From Trileptium ribeirensis (Eukaryota > Nematoda > Enoplea > Enoplida > Thoracostomopsidae): a stretch of 64,000 nucleotides of DNA. The position numbers and the translations under genes are program-made. Shown in pieces: positions 1-64,000 of the stretch (positions are counted from its first letter, which is position 1; every line of letters begins with the position of its first letter). A model generated the notes under the pieces. That model had not been told where the DNA came from. It searched no databases and saw nothing but the letters and a program-made list of their open reading frames with translations. The DNA is taken from the NCBI GenBank assembly GCA_030248225.1, contig JASANE010026551.1, positions 34,266-98,265 on the forward strand, read 5' to 3'.

Positions 1-75
1 ATAACAGAATCTGGTAGATGACTGAGATATGAATATTTGACTTTTCTGTGTCCTTCGAATATTTCGTTTTTGAAC

Positions 76-253
76 AACTTAATTTATAGCTACTTAATTT
101 ACAACCTAATTTATAGCTACTTAATTTACAACTTAATTTATAGCTACTTAATTTACAACTTAATTTATAGCTACTTAATTTACAACTTAATTTATAGCTA
201 CTTAATTTACAACTTAATTTATAGCTACTTAATTTACAACTTAATTTATAGCT
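76..253. repeat. 27-bp tandem repeat, about 6.5 copies
   Basis: The unit is built from CTTAATTTATAGCTA followed by CTTAATTTACAA and repeats almost perfectly. The second copy differs by a single base (CCTAA for CTTAA). The period is a multiple of three, so one frame stays open (NLIYSYLIY repeated), but this is a low-complexity consequence of the repeat and not evidence for a gene. Confidence 0.95.
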
Positions 254-808
254 AAATCACTATTACTATTTGTTGGTTTCACAATAAAAGAATTCAGCCT
301 GGGGCGTTATTACATCAGATATTGCATAACGCACGTCTATACCGACGCTTTTGCAGGAAACTAAAACTTGTTTTAATTACGGCCTTTCCCATTTTCACAC
401 AAAGGTTATCGTATCGTATATTATTACTATTATCATATCACAGCACCAATCAACGCGTTTTATGAATGAAGCAAAAATTTCAGCTTGACTAAATAGTTTT
501 CTTTATTAACAAAACACATCCATTTGGGTGTTACATGTAAATGGTGTTATCTTATCTCTAAGCCAATTCCAACTTAGCGGTGAAATATTTCGATAACCAA
601 AGACATACTCTAAGTATAGCCCAAGACAAAGTGAAGGGTCCCACTTCATCGTTAAAAAGAACAGCTTGGTGCGGGTAATTCTTGAATCTACAGCCCTTCG
701 GCTTTGTTTAAGGTTTAATAAATTGGGTATGTATGAATGTACAAATATGTGCGAGATACCCTGAGCTTGCGTCAACATGTGAAAGTTTTAGGGCGTCTTT
801 GTATTGTG

Positions 809-1013
809 CTGCATCCGATCCCATCCTTTCCAATCTGTTGAGAATTCCACGTGTTCACATTGCATCAATACCGATCCGACCCGATTGGGCATGCACAATT
901 TTATCAGCTGCGAATCAGATCATACCGCGTGAAAAATGCATACACATCCACGCGATCTACAGTATGCGCAATATATATTTGGTTGTGTCGGCTCCGACTG
1001 GATCGGATGCAGT
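809..1013. repeat. Inverted repeat, possible small TIR element
   Basis: CTGCATCCGATCC at about 810-822 is mirrored by GGATCGGATGCAG at about 1000-1012, a 13-bp perfect inverted repeat around a 180-bp centre. A related stretch with CATCCGACCCTTTCCAAT and a later TCGGATGCAATGTGACC lies at about 10390-10510 in another intron, which suggests a dispersed family. Confidence 0.45.
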
Positions 1014-1840
1014 CTGGCAACCAAGAAGAGATCACAAGCAATGTGAACGCGGCTTTACACAAGAACAAAGGTCTTGAAACGTGTACTATTTCGACGATTT
1101 TATGTATATATTTGAACGATTCATAAGTGTAGCAAAATTAAGCCAGAAATAAACGAAAAATATCAACGTAATTAACAAAAGTGAAAAGTTTATAAAAGTG
1201 ATTTGTTTGATCAGACAAAGTTTTATAAATATATCTGGAGAACAAAATTAACATTTAATCGATTCTATTATTATCACAAATCAGCGGTTCCATTGATTTA
1301 ATTTTTTATTTTAGTTTTATTTTTGTAGCAACTTTATTTTATAGCAGATACTAACGGTGACGTTTCACTGTAATCGTGAGGTTAATGGCTGTGTTTTGTG
1401 AAATACATGATAACGTTCGATGTAATGGCCATGAGAAAGAAAGTGCTTTGTAAAATCGGAATTAGTTTCGCGAAACTAGCCTGAAACTGACGTGCTGTTT
1501 CTGAGTAAATTAATGACACAACTTCCTAATGATTATGCCGTTGGGGTATATCAGTTTAGCTCTTGTTTTATTCGAGTCAGGTAGTCTTTCAGCCAGTGGC
1601 GCAATATGCTTAGACTAAATGGGTTATAGATTTTTCCGTTTAAACCGACCACACAATATTCCCGGTTCAAAACAGAGATCCAGAATCACGTCACGATTCT
1701 CTTAAGATTTTTATCGTTAAGGTAGTGGGCATTTATTAAATTTTGATTTTAGACCAGCCAGTTGCGTTTCACTCACCAATGAATTGCTTCTGCTGTAGGC
1801 TCACTTATGGAAAAGATTATATTTCTAAATCATTTACAAG

Positions 1841-4800
1841 TATATATATTTCAAGGTTTGAAATTCGTACATCAAGGACCGTGTTGCCGTAAAAGTTGCC
1901 CGACAACGGTAGATCCGGTTTGTGATAATTTAGGTATGATTTTTTACTTATTTTTCTGCTTTTAAGATGAAATTGTGTCTTTAAAATATATACACACAAT
2001 AATAATGTTTGAAACCGCAAATATATATATCGAAATCCGTTCTAATATATTGTTTTTCAAATGTATAAATATATTAGCGTAAATTACTTATTTATTAATT
2101 TTTCGCCACTATGCCACAAAATAGTGTTGTATAAGATATTTGATTTACGCCTTCTGATACAGAAACGTGATAGCTTGCTAAATCACATAATAAGCTTTTG
2201 TACTGGTTAATATTTATATATAATCTGTTAAGGCGCTGACAATTTTTATCGGTTGTCAGACTCACTGTGCATAACTTGCTTACATTGCTCAATATGGTTA
2301 TTGAAAATTTTCACAAACCAAACTGCTGGAACTATACTCACTTTTTAAAAATGAAAAACAGTAATCTTCTCGGTTTCGTAAGCCCATATTTAAGCTCAAA
2401 CTAAAAAATTTTACCGTATATACTCTATCCCGCTAATATAATATTGCCAAATTTACGTGTATTCAACATCACAAACGCCTTAAATAGAATTTCCTAGACT
2501 GGTAATGCTCGTATTGTGCTTGTTTGAAAGTAGGAAAAATTATTGATGCTTGAAAATATATTCCTGAATGCAAAACCTTTGGAGACCGATGTATATCCGT
2601 CATCCATGTTGAAATACCGTCTAGAACATAACCTGCATCAGAAGTGTTTCTTGTAGGTCTTGACATATTTTTGCTGTGAACATAAAAGTTTTTGGTTTAA
2701 AAAGCAAAATTCGAGATGATGTTCGTTTTTATACAATAAAATCAGTAGAATTATATTTGCTCATCTCATGTGATATATGCTTATTCAGTTCCTGTTAAAA
2801 CTCTTAACATTTTGTCCCGAATATATTTAAGTATGCGCTATCGATGACAGTTGTGTTCGGCAGTGTGGTAAAGTGAAACGGACACACGAATCCTGACAGC
2901 TATATCCACGTTATAGATTCGAATAAAAATGTTTTGAAAAAGTTACTACCCAGAATGAGATTGCGATTTTTCGTTTTCGCAGAAGCTATTATTCCGGTAT
3001 ATTAATACTAATCATACACAGTCCAAAATTACCTACTCTCTGAAAATGTTATTTATTTAACAGCAATAATTGAGATAATTTTAGTCCGAAGTCCAATTAA
3101 TTTTTCCCACCAACGCGGTAACGTTGAGACGGACTAAAACTACGAAGTCAACTAATTAGCTTATATATACAACGAAAATGTGTGCCGAATCGGGTCGTTT
3201 CAGTCATTTTCACAAAATAGAACGTAACGGCTTCGGCCCAAAACCTTATATAGTAACCATTGTTTTTGTACGTGAGCGGCTTTAGAAGGCTGTAGTTATT
3301 TAATGATTGGGACTAATTACATTTACTAAAACGAGTATACTTTATTTTTGATTGCTTAACTTAAAAATTGTTTTATTGAAGAGAGTAAATGTGCCGGTGG
3401 TGTCAAGTGCATATACTCCTATGTAACATGGCATTGTGAGCAGAAAAGTTTGCGCGAAGTTAACGCTTGTTGGATTTAATTTAAATGTCTGGATAAAGTA
3501 AATCATATATTTACATTTATACATTTTGTATAAATAAAAAATTGTGGTTGAGTGGAAAAAATTATATTTTGACATGTCAACTGAATATGGAAAAAGACAC
3601 ATCTGACATTTACACCAAAGTAAAAACTGAGAAATTATACGTCAAAAATGTCAATGCAATTGTGAAAATATTCATTCGCATCTATCTATTGCTTTTTAGC
3701 CATCGTCTTGCATGGACATTAGAATTTTACACGACGGATATTTAGATATTTTGTATATATTAAAATTTACACATACAGCCTTTCAACTATCATAAGATCA
3801 TCATCAAACATGAGAATCTTGTATGGATATTGGTTTCCTTACAGTGTAGGGTCATAGCTTTACGATTCTGCACAATTGGAGGACTGTATATCTTACCAAA
3901 TGCAAGAACAACCCAATCCTGCGTAGTCTAAGAATTGACAAACTAAATCCAGTCTGACACAAGTATTCAACGGCGGTATTTTGCTTGAAGCCAGCAATTA
4001 TTCTTAACAGGAAATTTGGCAACTAACAGCCTATTTAGTAATTTAGTAATTGTTGAATTACCTTGTTACAAGTTAAATTGCTTCAAAAATGTCTGCATTC
4101 AAAGTGCTAAAAGTTTTGTTTTAGGTAACACACATAGCAACGAATGTATATTCCGCTACGAAGCTTGCAAATCATCTCGACGTGGCTCAAAGCCGGCGTT
4201 AAAAATTCGTTCCCACTTTGCTTGTCCGGAGACAACAACAACAGCACCGCTAGGATCAAAGCATGGCCGCATTTCACAGTCAGCCAGTGTTGTAATGAGA
4301 GTTACAGTTGCAAAAAAGTGTTCTCCAAAATCGGTGTGTCGTAATGAAACCCGGCAGCCGGTCTGTGATTCGTCAGGCCGAGTTCATGAAAACGCTTGTT
4401 CGTACAATTACGAGAATTGTCTCTCGATGGCTGGCGGACGTGGTCCACTTGCCCTGGTTTCATGCCCGGACTCCGTAAAATCTGATTTTGACCTCGATTG
4501 TAGTAAGTTTGAAACATTCGACAGAGCTGTACGACATAGCTGCTTAGTAAACGGTGTTCGACTACCTGTTTGCGGATCGAACGGTGTAACTTATGCAACG
4601 ATTTGTCATTTACTGGCTGCTAGTTGTTTCTCGCCTAGAGCGATTAAATTGGTTAGCGAAACGGAATGTCCTGAGCATTTGAAAAGAACAAAAGGTTCAA
4701 AACTAGCAGCAGCAAAAACAACTACTACTTCAGTGGCACCGCCGCGGCCACAAAACAATATATTTGGATGCATCAATGGCTGTCCGCGTGGGATATATCG

Positions 4801-7800
4801 ACCCATTTGTGGATCAGATCACCGTACTTATATGGCCCGTTGCGAATTAGATTACGAAAATTGTCTCCGTATACGTCGCGGTGGAACTCCGGTGATAATG
4901 GCCCACACTGGACCCTGTAGTCCGATGGCTAAGCAGTTAGCTGATCCAGATTTGACTCTAACATCATCAGAAGGCGATACATCAAAGGCGAACAATGACA
5001 CAAATAATTCCGACGAAAAGAAAGCTAAAAAAGCAAAAGCTGCAAAATCAAAGAAGGCTCGAAAGAAAGCTCTACGGTTGGCGAACCTGAATTGTCCAAG
5101 TATTTGTCCAGATATCCTGGAACCAGTATGCGACTCTAAAGCTAGACATTTTCCAAACCGTTGCATTTTCGATCGTGAAAATTGTCGACTTCGTTCTGCC
5201 GGAGAGCGCACGTTGCGCTTGCGTCGCTGTCCAGGTCTTAGCAATCAAGACATCGCTGCGATGAAATTTGGCGCAGGCAAGGGTCGTACCCATTCAGTTG
5301 TATATAAAACACGTAATCGTGACGGAGAGATCAAATATCGCTCGTCAACAGCTGCCCCACCTTCTACCCGTCGTGGTATTAGCAAAAGTCGAAGACGTGG
5401 TTCGTCGAATAAGAGACGCGGCAAAAAGAAGCGACGTCAATGTCAGTTTGGATGTCCGAAAATCTATGCTCCAATTTGTGACTCCAATCGTGATACTCAT
5501 GCTAACCGCTGCATGTTCGATTACCATAATTGTATTCGGGAACAAATTGGCCGTCAGCCTGTTGACCTTGCATATTATGGGCCATGTGGACGCCCGGGGC
5601 CAACAAAAACACCACGTCGTGGTCGGCAGAAAAACGACCAGTCGCCACTATCCGAAAAAACCAAGGCTAAGCTCAGCACAGAAAGTGATATTTTGCGCGT
5701 TAGTCGGCAACGAAAATCAACGTTTAGAGACACTATTCAGTTAACCCTTAATCCTATCAATAACTCTAGTAGTTCGGTGATCACAAGCAATCAGTCCGGC
5801 TTATCAAATGGAAGAACCTATTCCAACTCAAAACCCGGATCTGACCGACCGTCAAATCAAACAGAAAACGTAGACGATAAAGCCTCACCTTTAGCACGAA
5901 GAAGTAGGCTTCGAACATCGCCGACACGAGCTCCACCAACAACGTTTCAGGATTGTGTGCTAGGCTGCGACAAGCTGCTTTATAGTCCCGTTTGTGACTC
6001 AGAAAATAGAACACACACAAACGAATGTGAATTTGACAAATTTGTTTGTGTAGCACAGTTGTCAGACGAAATAGTTCCTAGTATTTCCAGCCGCGGGGCA
6101 TGTGGCGCAGCGGAAAATCGCCGCAAACAAGATATTATAAGGCTGTTGCCTGGCGGATTCGGCGCTTCGCACACATCACCAGACCAACAGCCTAGGGCAA
6201 CGCCGTCGTGTGCGTACAAGTGCACAACGAGCGATGCCCGACCTGTATGTGATACACTCGGCAAAACACATGCCAATCGCTGCACATTCGAATACAATCG
6301 CTGTGTAGCAGCCGGACATGGCCGTCTTCTCGAGATTGCATTCGAAGGTACAACATGTGAGCAAGGAGTTCCACCAACAACGCCTCCTCCATTCGCACGC
6401 GTTAGTATAGCCGATCTTATCGGCGATACTGGGTGTGAAGAAACGCGTGAGAAGTGTGAGGAGACACTGGGCGAAGAACAGCCAGGTGGCTTTGTTTGTG
6501 ACGATAGAGGAAATTCTTACGAATCGCGATGTGCGTTTGAAGTTGCCGCATGCTATGCGAGAGCAATAAAGGGCATTTCATTATCAGTGGTTTCAAATGG
6601 CGCTTGTCCCAGAGCTCACGTGTCTGGCTTATCAGACTTTTTGGTTCAGTCAACTGATTACAAAGCTTTACGGGGTGCTACTCTATCTGGCGGAAGGTTT
6701 GGAAAAATAATATTGAATTGTGATCGTGCCGATTGTGAGACAAACACTGTGAAATTTCCAGTCTGCGATACATCAGGAAACCAACATGAAAATTTATGCG
6801 CGTTTGAACGTGCTGCATGTGAACACTGGAATCGACACCAGAAGGAACTTCGGCTAATTCGACTTGGATCATGTGATGAGCTCCGGCTTAATGCAGCTGA
6901 ACTGTCGCCTGTCCCGCCAACACTCATGGACCAGAGTGTGTTGTGCGACCGTCGAACATGTGTGAACGCTCCACAGCATCTAATTTGTGACTCACGTGGA
7001 GCTACACATCGCTCGCTGTGCGATTTCTATGTTGCTGAATGTGCTGAACGTTCTCGACGCGCCGTTCTACATCCTGGAGGTTCGGCAACCCTCCGCGTGG
7101 TTAAACTAGGACGTTGCGACTTACCGGAACTTGACGAACACTGTATTACTGCTTGTCCCGAATCACTAAAGGGTACAAACAAAGCCGATGACATTAACAT
7201 CGACAGCACGCAGGTAGTTCCTTTATGTGACACAATGGCTCGTACTCATCGAAGTCTTTGTCATTTCAATCGAGCAGCATGTCTTCAGCGACGAACGACA
7301 GGACGGTCTACTCCATCGTTTCGCATTTATCATATTGGTGAATGTCAGCAGGACCGAGGTACTAGATACAAAGTTGACTGCAGCCAGGACTGCTTGACAG
7401 ACCGCAGCGGTCCAGTATGTGCTGAAACCGGTGTAACATATCCTAATTTATGTGAGTACCATAAAGCAGTTCAATGCAATAGCCTTAATGATTCCAGTGC
7501 TATAAAACCTAGCACTTATTTAAGACTCCGTCATATTGGTGCCTGCAATGCAAGTGGCGTTGAAACCTTCATAGCAACCAAAATGGACGCTAGCGATCAT
7601 TGTGGACAACTAATATGTCGGCCAATAAGAAAAAATTCCAAATTCGATACAGTCTGTGACTCAAATGGAGTTACTCATTCGAGCTTGTGCCAGTTCAACG
7701 AAGCACAATGTCGCCGGCGTGAAGAAATGAAGCAAAATCCTCAGTTGACAGCTCCGTTGTCATTGATACATTTTGGCTCGTGTGTTGACGATATTGATTA

Positions 7801-10800
7801 TCCGGCAGTCAATACGTGTATTAGTCCGTGTACGGCTCAAAGTGATCCGCTTTGTGATACTCGTAATCGTACTCATGTTAATGTTTGTCGATTTAATGCA
7901 GATATGTGTGACAAGAGCGACGAAGAACGTAAAAATGACATAAGTGTTGGCATTGCTTATCGTGGTCCTTGTGGACAACCAAAGTATAAAGAAGACCCGA
8001 CTACTGAAGCGATTAAAAAGAACGCCGATGAGGCTAAGAAAGATATTGTCACAACTGCAGCTATATTTGATTCTCCGCCTCAGACAGAAGATAGAGGACA
8101 GATGAAAAACACTCATCCGGAATACATTTGTCGCCAAGACAACCAATGCAACAACAACAGTACATCGAATCCAATACCTTTCTGCGACAGTAACAATAAA
8201 ACGCACCACCATCCATGTGCCTTCAACGAGGCACTATGTAAACTGATCAATTCAACCGGCGGCAAAAGAAATGTCGACCTGCCCTCGCTGATCCATATGG
8301 GCCCCTGCAGGACTGATTCCGGACTAACTGACCAACATCAGACAGCCTGTAACAACATTCCATACTGCAACAAAGCGGAAATGTCAAATAGCGGTCTTGA
8401 AATGGCAATATGTGATAGTGACGGTCGTAGCCATCGCAATTTTTGCTCATTTCGTCGTGCTGCCTGCGCCAAACAACGTGAAAAGTCCACACCCCTTTTG
8501 ATAAGTGCGCTAAAGCCTTGTGAAACTGCAGCTCTTCGCGTAGAAGACAATATATCGTTACAATTAGACGCCGCTTCGGTTACAGGAGTAGCATCGCTAG
8601 CTTCGGAAGTCGCCCTCAACGATCAATCAGGGAGCTCGTTTAAGTTGAGCGATGAAGAATTACGAGCACTTGTAGCCGCTAGTTCACCATACCGCCCACC
8701 CCAACCTCAGATAGTTAGTGTGCCAAGAACACGCGTTCGCGGTTCACGCAATCGTCTCGTTTGCGATCAAGAATGTAACGCTGATGACTATAATCCGGTT
8801 TGCGATAATCACGGCCGAACTCATGGAAATCCATGTTTTTACGAATACGCAAATTGTGTTTCACAAGCCATGACCCAAACGCATCTTGTTATCGTTGCCA
8901 ACGGAGCATGTGAATTGGCACCATTGCGAGTTGCAACCACAAAACGGCCGATGGTATGCTCACGAATGCAGTGCCTAGCTAGCAACAATACTACTGCCCA
9001 GCAACATGTCTGCGACACCGATAATCGAACGCATGCAAGTGCTTGTGAATTTGAATTTGCCGCGTGTGAACAACATCGAAGAACGGGACATCGTCCGGCA
9101 CTCCAATACTACGGTCGCTGCGGATTTCCTGAACGAGATGACGAGCTGGATTGTCCTGTCCATGACTGCGATCAAAGCAGTATTGTGAAACGCGCTTTAT
9201 GTGACAATAAGGTAAGGCAGTCGAATACGTAACATTCAATATACTGTTGCTAGCATTATCACATCCGGTAGTCTATGACACACTATTGTGGTATAGGGGC
9301 CCGTAGGCGTGCTATTACCCCCTAACGTCGTACCCTGGCCACTTGTCTCCCGCTCGTCCCCAAGGCGCGCGGATAATTTCAGAAAAAATGGGGTTAAAAT
9401 TAGCACAAATAGACAAAATTTGGAGAAAATTTTAGCAAAATTGCGGAAAATTATCGGTCCTGAAAGTTAGAAAAACTTGCGCCTAAATAATAACTCGAAA
9501 ATTTTAGGCGCCTGGCGCCAAATAGCACACTTTAATCATTATTTTTAAGCTTTACAAATTCCTTGGCTAAATTGAGGGCTTCGAACACTGTTAAAGTGCA
9601 CTGTAAATGGTGCAGAAACATTGCACTATCTTTCCTGCATTGTTGTAGCGGATATGTCACAGTTTAATTATGTTACGATATATAAACATATTGTTATTAT
9701 ACATACTTATGACATATATGTATTCACGGGTAACCATAGAATAGTGGAGTAGGGGGTTACTATTTAAGGGGCGGTCATCCTAAGCCATAACCCCCTTTCA
9801 CCGCGGATACTTCGCACGGCGCGCGGAAAATTTTAGCAATTATAAACAATATTAAAATGTTGGGGAAAATTGAGGGAAATTTTTGACTACGGCGAAGCCT
9901 ACCTTCCTTTTCTCCGGAACCAGCTCTCCCCTTCCCGCCCCGACCCATCTTGGGCAGTTATGATGTATAATGTATTTAATTATTATAAATGCATCGTATT
10001 GCTCTTTGCGACTGTTGTAACCAAAAATTGCAGAGCAATACACATCGAAGCTTATGCGACTTTAACCATGTTCGTTGCGTCAAACGTCGGAAACAACGGC
10101 AATTTATATCGATTGCACATTACGGACCATGTCTACCGCACGACTGTGAAAATAGCGAGCTGTCTCAGTGTTCGGAGTCCGACGCGAATAATAAACATAC
10201 AACACCGGTTTGCGACAGCCATTTCCAAACACACAAAAATCGATGTGAATTTGCACGAACGCAATGCCGAGCTCGTGCTGAAGGTAAAAATTTAAAATAA
10301 AGCGTTTGCACGCTACATTAGGGTAATGTAATCCTTGAAATTCGGGCGACTACGTCTTTGGACTATAATTCTACGGAGGCGCTCCCATCCCATCCGACCC
10401 TTTCCAATAGAGCATTTACAATTTTATTGTATCTCAATGGGGTGATGTGATATGACAAATTAAATAATATACAGCACCCGATAGTCGGATGCAATGTGAC
10501 CACATACTCGCTGGACCAGATTGAAGTTTCGAAGCGCATCAGAAGGGTCCATTCGTATCTGATGCAATGAGAATAGTGCAGAAGTATTTATAGTTCAAAG
10601 ACGCAGTCCGGTGGAAACTCAAGATTAGATCTTGGGCTTACTGTTTCATGAGGCAAATAGTTGCTTAATAGTAGCGTAATATAACAAAAATTAAGCCATT
10701 CCTTCCAAATGGTAATAATAGCAAGCTATTAAAAGGTTGGATGTTGAAATCCTTAGGAACTGCGTAATAATTTTTTCCGAGATGCAATATGCTTATCATT

Positions 10801-13800
10801 TTGTTAAATTCGTAGTAAATTGATGATTCTTAGAAAACATAGTATTCATTAATATATCAATAATTGTCGTTTGTCCCGTTGATCAAAAATACTATAATAT
10901 CACTTAAGCGGTCCATATAAACTTTAGGGGCCGAAGTATAATGCATGCCATGCCGTTCTCCATATGCTAAGCCTAAGCCTTAGTCTTAGCCTAAGCCAAG
11001 GTTCCTATATGAGCCAAGTACAAAGCCTAACCCTAAGTCGGAGTTCTACCGCCCCCGAACCCCCGCTCTAAGCTGTTTTTTTCTAACATTATAACGTCCG
11101 GCCTCTAAAGTTGACATGGGCCGCTTAAGCTATGACTAATTATAATAATAATATTGTAATAATTTTAATTTGTTATATATAAATATGATTTTAACGATTG
11201 TCTGCCATATTATTATAGGTAAAGCTATTGCGGAAATTCTTTTTGATGGCGATTGTTCTGAATGTATTCGAAATTGTGGTCCCAAAGACTCTACCAATCC
11301 ATCGAACGCAGTATGTACAAATCTTGGTCAAACGCTGTCAAGTGTGTGTGAATTCGAGCAAACGCGATGCATTTACGATAAGCAACTATCGACATTTGGC
11401 GTCGTAGCCGGCTCCCGCGATAAAGCGAAGAAGCTTGAAATTGCGTACAATGGTTCTTGCTGTAGCCACGATTGTTTGACCATTAAATCGAACAACGATA
11501 ATGATCTTCTGACACCGGTTTGTGATTCACGTGGTTTTGCATATCCTTCTCGATGCCATTTTTCAATTGAATCTTGTGTTCTTCGTCGAAAACACAATGT
11601 AACAATTAGTCTTGCTTCCAAGAACACGACGAGGAATAGTTGCGAGAAATCAAGAGATGAAGTGAAAAGGCTGACGCTAGCAACGTCAGCGGTACTCGAT
11701 GCTGAGGCGCAAAGCCTTTCGCCCACAGCCGATGTTATAGCCAATGTAGCAGCAAAGCCGAGTTCATTTGCTCGACTTGAGGCTTGTGCTCAAAGTTGCA
11801 GCGCGACACAACCCGACGCAAAATCCGGCAGTGCCAATGAAACAATGGAAGTTTGTGGCAGCAATAGTCGGACGTATACTTCTCGATGCCATCTGGAACG
11901 AGATCGGTGTCTAACTGATGCAACGCTTTATCTCCGTCATGAAGGACCATGTTGCGGCGATGGAGTGATGGCGTGTCCTGCAACGTACGAACCAGTTTGC
12001 GACAGTCGCGGTACAACTCATCCCAATAAGTGCTTGTTTCATGTAAGCTTTTCTTGCTCCAATTGAACATATGGTTAGCGATATTTAGGCTCTCCTAAGC
12101 ATAGCTGAAAAGCTGTGACCCTGATCTCAAATAGGTGTCTTTTTGGTGTTGAAACAATATTGGGGGTGGGAAACAGAGACTATGGGAACATTGTTGAAAA
12201 AACGATGTGTCTTTTTCTTGATTTTTCCTCACTTTCCACTGAGGGCAGAAATTTCAGATTTCTTCACACGAGGCGTCCGCAATAACGACGAGGATTTTTT
12301 CAAAATTAAAAAATAATTATATAATTTTAATCGCTCAACTGTTTCACTTTAGTTGTTGGAAAATTTGTATTGCCTTCTAGAAAACTTTCCAAGAAATTAT
12401 CTAAATCATTGTACAATTAAAAAGCCAATTCCATACCTTTACACGCTCGTCGTTTAGCTTTGCGTACCACTTGTCGCTCATCGGTTAGTAGGCAAAAATT
12501 TTAGAACGTCATAAATTAGAATTATTGACAAACCTATATAAATTTAGGGTGTTGTTATCGAAATAGCACTACGAGTTCGATTATGTTTACCTGAAGGACA
12601 ACATCAAATTCCTCAATTTTTAATAAGCACCATGCATTAATCGTTGTATATACAACATATAATATAATATAATATATAAATATAGATATAATGCTATATA
12701 GCAAGGGCGGCGATCCCTAAAAATAGTGGGTGGATGAGCATAATTTTTCTTTAGTTCGTATCCCAGGATCTTGATTTCTGGCGGGATGCAACCTCCTCAT
12801 CCCATCCTCCGGAATCGCCGCCCATGCTATATAGCGTTTAATCGTCAAACATTTAACCGTTTACGTTTTAAATGACCTTCCATGTAAAAATGTTGTCCCC
12901 AAATAGTCTAGGCTATACCAACCAGTGATATATATAGTATACGCCCATGCTATATTATAGAACAGATATTGTATGCGACACCATCAACTTAAATTTAGTG
13001 TCAAAATTTACTGCCTGCTGTTTTTAGTAATGGTGTCAAGGACACCATACACAAACACATTATATAACGTGTGTAAATAACAGTATGATGCAGGTGACAC
13101 CATATCACTTTTTGAAAAATTTTATGGTGTAGTCTACACTATACCATTACCGGCACTAGAGTATCTATATATACTATCTTAAAACACCATCGGAAACACA
13201 ATGGTCTCCAAGACACCATATAATGCATGATGGCAATGACACTCAGGGTAGACAAATCTTTCACATGGGGCATTCTGCATAACATAAACGCTGCGTGTAC
13301 TATATGGATCACGCTACGTGTGCCTTTATAAAATCTGTTCTTATGATTTATTAATACCGTTATGGTGTCAGACCGCATTATATACTGCAGTCTTCAGGAC
13401 AGTTGAACTTTACCTTAAACCATCAGCACAAGTCTTACCGTTGTACAATGACGCACCCATTCAGGAGCTAGTCCCCTCTTGCCTACCTACCTGTCGTCCT
13501 CTTAACTTATAGCTGGTTTCATTTATTCGTAGCCATAAAATATTTTATTCTCCAGTATGAAAAAACGTGAAAATTTCTTACCTGGTCACAAAAATTTAGC
13601 ATTCTCATTCATCACACCAAAAGCTACCTTGTCGTTGTGCAAAATGATGTACTTACACTCCGCAGCTAAATTATGATATGCTACAACTTTTTCGGTATAT
13701 AGCTGAACCCGAATTTGGCCCAACGGCAAGACCCAACCTTACCGGACGTGTGCCCGACCCGACTACAGTCTCTAATACATTGCAGTGCCTTTAAATTTCA

Positions 13801-16800
13801 TTTATCGCTACGGCCATAACGTAAGGATTGAAAAAAACCGAATTACTCCCTCGAATTTCTAATCTTATATCTATCAATATTACAGTTCGTCAATTAAATT
13901 TAAGGCAGTCCAGTGCGAACTGAACCGTGAAGAAGGCACCAGCTTGACAATAGCTTATCCTGGCGTATGTTGTAATCGGGATTGTCCGTCAACTTGGGCT
14001 CCTGTATGCGATGATAAAGGTGGAAGCCATGTCAATTTGTGTTTCTTCGGTCATGCTCGATGCTTGGCAAAACGTACCCTGGGGGTTATCCTGGATCTAG
14101 CTGAGTATGGCGTTTGTAGACGGTCTACATGTCGTATTGCAAATTGTACAGACGGTGTCGGGGCAAAGTATGACCCAGTTTGCGGTTCGGATGGACAAAC
14201 GTATCCAAATTTGTGTCGGATTCAGATGGCTGCCTGTTTGGTAGCGAAAGTAAAGAAATCCCTATCTGTTTTATACAAAGGTGAGGAATTACTCTAATAT
14301 TTTGAGCGGTATATAAACCAGATACTATTGAAAAGATTAGACGGACATCGCTCTGAAATCTTAAAATATGCTAGCAAAATTGCCGTCTTCAACTTTTCTA
14401 AATCAGAGCTGCAAGTCATTTCAATGCAACGACGATATAGCTATGCTTATGCACTGAGTTGTTTAAGAGTGCAAGAACTACTGTCAAGATAGACTTCACT
14501 CCAAATTTGCTTGAGTTTAATTTTAACTCAGCTTCAGTTGCATCGATTCCGTCATCTGAAACAAGATCGGACATTTTTGGTAATTCGTGCTGTTGAAGTA
14601 ATAATAATAATTCAGATTTAATTTATAACTCAGAGTGAATCAAAAATTGTTTCTCGTGTACTCTGGGTTTGAAAACTAACTTATCGAGTTCCTAAATTGC
14701 GATTTTGTTGCTTATTGCACGCACTAGTACGCCTGAGTTATAATGCGACAGTGAACTTAACCCATGCACATCAACAATCCTATCTTGCTATTTTGGTTAA
14801 AAATCTGTTACCGAACGTTTTTTGGTAAACCGTAGTCCGGCGTAAAACTGTTCGCGAACACACAGCTCTGCCATAGTAATCCGCCAAATTTGTGTTCGCG
14901 AAAATTCAACGAAAATTACCGAAATATTTGGGAACGAAAACCTACCGGATTTAGATTCGCTGGCTTTGTTCGCGAACACTGCAAGCTAAACCAAGGGACC
15001 GATTAATCTGTGACGTCACTATTACGTTGAATTTGTTCGCAAACAGCTACAAATACAAATCAAAAGCTGATAGGCATTAGATAGTTTTCAGTGCAAATTC
15101 AAAATCGTCAAAATCTGTAGAATACAAGGTGTAATTTTTGTTAATTGTTTATGACTTTGCCAACTTTCTGTTATCGAAAAACCAATGAAATTTCGGAATT
15201 TGTTTCGTAACAACGGTTTGCGATTCGCTATCGGCTGTTACAAAATAGGATAGTCGCAGTTCAAGTTTATTCGTGCATAATACTTGTAACTCAGGACACC
15301 GAATGATGTGTCAAACTGATTCTGATTTAGTCTGAACTCAGGCAGCTTCACTCTGAGTTCTGAGTTAAAATCGAACTCATGCAATTTTGGGTGTTAGCCA
15401 ATTTACGGCTAATATCTCTCTACAAATGGTCGGATTAAATCTTTAAAGTGTTTGGCATGACGGGACCTTTATCAAACGACGGAATGACGGAATTTTAAAT
15501 CTAAGCTCGTACCCGTCTAATTGATAGGCAGTACAACAGTCTAAAGTTTGAAAAAACCATCTGCCTAATTGAATCTTCGAAGAATTTGGTCCATACGTGT
15601 AGAAAACTGATATTCCGACCAGTGTAAAGTAGCCGTAATTCACTGTAATACAACGCAGAATCATAGTATGGCGATGACATATAATCACTGATTACATATT
15701 ACGTATATATACCCTAATATAATTAATATACTTTGAAAGTAATTATATACTTTCGAAATTTGAGTGCTGTGTTATTGTTCTTTTAGTATTTTAAAGCTGG
15801 CACAGTGACCTGAATTTTCAACCTCAAAATTTGAGTGCTGTGTTATTGTTCTTTTAGTATTTTAAAGCTGGCACAGTGACCTCAATTTTCAACCTCAAAA
15901 TTTGAGTGCTGTGTTATTGTTCTTTTAGTATTTTAAAGCTGGCACAGTGACCTCAATTTTCAACCCCAAAAGTTGAGTGCTGTGTTATTGTTCTTTTAGT
16001 ATTTTAAAGCTGGCATAGTGACCTCAATTTTCAACCTCAAAATTTCAGTGCTGTGTTATTGTTTTTTAGTATTTTAAAGCTGGCACAGTGACCTCAATTT
16101 TCAACCTCAAAATTTGAGTGCTGTGTTATTGTTCTTTTAGTATTTTAAAGCTGGCACAGTGACCTCAATTTTCAACCTCAAAATTTGAGTGCTGTGTTAT
16201 TGTTCTTTTAGTATTTTAAAGCTTGCACAGTGACCTCAATTTTCAACCTCAAAATTTGAGTGCTGTGTTATTGTTCTTTTAGTATTTTAAAGCTGGCACA
16301 GTGGCCTCAATTCTCAACCTCAAAATTTGAGTGTTGTGTTATTGTTCTTTTAGTATTTGAAAGCTGGCACAGTGACCTCAATTTTCAACCTCAAAATATT
16401 CACTGAGCCCGGATTAGTCTTTTTTGGTAGTTACTTTAAACAAGTTTTGAATAATGTTAGTGCAGTGCGTTCACCCCTAAAATTAACCTCGCGCATGTAT
16501 GATAGCTGCATTTAAAGGGCGATCTGACACGGTTCAAAGCTAAAAGTCCCACATGTTTTGTCATGTAGTGTCTTGATGGATGTAACCTAAATTATTGGAG
16601 CTTGTTGGGTAGGGTTGTGTTGGCTATTTGTTATTACATGGTTCACTTAAATTTCTGGGTTTATCTATTTAGAATCTCAAAAATTCTATGATAAATATAT
16701 ATCCTTTTCACATGAGGCTCGGTTGCTACCTAGACTTTATTCTAAGTTGGCTTTATATTTTCGCAAACATACTCTGAATATATATATGAAAACATTGCTT

Positions 16801-19800
16801 TCGAATTTACGGTAGCAAACGCAAGATTGCAAGTAACACAAACCATTTTATCGATCTGTACCGAATTATTTACATTGGCATATCACATAAACGTTGGAAG
16901 ACTTACGAATGATTGTTAATATCCTTCTCCTACTGGTTAAATTAAAAAAATCGGTGTCATTACAATCAAATAATCGCATGTAGTGTAAAGTGATTTGCAA
17001 ATAAACTAAGTGGCAGTAATTCTCTATTTATAACGGCCAACAGAGTTAAACAACCCCGTCTACAATACACCATGGTCTAGTAATTATGTATACTTGACAA
17101 ATGAGAATTCGTGGATCTACAATAAAATCGTGTAGCCTGAAATTTGTTAGTTTTAGACAAAGGGTGGTAATTTTAATACCATTCGACTCCTCTTGTTGAG
17201 CTGGTTCAGAAAATATCCATTCCAGTTATTTTTATGGCAAATTTTTTTCCGATTTTTTTTTTGGGTTGGGGGGCCCAAATTTATGAAAACATTTTCTCAA
17301 TAAATGTATAATTTGTATATATCAGTCGAACTGCACTGTTCACTGGTTTAGGACTTAGGCTTGTACTAAGACTACGGCTTACGTTTAGGCATAGGATTTC
17401 GCATAAATACAAATAACTCCTTAACCATTGAACCGATTGAATTGATTTAGGTCACCAATGCGTTCGAATGATATATAAAATTGTATATTCATCGAGAAAA
17501 TTGTTTTTCGAAAACTTTTGGTATTAAGCCGTAGCCTAACCTAAGGCCCTTTTATGAAGCATATATTAAGCCTAAGTCTAATTCGGTAATCTTCGCCAAA
17601 ATTCAGCAATAATTATAATTTACTGCAATATAATATCGTTGTCATAATGTAAACTCGCTAAATACTTGGAGTTGATTCGTCTTCAGTTTTAGGTGGTAGG
17701 CTATAATCCCTGGTATTAGGGTAAATGTAAGGTATAATGAGTTAAATCTGATTAGCACTACAAACACCAGAACTCGACAATCATGATATGCCGTCATGTA
17801 AATCTTTGACCGCTATAGTAATACGCAGTATTAAAGTGTACTAAATATCGTGCACTACGAAATTTTGCAATTGAATATTGCAATGAAACTGGTAATAAAT
17901 GTTCATTTAGTTTATTATTAATTTCAGGTGAATGCTGTGCGAAAAACTGCTCTTATCGCTACGAGCCTGTCTGTGACAGCGCAGGACAAACACACGTCAA
18001 CCCGTGCGCGTTTGAACACGAACGTTGTGTCCTGGATCGAAAATTTGGACGTCCGACTGCTCAGACTGATCAATCTACGAATCAGCCTCAACTTCGCATC
18101 ATCCATCAAGGGGCATGTTGCAAGCATGGCGCATGTACTGATGAAGAAATTCGACCCGTATGCGATAGTCGAGGACAAACGCATGTCAATCTTTGTGCGT
18201 TTAGGTGAGCATTAACTTAATGCTTAAACACTGTTGAAATCATATTTACTTGGAAAGATATGAAACTCCTTTAGAATTCTTAAAAAAATATTTCGGCATG
18301 AAATGATCATAAACTTCAATCAAGGATTTACAAGAGGAAGACTACTAAGCTACACAACTTCAATGGGTACAGACATTAAAAGTTTTTTTGTAAATTCGGC
18401 GGACTCTTAAACAAATCGCGATAAATAAAATTAAAATTAAGATTAAATTTTTATATGCAAAATTACTGCTAAGTAATCTGTTAATAAAATTTAAAAGCTT
18501 TCAAGACTCTTCGACGCTTAGTCTATACATATTTCGATGTATTCTATTATTAAAAAGAAGGAACGTGAATGGTATATTTTTCTGAATTTATTTGTCAATG
18601 TATTTTATGTTTGTAATAACGGTACGCAGCTGCATGGCGCAACTTCCTAACACAATGCCCATACGAACCCAGCTATCATAACCTCAAGGTGGACCGTAAA
18701 TTCTGCAATTTTAACGGTTTTCCAGGTCATACGTAAGAAGCTATAGAGCTTAAGAAGTCACAGGCGCGCTTCACGAGGTGTGTTCGGACCCCGCCCGATT
18801 GATTGCGCACGTGTCTAGTAAATGGTATGACTTCTGAGGTCTCCCAGGGAGGTTGGCACCGATACCTGTTCACAGGTCATAATGCCTAACCGATATTCCC
18901 AATCCTAAGCTCAGTTGGAAGTTGTTTATTTTCTTATTATTGAAATAAGTTTGAACGTGAGTTTGAATTTAATAAGGATTTAGACTCGTTTTCAATTAGT
19001 TGGTCCCTTAACCCCATTTTGTTGTAGCCTATGTGGTCCCCCACAGGGTTCTGACAGTCCCTGACAGTTTAACGTCGGACCGTCTAACCAATGGTTCATT
19101 GAATGCACATAATGGCTTTAAACGCTGTGTATTGTAGAGTAAATTTCATCGCACCTCGCGTGCATTATCTCAGTAAGTGATTTCCATGGTCAGATTCGTG
19201 GATTCCTCTCGCACTCTCTCACTCTCAAGTGTTATTTCAACATTGATGGCGAACGCTACGCGTCAAGGCTTGGGATATTTTCACCCACAGGCCATGGCGC
19301 GTAGAGCCAGCCAGTCCACGCGGACGAACATATCACGCCTTCTAATCGAATAACACGGGACACAGTTGTCAATTTTCAAAACTTTTATTTCGAGCAAAGT
19401 TCTAGTACATGCGAGCATAGGCATCGGAGGTAGAATACGAAACGGACGACACACTTAGCATTTAGCCGAGTAGTAACTTTCCAAATTCGACAATGGGTAG
19501 GGGCGGTTTGAGAGCAACGATGACCCTAATCCAAGGGCGCCAGGAAGGCTGTCTCCGGAAGTCCCAATTTTCGCGAGGTCAGCTCGGCTATGGGTTCAGA
19601 AACATATCCCGACAAGCTTCGAAGTTCGCTCCTCGTAGCGCTCGGCGCTTCCATTATCTAAGAACAATATCTTTCCCAAAATGGGGCTTTGAGCTGGTTG
19701 ACAGTCAGAGGTGCCGGGGAGGTTCAGGACAACGAACGCCTATACGCAAGAACAGAGCGACAGTAAGAATGGATAAATAAAATGTGAATGGGTAGGTACA

Positions 19801-22800
19801 AGCTTGCGATAAAACGAACAATACGGAATTATGCATGAGGGTGTGATACATTAATTGTTACGGTTCAAAGCTAAATTACAGATAATTGACCATTTAAATG
19901 CACGATACGTGGCTACCATTGCAAAGTGGAATATGGTACAAATCAGTGCAGGTTTACAAACATTGTATGGGACGCGAAGTAAACTCAGGATATATTCATA
20001 GACGATAGTTCAAGCAGGCGCATCTTCCTAGTCCTATAAATTTCACATAACGTTCCTACCATCCCACCATAGGGGTGAGTCCTAGGCTGGATATTATCAA
20101 CTGCTGTTTAGGTGACTGACCGATCTTGTGTGACATATAACTATTGTTGAATATGGAGTCCGAATAAATCAATAATTTGGTTGGGTGCGTCGCTCCCGAA
20201 TTTAACATACACTCTACATACAGGAACTTCGACTTGTCTATAAAAGCGCAATTCGGCGGGTCTATAAGGCCAGCGTCAGCCGCTCACTTGCATTCTCCCA
20301 TCGCACGGGCGATACCAGTGAATATACGATTTGATTGCGACCGTGAACTTCTACTCTAACTCCGAGCCTAATTCCTGCGATGACTTCGAGTTGGTCCTAC
20401 CTATGGCTTTATTGAAACACGACGGCACGATTACAATGGAACAGTTCTATTCCAAGGCTACACGAAAATTGTCAATTCAGGTACAAGGCCATGGGACAAT
20501 GCTTACTAGGACTTAGGTAAAGTTAATATCGCTGTATCGAAATAAGTGACAACGAGTGGCGACAGGTTAATACTATTGCTGGTAGGCGATGTGGCGAGCA
20601 TATGACTGAACTTTCTGGATGCTAGAGCACTGCTCTAGCTTATATTGATTTACAGCCGATGCCCTAACAGAAAACTAATTCAAACCTGGTGCCGTAGTAA
20701 AGTGATTTCAATTATCCTGCAAAGCTGCGGTGTAAGTCTGCTGCTAAACGCGGACTGGAAGATCGCGAAAACTGGCATGCGAATCGCTACTAAAATTAGC
20801 CTGGAGTCCTGGAATGCACAGTTGACAAACGTTGGAACAAACGTGACTTGTTTCATCGCACTCGGGGATCACAAGCTCTTTCAGGTGTGCACACTTCTGG
20901 CTGTTCAATACTTTAAGGCCAGGGTGCCGGGTTGTACTTGACTTGTTCGGACTATGTTCCAACTGTTCCCTTAGTCCTATAACAGTAGCGTGGCTTGTAC
21001 TCGATCAGCTTAGAAATAACCTGAATCATTGAGAGGTGCTTGTTCTGGCTTTGTTTGTTGTTCCGCCAAGAAGCAAACTATCGAGAGACAGGGACCATGG
21101 GAACAGCAGGAACTGGCTTCTTCCAGACACATCCTATGCACAATTCACTCTTTACGGCGCGTCCGCGAGTATTCTATGTACCACTGTGTGACTCCACATT
21201 TAAGCACTGTATGAAACCACGTTTTATTATCAGGAGCAAGGGGTGAGTTAAGGTTGTTATGGATCGGTCAGCACTGTTACTCGTTAGAGCCTCTTGCTAG
21301 AAAGTGAGTTGTGGAGCGAGCTTTCGGGCCGTGTGGTGGCGGCGCTAGAAGTGCAGCCACAGCTATTCGAAGCCTTGTAAACTTGAACTATAACTGAGAC
21401 CCATACATACGTTATCATATAGAAAATTAGTAAGAATAATAAGCAGTTCCAAAACGATAAAGCTGTTGCAAAGAATGAACGAACAAATTGAAGCGAATCA
21501 AGATTCCCTAGGCTCAAGTGGTTCCAGTCCTAGAGTTTATTCCTGCGATATCAACCCTGGCCAGGGGCCGATCTTCGGCTGGTGGACCTGATTTCCCGAA
21601 TTTACTTAGCTCAATGTAAATTCCTAATGAGTGTAAATTTGACTGCTCACCCAAAGGACGTTGCTGGGCCGGCAACGGCCCAGGTCCCTGTTTTCTAGTT
21701 ATACGTTCGTTCAACCCCAAACTCGAGATGGGCGCCGAACCCTCCACTAAGCTACCAAGTTTGAAAGCAAATCAATAAACAAAGAACCCAAAAGAATTAC
21801 CAATCATTCAAGCATCCTAGAAACTTTTAACCGTGGTCGTCTCAGGGAAAATTCTGCAAGCCTAACTCGTGTATATAAGTCATTTAAAACCGAGGATCTA
21901 TTTCATTCGAGTTTCTTAGCTTTGAAGTCTACCTAAGACCACTGGGAACCAGAATATCTTCGGCTAGTGACTTTCCTTCCCTTTTCTAACACCTGAATCG
22001 GAGCTCGACTCTGCGAGTGGCTATCGGGGAGGAAGGGGTTCAGGCCAAGAGCAAGCCCAAAAATCAACTCGCCGGGAAACGGACAGGCTGCTACAGTCAG
22101 CTATAAAAATTGTTGGATATAAGTACTCGAACTTATTCGTTTATCAAAATCACGGCGAGGTTGCCCTCTGCCCTATCGCCCTACCCTTAGCTCCAATGAT
22201 GCCAATAAGTCAAAATAAATCCGAACCCACATCGGGTCAAGCCAAAATCCAAGTGAAAACCACTAGCAATATCACGAAGAAATAATGAGGCACGGAGCCG
22301 GTCAGTAGATTTGACCGAACTCCGTGCTGCCGAAGTCAAACTGATTCGTATTCGGAGGGCGGTACCTCCGACATCGATATTTTTCTGCTATCTTTTTTAG
22401 GTAAGTTCAGTCGTTCGCCAATCATATTTGAACTTTAAATCTGTTTTGATTTTATGAATTTGAGTTCCGAATCCAACCAGAAAATTGGCCTGTTCGCTAT
22501 TTTTTTCTCGCCCTACCGTAAGCCGGTGGCGGCTAAACCCAAAGAAATCTGCACCTGCAGATCTGGGTCGAAGTTGAAATTCTTTGCTTGAAATTTCTTT
22601 TATTCGATGTCTGATAATCACCCTGTTTACGTCTGGAAGTTAAACGTTCTCAGGCTATTCAACTAGCAACTCCATTATTTGAACTAAAATTATAATCAGT
22701 AAACATGAAGTTGAATCACTTATTTGCGATTAATTACTAATATTTAGATCGTGCCCGCACTAAAAGTTGAACCCCGACCTACTTCTAATATTTTCTCTAT

Positions 22801-25800
22801 GAAATCCAGGTAGTTACATGCAAACATTGCATGTTTATCTTTTTGTCTAGCGTTATCTATTTGTTACGACATTCGATTATACATGCCATCAAACCCCGGT
22901 ATTTCCTAATCAAAACAAGATTGGTCGCTGTTTAAAACAATACCGACACTTCAGACCATTGAACCTTGTCGCAGACAACTCGCGAAATGAAACGCATCTT
23001 GCATTATACCGGTGGACCGTAGCCCAATTTCGTCGCGCAATTTTCTATCGAAAGCGTGCCTTAACGTGCAGACATTGCATGTTTAGATATTTGTCTATGA
23101 AATTGTATTTATTTTATTCAAAATTTCATAAGATCGAGACTACATTTCAGACGTTTCAAGGGAGGTACAGACCATTGGACTGGACTCGTAACAATACTGG
23201 AGACATGGCACCGTCTTGGGGACCGCCCTCTGGAAGGACAACCTCGGCCGTGCCTTCCAGGAAGCGTTGCCGGGCTCCAAACCTACCCCCTTCTCGATTT
23301 CACGTTGGCGATTTCATATATGTCTACAATCTTAGAAAACTTACAAATTGTTATAATTTTGTGTGTTCCGCGTATAATATATTGGTATTCATAAATCTGT
23401 CTGGATGTCTGAATTATGGAATTTATATAATTTTAACTATTGTCTCACTTCAAATATATATGTTGTCATACATGCTGCCTCGTCATATCGGATCACATCG
23501 AGAACTATCACCAAACAAAGAGGGCCAGCGATCAACGAAATTGTGTCGGATGAGAAGGAGAAAAGAAGAGAGCCTCAAACGAGTAAACAACGAAAAGAAA
23601 GGCCGAAAGGTCACATGAAATTTGACAATAACAACAACGACGAGCGACTAAAATTCGCTTAGAGAGAGAAAGAAAAACAACAAAACCAAAGAGAAAGAAG
23701 GGGCACGGGAGGGGAGTGAGGGCGGAGGGTTCCAGGGGAATTTTGATGGGCCGGGGTTAAATTTATTCCCAGGAGGAAATCGAGGCCGAATGATACCAAA
23801 CACGAAAGAGCTAGGCCCAATAGTGGGTCTTGACACACGCGGGCCGATTTATATACATTAGTATAGGGGGCTTTGGCAGGCTCCCCTGGCCTAACGGCTG
23901 AGAGGACTCCCTGGGCTATCGTTAGACTTGCAGCGAGAGGGCGATTCGAATGAGGGGTGATACCCCAATCCCGCAGGTAAGAGCTGCAAAAGTACTAAAA
24001 TGATGCAACTAGAGAGAGTTTCGTTTGCGGTAAGGGCGCATTTCGTGCCTGTTCCGAGTTAACGGGAGGGCGGACGAAGACCCTCCGAGTATATTTAGAA
24101 ATGACCCGACGAGATGAATACAATGAGGGGTAATGCGCAGGCTTTTGAGTCAATGATAAAATGTTCGGTATTTTGTACCCACTTTGAGTCTTAGTTGATT
24201 TTGGGGTGAATTTTGGCGGGTTACTACAGGTCAATGGAGGGCCGGACAAAGACCTGCCGCACGTTGTTGTATTCTCCAAGAATAGGCGAGTCGAACATGT
24301 GGACATTTAGAATCAGATACAAGTAATACTGTCTCACAAAAATGAAAGAAAAATAGATGTAAACTTCTGCAGAATATAATAAGAAATGGTAAGCAGAAAA
24401 GCGGGGCGTTGTAGTAATTGAACGGCGGGACGGAAGAAAACCTGCCAGGGCTCGTTCGAATCCTCGATGGGTAGGCTACCTACCAAAGTATAGGGCTCCG
24501 ACCGGTCACTCTACAGTAACAAGGAAAAATGGTGGCAATGGCGATAACCAATCGAATTTAGATGCTGATGACGTTTAAGTTAACTTTTTATCCACCATTG
24601 TTTGGCTGACCAGTGGGCAGTATTAAACCCGATCGCGTCCTTTAGTTATCCGGTATCATATGCTGGTTGGCGCGGTAGTCGGTTCGATCAAGAGTGGCCT
24701 TGTTCGGAAAAGTAAGAGATCACAAAAGCAATGATTCGACGAAATTGGTTGAGACTAATGCGCAAAAATGGGGATTTCGGAATTTGGGAGTCGACACGGG
24801 GATATAAAGCAGAGGATCCGTTCGATAAGGCGAGAAAAAGAGACAGAGGGGCATTAAGTTTAGATATATACATACATACATATATAAAATAGGCCTATCC
24901 AGGGCCCCTATCAACAGCCAGACTTAGCATAAGTAACTGCTGTTTGTTCAATTTTAGCGTGTTTGCTCCTTAAATTTAAGGTTAAATCTACGCGTGATTC
25001 GATGCATTTTAGCCTGGTTCGGAAGCCCATGGAATTTCCAAAATACTCGGATCACCTTCCCGAAACCTAAACCGTTGGACGGCTACATGCTGACAAACGA
25101 GCCCGTCAGCAGTCTTTTCCGAATGATCGGAAACTACCGTACCCGTAATTTAAGCTTACAGCTTGCTGTTATTTTCGTGACCATGGCCTCACATATTATT
25201 CGCGACCATGGGTACATGTGTTATTTAGCCTAGGTAGATTTTTATAATTCTCTCTGCGACGACTATCAGACAAATGGATCAGCTTGAGCAGTCGATGGCC
25301 TCCTATCGCCGGTCGATCGCAATTTAAAGTTTCAAAGGGGAATGGGTCGACCGGTCGAGCTCCGGATTTAACGTAAGATCGCCAGCAAAATTACTTCTCT
25401 ATGAGATGTGGTGACAGCGACCTATGATTGTAAACCTGGTTCTCTCAAGTGCTCTTGCGACGCGCAACCCATAAACATACAAGTAAAATACGAATAGCAG
25501 ATGCAATGGCAAATGGCTAATAAAATAAAATATAAGCGTACAAAACGTTAGTAAGCAGTGTAGTGGCCACTTAATAATACAAGATAGATGCTCACAAAGC
25601 GTTAAGAAGCGGTATTAAAACAATGACCGTGACCATGGCACCATGCAGTATTCCTCTCTTCACAACTCGAATTTTCCTAAGCCCTGCGCGGCTGCAATAG
25701 TATACCAAAAAGTTACTTATGATCCTCCGCACTGTGGTGCGTCTCTAAGTAGTTTTATCGTCCGAAGTCTTACAAAATCACACTTAGCGAACCGGAAAGC

Positions 25801-28800
25801 TCCTGTTGCATGTTTACATCAGTTGTCCTTCATATAGCTTTCGATTGTGAATAAATATCTTCGTTTAAGAATGACAGCATTTCGCTAATGAAAGTTCACT
25901 TTCTATTCTCATTTTCTGGTGTAGGATTGTAGCACCTCCTGTCCTGCGACCTACAATGGACGTAATAACGCAATGATAATAATGTGTCCTAAATTTTATC
26001 ATACAGGCCTTGGCGCCAAATTTTCAAAATTTTAACTAAGATCACAATATTAGTAGAAAAATTTGATCTGGTTTAAGCTTGTAATTGTTTTGTAATTTTT
26101 TTGGTTTGATAGATATCCTCGAGTAGATACTTATTTATTACGTAGAGGCCAACTTCTATTTTGTTCCCTAACAGGTATGTCATTTCTGCAATAAATCCAC
26201 GTTCTCCTCTTTCAAGGAATTAACTGCTTTATATTAGATATCATCCACTACTCTTGTTTCTTTATATCTGATAACCATTTCTGTGTAAACGACGTTTTCC
26301 CGAATTCAAGTTTCTGCAGTTAGCTTATGTTTGATATTTTAAAATCGTGTAGCTTGATAATTGAGATGTCAGGGGCACATGAAACGCTCGACATTTTGAG
26401 GACTACATTTCAAATGCATTCTAACAAAAACAAAAGAACGGGTAGCGAAATTTTGGTGAGTGTACGTTGACTTATATTCGGTAGATTGTATCAAAACTTA
26501 AGCTTTATGAATTTCAATAAGCTTCTACAGACAATTTATTTATTCTTGATTTTTTACAGAGTAGCCCAATGTGAAGCTGAAGACCGCGGCGAAGGCCTAA
26601 TGGTAGCGTACTACGACAAATGTTGTCGTCTCAATGCTGCAAATTGCGATCCGATAAGCGGCCCCGTATGTGGATCAGACGGAAAAACATATTCCAATAG
26701 GTGCCGGCTGGCGTACGAAGATTGTGTACAACAGAAAACACAAGAAAGTGGTCACTCGACAAAACTCGGTGGACTACGGTCTATCGAGCCGTTGTATGAC
26801 GGTGAGCCAATGGTTCATTATTTTATGTTAGAAATATCTGAAATTTAAAAATTGTAAGAATTGTTTAACAAAAATTTGTTACATATTCGTCATTTGTAAT
26901 TGAGCCTGCATCAAGAAGCATCAGAATGGTGGCAATAAAAAACGAAATGTCGTCAAATTCTCGCTAATATTCGACTTATATTTTTGTCGAATTAGGGGCG
27001 CTTCAAAATCTAACAATTGTCAAAAATCAGTGTTTTTCTGTAAAAAACCTTAAAATAATCAATGTGTCAGGAATGCTGCTAAGAAGTCTACAAATAAGGT
27101 TGACAACTATTTTTAATCTATTTTTTATATCACCTAATCTTAATTCAGTATTCGTCTGTAAATAAACCTTAAAATAATCAATGTGTAGGAAATGCTTCTA
27201 AAAAGCTTATATATAAATAAGGTTGGCAACAGTTTTTTTAAACATTTTTTTACACCATTTTAATCAAAATTCAGTATTTTTCTGTGAAAATCCTTAAAAT
27301 AATCAATGTGTCAGGAATGCTCTTAAAAGAAGTCTATAAATAAGGTTGACGACAATTTTTAATCTATTTTTACATTATTTATTCAAAATTTTAGTTTCAA
27401 AATAAAATTTTTGAATAAATATTAATTTTCTGTGAACTACCACGTATTTTATCTATCTCTCGGCAAGCAAAAAAATTGCCAGAGGGTAATGAACTATGGG
27501 TTCCCAAAATTTTACAGGTGCAACCGTTTTTGATAGAGGAGAGCTAAAAATGCCAGGAAACATGTTTGGAGAAGCCAGGACAATGTTAACTTTCGTTTAA
27601 GAATAGTTATAAACTACAAACATTATTTAACACATATTTCCAAATATCTAAATTTGAAATCTTAAAATTTAAGCCGAATTCTATGTTTTATTCGACATAT
27701 AAATTTGGAAATATAGGTACCGAATTAGTTCAGAGTCTCAGTGACAATAAAACACACACCTACGTTTTCGCTTATCATATATTATTTCCTGCATGAGGCA
27801 CAATTGTGACTAAGTTTCAATCAAAAAAGTTGCATATTTGAAGGCGAATGCTTTCCACAGCAATCGTGTCTAACCACTGATCAAACGCCGGTTTGCGATA
27901 ATTTAGCACAAACACATTCCAGCGAATGCAGTTTCCAAAACTACAAATATGCTTACAAGCGTACGAGCAGTGCTAACCATAATTTCAGCTGAATTCTGTG
28001 TATTGTTCGACATATAATTTGAAACATACATACCGAATTAGTTCAAACTCTGAGAGACAGTAAAACACATACCTACGTTTTTGTTTATCATATATATATT
28101 TCCTGCATGATGCACAATTATGTAACTAACTTTAAATAGACAAATTTTTGTAATTAAAGGCGAATGTTGCCCCCAGCAATCGTGTCCAACAACTGATCAA
28201 ACGCCGGTTTGCGATAATTTAGCACAAACACATTCCAGCGAATGCAGTTTCCAAAACTACAAATGTGTGTACGAGCGTACGAGCAGTGCTAACGAAACGG
28301 TTGTCATCGATTATAAAGGTTTGTTTCGCTCTAAAAAATAAGGATGCTTTTTAGATTTATACCGTGAGGCTTTTATACAAGCTAAGATTTGGCAAACTGG
28401 TATGCTGGTAGTACTTGAGTAACATTTGAAAAATCAACCCCTGGGTGAGCAACTCTCAGCAAACACAATTCAAATTAAATTTAAACAGATGTGATTTGAA
28501 AACCACTCAAGTGGCTATGCATCAGAGTGTAATAATGCTTAAAAATTTTTATGTTACGACAAAGTCAATAAATACTACAGTTAGATACGCATTTGTTCCA
28601 CATTGAAGGCTCTATTTTTATTTGAATTCGGCACTTTCACATAATTATAGTATTGATCGAAGTGATTCGAACATTTTTCATTTGCAGATAATTAGAGAGA
28701 TGCCATAATTATTATAACTTCTCAGAGCAAAAAAGAATTACCCGAATTTTGTCCAATGTGACCTTTACTGGCATGAGTGAAATACATGATATGCCGTTCT

Positions 28801-31800
28801 TAATATACTAAACCGTAGCTTGCGCTTAACCCTAATCTACGGTTCTTAAATGAACCATATACTAACTTTGTGAACAAAAAGTTCAGAAGCTAACTCAGCG
28901 CAGTAAGCTGTTCTTTTTCTAACCTTTGATCTAATGTTCGACCCCCCCCCCTCAAAGGCAACCTCTAAAACGCTGATAAACAAATAAAAGCCGAAAATGT
29001 CTGCTTGTTCCTGGTTGTTCAAAACTGCTACGTGGTAAAAGCTGAACCTTGTGCATAAACCATAAACAAGCCATTGGATGAACCCAGCCAACGTGTACCG
29101 CATTCGAGGAGCGTGTATGAACGTCTGGTTATTAATATTCCTTAATTTTACGATTGGTCACAAATGCAGTGATCTGAAAATTTTATCATAGTGTTATATA
29201 TATTTATCATTTTGCTTTTATCACATTTATCTTAAGGCACGGCTGTAAAGATTATCTTAAAGATACATATGAAATTAAAGATACATATGTCGATAAAACA
29301 AACAGACACGCTTTTCTGCCGCAAACATAAGACTCTGCAACATACGACATGTAAGGTATTAGTTATGTTCATAATGCCAGCTAACAAACCAACCTACTAG
29401 TTGAATTCAGCTTGATATATACACTTAACTAATATGGGTCGACTTTGTTAGTCTCGGACGGTTACGTCTAAACGCTTTTGCTAATGGACCACCGCTATAA
29501 TAAGCTGTACGTCAATTGCACTAGCTAAGAGGCCTACAATTTTGAGGCTTGTGTATCCGGCAATTCAACAAACAAGCTGCCATGACCACTTTTGTTTATT
29601 AGAAAAAAAACCTAAGCTAGATACTTAAAAGCTACGTTCCTTGAATAAGTAACATCACTTGCTGGGAATCTAAATTCAGACTTAAGAAATGGTATATTCA
29701 ATAGTAATATATAATATAGCACAAAGTATTATACACTTAATTTATTTATGTACTGTTTATGTATTTTTGTAGGTGCATGCTGCTCGCTTGAATTTTCATA
29801 AGCAATCTTCAGGGGACATTGTTTCGTCCGATGATCCTAAACTCACAACACAAATCAGATTCACACCTGGTTTTTTTATATTTTATTTTTGTAGATGAAT
29901 TCTGTTCACATAATTGCCCTGATCAATCATCAACGGCCAATGGTTGCTCAACTGATAATCATATCGCTACACCGCCTCATTTACATTTGATTTTCTTATA
30001 TACTGATAATTTTTTGTAACTTTGACATTGTTTCGTCTGATGATCCTAAACACACAACACAAATCAGATTCACACCTGGTTTTTTATATTTTGTTTATTT
30101 TTGCAGATGAATTCTGTTCACATAATTGTCCTGATCAATCATCAACGGCCAATGGGTTCTCAACTGATAATCAGATCGCTACACCGCCTCACTTACACTT
30201 GATTTTGTTATATACTGATAATTTTTTGTAACTTTGCCATTGTTTAGTCTGATGATCCTAAACTCACAACACAAATCAAATTCACACCTGGTTTTTTTAT
30301 ATTTTGTTTATTATTGTAGATGAATTCTGTTCACATAATTGTCCTGATCAATCATCAACGGTCAATGGGTTCTCAACTGATAATCAGATCGCTACACCGC
30401 CTCACTTACACTTGATTTTGTTATATACTGATAATTTTTTGTAACTTTGCCATTGTTTAGTCTGATGACCCTAAACTCACAACACAAATCAGATTCACAC
30501 CTGGTTTTTTATATTTTGTTTATTATTGTAGATGAATTCTGTTCACATAATTGTCCTGATCAATCATCCACGGCCAATGGGTTCTCAACTGATAATCAGA
30601 TCGCTACACCGCCTCACTTACACTTGATTTTCTTATATACTGATAATTTTTTGTAACTTCGAAATTGTTTCGTACGGTGATCCTAAACTCACAACACTAC
30701 CAGATGCACACCTGGTTTATTATATTTTTTTTGTATATGAATTCTGTTCACATAATTGTCCTGACCAATCATGAACGCCAATGGGTTCTCAACTGATAAT
30801 CAGATTGCTAAACCGCCTCACTTGCATTTGATTTTCTTATATACTGATAATTTTTTGTAACTTTGACATTGTTTCGTCTGATGATATTAAACTCACAACA
30901 CAAATGAGATTCACACCTGGTTTTTTGTATTTTGTTTATTTTTGTAGATGAATTCTGTTCATATAATTGTCCTGATCAATCATCAACGGCCAATGGGTCT
31001 TCAACTGATAATCAGATCGCTACACCGCCTCACTTACATTTGATTTTCTTAAATACTGATAATTTTTTGTAACATTGACATTGTTTCGTCTGATGATCGT
31101 AAACACACAACACAAATCATATTCACACCTGGTTTCTTATATATTGTTTATTTTTGTAGATGAATTCTGTTCAAATTGTCCTGATCAATCATCAACGGCC
31201 AATGGGTTCTCAACTGATAATCAGATCGCTACACCGCCTCACTTACACTTGATTTTGTTATATACTGATAATTTTTTGTAACTTTGCCATTGTTTAGTCT
31301 GATGATCCTAAACTCACAACACAAATCAAATTCACACCTGGTTTTTTTATATTTTGTTTATTATTGTAGATGAATTCTGTTCACATAATTGTCCTGATCA
31401 ATCATCAACGGTCAATGGGTTCTCAACTGATAATCAGATCGCTACACCGCCTCACTTACACTTGATTTTGTTATATACTGATAATTTTTGTAACTTTGCC
31501 ATTGTTTAGTCTGATGATCCTAAACTCACAACACAAATCAGATTCACACCTGGTTTTTTATATTTTGTTTATTATTGTAGATGAATTCTGTTCACATAAT
31601 TGTCCTGATCAATCATCCACGGCCAATGGGTTCTCAACTGATAATCAGATTGCTACACCGCCTCACTTACACTTGATTTTCTTAAATACTGATAATTTTT
31701 TGTAACATTGACATTGTTTCGTCTGATGATCGTAAACACACAACACAAATCAGATTCACACCTGGTTTCTTATATATTGTTTATTTTTGTAGAAGAATTC

Positions 31801-34800
31801 TGTTCATATAATTGTCCTGATCAATCATCAACGGCCAATGGGTTCTCAACTGATAATCAGATCGCTACACCGCCTCACTTACACTTGATTTTCTTAAATA
31901 CTGATAATTTTTTGTAACATTGACATTGTTTCGTCTGATGATCGTAAACACACAACACAAATCAGATTCACACCTGGTTTCTTATATATTGTTTATTTTT
32001 GTAGATTAATTCTGTTCATATAATTGTCCTGATCAATCATCAACGGCCAATGGGTCTTCAACTGATAATCAGATCGCTACACCGCCTCACTTACATTTGA
32101 TTTTCTTAAATACTGATAATTTTTTGTAACATTGACATTGTTTCGTCTGATGATCGTAAACACACAACACAAATCAGATTCACACCTGGTTTCTTATATA
32201 TTGTTTATTTTTGTAGACGAATTCTGTTCAAATTGTCCTGATCAATCATCAACGGCCAATGGGTTCTCAACTGATAATCAGATCGCTACACCGCCTCACT
32301 TACATTTGATTTTCTTAAACACTGATAATTTTTTGTAACTTTGACATTGTTTCGTCTGATGATCCTAAACACACAACACAAATCAGATTCACACCTGGTT
32401 TTTTATATTTTGTTTATTTTTGTAGATGAATTCTGTTCACATAATTGTCCTGATCAATCATCAACGGCCAATGGGTTCTCAACTGTTTGACATTGTTTAG
32501 TCTGATGATCCTAAACTCACAACACAAATCAGATTCACACCTGGTTTTCTATATTTTGTGTATTATATATTGTGGATGAATTCTGTTCACATAATTGTCC
32601 TGATCAATCGTCAACGGCCAATGGGTTCTCACCTGATAATCAGATCGCTACACCGCCTCACTTACATTTGATTTTCTTATATACTGATAATTTTTTGTAA
32701 CTTTGACATTGTTTCGTCTGATGATCCTAAACTCATAACACAAGTCAGATTCATACCTGGTTTTTTTATATTTTATTTTTGTACATGAATTCTGTTCACA
32801 TAATTGCCCTGATCAATCATCAACGGCCAATGGGTTCTCAACTGATAATCATATCGCTACACCGCCTCATTTACATTTGATTTTCTTATATACTGATAAT
32901 TTTTTGTAACTTTGACATGGTTTAGTCTGATGATCCTAAACACACAACACAAATCAGATTCACACCTGGTTTTTTATATATTGTTATTTTTGTAGATGAA
33001 TTCTGTTCAAATTGTCCTGATCAATCATCAACGGCCAATGGGTTCTCAACTCATAATCAGATCGCTACACCGCCTCATTTACATTTAATTTTCTTATATA
33101 CTGATAATTTTTTGTAACTTTGACATTGTTTCGTCTGATGATCCTAAACACACACAAATGATATTCACACCTGGTTTTTATATATTGTTTATTTTTGTTG
33201 ATGAATTCTGTTCAAATTGTCCTGGTCAATCATCAACGGCCAATGGGTTCTCAACTGATAATCAGATCGCTACACCGCCTCACTTACACTTGATTTTGTT
33301 ATATACTGATAATTTTTTGTAACTTTGACATTGTTTCACAAATCAGATTCACACCTGGTTTTTTATATTTTGTTTATTATTGTAGATGAATTCTGTTCAC
33401 ATAATTGTCCTGATCAATCATCAACGGCCAATGGCTCTTCAACTGATAATCAGATGGCTACACCGCCTCACTTACATTTGATTTTCTTATATACTGATAA
33501 TTTTGTGTAACTTTGACATTGTTTCGTCTGATGATCCTAAACTCACAACACAAACGGATTCACACCTGGTTTTTTCATTTTGTTTATTTTTGCAGATGAA
33601 TTCTGTTCACATAATTGTCCTGATCAATCATCAATGGCCAATGGGTACTCAACTGATAATCAGATTGCTAAACCGCCTCACTTACATTTGATTTTCTTAT
33701 ATACTGATAATTTTGTGTAACTTTGACATTGTTTCGTCTGATGATCCTAAACTCACAAAACAAATGATATTCACACCTGGTTTTTATATATTGTTTATTT
33801 TTGTTGATGAATTCTGTTCAAATTGTCCTGGTCAATCATCAACGGCCAATGGGTTCTCAACTGATAATCAGATCGCTACACCGCCTCACTTACACTTGAT
33901 TTTGTTATATACTGATAATTTTTTGTAACTTTGACATTGTTTCACAAATCAGATTCACACCTGGTTTTTTATATTTTGTTTATTATTGTAGATGAATTCT
34001 GTTCACATAATTGTCCTGATCAATCATCAACGGCCAATGGCTCTTCAACTGATAATCAGATGGCTACACCGCCTCACTTACATTTGATTTTCTTAAATAC
34101 TGATAATTTTTTGTAACTTTGACATTGTTTCGTATGATGATCCTAAACTCACAACACAAACGGATTCACACCTGGTTTTTTCATTTTGTTTATTTTTGCA
34201 GATGAATTCTGTTCACATAATTGTCCTGATCAATCATCAATGGCCAATGGGTACTCAACTGATAATCAGATTGCTAAACCGCCTCACTTACATTTGATTT
34301 TCTTATATACTGATAATTTTGTGTAACTTTGACATTGTTTCGTCTGATGATCCTAAACTCACAAAACAAATGAGATTCACACCTGGTTTTTTATATTTTG
34401 TTTATTTTTGTAGATGAATTCTGTTCAAATTGTCCTGATCAATCATCAACGGCCAATGGGTTCTCAACTGATAATAAGATCGCTACGCCGCCTCACTTAC
34501 ATTTGATTTTCTTATATACAGATAATTTTTTGTAACTTTGACATTGTTTTGTCTGATGATCCTAAACACACAACACAAATCAGATTCACACCTGGTTTTT
34601 TATATTTTGTTTATTTTTGTAGTTGAATTCTGTTCACATAATTGTCCTGATCAATCATCAACGGCCAATGGGTTCTCAACTCATAATCAGATCGCTACAC
34701 CGCCACACTTACACTTGATTTTGTTATATACTGATAATTTTTATAACTTTGACATTGTTTAGTCTGATGATCCTAAACTCACAACACAAATCAGATTCAC

Positions 34801-36610
34801 ACCTGGTTTTTTATATTTTGTGTATTATTGTGGATGAATTCTGTTCACATAATTGTCCTGATCAATCGTCAACGGCCAATGGGTTCTCAACTGATAATCA
34901 GATCGCTACACCGCCTCACTTACATTTGATTTTCTTATATACTGATAATTTTTTGTAACTTTGACATTGTTTCGTCTGATGATCCTAAATTCATAACACA
35001 AGTCAGATTCATACCTGGTTTTTTATATTTTATTTTTGTACATGAATTCTGTTCACATAATTGCCCTGATCAATCATCAACGGCCAATGGGTTCTCAACT
35101 GATAATCATATCGCTACACCGCCTCATTTACATTTGATTTTCTTATATACTGATAATTTTTTGTAACTTTGACATTGTTTCGTCTGATGATCCTAAACAC
35201 ACACAAATGATATTCACACCTGGTTTTTATATATTGTTTATTTTTGTTGATGAATTCTGTTCAAATTGTCCTGGTCAATCATCAACGGCCAATGGGTTCT
35301 CAACTGATAATCAGATCGCTACACCGCCTCACTTACACTTGATTTTGTTATATACTGATAATTTTTTGTAACTTTGACATTGTTTCACAAATCAGATTCA
35401 CACCTGGTTTTTTATATTTTGTTTATTATTGTAGATGAATTCTGTTCACATAATTGTCCTGATCATTCATCAACGGCCAATGGGTCTTCAACTGATAATC
35501 AGATCGCTACACCGCCTCATTTACATTTGATTTTCTTAAATACTGATAATTTTTTGTAACTTTGACATTGTTTCGTATGATGATCCTAAACTCACAACAC
35601 AAACGGATTCACACCTGGTTTTTTATATTTTGTTTATTTTTGTAGATGAATTCTGTTCACATAATTGTCCTGATCAATCATCAACGGCCAATGGGTCCTC
35701 AACTGATAATCAGATCGCTACACCGCCTCACTTACATTTGATTTTCTTAAATACTGATAATTTTTTGTAATTTCGTGCTGCGTACGGAGCGGCCGCGGTG
35801 AATCGTCGACGGACGACGGTTCGTCTGATGTCATCAACCTCTCCGGACTCACACTTTATTTTTCAAATCCTGCTCATGTTCAGGTTTTGCCGCTTAACTT
35901 GTGAAGACATCGGAGACCAATAGTTCATCTAATGATGTTCAATTCACAAAACCACCGGTCACTCATAATTTTTTGATTTTGTTCACTCTGTGTTCCTGAA
36001 TGTTGCTCACCAAATTGCAGTGAGCAATTGTCGGCGATCAATGATCTGATAATAATCAGCTCACAACACCGCCTGGCTCACATTTAATTTAAGGCTTGAT
36101 CTTTCATGTCATGCTTAGGAGAACGCTACATACGTAAGTATCGTGAGCAAAAGTTGACAGTTCATGGTTCATCTGATAATGCTCAACTCACAACACCGCC
36201 TGGCTCACATTTAATTTTTTGTATACCATTCATGTTTTATAGGTAAATGCTGTGCACGTAGCCACCGTGAGCAGTCGTCTGTTGCCAAAAGGCTCGTCTA
36301 ATGATTAACCATTAACAAAATCGCCAAGTTTATACATGATTTTCGTATCTTGTTTGCTTTTGTAGGCGAATGTTGCTCTCGTAACTGTCGTGAGCAATCA
36401 TCGTCGACCGTCGACGGTTTGTCTGATGATGATCATCTCACAGCTACACCATCGGGCTCAAAACAACGCCACGTCTGTGATCAACACGGCCGACGCTACA
36501 CGAATCGCTGTGAATTTGACATTCGTGCCTGCGAACGACAGCGACGTGGCACAACTCGACCGGCGTTATTACTCACACCATGTGCTCGAAGAAGGACTTT
36601 GTGGAGTTAG
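1841..36610 (+). CDS. Multi-Kazal (follistatin-type) secreted protein gene, 3' part, 9 exons
   Basis: Gene-level entry. Exons 1856-1933, 4125-9211, 10034-10283, 11219-12042, 13905-14280, 17928-18204, 26560-26801, 28160-28318 and 36366-36610 join with matching phases (1,0,1,0,1,2,1,1) and no internal stop, giving about 2,511 residues. I count about 32 domains with the pattern C-x(3-8)-C-x(n)-PVCDS-x-G-x-THxNxCxF-x(4)-C-x(n)-C. Such domains occur in serine-protease inhibitors and in matrix proteins such as agrin and follistatin. Only a few have an inhibitor-like short C2-C3 loop; by the standard Kazal numbering P1 would be Arg in domain 4 (CPRGIY, about 4782) and Lys in domain 6 (CPKIYAP, about 5453). 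No membrane segment is seen, so secretion is likely, but the signal peptide must lie left of the window. The product could be an inhibitor, a matrix protein or both; no orthologue was assigned. Confidence 0.88.
1856..1933 (+). CDS. Kazal gene exon 1 of those visible
   Basis: Encodes the end of one Kazal domain (KFVHQGPC) and the first half of the next (CRKSCPTTVDPVCDNLG). The donor is G|GTATGA at 1934. The acceptor is uncertain: TTTCAAG ends at 1855, and an upstream AG would start the exon at 1841; both keep the frame. The exon ends in phase 1 inside the conserved CDxxG turn and joins 4125 to give VCDNLG-NTHSNECIF, an exact Kazal continuation. This is why I trust such a short exon. Upstream exons must exist outside the window. 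Confidence 0.75.
1934..4124 (+). other. Intron, 2.2 kb
   Basis: AT-rich intron between the two halves of Kazal domain 1. It begins GTATGA and ends TTGTTTTAG. I see no repeat array, RNA gene or coding remnant in it; the short open frames on both strands are low-complexity. Confidence 0.7.
4125..9211 (+). CDS. Kazal gene giant exon, about 19 Kazal-like domains
   Basis: A single 5.09-kb exon (1,695 codons, phase 1 in, phase 0 out). The frame is open back to an ATG at 4016, but the reading before 4125 has no Kazal features, and TTTTAG|GT at 4125 restores the conserved turn, so the ATG is not the start. It completes domain 1, contains domains 2-19 and starts domain 20 (LDCPVHDC...ALCDNK). Most share CDSxGxTHxNxCxF; domain 3 and domain 4 have the classic CGS form. 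Lys/Arg-rich linkers lie between domains 4 and 5 (about 5015-5080) and between 5 and 6 (about 5380-5440). Thr/Pro- and Ser/Asn-rich spacers with NxS/T sites separate others (5740-5880). The spacing between the last two cysteines of a domain varies widely, so many domains may be structural instead of inhibitory. Donor AAG|GTAAGG at 9212. Confidence 0.92.
9212..10033 (+). other. Intron, 0.8 kb, with dispersed GC-rich repeat
   Basis: Begins GTAAGG and ends TTGCAG. Most of it is repeat: two related stretches, 9340-9500 and 9800-9900, both pair GGCGCGCGG with an A-rich tail containing AAAATT(T)TAGCA. The same combination recurs at 41.37-41.45 kb and, in part, at 54.57-54.70 kb. Confidence 0.6.
9290..9900. 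repeat. Dispersed repeat with GGCGCGCGG and TAGCACAAA motifs
   Basis: Two half-copies with a C-rich head (runs of CCCCCT) followed by GGCGCGCGG and an A/T-rich tail (AAAATTAGCACAAATAGAC in the first, AAAATTTTAGCAATTATAAAC in the second). A third copy at 41200-41465 has GCGCGCCGC and TTTTTAGCACAAACTGG. No TIR or open frame was identified. Confidence 0.5.
10034..10283 (+). CDS. Kazal gene exon 3: domain 20 second half, most of domain 21
   Basis: Acceptor AAATTGCAG|AGC. The join ALCDNK-SNTHRSLCDF rebuilds domain 20 exactly in phase 0. Domain 21 follows (HDCENSELSQC...TTPVCDSHFQTHKNRC), with a longer C2-C3 loop. Donor GAAG|GTAAAA, phase 1. The last residues RAEG join the next exon in frame. The exon is 250 nt. 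Confidence 0.88.
10284..11218 (+). other. Intron, 0.9 kb
   Basis: Begins GTAAAA and ends ATTATTATAG. It contains a copy of the family carrying telomere-like motifs (10935-11125) and a stretch related to the inverted repeat near 0.8-1.0 kb. Nothing coding was seen. Confidence 0.65.
10935..11125. repeat. Dispersed repeat carrying GCCTAA/TTAGGC motifs
   Basis: CTAAGCCTAAGCCTTAGTC and its mirror AGCCTAAGCC form a partly palindromic core, followed by AAGCTGTTTTTTTCTAAC and GGCCTCTAAAGTTG. The same order (TATGCCGTTCT, degenerate TAAGCC units, AAGCTGTT, CCCCTCAAAG) recurs at 28780-28975, and related copies are near 43040, 49860 and 50450. Confidence 0.65.
11219..12042 (+). CDS. Kazal gene exon 4: domains 22-25 (part)
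   Basis: 824 nt, phase 1 in and 0 out. The join RAEG-KAIAEILFDGDC completes domain 21. Domain 22 follows (SECIRNC...NAVCTNLGQTLSSVC), then 23 (CSHDCLT...TPVCDSRGFAYPSRC), a spacer rich in Ala/Ser, 24 (EACAQSC...EVCGSNSRTYTSRC) and the start of 25 (CPATYEPVCDSRGTTHPNKC). Domain 25 has the short inhibitor-type C2-C3 loop with Ala at the expected P1. An ATG lies at 11170 upstream, but it is within the intron; the acceptor TATTATAG|GT fits the phase. Donor CAT|GTAAGC at 12043. Confidence 0.9.
12703..12823. mobile_element. Small MITE-like element with GGGCGGCGAT ends
   Basis: The ends are GGGCGGCGATCC (12705-12716) and GGAATCGCCGCCC (12811-12823), which are inverted copies. ATGCTATATAGC flanks both sides as a direct repeat (12691-12702 and 12824-12835), as expected of a target-site duplication. 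The flank is itself partly palindromic, so the true duplication could be shorter (for example 8 bp, hAT-like). No coding capacity. Confidence 0.7.
12975..13375. repeat. Cluster of TGGTGTC/GACACCA inverted repeats
   Basis: GACACCAT or ATGGTGTC occurs about eight times in both orientations within 400 bp. Examples are 12980, the palindrome ATGGTGTCAAGGACACCAT at about 13031-13049, and 13092, 13125, 13186, 13211 and 13363. Spacing is irregular, so this is not a simple satellite. Confidence 0.55.
13905..14280 (+). CDS. Kazal gene exon 5: domains 25 (end), 26 and 27
   Basis: 376 nt, phase 0 in and 1 out. Joining at 13905 (after TTTAAG) gives NKCLFH-AVQCELN, keeping the family spacing of six residues between the fourth and fifth cysteines; the nearby TTACAG at 13885 would break the frame. 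Domain 26 is CNRDCPSTWAPVCDDKGGSHVNLC. Domain 27 (CRIANCTDGVGAKYDPVC) carries GSDGQTYPNLC, the best match to classic Kazal in the gene. Donor AAAG|GTGAGG at 14281. Confidence 0.87.
14500..15395. mobile_element. TIR element of about 0.9 kb, non-coding
   Basis: The left end (CTTGAGTTTAATTTTAACTC, about 14510-14529) is an imperfect inverted copy of the right end (GAGTTAAAATCGAACTCATG, about 15358-15377). Similarity continues outward (CACTCCAAATTTG against CAATTTTGGGTGT). The interior has several short palindromes around TTCGCGAACA. No transposase reading frame is present, so it is a non-autonomous element or a relic. Confidence 0.55.
15755..16397. repeat. 71-bp satellite, 9 copies
   Basis: Each unit contains GAGTGCTGTGTTATTG, then TTCTTTTAGTATTTTAAAGC and GGCACAGTGACCTCAATTTT. 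Copies are 95-100% alike, so the array expanded recently. The TTCTTTTAG in each unit resembles a splice acceptor, but nothing downstream is coding. Confidence 0.95.
17160..17295 (+). repeat. Dispersed repeat, shared with 44.85 and 45.40 kb
   Basis: Carries TACCATTCGACTC, then AGCTGGTTCAGAAAATATCC, TTTTTATGGCAAATTTTTTT and a G-rich end before CCCAAATTTATG. A copy in the same orientation is at 44850-44960 (TACCATTCGCTTCAGCTCG, TCAGAAAATATCTATTTCGG) and an inverted one at 45298-45405. Confidence 0.6.
17928..18204 (+). CDS. Kazal gene exon 6: domains 28 and 29 (part)
   Basis: 277 nt, phase 1 in and 2 out. Acceptor ATTTCAG|GTGAATGC. The join LYKG-ECCAKNC ends domain 27 and starts domain 28 (CSYRYEPVCDSAGQTHVNPC). 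That domain has a short loop and Tyr at the expected P1 position, which would suit a chymotrypsin-like target if it is inhibitory. Domain 29 starts with CKHGACTDEEIRPVCDSRG and is cut after CAF. The donor is AG|GTGAGC at 18205. This exon shows the CC junction (last cysteine of one domain directly followed by the first of the next) seen throughout the 3' half of the gene. Confidence 0.9.
22285..22370. other. Pair of strong hairpins
   Basis: GGCACGGAG and CTCCGTGC enclose an inner GGTCA/TGACC stem at about 22290-22335. Just downstream is a second hairpin, CGGAGG/CCTCCG (about 22353-22370). These are dense for intronic DNA, and related GGAGGGCGG-type stems recur at 24.06-24.46 kb. Confidence 0.4.
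24060..24465. repeat. Three related G-rich hairpins about 180 bp apart
   Basis: GGGAGGGCGGACGAAGACCC (stem closed by CTCC), GGAGGGCCGGACAAAGACCT (closed by GCC) and GGCGGGACGGAAGAAAACCT (closed by GCC) begin near 24067, 24236 and 24424. The loops share GGA(C/A)(G/A)AAGA. Stem bases change while pairing is mostly kept, but with three examples this is only suggestive. Confidence 0.4.
26560..26801 (+). CDS. Kazal gene exon 7: domain 29 (end), domain 30
   Basis: 242 nt, phase 2 in and 1 out. Acceptor TTTTTTACAG|A. The join CAF-R-VAQCEAEDRGEG gives the usual six residues between the fourth and fifth cysteines, confirming that the 8.4-kb intron is removed. Domain 30 is CRLNAANCDPISGPVC followed by GSDGKTYSNRC, a canonical Kazal turn. 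An upstream ATG (26486) precedes a hydrophobic run and could mimic a signal peptide, but the splice-site fit is better. Donor GACG|GTGAGC at 26802. Confidence 0.88.
27010..27400. repeat. About 125-bp imperfect tandem repeat, 3 copies
   Basis: Shared blocks are TTTTTCTGT, CCTTAAAATAATCAATGTGT, AGGAATGCT and AAATAAGGTTG, repeated at about 27030, 27150 and 27275 with small indels. Confidence 0.85.
27844..27991 (+). pseudogene. Decayed duplicate of the domain-31 Kazal exon
   Basis: Nearly identical to the exon at 28160 through PVCDNLAQTHSSECSFQ, including the acceptor and entry phase. The copy has lost two cysteines (ECC to ECF, and KCVY to KYAY). Its 3' end, with the donor, is replaced by sequence from the start of the duplicated unit, giving an in-frame TGA soon after SSAN. 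It should not be spliced into a functional protein. The intact neighbour shows which residues changed. Confidence 0.85.
28160..28318 (+). CDS. Kazal gene exon 8: domain 31
   Basis: 159 nt, phase 1 in and out, so the exon can be duplicated or skipped without changing frame. It encodes CPQQSCPTTDQTPVCDNLAQ then THSSECSFQNYKCVYERT and VVIDYKG. The last cysteine of the domain comes from the next exon (GECC). Acceptor AATTAAAG|GC, donor AAAG|GTTTGT. The unusual +3/+5 donor bases make the site weak, but the downstream join to 36366 is clean. Confidence 0.85.
28780..28975. repeat. Second copy of the telomere-motif dispersed repeat
   Basis: TGATATGCCGTTCTTAATAT, TAACCCTAATC, AGTAAGCTGTTCTTTTTCTA and CCCCCTCAAAGGC occur in the same order as in the copy at 10935-11125. 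The TAAGCC units are more degraded here. Confidence 0.6.
29772..35770 (+). repeat. About 211-bp satellite derived from a Kazal exon, about 28 copies
   Basis: Each unit holds an intron-like segment (TCCTAAACTCACAACACAAA, CACACCTGGTTTTTTATATT), an acceptor-like TTTATTTTTGTAG, then a reading in the gene's own phase: EFCSHNCPDQSS, TANGFSTDNQIATPP. The last Kazal exon reads ECCSRNCREQSS, STVDGLSDDDHLTATPSG at the same place after TTGCTTTTGTAG. The unit therefore is the 5' third of that exon plus its upstream intron end, with ECC changed to EFC and no PVCD half. A leftmost copy (29772) still has TGCTGCTCG as in the real exon. Units are about 90-98% alike with indels, including a 6-bp deletion in some (CSNC for CSHNC). 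Many units are open for 61-74 codons; this follows from the array and is not evidence of genes. Confidence 0.92.
35780..36345 (+). pseudogene. Diverged relatives of the exon-derived unit
   Basis: At least three decayed copies lie between the array and the intact exon. They include TGAATGTTGCTCACCAAATT at about 35997, a remnant with CGTGAGCAAAAG near 36145, and TATAG|GTAAATGCTGTGCACG at 36238-36258 (KCCARSHREQS). Each is followed by a GTTCATCTGATAATG- or CTCGTCTAATGAT-type stretch. These keep the CC pair that the satellite has lost, so they look closer to the ancestral exon. Confidence 0.7.
36366..36610 (+). CDS. Kazal gene last exon: domain 32 and stop
   Basis: Acceptor TTTTGTAG|GC. The join DYKG-ECCSRNC closes domain 31. 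Domain 32 has a long C2-C3 loop rich in Ser/Thr/Asp, then QRHVCDQHGRRYTNRCEF and RACERQRRGTT, and ends at LLLTPC. Eight residues later (ARRRTLWS) comes TAG at 36608-36610. No donor fits before the stop and no further Kazal sequence follows in 10 kb, so I take this as the C-terminus. The tail is basic and has no membrane segment. Confidence 0.82.
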
Positions 36611-36856
36611 CTGAAAAACAGCGACAATAATTATCGCTTGCTACTCACACCGTGTGCTCAACGAAGGACTTTGTGGAGTTAGCTGAAAAAAGCGACAATA
36701 ATTATCGCTTGCTACTCACACCGTGTGCTCAACGAAGGACTTTGTGGAGTTAGCTGAAAAACAGCGATAATAGCTATCGCTTACTGCTCACCGGTGTCCT
36801 CGACGAAGGATCTTGTGGAGTTAGCTGAAAAACAGCGACAATAGTTATCGCTCGCT
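36566..36856 (+). repeat. 71-72-bp tandem repeat overlapping the gene end, 4 copies
   Basis: The unit runs TACTCACACCGTGTGCTC, GAAGGACTTTGTGGAGTTAG, CTGAAAAACAGCGACAATA. The first copy includes the last codons and the stop of the Kazal gene; three further copies lie in the presumed 3' UTR. The period is not a multiple of three. Confidence 0.9.
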
Positions 36857-37499
36857 TACGCGAACAATCCGGATCATAGATACTTTCCGGTATCCATTGT
36901 GTAGCTCCAAAATTGAAATGAACCAAATGCGGCTATGATATATTTAGAGTACAATGTTAGATTGGTATTCACTGGTGTAGGCCTGGTTTGAAACGAGACC
37001 AATTGAAGGAACTGTAGGAAATGGTAAGTTGGCTAAAAAGATGAAGCTAATCTTGATGAACATAATTGTTGGGATTCAAGGAACGTCAGGGACCCGATAG
37101 GATTGTCATCAGGTCACATGATATAAAAATTCGGGAGGATGGTGACTTCTGTAAAACTGTGTAATAGCTGATTAATGAATTTCGATGATTATATCACAAG
37201 TTGAAATACGTTGATTGAAGCTGAATTGTGATTACACCGAAGAACGTTAATATCAGTTGCTAATAACACCATGTGGAATTAAGGAATATTATCACTGTGT
37301 TGGTGATTACTTTGTTAAGCAAGCACCGTAATAATATATACAATAATAACACAATGCCTTTTCACGTGGTTCCATAAATACATATATCCTTATTTTTATG
37401 AATACTTCTGTGACCTGAACTGTTGCGATACTACGGTGAGGTTTCATAGCTTTTCGTGCGAGTGTTTGACCATAATTTGCAGCCCAACTAAGCACACTT

Positions 37500-37505
37500 A
37501 ATAAA
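37500..37505 (+). promoter_or_regulatory. Possible polyadenylation signal AATAAA
   Basis: First clear AATAAA downstream of the Kazal stop, about 890 nt away. The distance is long and the hexamer is common in AT-rich DNA, so support is weak. Confidence 0.25.
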
Positions 37506-37764
37506 TTTACTTCTATAAGTCAAAGTCGATGATAAACAATTCCCAGTCAGTGCAGCATAAAAAGTTCAAAAAAGATTCGAGAAGTCCACAATATGTAGCC
37601 ACATTCCAAAGCCTGTTTAGACATGCCGTCCTGGAGTATTACCTATCATAGTATACCGGTGATCTCCTCATATATGTAGGTACAATATAGTTGCATAGTT
37701 CGTCATCCACAGTTGCAGTGTAAACGTATCTACAATCTGAATCTACATGTTGTGTGTGCAACAT

Positions 37765-38840
37765 TGGACGAGATGTTTTCTGGAATTTGGCGGTGTGTTT
37801 TGTCAGACTGTGCGGCATTTTCCCCGGTCGTCTTCGGATTAACAATATGGACGAGATGTTTTCTGGAATTTGGCGGTATGTTTTGTCAGACTGTGCGGCA
37901 TTTTCCACGGTCGTCTTCGGATGAACAGTATGGACGAGATGTTTTCTGGAGTTTGTTGGTGTGTTTTGTCAGGCTGTGCGGCATTTTCCACGGTCGTCTT
38001 CAGATGAACAATATGGACGCGATGTTTTCTGGAATTTGGCGGTATGTTTTATCAGACTGTGCGGCATTTTCCACGGTCGTCTTCGGATGAACAATATGGA
38101 CGAGATGTTTTCTGGAATTTGGCGGTGTGTTTTGTCAGACTGTGCGGCATTTTCCACGGTCGTCTTCGGATGAACAATACGGACGAGATGTTTTCTGGAA
38201 TTTGGCGGTGTATTTTGTCAGACTGTGCGGCATTTTCCACGATCGTCTTCGGATGAACAATATGGAGGAGATGTTTTCTGGAATTTGGCGGTGTGTTTTG
38301 TCAGACTGTACGGCATTTTCCACGGTCGTTTTCTGATGAACAATATGGACGAGATGTTTTCTGGAGTTTGGCGGTGTGTTTTGTCAGGCTGCGCGGCATT
38401 TTACACGGTCGTCTTCGGATGAACAATATGGACGCGATGTTTTCTGGAATTAGGCGGTATGTTTTGTCTGACTGTGCGGCATTTTCCACGGTCGGCTTCG
38501 GATGAACAATATGGACGAGATGTTTTCTGGAATATGGCGGTGTGTTGTCAGACTGTGCGGCATTTTCCGCGGTCGTCTTCGGAAGAACAATACGGACGAG
38601 ATCTTTTCTGGAATTTGGCGGTGTCTTTTGTCAGACTGTGCGGCATTTTGTACGGTCGTCGTCGGATGAACAATACGGACGAGATGTTTTCTGGAATTTG
38701 GGGATGTGTTTTGTCACACTGTGCGGCATTTTCCACGACCATCTTCGGATGAACAATATGGACGAGATATTTTCTGGAATTTGGCGATGTGTTTTGTCAG
38801 ACTGTGCAGCATTTTTCACGGTCGTCTTCGGATGAACAAT
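37765..38840. repeat. 83-bp satellite, 13 copies
   Basis: The unit contains GGACGAGATGTTTTCTGGAA, TTTGGCGGTGTGTTTTGTCA, GACTGTGCGGCATTTTCC and CGTCTTCGGATGAACAATAT. Copies differ at a few positions each. As 83 is not a multiple of three and the unit has almost no stops, overlapping frames are open on both strands; these are by-products of the repeat. Confidence 0.95.
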
Positions 38841-38903
38841 ATAGCTCGCTTGATAGACTCAAGTTTTCTTGTAGAAGAGTGAACGAAAAGTAAATTACAA
38901 TAA

Positions 38904-39020
38904 CCAAGAGTACATTAGGAAAGAGTATGACACTTCCCTGCACTCTAATGTTAGACCGCGTTTGATGATACGAGCGTTTTCGGCCTGTTTCTGGGGGTTG
39001 TGGCTCGGTTAGGGGGACCA
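38904..39020 (+). mobile_element. Single end of the GC-rich TIR element family
   Basis: GAGTACATTAGGAAAGAGTA, TGACACTTCCCTGCACTCTA and CGTTTTCGGCCTGTTTCTGG match the terminal sequence of the elements at 48.49 and 48.87-49.35 kb. No matching inverted end was found nearby, so this is a solo or truncated end. Confidence 0.6.
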
Positions 39021-39889
39021 TATTCCCTAATGAACTCTTGTAATAACTAAATGCATCCGCTTCTTCCAAATGTATGTCGATCGTTGCATTGTCTTGCAAC
39101 TTTCCACATAATGTATTAATGCTTATATCTAATGAAAGCGTCACTTGCTATCATGCTAACCATTTTCTAAAATTAATATATTGTAATAGTAAGATCATGT
39201 ATATACGGCGTGATAAAATATAAGCAAATCTGTTTATGATTGTATTCACATGCGACCTGTTGCTTAAGTCTATTTTAACCTTCATGCGTGGCATAAAAAA
39301 GTATGGGTATACATAGTAGAATATATTAACTTATAGTGTCTACTATAGTAACCTCTGAGTACACCCCTTTTGGTCCAAACTATAATATCGTTTACGATAT
39401 AGTTGCTCGCAGACTAAAAATTTTAGCTATAACAATGATTTAACCGTAACCAAGTATATATGCATTTGTTAAATTCTTGTGCTACGTTATGTATTGTTTA
39501 CAAGTGCTCTGAACCTGTTGTGCCAAGAAATTTCCTTAATAAACACCGCACACTGTAGAATAATACACTTAATAAACACCGCGGAGTAAATATTACCGCT
39601 AAATCAGTGCATGGTTTTAACTATAATTTAACTACCAGATGCTTCGCTGGCACAAGCGCAGATCGCTTGAAAATAAACTTGACCCACACATTATAAAATT
39701 TTATCAATGCTACATAAGAAGCTTACTGAGAAAGCAAAAAAAAATTTTCGATAAATAAAATAGCAAATAGTATGTTCGTGTGGTAAAACGTGTGTTTTGA
39801 AGTTGCACTTGTAATACGCCATTTTAAGTAATTTCTAGTTACTGTTAATATTTAGCATTCATAACAGTTCCATCAAACTATTGAAACTA

Positions 39890-40925
39890 ACACAGCGGAA
39901 AAGCACCAATTAATGGTTGGTTAGATATAGGTTTCGAATTCAATTCAACGGTTCAAATATGTTTCCGAAACTGATTTATAATAAAGCACTGAAACTGAAA
40001 CAGCAGAAGAGTACGAATTAATGGTTGGTTGGTTTATTGATGTAGGTTTCGAATTCAATCCAACAGTTCAAACAAGTTTGTGATGCTCATTTATAACAAG
40101 CGGTTAATAAATCCTCCAAAGTACTCACATTGAAATCATTTATTGCAAGATGGAATCTAGGTATTAGTTAAACGATATTTATTACATGTATAAGACGGAA
40201 TCACGCAACAATGATCTAGGCTTCGAATTCAAATCAACGCCTGAAATTATGCTTCTGATGCTCATTTATAACAAAGGGTGAAACTAGAACAGCAGAAGAG
40301 CACGAGTTAATAATGGTCGGTTGGTGGATTGGTTAGATGTAGGTTTCGAATTCAATCCAACGGTTCAAACAAGTTTGTGATGCTCAATTATAACAAAGGG
40401 TGAAACTAAAACAGCAGAAGAGCACGAGTTAATAATGGTGGGTTGGTGGATTGGTTAGATGTAGGCTTCGAATTCAATCCAACGGTTCAAACAAGTTTGT
40501 GATGCTCATTTATAACAAGCGGTTAATAAATCCTCCAAAGTACTCACATTGAAAACATTTATTGCAAGATGATATTTAGGTACTAGTTAACGATATTTAT
40601 TACATGTATACGACGGAAACATGCAACAATGATGTAGTCTCGAATTCAAATCAACGCCTGAAATTATGCTTCTGATGCTCATTTATAACAAAGGGTGAAA
40701 CTAAAACAGCAGAAGAGCACGAGTTAATAATGGTCGGTTGGTGGATTGGTTAGATGTAGGTTTCGAATTCAATCCAACGGTTCAAACAAGTTTGTGATGC
40801 TCATTTATAACAAGCGGTTAATAAATCCTCCAAAGTACTCACATTGAAAATATTTATTGCAAGATGATATTTAGGTACTAGTTAAACGACATTTATTACA
40901 GGTATAAGACGGAATCATGCAACAA
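39890..40925. repeat. Compound tandem array, repeats of about 115 and 300 bp
   Basis: Two modules alternate: one with AGCAGAAGAGCACGAGTTAA, GTAGGTTTCGAATTCAATCC and AAACAAGTTTGTGATGCTCA; the other with AATAAATCCTCCAAAGTACT, TTTATTGCAAGATG and ATTTATTACATGTATA. Three to four rounds are present, with higher similarity among the later ones, which implies a recent multi-module expansion. Confidence 0.85.
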
Positions 40926-41199
40926 CTATACTGAATTCTAGCCGTTATATAATTCCAGTGTCCGAACGTCCCATGTTCACTGTGTATGAGAATCAATATT
41001 AAGTAGCTTATAATTAGAATTAGCCATTTATAGTGAACTACCACATTTGCGTCAAATTTTGGTAACTAAATGTCTAAAAATAAGGAGTCAACATATTAAA
41101 AAATTTATAATTAAATTGGAAATACATTTGAAACTTTAGATTTGCTATTTTTGAGAAAGTCCACTACAATCCATTTCATTCACAATGGATCAAGACATA

Positions 41200-41560
41200 C
41201 ATGCCGAAGCAGATGACTTGGGGGCTACCCCCTGAGCGCTTGGACCCCTGCCCGAAAACCTGGTCTACGCCCTACACCGCTGAGGTTAGCGCCCTTCTCT
41301 CTGCCCCCCCCCCGTGCAATGCAGCACCGTACTGCACTTCCGCCTACCTCCGGTCACGGCGGCGCGCCGCAGGCGCACGAAAATTTTTAGCACAAACTGG
41401 TGAAAATAGAGTGACAACTGGCAAAATCGGGGGTAATAATGACAAAATAGGTGGCCTTGGGACAGGTTGAGGTTGTTACCTTTTTCAACACCATCTTGGG
41501 AGACCTCACCCAATGGGGCTCCAACTTTGAGACGACCTATGCCCCTGAGTACCCCCTGAA
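41200..41560. repeat. Dispersed GC-rich repeat
   Basis: C-rich head with CCCCCCCCCGTG, then GCGCGCCGC and the tail AAAATTTTTAGCACAAACTG. Related to 9290-9900 in the Kazal gene and, by the tail sequence, to 54570-54720. Short open frames on both strands reflect the GC bias. Confidence 0.5.
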
Positions 41561-43039
41561 ACGTCGGAGCGTGAACATATATGATCTAAGCGAATTAATA
41601 AACAGATCCGTAATGACTTAGTGGCTAGTATGTACAGCTCACAGCCCCAATCGATTTACTATTCAATTCACCAACGCTGAAAGTTGGTTCTGCATTATAT
41701 AAGATACACAATATCCCATGCATAAAAACGTTAATAAAATTATTAAAAAATAGACATTGTGTCTGAAATTTGTTTCTGCACCTAGCAATACCACGGACAG
41801 GCAGGAATCATAAAACATAAAATGTAGTGATCTGACTGTGATGCAACATTAGCAATCAAATCATTCAAAGGCACTAGATAACTCCACAATATGATATAAA
41901 CACACCGGGCCATGTATACAAATTACATCACATAACGTTCGGTTTTATACTCGCATAGTATAAACATAATTTATATAGCTCAATTGTACCCTATTAAGCA
42001 AGGGTAAAAACTAATTATATATATAAAACAAAATATGTTTCGTAGGGTCTCAGCTTATAGGCTGTTTTCAAAAACTTGAGAGTTTTAGTATGTAGGTTTT
42101 CAGAAGAAATAGAATCGATGTGCGTGTTACAATATGGTAGGTATATATGACCAAACGTTTATTTAGCCTCCGTTACGCGTCCGATATAACTACAGACCGT
42201 AGGCAGTAAGATAAAATGCAGCGTATGACCATACAAAAGAGAGGTTCGGCGCCTATTATTCATAAAATAAAAAGATAAATCGTATCTAGTACTGAAAGTA
42301 TAAACGTCAAACCAGATACATTCACTGCGAGTATACGATGGAATCATAAAGGTGATGAACATGTAGTTATTGAGCTGGATAAGCTGTGGAGGTATAACTT
42401 ATTATAGCAGCATCCTTAGAGAGGAGTGATGCCACAAAGTAGATAGTATCCAATTTTGTTGGTTCATTTTCTTCAAAACAGGTTCAATGGTTAGGTAACC
42501 TATAATGTGTTAATACCAATGAGCTTTCTGATATATATACTATATTTAGAAGCGTAAACTGCTTCCATGTGATCGTTAACATTACGTTTGTTCCTATCCT
42601 GTTCAAAATTCGTTAAAAATGTCGGAAGATATAAACATTAATATGCAGTCCGACATTTAGGTATTAAAAGAAAAAATAATAATAATATCTATGTTACATA
42701 CCTACCATCATATCTACGTAACCCTAGTATTCACCCTTTCATGCCTAAATTATATTGTGTGTTGTGCAGTGCCTGACAGATTCAAAACGGAGCCATAGAT
42801 CGAACTCGAGTTGTACGATTCAAAGCAGCCTACGCATACCGCTGACTAATCTAGAAGCTGTAGCTCAGTTCCTTAAGGAGCATTGCCAAGCAAACGATTA
42901 TTAACACACGTTCCAACACACATTGCACGCCAACTCACCTAACTCGACACAACACGACCTGTGTCGCCTTTAGGAGCTGAATACATATCGCTAGAACAAA
43001 GAACAACTTAAGAGTTCGACCGGCCTTCAGCCCACCGAT

Positions 43040-43115
43040 CTAGGCTTAGGCTTAGTCTAAATGTTATATAAGATGCGAAGCTTAGGCTAAGGCATAGGCT
43101 AAGTATTGTGAACAG
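43040..43115. repeat. Short TTAGGC-like block
   Basis: CTAGGCTTAGGCTTAGTCTA followed by AGCTTAGGCTAAGGCATAGG. This is the closest match in the window to tandem TTAGGC, the nematode telomere unit, but degenerate and interstitial. Confidence 0.6.
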
Positions 43116-44084
43116 GATCACATGCATTTTACTTACGCCCCTCAAAGTTATATTGGCCCGCAACACAATCTGTGCATTGAGATCATTTGGTCTCAGTAGG
43201 CATGAAAGTGATAAATATAATAAAGAGCTTAAACTTAAATTTTAAATAGCAGAAACAATCAGGTATAATACAACCGCTGAACATAAACATGAAGTAACAC
43301 GAAGAATTTCAGCAATTTAAAAATATGAAAATAATAATTCTTTGTATGGCTGCTCAGAAGGTGACGAACGTTGGCTCGCCATGACACAATAACTACATAG
43401 AAAATGACGATACATTGCGCCATTTGGGTTTAATACCTTCAGCTAATTTCAAAGCGATATAAAATCAGATTTTGTGGACGAACCACGATGAAATTTTATC
43501 TGGTCAACACAATTTCGACTGGATATTTTGCGCGACTAAGGTTAATTTCATCCCACTAACCAATGCTGTTACTTAGCGATACTCATGTGGGATTGACATC
43601 CATGGTTAACACACAATTAGGAAACTAGAATCAATTCAATGTTTGCCCAGAATTATCGATTTGCAATTAGCCAGTGTTATTTGAAAACGTTTATAAGCTA
43701 TGTCGAATCTACTCGCGAACAAATTTAATGTAACGGTATGGTCACACAATTTACCAGTTTGCTGTTTTTAAGCATATAATTTTTTAATTCAAGCCTGACA
43801 AAATTGTGTTCAGAAACAAATTTCATGTTCGTCAGTATAAAATAATGTTTCCAATTGACTAGAAATTGCTCAGTCACCAATTTATACCAAATAGAAAAAA
43901 GTATAGTTAATAAGCGTACATTAAGCGTATAACATTTCGAGAAATATGCTATTTACTATACATAATTAAAAGGCGTTATCGAAAAATTTTTTCTTAAACA
44001 AATAGTTTGCTTTTATGTCCCTGCCTATTACGTCGCGTTGAGCTACGCTAGCGTACATAGTATAGCTTCAAGGCGCGCTGGCCA

Positions 44085-44154
44085 GGGCCTGTGGTGTAAA
44101 ACAAGGCGCACTAGTCTTGCAAGCTAGGCGCTAGGTGCGAGTCCCGGCTTGTTC
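44085..44154 (+). tRNA. tRNA-like sequence, anticodon TGC (Ala), probably pseudogene or SINE head
   Basis: TGGTGTAAAACAAGG fits an A box and GGTGCGAGTCC fits a B box with one mismatch. A five-pair anticodon stem (CTAGT/GCTAG, 44111-44115 and 44123-44127) encloses CTTGCAA. The D stem GTGT/GCGC pairs with wobbles. The acceptor (GGGCCTG with CTTGTTC) has two mismatches and wobbles, and the variable loop is only 3 nt. This argues against a fully functional gene; a tRNA-derived SINE head or tRNA pseudogene is more likely. Confidence 0.35.
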
Positions 44155-44849
44155 ATCGAAATAGTCAATAGTGGATCTTTTCAATGCCGTGGGATCTGAT
44201 TTCGCCACGATTTCTGGATATTCCGGTTTCGATAGTGTAATAGATCACTTAAACATTACAGAAAAAAGATGGGTAATAAAAGGAATTACCATGTTCTTGG
44301 TAGTCTAGCATTCGCATTGGTGATCTAACAATTGAAAACAAAACCTTGAACGCATTCAATCATTGTTATAAAATCTCAGCTCAAACAAACTTTTATTCTT
44401 TCGTATAAAATAACACACATATTACATAATTCAGAGAATATATGTAATTAATTCGTCGTCTAATAACATTGTTTTATATAAAATAAATCAAACTAAAACA
44501 TAAAAATATAAGAAAAACACAATGAAATGGCAAGGATTTGAAACTGCAATACTGTTTGAATACATTTTGCAGTAAAAGACATGTACTATATAAACAAAAA
44601 GCAAATAACAACGAAATTCTTGATCTTAGGATTGACGTATCAAAACTTCTACTTCTTCATCTAAGAAGGGCGCGCCACTTGAAATGGCTATGCCCAAGTG
44701 TGCAGGTGAGTTCAAAAATAGGTTCCCAAAACGAGAACCCATGAAATGTAAATTTAATTAAAACACAAAACAAAAGATCTGTCCTACTTCAGAAAGCCTG
44801 GGTTTTTTCGGTTAGTCCCCTTCCCCAGCCGTACGTTAGTTTTGAAGGT

Positions 44850-45405
44850 ATAAAAGTAATTTTACGTACCATTCGCTTCAGCTCGACGGCTGCTTCAGAA
44901 AATATCTATTTCGGTCATTTTTATAACGATTTTTTAGATGTTTGGGTTCCCAACGATTAATTAGCTGAATCGCTTCACGGGTTAACGACTTATGCAAAGC
45001 CCACGCCTAAGGCTAGCCTTACCAGGGCATAGCCAATTAGGCCCGTGCCTCCCCGTCAAGGATGACAGAAAAGCGAAATCCATGTTTATGGCACCACGTC
45101 GGGGTACCCTGTGCCACTCATAGCAAATCATGGGTCACCCTGTGTGGCAAGTTCTGGCTGCACCCTGTGTCTTTGGCTAAAAATTAATTTACCCGCGAAT
45201 CATGTTGATTTTACTACCAGTCGACTCAGCTCGTCAATGTGCTTCAAATAATACATTATTATTATTATAGAGAATTTTTTTACGAAAATTTTATGTATAG
45301 CGGGAACCCAAAAATCGAAAAAAAAATTTCCATATATTGGCCGAAACGGCTATTTTCTGAACCATCTCGTCAATATGAGTCGAACGGTACTAAAATTACC
45401 ATTAT
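44850..45405. mobile_element. Inverted pair of a dispersed repeat, possible TIR element
   Basis: The left arm 44850-44960 (TACCATTCGCTTCAGCTCG, CAGAAAATATCTATTTCGG, GGGTTCCC) is mirrored by the right arm 45298-45405 (GGGAACCC, CCGAAACGGCTATTTTCTGA, GAGTCGAACGGTACTAAAAT). A third, plus-oriented fragment sits at 45208-45245, and another copy is in the Kazal intron at 17160. No transposase frame was found. Confidence 0.55.
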
Positions 45406-46057
45406 ATCTGCAAAATTGACCAATTATGGGCTGGGGACTAACAGAAAAGATTCAAAATTCTCCCCACTTCACAGAATTATCACTGTATATAATTCAGTAT
45501 TGTTAAGCAACTCTTGATGTGTAAATATCAATTAGTCTGTTAAAACAATATCGCTGTTCCCATTTATCAATACGGTAGCCATGCCTGACTGAGCTAATGC
45601 TAGTTTTGATAATGCTAATTTAATAAAACAATGTGAAAAATCTAGGAATGTTTCAGTACCATATTATCCTCCGTCTTGTAATAGTGATTTTCATAAATAA
45701 TTTAGGATTGCTATGAATTGAGCATGAATTTAACTAAAGAAGGCATCGGTATTATCAGGACTATGCAAAGTGATAACAATATGGCACTTCTCTGGAATCG
45801 CTGAACCCATTATACTAAATGTCCCGAGTATTCTCAAATAGTGTACCTCAGTTCTTGAAACGGTCACACTGTGTTGACCCCGTCAGATTTGATATCGGTC
45901 TATCACTTCCGCGGCATATTAGGCGATGAATGGTGATACTTGTTTTATCTTTTCCCCTATTTATATATTCATTTTAAAATGACCACTTCAATCTTGGCTG
46001 AACTAACGGTTAACTAGCCCATGAAGTATTGTAATATAATATACGTTCCACATATAC

Positions 46058-46172
46058 AGTGCCACGAAGCGTCTTAATGTTCTCCTAAACCCAAAAACGT
46101 TTTAAAGACTACATGTAACATAGCCTCCTGATTTAGAGTGCCAGGGAGCGTCATAATGTTCTCCTAAACAAA
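46058..46172. repeat. Short duplication, two copies
   Basis: GTGCCACGAAGCGTCTTAAT with GTTCTCCTAAACCCAAAAA recurs about 80 bp later as GTGCCAGGGAGCGTCATAAT with GTTCTCCTAAACAAAAAA. Confidence 0.7.
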
Positions 46173-46877
46173 AAATGATCTAGTTAGTCATATAACTAAA
46201 CTCGCTCAACTCAAATTTTCCCAAACCTGTTAAATGTCACAAATGGTTGTATGTCTCACCGGCCCACATTTCTTCTGAAGTTTAGGAGGATGCAAGAAAT
46301 TTGGGGTGGGGTTCTAGATGTTTTGAGAGAATATTTCAGCTGGGATTTTGGCCATAGGCTTCGTGTACAGACATGTTTTGGTCGCATATTACCAGATGTT
46401 TGGAGAGGGGCGCATCCCCGCATTTCCCCGGGATCTCCGCCTATGGTATGCCAGCAAAACCTGGCCACCCAGAAAGAGGCGAATTGAGGCGCATGGTCAC
46501 GTCGAGTTTGACTACCAACCTACCAACAAAAACAGCCGAAATTTGGCTTGTTAATACAAAATTTGTATCATTAAAATACATTAGCTGGCCATTTAAATAA
46601 AACTAAACGGTAATTTACAGTTCCGTTGTATGTAAATAAACATCGTATCGTGCCTCTGCGTGATATTTGAGGTCAGACGTAAAGCGATATATCCAACGCA
46701 ACTAATATTTTAGAAAATTTAGATCTGCGATATAATATAAAAGAACCAAAACAAATTCCGTGTAAATACAGTCGAATAATTCAACAAGCAAGAGTGGCGA
46801 TAACTGCAATTCTACATTAAATAAAACATCATCTTTAAGCTACATATGTGTTTATACAACATCAGCTAGCTTAGTCA

Positions 46878-47479
46878 TTAGCTCGAACCAAGTTTGTAAC
46901 TTATTTTTGTCACTCGCTCATATCCACCATGTCCTCGGCCTGTAGTAGTACTACTACTACTCGAAGCACCGGCTCCAACCTTGGCACTCGAATCATGTTG
47001 CGCCGCCCCGGTAATTTTAAACCGATATCCCTCGACATCGCGTCTTCTCAACGCTTCAGCAACAGCTGCACTTGCTTGCATCGGAGCCGCAATCAACGCA
47101 AGGTGTCCATACTTGACAGCGTCCGTAATTGGCATCTTTACCAAGACCTTAGCTTCATCTTCGTACATGTAGTAGCCATTTGTTGGGTCGATGATACGAT
47201 CAGCCAGAGCTTCTTTCAGGGTAAGCGTCCGCCCGCGCTCAGTTTCGTACATCAACGAATCTGGATCAAGAAGACCGGTATCGATGGCTTGTTGGATTGA
47301 AAGATGAAGTCCGGTTTTAGGGTCCGCTAAAGTACAGTGGGCCGGGTCAAAATCTGGCGATTCAAGTACAATATATGCGAAATTACGCCGTGCTGCACAT
47401 TCATGTTGAGCACTGAGGCCCCCGTCACCGCTGTCCAGGAAACCTCGGTTGCAAGCGTCAGATATAGACATGACTGTGC
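46878..47479 (-). CDS. vab-10: Plakin gene last exon: plectin repeats, Ser-rich tail, stop
   Basis: 602 nt, phase 1 in. The acceptor (minus strand) is ACTTTCAG|GC; the join DPETG-TVMSISDA spans a repeat cleanly. Plectin repeats are seen in GFLDSG, in LADPKTGLHLSIQQAIDTGL with LDPDSLMYETERGRTLTL, and in KEALADRIIDPTNGYYMYED. They are followed by ITDAVKYGHLALIAAPMQAS. The C-terminal 45 residues switch to a low-complexity Ser/Gly/Thr stretch with ARVGAG-like spacing, then YERVTKISYKLGSS and TAA (46880-46878). The internal ATG at 47471 is not a start, since the frame continues through the splice. Confidence 0.87.
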
Positions 47480-50400
47480 CTGAAAGTTATTTTACTCTTA
47501 ATATATAAAGCCAAACATTGCTGTAGTTTCAATGTTATAAGTAAAATATAATAATACTTTAGTATAGAATAAGCTCGTATTAAACGATAAATAATACCGT
47601 ACACATGATAATAACAATGCTATACAATGACAATAAGACTATATGTTAATAACACCCGTTTAAGCATCAATCACTTGCGTATACGATAAATTTTACGAGT
47701 GCTAACACTTGGATCCACTCTTGGTCAATAAATTTTTGTAAAATTCTTTTATGCTTTTTTGTCAAATTTTGACGACCCAGCTATAAGGTATGACATAGAC
47801 CGGGCTCGATACCCGCACATCCACCTAGATCCGCGAGTGCTGTCAATGCCTACACATGTCTTAACTCTTTTCAGATATGATTTAAAAGTTTTATTCAAAC
47901 AATAAAATCTTACGCGGTTTCCAAGATTTTTTAAAAGGAGGACTCCATAGTATGTGAGCTTATATACTTTATTAAAAAAATTTTATGCATTTTGAATGCG
48001 GCTTTTTGGACTATAGAATTGTTTTGGGTGACTAAAATTATATAGTCAGCGTTCAGCTGAAATGACGCACCAGACCTAAGAGTCCCTTTAGCACCGGTGT
48101 GACCAGCATGTAAATATCTCCGATACTGAAGAAACGCAAATGCGACGCCTTAGATAGAAACAGCGCGTTCATAAGAGTCATTTTAACCAAAACAAATTAT
48201 CACTATGACTATGTGTGATAACGAAGTTGCTCCTCTACGTATCCGCAGCATTTAACTTATAGTATCATCGTAAGGTGTCCATATGCATGAGACGTTATTT
48301 GTGACAAGTAGGCAGCTAGGCTAGGCTTTTCAAATGCTGTGATGCCGAAAGGCATCCCGTACGCGGTTAGTTAGCTACCCACTATTTGGATACCATTTTT
48401 GAATTATACAGCTAGATTTTTGTGCCACAAGGGACAGTCTACAGATCAGGATTATTGATGCTTGAAATTGATAGGGCATTAGAATATTAGTCAAACCAGC
48501 AGTGCATTAGGGAAGAGTATGACACTTCCCTGCACTCACATATAAACCTGTGTTTGATGACGCGGGCGCTTTCGCCCTGACCCCTCCCCTAGTTTTTTCG
48601 GGGACGAGATGCACAGACCCCCAGATTCTGGGGAGGAGGTAGCCCGGACCCCCCCCCCCCCAGTTTTTTCGGAGGGGGGGTTAGGTTGGACAACCTCAAT
48701 TTCTGGGGGGGGTCGGGTTATAAACAGCTGCTGGTTCAACCGACATTGCTGTGCATCTCATTTTGATGGCCAAATTGCCGTACAAAATATAAACAAACTT
48801 GTATGTCACTGAAGCACCAATACATTATATAAGCACATAATAAATATTTCTGGCAAGTGACACTTGATTATACCAAGAGTGCATTAGGGAAAAGTATGAC
48901 GCTTCCATGCACTCACATGTAAACCCGTGTTTGAATACGCGGGTGTTTTCGGCCTGACCCCCCCCAGTTTTTGGGGTGGTCGAGATTCAGACCCCCAGTT
49001 TCTGGGGGGGGTAGGTCGGACCCCCAAACTGCTGGGGGGTCGGTTGAACCAGTAGCTGCATATAAAAATCGACCCCACAGCAATTGGGGGATCCAACCTA
49101 CCCCCAGAAACTCCGGAGGGGCCGACCTACCTCCCCGCCAGCAACTGGTTTGGTCCCACGTACTCCCCCCCGAAATTGGGGAGGTCCGACCTACTCCCTC
49201 CAGAAACTGGGGGAAAGGGTCTGTGCATCTCAACCCCCCCAAAAAAAACTGGGGGTCAGGCCGAAAACGCCCGCGTCATCAAACACGGGTTTACATGTGA
49301 GTGCAGGAAAGTGTCATACTCTTCCCAAATGCACTCATGGTCAAACCAGCCGATGTCTTTCTTATACATAATTAGTAAATCGTTTTTCTGTTCTGTCTGT
49401 TTTTTGTAAAATCCTAGCACTCGTTCAAATTTAGCGGCCAAAGTGAAAAAAATTGTATAGTTTCGGGGCAAACCGGGTTATTTTCATGCGATATCAAATC
49501 GCCGGTCACCAAGAAGAAAATTTTCAAATAACTCTTGGGTGCTCACTCAAACTTCTGTGGTAGCTAAGGTAAGATGTCGTCACTGAGATTGTGAAATGAA
49601 TATTGGAAATGTACCAGTAGAACTATTATTATACGACCAGCCATTTTTGTAAAATCTTAGTCTATAAAATTAAATAAAGCAGATTCATATCATGCGGATT
49701 TAAATTATGATTTCATGTGGAGATTCCAATAGAACCAGTTCCTGTAAACTAATATATTTGGTTCATTTTGGCGCAATATTAGCTTCGCAGCGCACAGATA
49801 CTATGACCAAAGTCAAGCTGATGGTCGTAAACTATATATAGGTTGCGTGGAACTCGATATACTAAGCTTTACCTTAACCAAAGGTTCTTACATGGGCCTG
49901 ATAGTAAGCATAGAGCTACTGCTTAACTAAGCCTAAAGCAGTGGGGCTCTCCCAGAACTTCTCAGATTAAGCTGTTTTAAGGATATTACGACACACCCAT
50001 CAGCTTAACATGTCCCGAAACTAAAATCTGAACGAACCAACATATTTCTCACAAGCTATGTTTGTAACCTCTATATATACTAAGCGTCTAAATCGTGGAA
50101 TTCCCAACAACCGTAAAAATAATTAAACGTTATTAATAACTGAAAAAGGAGAAACAAAAAAGAAAATCAAAAAGCAAAATCGGAAGCAGAATCTCCAGTT
50201 AGTTAATAAGCTGCTATTAGACTAGTCATCACAAGTTTATAACGCAGAAACGAGCAAAAATTCATTTGGACTGTCGGCGTCGCAAATTTCAACCTGGACA
50301 TAACCAAAAGTAGTAAAAGGCACAATTAGGTCACTATGCCTTTGCGGCAATGTAGCATAATGGGTTATGCTTGTTTTCTATAAAACTGTGCATTTAATAC

Positions 50401-53400
50401 AAAAGTTGCATATTTTTCTCGAATTTAGTGCACTAAATAAAGGCTAGGTGGGAATACCTGGCCTAAGCCAGTCTTGCACCAAGGTATTTATGTAAAGCCT
50501 TATTCAACGTCCAAGACTATGGCGGCTCTCATACAGATCCCAACGTATTAAGCTATTCCTTTTTAATAATATATTGGTACGCCCCTCAGGCTAGCATGTG
50601 CGGACACTAAAATCAAAACCAACATATTTGTTGTAAGTTACGTTTGTAACTAGTGATAAAGCAACGGTTTATATCAAAACATATCACCCAATTTCAAATC
50701 GGATGGATCAGGAATTTCGCAAGTTATACGCAACCAGACAAGTTACTATCTATTTTTACAAATATATTTTTGTCCAAATCAATGTATAAGTTCTAATGCA
50801 TGTCAAACGGGATACGAAGTGTCGGCAACGTACAATACTCAATTTTATTTGATCATTTCATAAAATTACTAGGCTAAACTAAACCAAAACTCGATAGAAA
50901 TAAAAATTCTGTCTAGTTGGGCGATATTGTTCTAAAGCTGCTACAATTGTGGTTACCTCAGTTTAAACCAACAAACACACCTGTCTCTGGGTCAGTGAAC
51001 TCGTTTGCTCTGATATCGAGCAAATCGCGGCTTAACGCTTCGGCAAACGTCATTCGATCCACTTTCCGCAATTTAAGACATATGTCTTTCGGAAATTGTC
51101 CACTTTCGGCTGCATGATCTAAAAGCCAAAAATACAAAAGTTTCATTTCGAAACCAAATGCAACTAAAGGTTCTGTTCTGAAGTATTTACTGGAGGTAGC
51201 TATACGAAGGGTCCGTAATGAAACTTTCAAAAAGAGTGTGGCACTCATGACACATTACGTTAGATTCATATTTTCGTTATTAGCGAGACATTGCGCGAAC
51301 GAGGACGAGTTTTCCATTTTTTGCTGCCCCCCCCCAGCATTCGTCCTGTTACCCCAAGTCTTATTCCACTTCTGGGCAGTAAGAACTAGTTTTTACTGCT
51401 GGAAATTTGGAAAAAAATTGGGGAAAAACAAAATGTGGACGTGCAGGACAAAAGTTAAGGGACGGAACGAAAGTAGGACAAGAGGTACAAGACCAAAGTT
51501 GGAACCTGCTCCCCGCCTAAAAGATGGAACAACGACGCAAAATCAAGACCGTCACCCCAATATAAGGTAGTGTGATATGAGAATCTACTCTTCCCCATAG
51601 CTCTTGGATACATAAAAAGTTGATTCTGACTTATTTTGAAAAGAATGATACTACTCGCCATCATCTTACATAACGTCGGATTGATCCAAACTATTGCTTC
51701 GGATGGCTTCCTTTGTTTTTAAACGGTTACGGTATACCAGCATCACAAGCCTCTGGTTGTGATTTTAAAAAATTGGATCCAGAACCATGGAACGGCGGGT
51801 CGCTACCTGAAAACTACGGCAATCAAGATGACCCGCAGCAATGGGTGACTCGCCGCTACGATAAACCTCCATAACAGATTGTGTTTGACGATTATATTTA
51901 CTTGTCTGGAAAGTCATAATTTCGCTTAGACACAGATGTACGTGCACGTACTTCGTACATAATATCAAGAGTAGACGCTCCGCGGACAATAACATGGGAA
52001 GTCTGAAGAATTACATATTCTTCAGCAGAGTCGTCTATCATCGACTACTGATACTACCAATAGGCGACAGGACGAGGATTGCAATCATTAGCATGAAATA
52101 TACTATTTCAAGAACGTTTTTTCGTTCAAAATATGCGATTTAATGCACACGCGCCAAAAAATCATATCCGGAACCAGTGCCAATTAAATCGAAAAGTGGT
52201 AATTTAAAGCCGTTAGAAATTCTAACTTATCATAGATGGTTTAATCCTGAGCTTGAATATTTCTTTAATCTGAGTGACACGGATAGAGACATAACTGTCT
52301 CTCAATTCCCAATGTATTGAGAAAAAGTGATAAATAGTACCCGTAATTACCCGTTTTAAAACAGAAGAGTGAGGGCAAAAAATTTCCCATAAATTTTGTG
52401 GGTGTTACAGGAACCCACTAATGTGAAAATTCGTGTGTGTTGCTAAATTCGATGGACCCAAGTAATTTTCGTGTTGTTGATCGTAATACGCAGGTAAATA
52501 CGCTGTGATTGGAAATTTTTTTTGCTGCTATTCATTGCAGACGCCCAGTGTTTTTACAAGTGCAACAAAGTCCCATTAATTTTATTATTGGAACCAAATT
52601 TTGAATCCCTCTCCTCTTCAGTTTAAAGTGGACGATCTATAACAAACGGCAGTACCAGGCAGTACAAATCCAACTTTGCAAGTGCAACAAACATGTGTGT
52701 CGAAGTACATGTTTTTCACCTAAACATTTTAGCCAATTTTCTTAAATGTATTGACATTCCAAAAATAGTACCAAAGATGCTTAACTGACACTAGAAATTT
52801 AAACAGACGATACATACAGTCGTCAGTATCGTTCTATAAACGCACCTGCCTATATATATTTTATATATTTTAGGCATCGGTGCAAAACCATACATTTGGG
52901 AGGGTCCAGGGTTGAGTTTTGTCAGACAATTGATACTGCTAAAGGATCTGATGACAAATATACACAACTCTCAGAGAAGCAAAAAACTTTATATTTTATA
53001 TATTTTAGGCACCGGTGCAAAACCATACATTTTGGAGGGTCCAGGGTTGAGTTTTGTCAGACAATAAATACTGTTAAAGGATCTGATGACAAATATACAC
53101 AACTCTCAGAGAAGCAAAAAAACTTTATATATTTTAGGCATCGGTGCAAAACCATACATTTGGGAGGGTCCAGGGTTGAGTTTTGTCAGACAATAAATAC
53201 TGTTAAAGGATCTGATGACAAATATACACACCTCTCAGATAAGCCAAAAAACATTATATTTTATATATTTTAGGCATCGGTGCAAAACCATACATTTGGG
53301 AGGGTCCAGGGTTGAGTTTTGTCAGACAATAAATACTGTTAAAGGATCTGATGACAAATATACACAACTCTCAGAGAAGCAAAAAAACTTTATATTTTAT

Positions 53401-56400
53401 ATATTTTAGGCATCGGTGCAAAACCATACATTTGGGAAGGTCCAGGGTTGAGTTTTGTCAGACAATAAATATTGTTAAAGGATCTGATGACAAATATACA
53501 CAACTCTCAGAGAAGCAAAAAAAACTTTATATTTTATATATTTTAGGCATCGGTGCAAAACCATACATTTGGGAAGGTCCAGGGTTGAGTTTTGTCAGAC
53601 AATAAATATTGTTAAAGGATCTGATGACAAATATACACAACTCAGAAGCAAAAAACTTTATATTTTATATATTTTAGGCATCGGTGCAAAACCATACATT
53701 TGGGAGGGTCCAGGGTTGAGTTTTGTCAGACAATAAATACTGTTAAAGGATCTGATGACAAATATACACAACTCTCAGAGAAGCAAAAAAACTTTATATT
53801 TTATATATTTTAGGCATCGGTGCAAAACCATACATTTGGGAGGGTCCAGGGTTGAGTTTTGTCAGACAATAAATACTGTTAAAGGATCTGATGACAAATA
53901 TACACAACTCTCAGAGAAGCAAAAAACTTCAAATATACGCGAAATATATATCGAATATGTATGTTGTATATATCTATGTTGAACTTATGTAAACTCGGAA
54001 TAGATAGAAGTACTACACAACATGGGTTAATAACACAGAGTTGATTAAAATGTACTGATTGGTTCAATATTAAAATGTACCGGTAGCTCCCAAAACTAAT
54101 TTATTTAGTGAGGGGGGCGGGTACTGACACCTCCCAGCAAAGTTACGCCAGTGATTCAAGGAATATTGTACCAATTAAAATGAGTTGTATTAACATACAA
54201 TAAGCTCAGAAAATGTAACATAAACTGAACTGCTATGACACATGTATACTGTTAGAAATGGACACTTTTGATTTGATCTTATATTAATAGTGAATGCTAT
54301 TTAACATTTTAAATAGTTTTGCATTTTCACAAAGTAAAACAAATCCTATTAAGTAATGATTGGAAATATATCATTCCGGTTGTGAACGTACTTTGGAAAA
54401 ATTCCCGTCACTTTAACATCTTTAAACTACAAATCGTGATATAGAATTTATAGGTAAGGTAGCAAAACAATCTCCGGGAGATAGACATAACCCATAGGTG
54501 TCGCCTTAGGGGTGTGGGTAGATGGTCGGTCGGGGTAGGCCAGGAGGTAAATTTTTAGTATCATTAGGAACTAAAGATTTTGTTTAATTTTTTCCTAATA
54601 CCCCCATTTTGCCAGTTGTACCACATTTTTTGTCAATTTTCACCCTATTTTAGCCAATTCTAGCTGAAACCTTAAGCGCGCCGAACCATCCGCTAAATAC
54701 GGCGGGGCGGGAGGTAGGAGAATTCAGGACGACAGATTTGGCTTGGGCGGTTCGACCCTTTGTCGGGGGTGCGGCTGGCCTTCTTACGACCACTATCGAC
54801 AGCTGTGCAGTAAACATATATATCTTGAACTATCAATACCCTTTCCATACCACGACAGCCTAGCGTGTAATCCTAAAAAATCCTGCGCTACAGTCTATAA
54901 CATAAACAGTTGTAGCCAAAACGCAGTTACTATACTGTCGAATTTGTCATACGCTGTAATACATAGTACAACCGCAAGCAAGGATTATGGACAGCAGATA
55001 TGGTAACTTTGTCCGTAGGTAATGAAGCATAGCCATAACGAAGTTTCAACAATCATTACCCTTGTTGTCTTTTGGTATACAGTTGTCCGGCAAAATATCC
55101 TTGTTGTGATAATATTATTGCAAGCAAAGATAGTGAGTAGCAGATATAATAAGTTTGTCCGTAGGTAATGAAGCACAGCCATAACGAAATTTCCACAATC
55201 ATTACCCTTGTTGTCTTTTGGTATACAGTTGTCCGGCAAAACATCCTTGTTGTGATAATATTATTGCAAGCAAAGATAGTGAGCAGCAGATATAATAAGT
55301 TTGTCCATATTTAATGAAGATCTGTCTCAAGAAACTTTGATTAAGCATTAACCTTTTTGTTTGGTAGTGGCCTGTTGCCTGGCAAAACACTGCTGGCGTG
55401 GTAATTTTAATGCAGGCAAGGACAGTGAGCAGCAGATATGGTAAGTTTGTCTGTAGGCAATAAGTGAAGAGCAGTAATAACTAAGACTTAACTAATCATT
55501 ACTCTAGATATCAGGTTGGTGTACTGTTGCTTGGGAAAACACCGTTATTGTGCTAAGTTTAATGCAAGCAAAGACAGTGAGAAGCAGATATGGTATGTTT
55601 CTCCGTAGGTAATAAAGGACAGTCAGAACGAACCTCAGTTAATCATTTCCCTTATTGCCAGGTAGTGTCCTGCTGCCTGGCAAAATACCGTTATTATAGG
55701 TTATTTTAATGCAAGCAAAGATAGTGAGCAGCAGGTTTTCCGTAGGTAATGGAGGACTGTCAAAGCGCACGTTGACTAACCCTTACCCTTATTACCTGGT
55801 GGTATCCTGCTGCCTTCCAAACCTATCGTTATTGTGTTTGTATGTTTGTCAGATGACGAGCAGCGTAATTGGTGGCTATCTAATTCCGTTTTTTGTTTAT
55901 ATACAATTTCATCAACAATATCTTCCAGAACTCCTGTGGCTACATCCATCGAAATCCCTTGAGAACGGCTATCTGGATAAATGAAATGAATCTAGGTTAG
56001 CCAGAGCACCCCTTGTCAAAATAGCCATGTTTGTAGAATATAGTGGTAGAGAACAAATATATATATCGTTTTAGCAAGACTAAACGACCTTACAAACAAC
56101 CTTGCAAATCATTATCTAACTAAGACAATTTTCTCAAACAATGATATTTCGCAAATATGTCAAATGCGTTTGTGCAAAATGTTCTAAGCGGCTTGGTCGG
56201 CGAATTCTCAACTACCGTGAAAATTGATCTTCCACGATAGTGGTATAAAAAAGCAAAAACAAAAAAAATTACCAATCTTAACTTCTAGCCATGTAATAAA
56301 TTTATCAATTTATTAACTACGTACTGCAAAATATAATTCAGAAACGAATAGAAATCTATTTGGATCGTCAACATTACAGCCTTCAGCTTGGACATAGCCA

Positions 56401-59400
56401 GAGGTAGAAAAAGACACAACCAGGAGCTATATTTTTGCGGCAAAATAATACAGTGTAATATTATCTTTCTTTTGTATAAACCTGTGAATTTGCTACAAAA
56501 AATGCGCATTTTTCATGAATTTGGTGCACTAAAAGCGCAGTGGCAGTTGTGAAATATTAAATATTGTAATTGGGTGTTATTTTGACTAACATCTTGTTCG
56601 ATGCAATTAAAATCGAATTTCGAGTTAACGTGAGTACAATATTATTGATTTCACCCAAAAAACGCACAAGTTCAGTTTCCCCAAACTCATTATGTTTTTT
56701 TCTGTACTAACAAAATAATATTTTAGTTTAAAATGCTGAGCGAAAGCCGAAACACTACCCGATTGCACATTTAAAGGCGTGTTCACACGCTGAAACTTTT
56801 TGCTCAAATTTTGATCAAAATTTGAGTTCAAATTTTGATCAAAGTTTGAAAGCATCGTTTTTGCATTTTTGGTGAGTTTGAATGTGTCAACACTGTTCAA
56901 AATTTTCAAGGATACGTATTCCTGTAGCCAATCACCGATAAGATTCATTACTTGAAAAAGTTTGAGCTCAAAATTTGTTCTCAAATTTTGAAATATCGCA
57001 TTTTTTCGGTAAAAATTACCGTCAAATTTTGCGCAAATTTTGAGCTCAAATTTTGATCATCGACGACATTCATTACTTGAAAAAGTTTGAGCTCAAATTT
57101 TGTTCGCAAATTTTGAAATATCGCAATTTTTCGTTAAAAATTACCTTCAAATTTTCATCAATATTTGATCAAATTTTGAGCTCAAAATTTGAGCAAAAAG
57201 TTTGAGCGTGTGAACACGCCTTTAAAGACATACACATGAGATACGAGATACTTTTTAATGCATATAATTGCAAATGCATTACGTCAAACCCTGTTAATGT
57301 TACAGATTTACCTACAACTTGCCACATATATCAAATTACCAGGGGTATACCCTGGTAGTATCAAATAGTACTGCAACAGAAACGGTTTGCCCCCTTGCTG
57401 TTCATTAGTTGGATAACAGACATATCCGGGATACTGTTTTATGCCGTATGCGTAAAGCTAAATTTTTTTAATTTTGATAGATTTTACATTAAATAAAATA
57501 TACTATGCATTGCTAAAAACTTACCGAGCGATTCAATTTGATCCGGACCAAGACGAACAGTTTTACCGCTAAGATCTACCAAGCCCTGACGTACGGCTTC
57601 AAGTAACGAAACGTGACGCCGCGAAACCCAATCGTTTATCGTTGGGCGTGTGAGCGCTTCTAAGGTTCCAGAATCGATTAAGCCTAAAATATATTTATCA
57701 ACTAGTAATAAGTTATGAAAAAACATTCCCTAAACAAGATTGTTGACAAAGAAACCCCTTGTTGCTTCGTTTAATAAATGATGTAGATTTTAAAAACTTA
57801 GAAACTGTAATAAAATTTCCGAAAATACGTCTTGAATAGCTTGGTATTTATGACTAAAATGGTTTTCTGTTCAATCGTAACATTGTTATTTGTTATCATT
57901 GCTCACTGGAATATCGATAGCAGTTACCAAAACAAAGAAGGCAATTCTACTTTGGATAAAAACTCGTTAAGATATGTTGATAGATTATGTTATCACATGT
58001 TTTTGTTTCCGATAGGTTTAAGTGACCAGAACACATTGCATAAACAGATATATTACATCAGATTGCCCCACTAACGTTGACGAAAATTACGGGTGTACTA
58101 TGGGGTTCAATGACATTTTATCATTTCATACATTCATAGTTGTCTAGCAGCAAAATAGTTCGCTAACTGCTCTGTCAATAAACAACTTCAGTAAAATATG
58201 CGCATCAGAGATGGAACCGGGTCACCCTTTTGTGACCTACTGACGTGGTCATGGTAGCGACCCGGTGACTCCGTTACGGCAGTAACCTTGGGACAAGGGT
58301 ATGTTCCACAGCTCTGGTGTGTCATGTGCGAATTTGTAAAAAAACGGTCTTGGAAAATAGTTGAAGCAACTTCGAAGGACTACCATATGAAACAGATAAA
58401 AATGAAGCATATGCTCCTGTTCAGGGTTTTTAATGTTGTTTTTGGGATGCACGAAGTGACGTGCCCAACAGTGCAACCCCAACACCAATGTACCAATCTT
58501 CCACCCTTCCAGGCGCCTTGTTATTGCGAATTTAAGCAAATTGTTTTTGCATAGCGTGGTTCACGTACACATGAGTTGCCAATGTGTCTCTGGGAAAAGG
58601 GATGAGCAGATAAAACACAATGCGAAAAACGTTGTTTGGTTATGCTGAATACAGTGCAGTGTTCTTTTGGGTTTTGAATCAACCTGGGTCAGTAACGAGT
58701 GGCACAGCCGTGACCCGGTGACCAGTTCACAGCTGTGAACCGAAATGACCCGGTGACCAGTTCACAGCTGTGAACCGAAATGACCCGGTGACACGGTCAC
58801 ATCTATCATGCATGCATATTTATTTATGTGTGTAAAAAAGTGCGAATCTTTGGTGCTAGTTGCTCAATTTCAGATTGGAACATTTTTAACGCTTTCGATC
58901 AGTTGACAAAAATCAAAAAATTAGTGAAATAGAAAGGGGTTCTGTACCCATGGCTACGCCCTTGTAGTCACCTACTTCAGTAGTTTTAAGAAAATTTGGC
59001 CACACAGAGAAAAACCTTGGTCATAAGAATAACACGTTTTTTTGCAGACTCATTTTTATTTTTTATGAAGATTCTGATTTGAATAAATTTGATTTTGAAG
59101 ATTCATTTTGGATCACTATGCAGTTGGCCTTTCCAAAAACCGAATTTTCGCCCATTCTATCTATAAATAATAATCTTAACGTTATTGAAATTAGCGATGT
59201 TGTTTGGGTTGTGATGAATTGTAACAGCAAATGATGTGTGAAGTATGAATACACTATAAAGAATGCTAAGTTAGCCTTTGTGAGCCACAGGTTGCCTACG
59301 TGCGAAACTTTGTGAGCCAGAAGGTACCCGCGAATATTGGAGGCTTGAACACCGCTACCACTTCTATACCCACGGGCTCAGGAATATTTTTCAAGCCCGC

Positions 59401-62400
59401 GAAGGCCGGAAATTGCAAACATATATCGGGGGCTTTGGAAGATTAACTTTAAACTACTTTCTACATTTAGCTTTGTAATAGTGTAAAACAGCTTTTTAGA
59501 TGACGAACACTAAAGTCAGCGAATTTTCCACTGTTTTGAACACTGCTCAGTAAAAACAGAAATATAGTTATTTTCATGACAGCGGCCATTGAGTAATGAA
59601 GGGACTCACGATCTGGCCATAAAAGGAAATCATCTAGTGTATAATGGCGACAGTAGGTGCAAAAACCTCCAAGGTTTTAGGATATAGCTTATTAAATGGA
59701 ACCACTATGTCATTTTATGCCGTTAACCAGATAAAGCTACCTAGTAATTTCGTCAATAGCGACTGCTAAACATGTAGGATTATGAACCTCCGAGCCGGAC
59801 CGAGCACGGGCTCAAATCGTGAGCCCACGGGTAGGGGGCACCCGTACCGGCGCACAGTTCTGAACTATCGCCTTCAAACTAAGCATACTGAGCCAATGGA
59901 ACATGGCAAACAACATGTCGGAAGCAATTTTTAAATCATTTATAAAGAAATAATAAAATACACTTCCTGAAATCGCTAAAATTGGCATTGTCAGATCTTA
60001 AAATCACAATTTTCACGATCTATGAAAACTATACGGTCATCAAAGTAACTATTCCCACCGAAGCAATCAAATTTGCATCTGTCGTGATTGAAATGGACAC
60101 ATAAAAACCACATGTGACTGACTAACTCTCTAACTAGTCTAACATGGATCAATATGGGCGATTTGAGTGAAGCCTTACTAGTTTAACGAAATCTTTACAG
60201 CCTGTTAAATAGCTGTGAACTGTTGGCCACATCAAACTGTTAATGTTTGAGAGACAGTTCTGACCATACAGGCAATCAGTACATCACTATTATAGTATCC
60301 GGTACGCTTTCATTCTGATTTATCAGTGAGATCAGCTATCAGTCGTCGTAATACCGTGTATAAGAACTCTGTTTTATCATCGCGCATTAATATTGGATAT
60401 ACAAGCAGACTATTATAGTATCCGGTCCACTTTCATTCGGATTTATCACTGAGATCAGCTATCAGCCCTCGTAATACCGTGTATAAGAACTCTGCCCTCG
60501 TAATACCGTGTATAAGAACTCTGTTTTTATCATCGCGCATTAACATTGAATATACAAGCAGACTATTATAGTATCCGGTCCACTTTCATTCGGATTTATC
60601 ACTGAGATCAGCTATCAGCCCTCGTAATACCGTGTATAAGAACTCTGCCCTCGTAATACCGTGTATAAGAACTCTGTTTTTATCATCGCGCATTAATATT
60701 GAATATACAAGCAGACTATTATAGTATCCTGTCCACTTTCATTCAGATTTATCACTGAGATCAGCTATCAGCCCTCGTAATACCGTGTATAAGAACTCTG
60801 TTTTTATCATCGCGCATTAACATTGAATATACAAGCAGACTATTATAGTATCCGGTCCACTTTCATTCGGATTTATCACTGAGATCAGCTATCAGCCCTC
60901 GTAATACCGTGTATAAGAACTCTGCCCTCGTAATACCGTGTATAAGAACTCTGTTTTTATCATCGCGCATTAATATTGAATATACAAGCAGACTATTATA
61001 GTATCCTGTCCACTTTCATTCAGATTTATCACTGAGATCAGCTATCAGCCCTCGTAATACCGTGTATAAGAACTCTGTTTTTATCATCGCGCATTAATAT
61101 TGAATATATAAGCAGACGTGTGATGCTTGCAACTACACACAACAGTCATCCCCAATAGCGACCTTACTACGGATGTTTTCGAATACTCAGTAACATAAGC
61201 AGATCAAGGTGTTGACAGCCAAGAAACCTACCCCTCACCGTAGCGCGACCACATCATATACTACGTACTTATATAATGTATTCCAATTTACGCACTCATG
61301 TATGACAATATCAACATTAATAAATTTGGCAGAAAAAATGTAGTATAACATTTGTATATAATTTGTACGGATTATAACACAGAATATGTACGATTATATA
61401 ATTATCGTTTATTTGAAATTGAAAAAGAAATACAAAAACCAAAAACCATAATGAAAATAATGTCTAGCCATGTAATAAATTGAGATTGTACTATAATTTC
61501 GCAAAAATATAATTCATAAATGAGTAGAAATTCGTTTAGGCTGCCGGCGCCGCAAACTTCAGCTTGAACATAGCTAAAAGTAATAAAAGGCACAACTATA
61601 TGACTACGTCTTTACAGCAACTTTGCATGATGGATTATCCTTCTTGTCTGTAAAGCTGTGAATTTGATATTTTTCTCCAACGAAGTCCACTAAAACGCTC
61701 AACGGTAGCTGGGAATATGTACAATGCACTTACTACAAGTAATAGTTGTAGCAGAGCTATCATGCGTTAAGTGATTTGTACGCACGGTTGTGACGAGTTC
61801 AGACGAGTGCGTCAGCACGAGTTTGAACAAATTAAACAACACAACCGTGCGTACAAATCTCTTGACGCACACCCGGCTGTGCTATAACTGACTTGTAATA
61901 CAGCCTATTTAGCTAAACGTGCGTTAAGTCATTTTGATGCACGGCTTTAACTATATAAGCTGTGTTACAAATATATATGTAAAGATTCAGACTTTAAGAG
62001 CTCTATACTATACAGTGCTAAAATTCATTCAACACAAATTGTACTTTTCAGCCAGTCAATTTGAAAATTTATACAAAAATAAAACTTCTTTATCAAGCTG
62101 CTTGCAAAATGATTTTGATATTAGCACGTTACAAATGTATGAACTGTCAAACTTGAAATGTGTATGTAAACCAGGAGACAAAAATGATGCATGACACCTT
62201 GTATATAAGTATGATATATTCTACTTATTTTTAAGAAAGAATGTAAAAAAAAGATTAGCACACCTGGTTGACGCTGAAGCTTTGATTCTGGTACGAAAAT
62301 CACATGGATTCGAAATCTAAGACTTACCTTTCGTTTTAGCTTCATCAAGCGAATGAACTTGTTCTGTAATAGGATTTCGATACGTTTCAGAATTTATATC

Positions 62401-64000
62401 AAGTAAACCGTCTCGTAGTGCGGCTGTAATCGAAACAGCATATCCTTTACGAGGATCGTAAATACCGTCACTCATCAACGAAGCATATGATGGCTGCAGC
62501 AGATCGTACCACGACGTCCCAGACATGACCGCGCCATTGTCGGGGTTCACTATTCGTCGATTAATTGCATCTGCAAGTGAAATCAGTCCATTGTTGTCAT
62601 ATGCATTGCTATCCGGATCCGCAATTCCTCGTACTAATACTGACGCGAGTGTAAGATCAAGCAGACCAATATTCGCAGCAGCTGAAAGTGTAAATCGTTC
62701 CTTAGTAGCTGGATGGACATATTCAAGACGCACCAAATCAACCAATCCTCTGGAAATCGCTTCGTCGAACGAAACCCGTTGACCCTCAGGAGCTTGTGCT
62801 GCAGGTCGAGATGGATCTACAACTCCTCCCACTAGAGCTTGACGTAAGTCCGATCGAAATACGCCAAGTGAAGATGTGGTGCGTCGACCTTTGGCTTCAG
62901 AATGGCTAAGACCCTGGGCCTGGGCTTCGGCTAAACTCATTATACGTCCTGTACGGGTATCTAAAACGCGGTCAATTCCAACAAGCTGTGCGTAGGGCGC
63001 TAGTTCGATTGAGCTTACTTGAGATGATGATTTTACAGTTTGACGTGTACAAGATGACGAATAGGGTTCGGCTAGTTGAGCGTGCATCTTTTTGATCATG
63101 GTGGTTTCATGAGGCGATTCCGACATACCGCGGTTGGGCAAAAGTTCATGGCGTTCATGATGTATTAGCTGACTCTGTGGGCTTCTGTGATCATGGCTAG
63201 TTGGCGACTTAGTATGATGGCTATGTTCGATAGTTCTTTGAGTCACACTCTGAGTTTGAGCGGATTGGAATGGACGATATTCTGTAGCTGTTGGTTTTGG
63301 CACTGTTTCGGATTTGTCTAATAAGTCAGTCGTTCCGGTTGACTCAATTTTACGTTGGTGGTGATAATTAATCTTTCCTGGATAATCGACTGCTTTCGGC
63401 GATACTTTGGGCTCAAAATTATGTTCATGAATAGGAACATCTCGAATGGATATGAGCTCCGAACGCCAGGCTTCTGTCAGCGGAAGATTTCGATTGTTCC
63501 TTCGGTCGATCAGCGTTCCATTAACCGGATCAATTACGCCAGCTTCGATTGCGTCCAGTAATGTCATAGGTTTTCGAATTAGGGGGTCAGTGACAACTGC
63601 TGTATATGGGTTAAAATAGCCCTTTAAAATGGCATCAGCTAAGGTATACACGGCATAAGTTCCAGGGTGAACAAACGTAGTACCACCACCCCCATCTGAA
63701 TCTTCAATACAGGTTACAGGGTCGATCAACAGTTCTTTAAGTGACCGGTCCACAAAAACAGTGGGCCCACGAGCTGTACGTCCGTCTTTAGTCGAGCTTA
63801 CGGTCCGCCTTGACTGCTTTACCACAGTACTCGCTGGAAGATCTGAACCAGACGCGCGGCCAATGCGTCCGATTGTCGGCGGTCCTCCCGGACCTGCTAT
63901 TCGAATAAGACCTTCAGCCGCTGCCTCATGACGCGTACCACCACGAGTATTCCCAGAAACGAATGCCATGCGCTCCTGCAACAAGCACCAGCTACATACA
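46878..64000 (-). CDS. vab-10: Plakin/spectraplakin gene, plectin-repeat C-terminal part, 4 exons
   Basis: Gene-level entry, read right to left: exons 64000/63975-62328, 57683-57525, 51118-50981 and 47479-46878. All three introns are phase 1 and all joins are open. The product carries plectin repeats (motif about 38 residues, ...GLIDPxxGxxLTLxEAxxxGLID...), which in animals mark plakins that link intermediate filaments and cell junctions to the cytoskeleton. In C. elegans these repeats form the C-terminus of VAB-10A, while the spectrin-repeat/GAS2 form is a separate isoform. The stop directly after the repeats here fits an A-type end. The actin-binding and plakin domains would lie right of the window. 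The gene symbol is by family only; a nematode host is itself an inference. Confidence 0.75.
48490..48740. mobile_element. GC-rich TIR-family element, short or truncated
   Basis: Starts with CAGTGCATTAGGGAAGAGTA and TGACACTTCCCTGCACTCAC, then CGCGGGCGCTTTCGCC. The interior alternates CCCCC and GGGGG around AGTTTTTTCGG and ends before AAACAGCTGCTGGTTCAACC. No inverted copy of the 5' end is visible, so it is incomplete or built differently from the next element. Confidence 0.55.
48870..49350. mobile_element. GC-rich element with about 85-bp terminal inverted repeats
   Basis: The left end (CCAAGAGTGCATTAGGGAAA ... TGTAAACCCGTGTTTG ... CGGCCTGACCC, 48870-48963) is repeated inverted at the right end (GGGTCAGGCCGAAAACGCCC ... 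CAAACACGGGTTTACATGTG ... CAAATGCACTCATGG, 49254-49340). Each end contains a smaller hairpin, AGGGAAG/CTTCCCT. The 290-bp interior is a run of short palindromic blocks such as CCCCCAGTTTCTGGGGGG. No transposase. Confidence 0.75.
49850..50670. repeat. Two tandem copies of the telomere-motif repeat family
   Basis: Copy 1 (49850-50100) has TACTAAGCTTTACCTTAACC, AAGGTTCTTACATGGGCC, TTAAGCTGTTTTAAGG, AACCAACATATTTCTC and GTTTGTAACC. Copy 2 (50445-50670) has the corresponding CCTAAGCCAGTC, AAGGTATTTATGTAAAGCC, TTAAGCTATTCC, AACCAACATATTTGTTG and GTTTGTAACTAG. The family is shared with the Kazal introns. Confidence 0.6.
50170..50455 (+). repeat. 290-bp dispersed family, copy 1
   Basis: Characteristic order: AACGAGCAAAAATTCATTTGG, GCAAATTTCAACCTGGACAT, AGTAAAAGGCACAA, TTGCGGCAA, AAAACTGTGCATTT, TTAGTGCACTAAA. 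The same order is found at 56285-56570 and 61440-61715. Confidence 0.75.
50981..51118 (-). CDS. vab-10: Plakin gene exon, 138 nt
   Basis: Phase 1 in and out. Acceptor on the minus strand GGCTTTTAG|AT, donor ACAG|GTGTGT. It encodes HAAESGQFPKDICLKLRK then VDRMTFAEALSRDLLDIRAN and EFTDPETG. This is one plectin repeat with the ...EALSRDLLDIRANEFTDPETG hallmark. The join IESL-D-HAAESG comes from G|AT across the intron. Confidence 0.85.
52860..53937. repeat. 129-137-bp satellite, 8 copies
   Basis: Units start at the GCATCGG or GCACCGG at 52874, 53009, 53138, 53274, 53410, 53547, 53678 and 53814. Each has TATATATTTTAG just before GCATCGGTGCAAAACCATAC, then GGGAGGGTCCAGGGTTGAGT and AAGGATCTGATGACAAATAT. 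On the plus strand the TTTTAG|GC start looks like a splice acceptor followed by a 19-codon open stretch; the host gene is on the minus strand, so this has no obvious use. Confidence 0.95.
54480..54730. repeat. GC-rich dispersed repeat remnant
   Basis: Contains GGTCGGGGTAGGCCAGGAGG, an inner TTTTGCCAGTTGTACCACAT / TTTGTCAATTTTCACCCTAT stretch and GCGCGCCG near 54676. The inner part is an inverted-sense relative of the tail at 41390-41450. Confidence 0.4.
54970..55840. repeat. Diverged tandem repeat of about 140 bp, 6 copies
   Basis: Recurring blocks: GCAAGCAAAGATAGTGAGCA, GCAGATAT, TTTGTCCGTAGGTAATGAAG, AATCATTACCCTTGTTG and GTTGTCCGGCAAAACATCC. The first two copies are almost identical; later ones drift to about 75%. 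Confidence 0.85.
56285..56570 (+). repeat. 290-bp dispersed family, copy 2
   Basis: TAGCCATGTAATAAATT, AACGAATAGAAATCTATTTGG, CTTCAGCTTGGACATAGCC, TTTGCGGCAA and AATTTGGTGCACTAAAA match copies 1 and 3 in order. Confidence 0.75.
56775..57221. mobile_element. 447-bp MITE flanked by TTAA
   Basis: The terminal inverted repeats start AGGCGTGTTCACACGCTGAA on the left and end CGTGTGAACACGCCT on the right. Both continue inward with TTTTTGCTCAAATTTTGATC-type sequence. TTAA flanks both ends (56771-56774, 57222-57225), the target site of piggyBac-type elements. The interior holds two direct copies of an ~80-bp block (ACTTGAAAAAGTTTGAGCTC ... GAAATATCGCA) and many TTTGAGCTCAAA palindromes. No coding capacity. 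Confidence 0.85.
57525..57683 (-). CDS. vab-10: Plakin gene exon, 159 nt
   Basis: Phase 1 in and out. Minus-strand acceptor ATATTTTAG|GC, donor CTCG|GTAAGT. Encodes LIDSGTLEALTRPTINDWVS then RRHVSLLEAVRQGLVDLS and GKTVRLGPDQIESLG. The join EAKTKG-LIDSGTLEAL from the upstream exon reads straight through a plectin repeat, and the LLEAVRQGLVDL core is typical. No start or stop belongs here; the ATG at 57726 is intronic. Confidence 0.88.
58206..58810. mobile_element. TIR-like element with GACCCGGTGAC motifs
   Basis: The left end, GAGATGGAACCGGGTCACCC, matches the inverted right end (GGGTCA, then GTGTCACCGGGTCA read on the minus strand from 58810). The right end carries two direct copies of TGACCCGGTGACCAGTTCAC with AGCTGTGAACCGAAA. 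The interior has short unrelated open frames, none transposase-like. Confidence 0.5.
60285..61120. repeat. Satellite of about 120-150 bp, 6 copies, with optional 29-bp duplication
   Basis: Units start GACTATTATAGTATCC, continue TCATTCGGATTTATCACTGA, GATCAGCTATCAGCCCTCGT and AATACCGTGTATAAGAACTC, and end TTTATCATCGCGCATTAATA. In three units CCCTCGTAATACCGTGTATA with AGAACTCTG is doubled. Long and short unit types alternate, so pairs of units were copied together. Confidence 0.92.
61440..61715 (+). repeat. 290-bp dispersed family, copy 3
   Basis: TAGCCATGTAATAAATTGAG, AATGAGTAGAAATTCGTTTAG, CTTCAGCTTGAACATAGC, AATAAAAGGCACAACTATA, and AAGTCCACTAAAACGC are in the same order as copies 1 and 2. 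Confidence 0.75.
61744..61890. repeat. Strong hairpin, palindromic MITE-like element
   Basis: GATTTGTACGCACGGTTGTG (about 61771-61790) is inverted as CACAACCGTGCGTACAAATC (about 61840-61859). Pairing continues outward through GCGTTAA/TTGACGC and AGCAGAGC/GCTGTGCT with mismatches. A partial third piece, CGTGCGTTAAGTCATTTTGA with TGCACGGCT, lies at 61919-61947. Confidence 0.7.
62328..63975 (-). CDS. vab-10: Plakin gene exon, plectin repeats, about 550 codons
   Basis: Read leftward on the minus strand. The donor is AAAG|GTAAGT (62327-62322), a consensus site, phase 1. The frame is open to the window edge; GTTGCAG|GAG would start the exon at 63975, otherwise it continues beyond 64000. Plectin-like segments include YTLADAILKGYFNPYTAVVT, MTLLDAIEAGVIDPVNGTLI, MSLAEAQAQGLSH, VSFDEAISRGLVDLVRLEY, RFTLSAAANIGLLDLTLASV, ISLADAINRRIVNPDNGA and VSITAALRDGLLDINSETY. 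Between the first two and the later ones lies a 140-residue His/Ser/Gln-rich linker (63.0-63.4 kb) without repeats, which may be a disordered spacer. The ATG at 63969 is unlikely to be a true start in a gene of this family. Confidence 0.85.

Follow-up and report, generated by a model that had tools for sequence, protein, structure and literature searches.

The last intron of a plus-strand gene encoding a chain of Kazal domains carries an array of ~211-bp repeats which is probably a mirage, that is, a minisatellite that arose when an intron/exon boundary was duplicated in tandem, with decoy acceptors that are mostly ignored during splicing. The window analysed here is a stretch of 64 kb out of a 98-kb contig, taken from a genome assembly of 687 Mb. 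The features at the 3′ end of the gene are as follows.

28160..28318, + strand: last-but-one Kazal exon of 159 nt, with phase-1 boundaries on either side (Kazal_2 match of 29.8 bits on the ORF, Pfam)
28319..36365, + strand: putative last intron, 8,047 bp, phase 1 to phase 1, with donor and acceptor placed from the sequence
29815..35770, + strand: array of 29 units of ~211 bp, 5,956 bp in total (28.0 copies of 212 bp according to TRF, 29 units with an exact anchor)
36366..36610, + strand: last Kazal exon, stop TAG at 36608-36610 (Kazal_2 match of 25.0 bits, cut-off 22.8, Pfam; ORF)

An open frame of 1747 codons in the host gene carries 17 Kazal_2 stretches (Pfam), and downstream of it lie smaller exons, the last ending at 36610; the minus strand of the window carries Plectin-repeat exons (Pfam). 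Protein search with the Kazal frame returned six relatives, five from nematodes and one from krill, with an identity of just 21-23%. Sequence reading reveals GECC or GECF at several exon starts of the gene, after a phase-1 intron, and we take the first C of GECC to be the end of one Kazal domain and the second C to be the start of the next. The last-but-one exon is predicted to end at the donor TATAAAG/GTTTGT while the acceptor of the last exon is TTTTGTAG (36358-36365), and the array makes up 74% of the putative intron between them. Search with the ORF of the last exon among public proteins of similar length gave no candidate with enough common words, and neither Rfam (gathering score) nor ARAGORN gave a match over the window. 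Elsewhere in the genome, a second Kazal locus (G000:C12409:2588-13331) has nine Kazal_2 matches, eight of which are located within one 2452-codon open frame, and a COX1-like decayed stretch with stops (G000:C17193:64554-65603) probably represents mitochondrial DNA copied into the nucleus; a search with a piece of this kind gave no match.

Each array unit consists of an intron end, an acceptor-like site, the exon's 5′ half, which is in gene phase, and then what appears to be a second, degenerate monomer. Spacing between units ranges from 150 to 213 bp with the exact anchor, and identity between units from 0.877 to 1.000 (mean 0.931). Multi-unit blocks recur in the array: units 17 and 27 are identical, whereas units 3 and 8 differ in two columns, units 18 and 21 in three and units 19 and 22 in one. 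The inner units are homogenised and the boundary copies are diverged, as is typical of a mirage. The original prediction of about 28 tandem units before the last Kazal exon, which read in the gene's own phase with FC in place of CC and without the PVCD half, agrees with our analysis. The gene-phase frame is open across 39 codons in 26 of the 29 units, the other five frames being open in 0 or 1. TTC TGT, which encodes FC, is present in 29/29 units but belongs to the anchor that defines them. The usual unit frame has two cysteines and reaches a stop after 39-40 codons, and the unit fails as a coding Kazal exon, the half of the six-cysteine domain with VCD...C...C being absent. Nothing resembling the VCD-bearing middle part of the exon was detected within the intron by BLASTN or alignment.

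Homology of the unit to the last exon was assessed by alignment with match 1 and mismatch -1, and with a stricter 2/-3 alternative. The unit consensus aligns with 36346-36475 at a score of 37, compared to a mean of 9.0 and a maximum of 15 for shuffled sequences and a maximum of 19 for other stretches of the window; 0/1000 reach 37 in either control. Aligned to the exon alone (36366-36610), the unit scores 25, again with 0/1000 in shuffles and in background, while under the 2/-3 scheme its score is reached by 1/1000 shuffles and 2/1000 background stretches, and the intron end therefore carries part of the homology signal. Comparison with shuffled sequence, which had been proposed as a check, thus upholds the similarity. 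The alignment runs across the acceptor and includes both intron end and exon start (36340-36450); as in mirages, an intron/exon boundary of the host gene, here one placed from sequence, falls within the repeat unit, and at one end of the array the true boundary runs into the complete exon 36366-36610. The Kazal exon stretches at 26640, 27840 and 28150 have no clear similarity to the unit, the best of them (27840) being equalled by 20/1000 shuffles and 92/1000 background stretches. Both flanks of the array, at 29600-29814 on the left and 35771-36345 on the right, match the unit as well, with 0/1000 in each control.

These flanks contain diverged copies of a stretch that joins the 3′ end of the intron to the initial ~95 bp of the last exon; the copies recur directly upstream of the exon and once at the far edge of the array.

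29746..29811, + strand: L0, left-edge old copy of acceptor and exon start, GACCSLEFS* (alignment, BLASTN, translation)
35771..35968, + strand: R1 and R2, degenerate old monomers that hold the intron end and the exon start (alignments at 35802-35843 and 35860-35968)
35964..36080, + strand: R3, old copy with ECCSPNCSEQLS, AG lost (BLASTN, alignment, translation)
36097..36207, + strand: R4, old copy, GERYIRKYREQ...TPPGSHLIF...*, gene-phase frame open for 42 codons (BLASTN, alignment, translation)
36231..36331, + strand: R5, old copy with TTTTATAG/GTAAATGCTGTGC, translation GKCCARSHREQSS (weak BLASTN match at 36235-36279, E 2.4)

Older copies had been noted at both edges, and alignment or translation places them at 29772, 35998 and 36243; further old copies, not noticed earlier, are present within 35771-35968 and at 36097-36207. 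R1 has a BLASTN match at 35802-35830 (E 3e-5), the alignment of R2 (35860-35968) is weak and gappy, and R5 was missed by alignment, which matched instead its overlap with the exon's own intron. Neighbouring old copies have their ends 114-129 bp apart by sequence reading. Both R3 and R4 diverge from the exon sequence directly after GGCTCA, and this places the inner break point there. R4 also holds a strong-looking splice motif (ACGTAAGTATC, 36117-36143). R5 reads TTTTATAG/GTAAAT at 36241-36248, resembling an acceptor and a donor in one, and we liken it to a recursive splice site.

Like the array unit in its second half, L0 continues into GACATTGTTTCGTC, and it has ~40 bp which, on sequence reading, that half lacks. 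This suggests that the 211-bp unit comprises about two old monomers, the second without its first part. The second half of the unit aligns with three old copies at scores of 26.5, 15.0 and 22.0, obtained without a shuffle control, and with the first half of the unit at a score of 11.5. Despite this weak resemblance between the halves we favour the dimer reading, because each half matches old copies. In a tree of 35 rows, from which R1 was left out, the 29 units form one clade (100/100), and the last exon and five old copies lie outside it. The branch of R2 is long and the order among the exon and the old copies is open. The tree expected earlier, with the exon as root, is thus borne out in the position of exon and old copies outside the unit clade, but it does not prove that the exon is the root because the forks among them are open. 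Taken together, the homology, the old copies and the unit clade support the original proposal that a partial exon with its intron end was duplicated and then expanded.

A dispersed satellite would occur at several loci of the genome. Search of the whole assembly with the unit gave at least 30 matches (very common words were skipped), 30/30 of them in this array. Search with the old copies and the exon returned these sequences themselves and two copies of a 71-bp repeat described below. As this search did not return the array, sequences elsewhere with a divergence of the array-exon level would be missed. Within the sensitivity of both searches, the satellite was not located elsewhere in the assembly, in keeping with the original prediction.

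We propose that the initial tandem duplication had one break point within the exon, after GGCTCA, and another within the intron, and that it would have been tolerated because the last acceptor still led into an intact exon. The copies would then have decayed, after which one dimer may have spread through unequal exchange or slippage, leaving the repeated multi-unit blocks as its trace. The spliceosome most likely still joins 28318 to 36366.

Analysis of the splice signals bears on this last step. AG is retained in 21/29 units (11 with TTTTGTAG, seven with ATTGTAG and three with TTTTGCAG) and lost in the other eight via four different substitutions, and the exact TTTTTGTAG occurs 11 times in the array. 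The earlier statement that each unit keeps TTTTTGTAG does not agree with these counts; splice signals in many but not all units are, on the other hand, what mirages have. The array was searched for GTAAGT, GTGAGT, GTATGT and AATAAA and contains none of them, while ATTAAA is present once. GTAACT, with 22 copies, is the single donor-like site noticed, and on our reading it would yield an exon of 121 nt, which is no multiple of 3. We also considered the units as chained cassette exons, an idea that was dropped because after such a 121-nt exon the next unit hits a stop immediately. Spliced to the donor at 28318, a unit is predicted to read D-EFCSHNCPDQSS... in gene phase, so that use of a decoy would add ~41 in-frame residues, with a stop that cuts the last Kazal domain short. 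Because good donors downstream and standard polyadenylation signals are missing from the units, no unit would define an exon, and the decoy acceptors, which are not maintained and have neither a strong donor nor AATAAA, are most likely ignored. Selection to destroy the decoy acceptors was considered too. The AG pair is one of 2/211 adjacent pairs with as many distinct variants (four substitutions), but by parsimony its variability is equalled or exceeded in 14/204 adjacent pairs, a count in which the AG pair itself is included, and the idea was dropped.

It is possible, although we regard it as unlikely, that the units are used as alternative last exons, each adding a tail of ~41 residues and a stop under weak purifying selection. 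In favour of such use are the gene-phase frame, open as described above where the other five are not, and the variation within it. Distinct variants in the unit ORF number 6/8/20 at codon positions 1/2/3 (34 in total, p 0.0021 by permutation), and 16 of the 34 are synonymous where 7.8 are expected (p 0.0007; 7.7 expected and p 0.0015 in a rerun). These counts exclude the cells of unit 13 beside its deletion; with those cells kept, and one codon more, they become 8/10/22, with 17 synonymous, 21 non-synonymous and 2 stop changes. Parsimony places 12/11/29 changes at the three positions. Positions 1 and 2 together hold 14 variants in 78 columns, compared to 33/78 in the rest of the unit (p 0.0015, approximate since one column can hold more than one variant), while position 3, with 20 variants over 39 columns, is as variable as the rest. 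The bias persists without the variable cluster (p 0.0008), without unit 5 (p 0.0018) and without the AG-less units (p 0.0032), and is present in singletons (p 0.0027) and in both halves of the array (p 0.012 and 0.005). Upstream of the AG in the unit there is no codon-position bias. Four other arrays of the window have no such period either (lowest p 0.09), a weak control because two of them hold just about ten variants.

However, several observations argue against alternative last exons. Of the eight units without AG, seven keep the frame, and the array has no AATAAA. There is no signal in the initial part of the frame, the one that most resembles Kazal (synonymous change, p 0.37); the signal lies in the second part, about half of which is intron-derived. 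Stop-creating changes (2) are no rarer than expected, variants present in 2-3 units have no bias (p 0.28) and those in four or more give p 0.069, and all of these are several tests applied to a single data set. The coding-like variation would oppose pure decay of the unit, and we treat it as a lead rather than a finding. The earlier view that the repeated exon part had lost its coding value is doubtful, given the coding-like signature of the frame. A bolder version, in which the boundary minisatellite is now a bank of ~20 usable, near-identical alternative last exons with a tail under purifying selection, seems to us distinctly unlikely. If true, a repeat thought dead would truncate or diversify the end of the protein.

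The original prediction also raised the possibility of a regulated competition between the decoys and the true acceptor, which we consider very unlikely. The TTGTAG of the true site is present in 18/29 units, three units have TTTTGCAG, which is nearer to the acceptor consensus CAG, and the decoys are transcribed first. However, the acceptor is not conserved, as the parsimony comparison of adjacent pairs indicates, and we have no positive evidence for competition; amphioxus mirages were reported not to disturb splicing (PMC3087553, PMC3902484). That a pre-existing intronic repeat gave the exon its 5′ half is highly improbable: cysteines three and four of the last exon are separated by a stretch (STVDGLSDDDHLTATPSGSKQRH) that is longer than in the gene's other Kazal domains that were read and lies mostly within the repeated part, and the exon and old copies are unordered in the tree, but the repeated part has a GECC..C domain junction, as in GECCAKNC at 17929 and GECCPQQSC at 28160, in the same phase and directly after the acceptor like the gene's other exons, and the assembly searches found no copy of the repeat elsewhere.

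Two smaller arrays in the same gene are also derived from exon edges.

36570..36856, + strand: 71-bp x 4 tandem array, made of the 3′ end of the last exon including its stop and the sequence that follows (TRF)
27667..27977, + strand: partial copy upstream of exon 28160, from a 316-bp period in two copies (27667-28293), with the intron end and most of the exon

The three downstream 71-bp copies match exon positions 201-245 at 80-93%, and both ends of the last exon would thus have seeded tandem repeats. The 316-bp repeat copy has a 136-bp match to 28158-28293 (92.6% identical) which includes the acceptor, with CC changed to CF and with the exon end and donor missing. We merged the TRF rows, two short ones omitted, into 15 arrays in the window and compared them by BLASTN with nine exon stretches; 2/15, the 71-bp and the 316-bp array, reach E 1.1e-5 or lower against an exon. 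In this comparison the main array fails at E 0.01, and its homology to the exon, demonstrated instead by direct alignment and shuffles, is old and partly intronic. Counting it on the basis of the shuffle-tested alignment, 3/15 arrays are derived from exon edges. The window is very rich in minisatellites, the counted tandem arrays occupying ~12.7 kb of the 64 kb.

Mirages are known from amphioxus as tandem copies of intron/exon boundaries (PMC3087553, PMC3902484). Their length can vary between haplotypes or somatically. In the globin gene BflGb6, a minisatellite-like duplication of the 3′ intron end and the 5′ exon part has units of 150-160 bp which are 81-100% identical, with 6 and 3 units in two haplotypes and with RT-PCR, while BflGb9 has a duplicated 3′ exon boundary; many but not all units of the globin mirages carry splice signals, and the units are homogenised inside the array, those at the boundary excepted (PMC3087553). 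Mirages with repeats that include splice sites have also been described in Adh3, troponin C and PGBD5 (PMC3902484), and boundary minisatellites have been proposed as a source of new introns (PMC3087553). Our literature search did not turn up a comparable array from a nematode, most subscription papers being outside its reach.

With its 29 units, its decaying older copies and the smaller cases in the same gene, the locus may offer a time series of boundary duplication, apparently from another animal phylum than the amphioxus mirages, and a natural test of how the spliceosome passes over ~20 near-copies of a true acceptor. With an ordinary intronic minisatellite or satellite the array shares the homogenised tandem structure and the repeats of multi-unit blocks; here, however, the unit appears to come from the adjacent exon boundary and is found just beside it. 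The mirages in Adh3 (10-72 bp) and PGBD5 (60 and 108 bp, the latter in three copies) have shorter units, and like ours include splice sites (PMC3902484). With BflGb6 and BflGb9 it has in common units that span a boundary, partial retention of splice signals and inner homogenisation with diverged edges (PMC3087553). It differs from BflGb6 in its 29 units, its apparent two-monomer unit and a possible coding constraint, and in being known from sequence alone; compared to the two globin cases together, both ends of one exon are affected here, in another kind of gene and probably another animal group. We therefore assign the array to the mirages already described, as a large new member of that kind.
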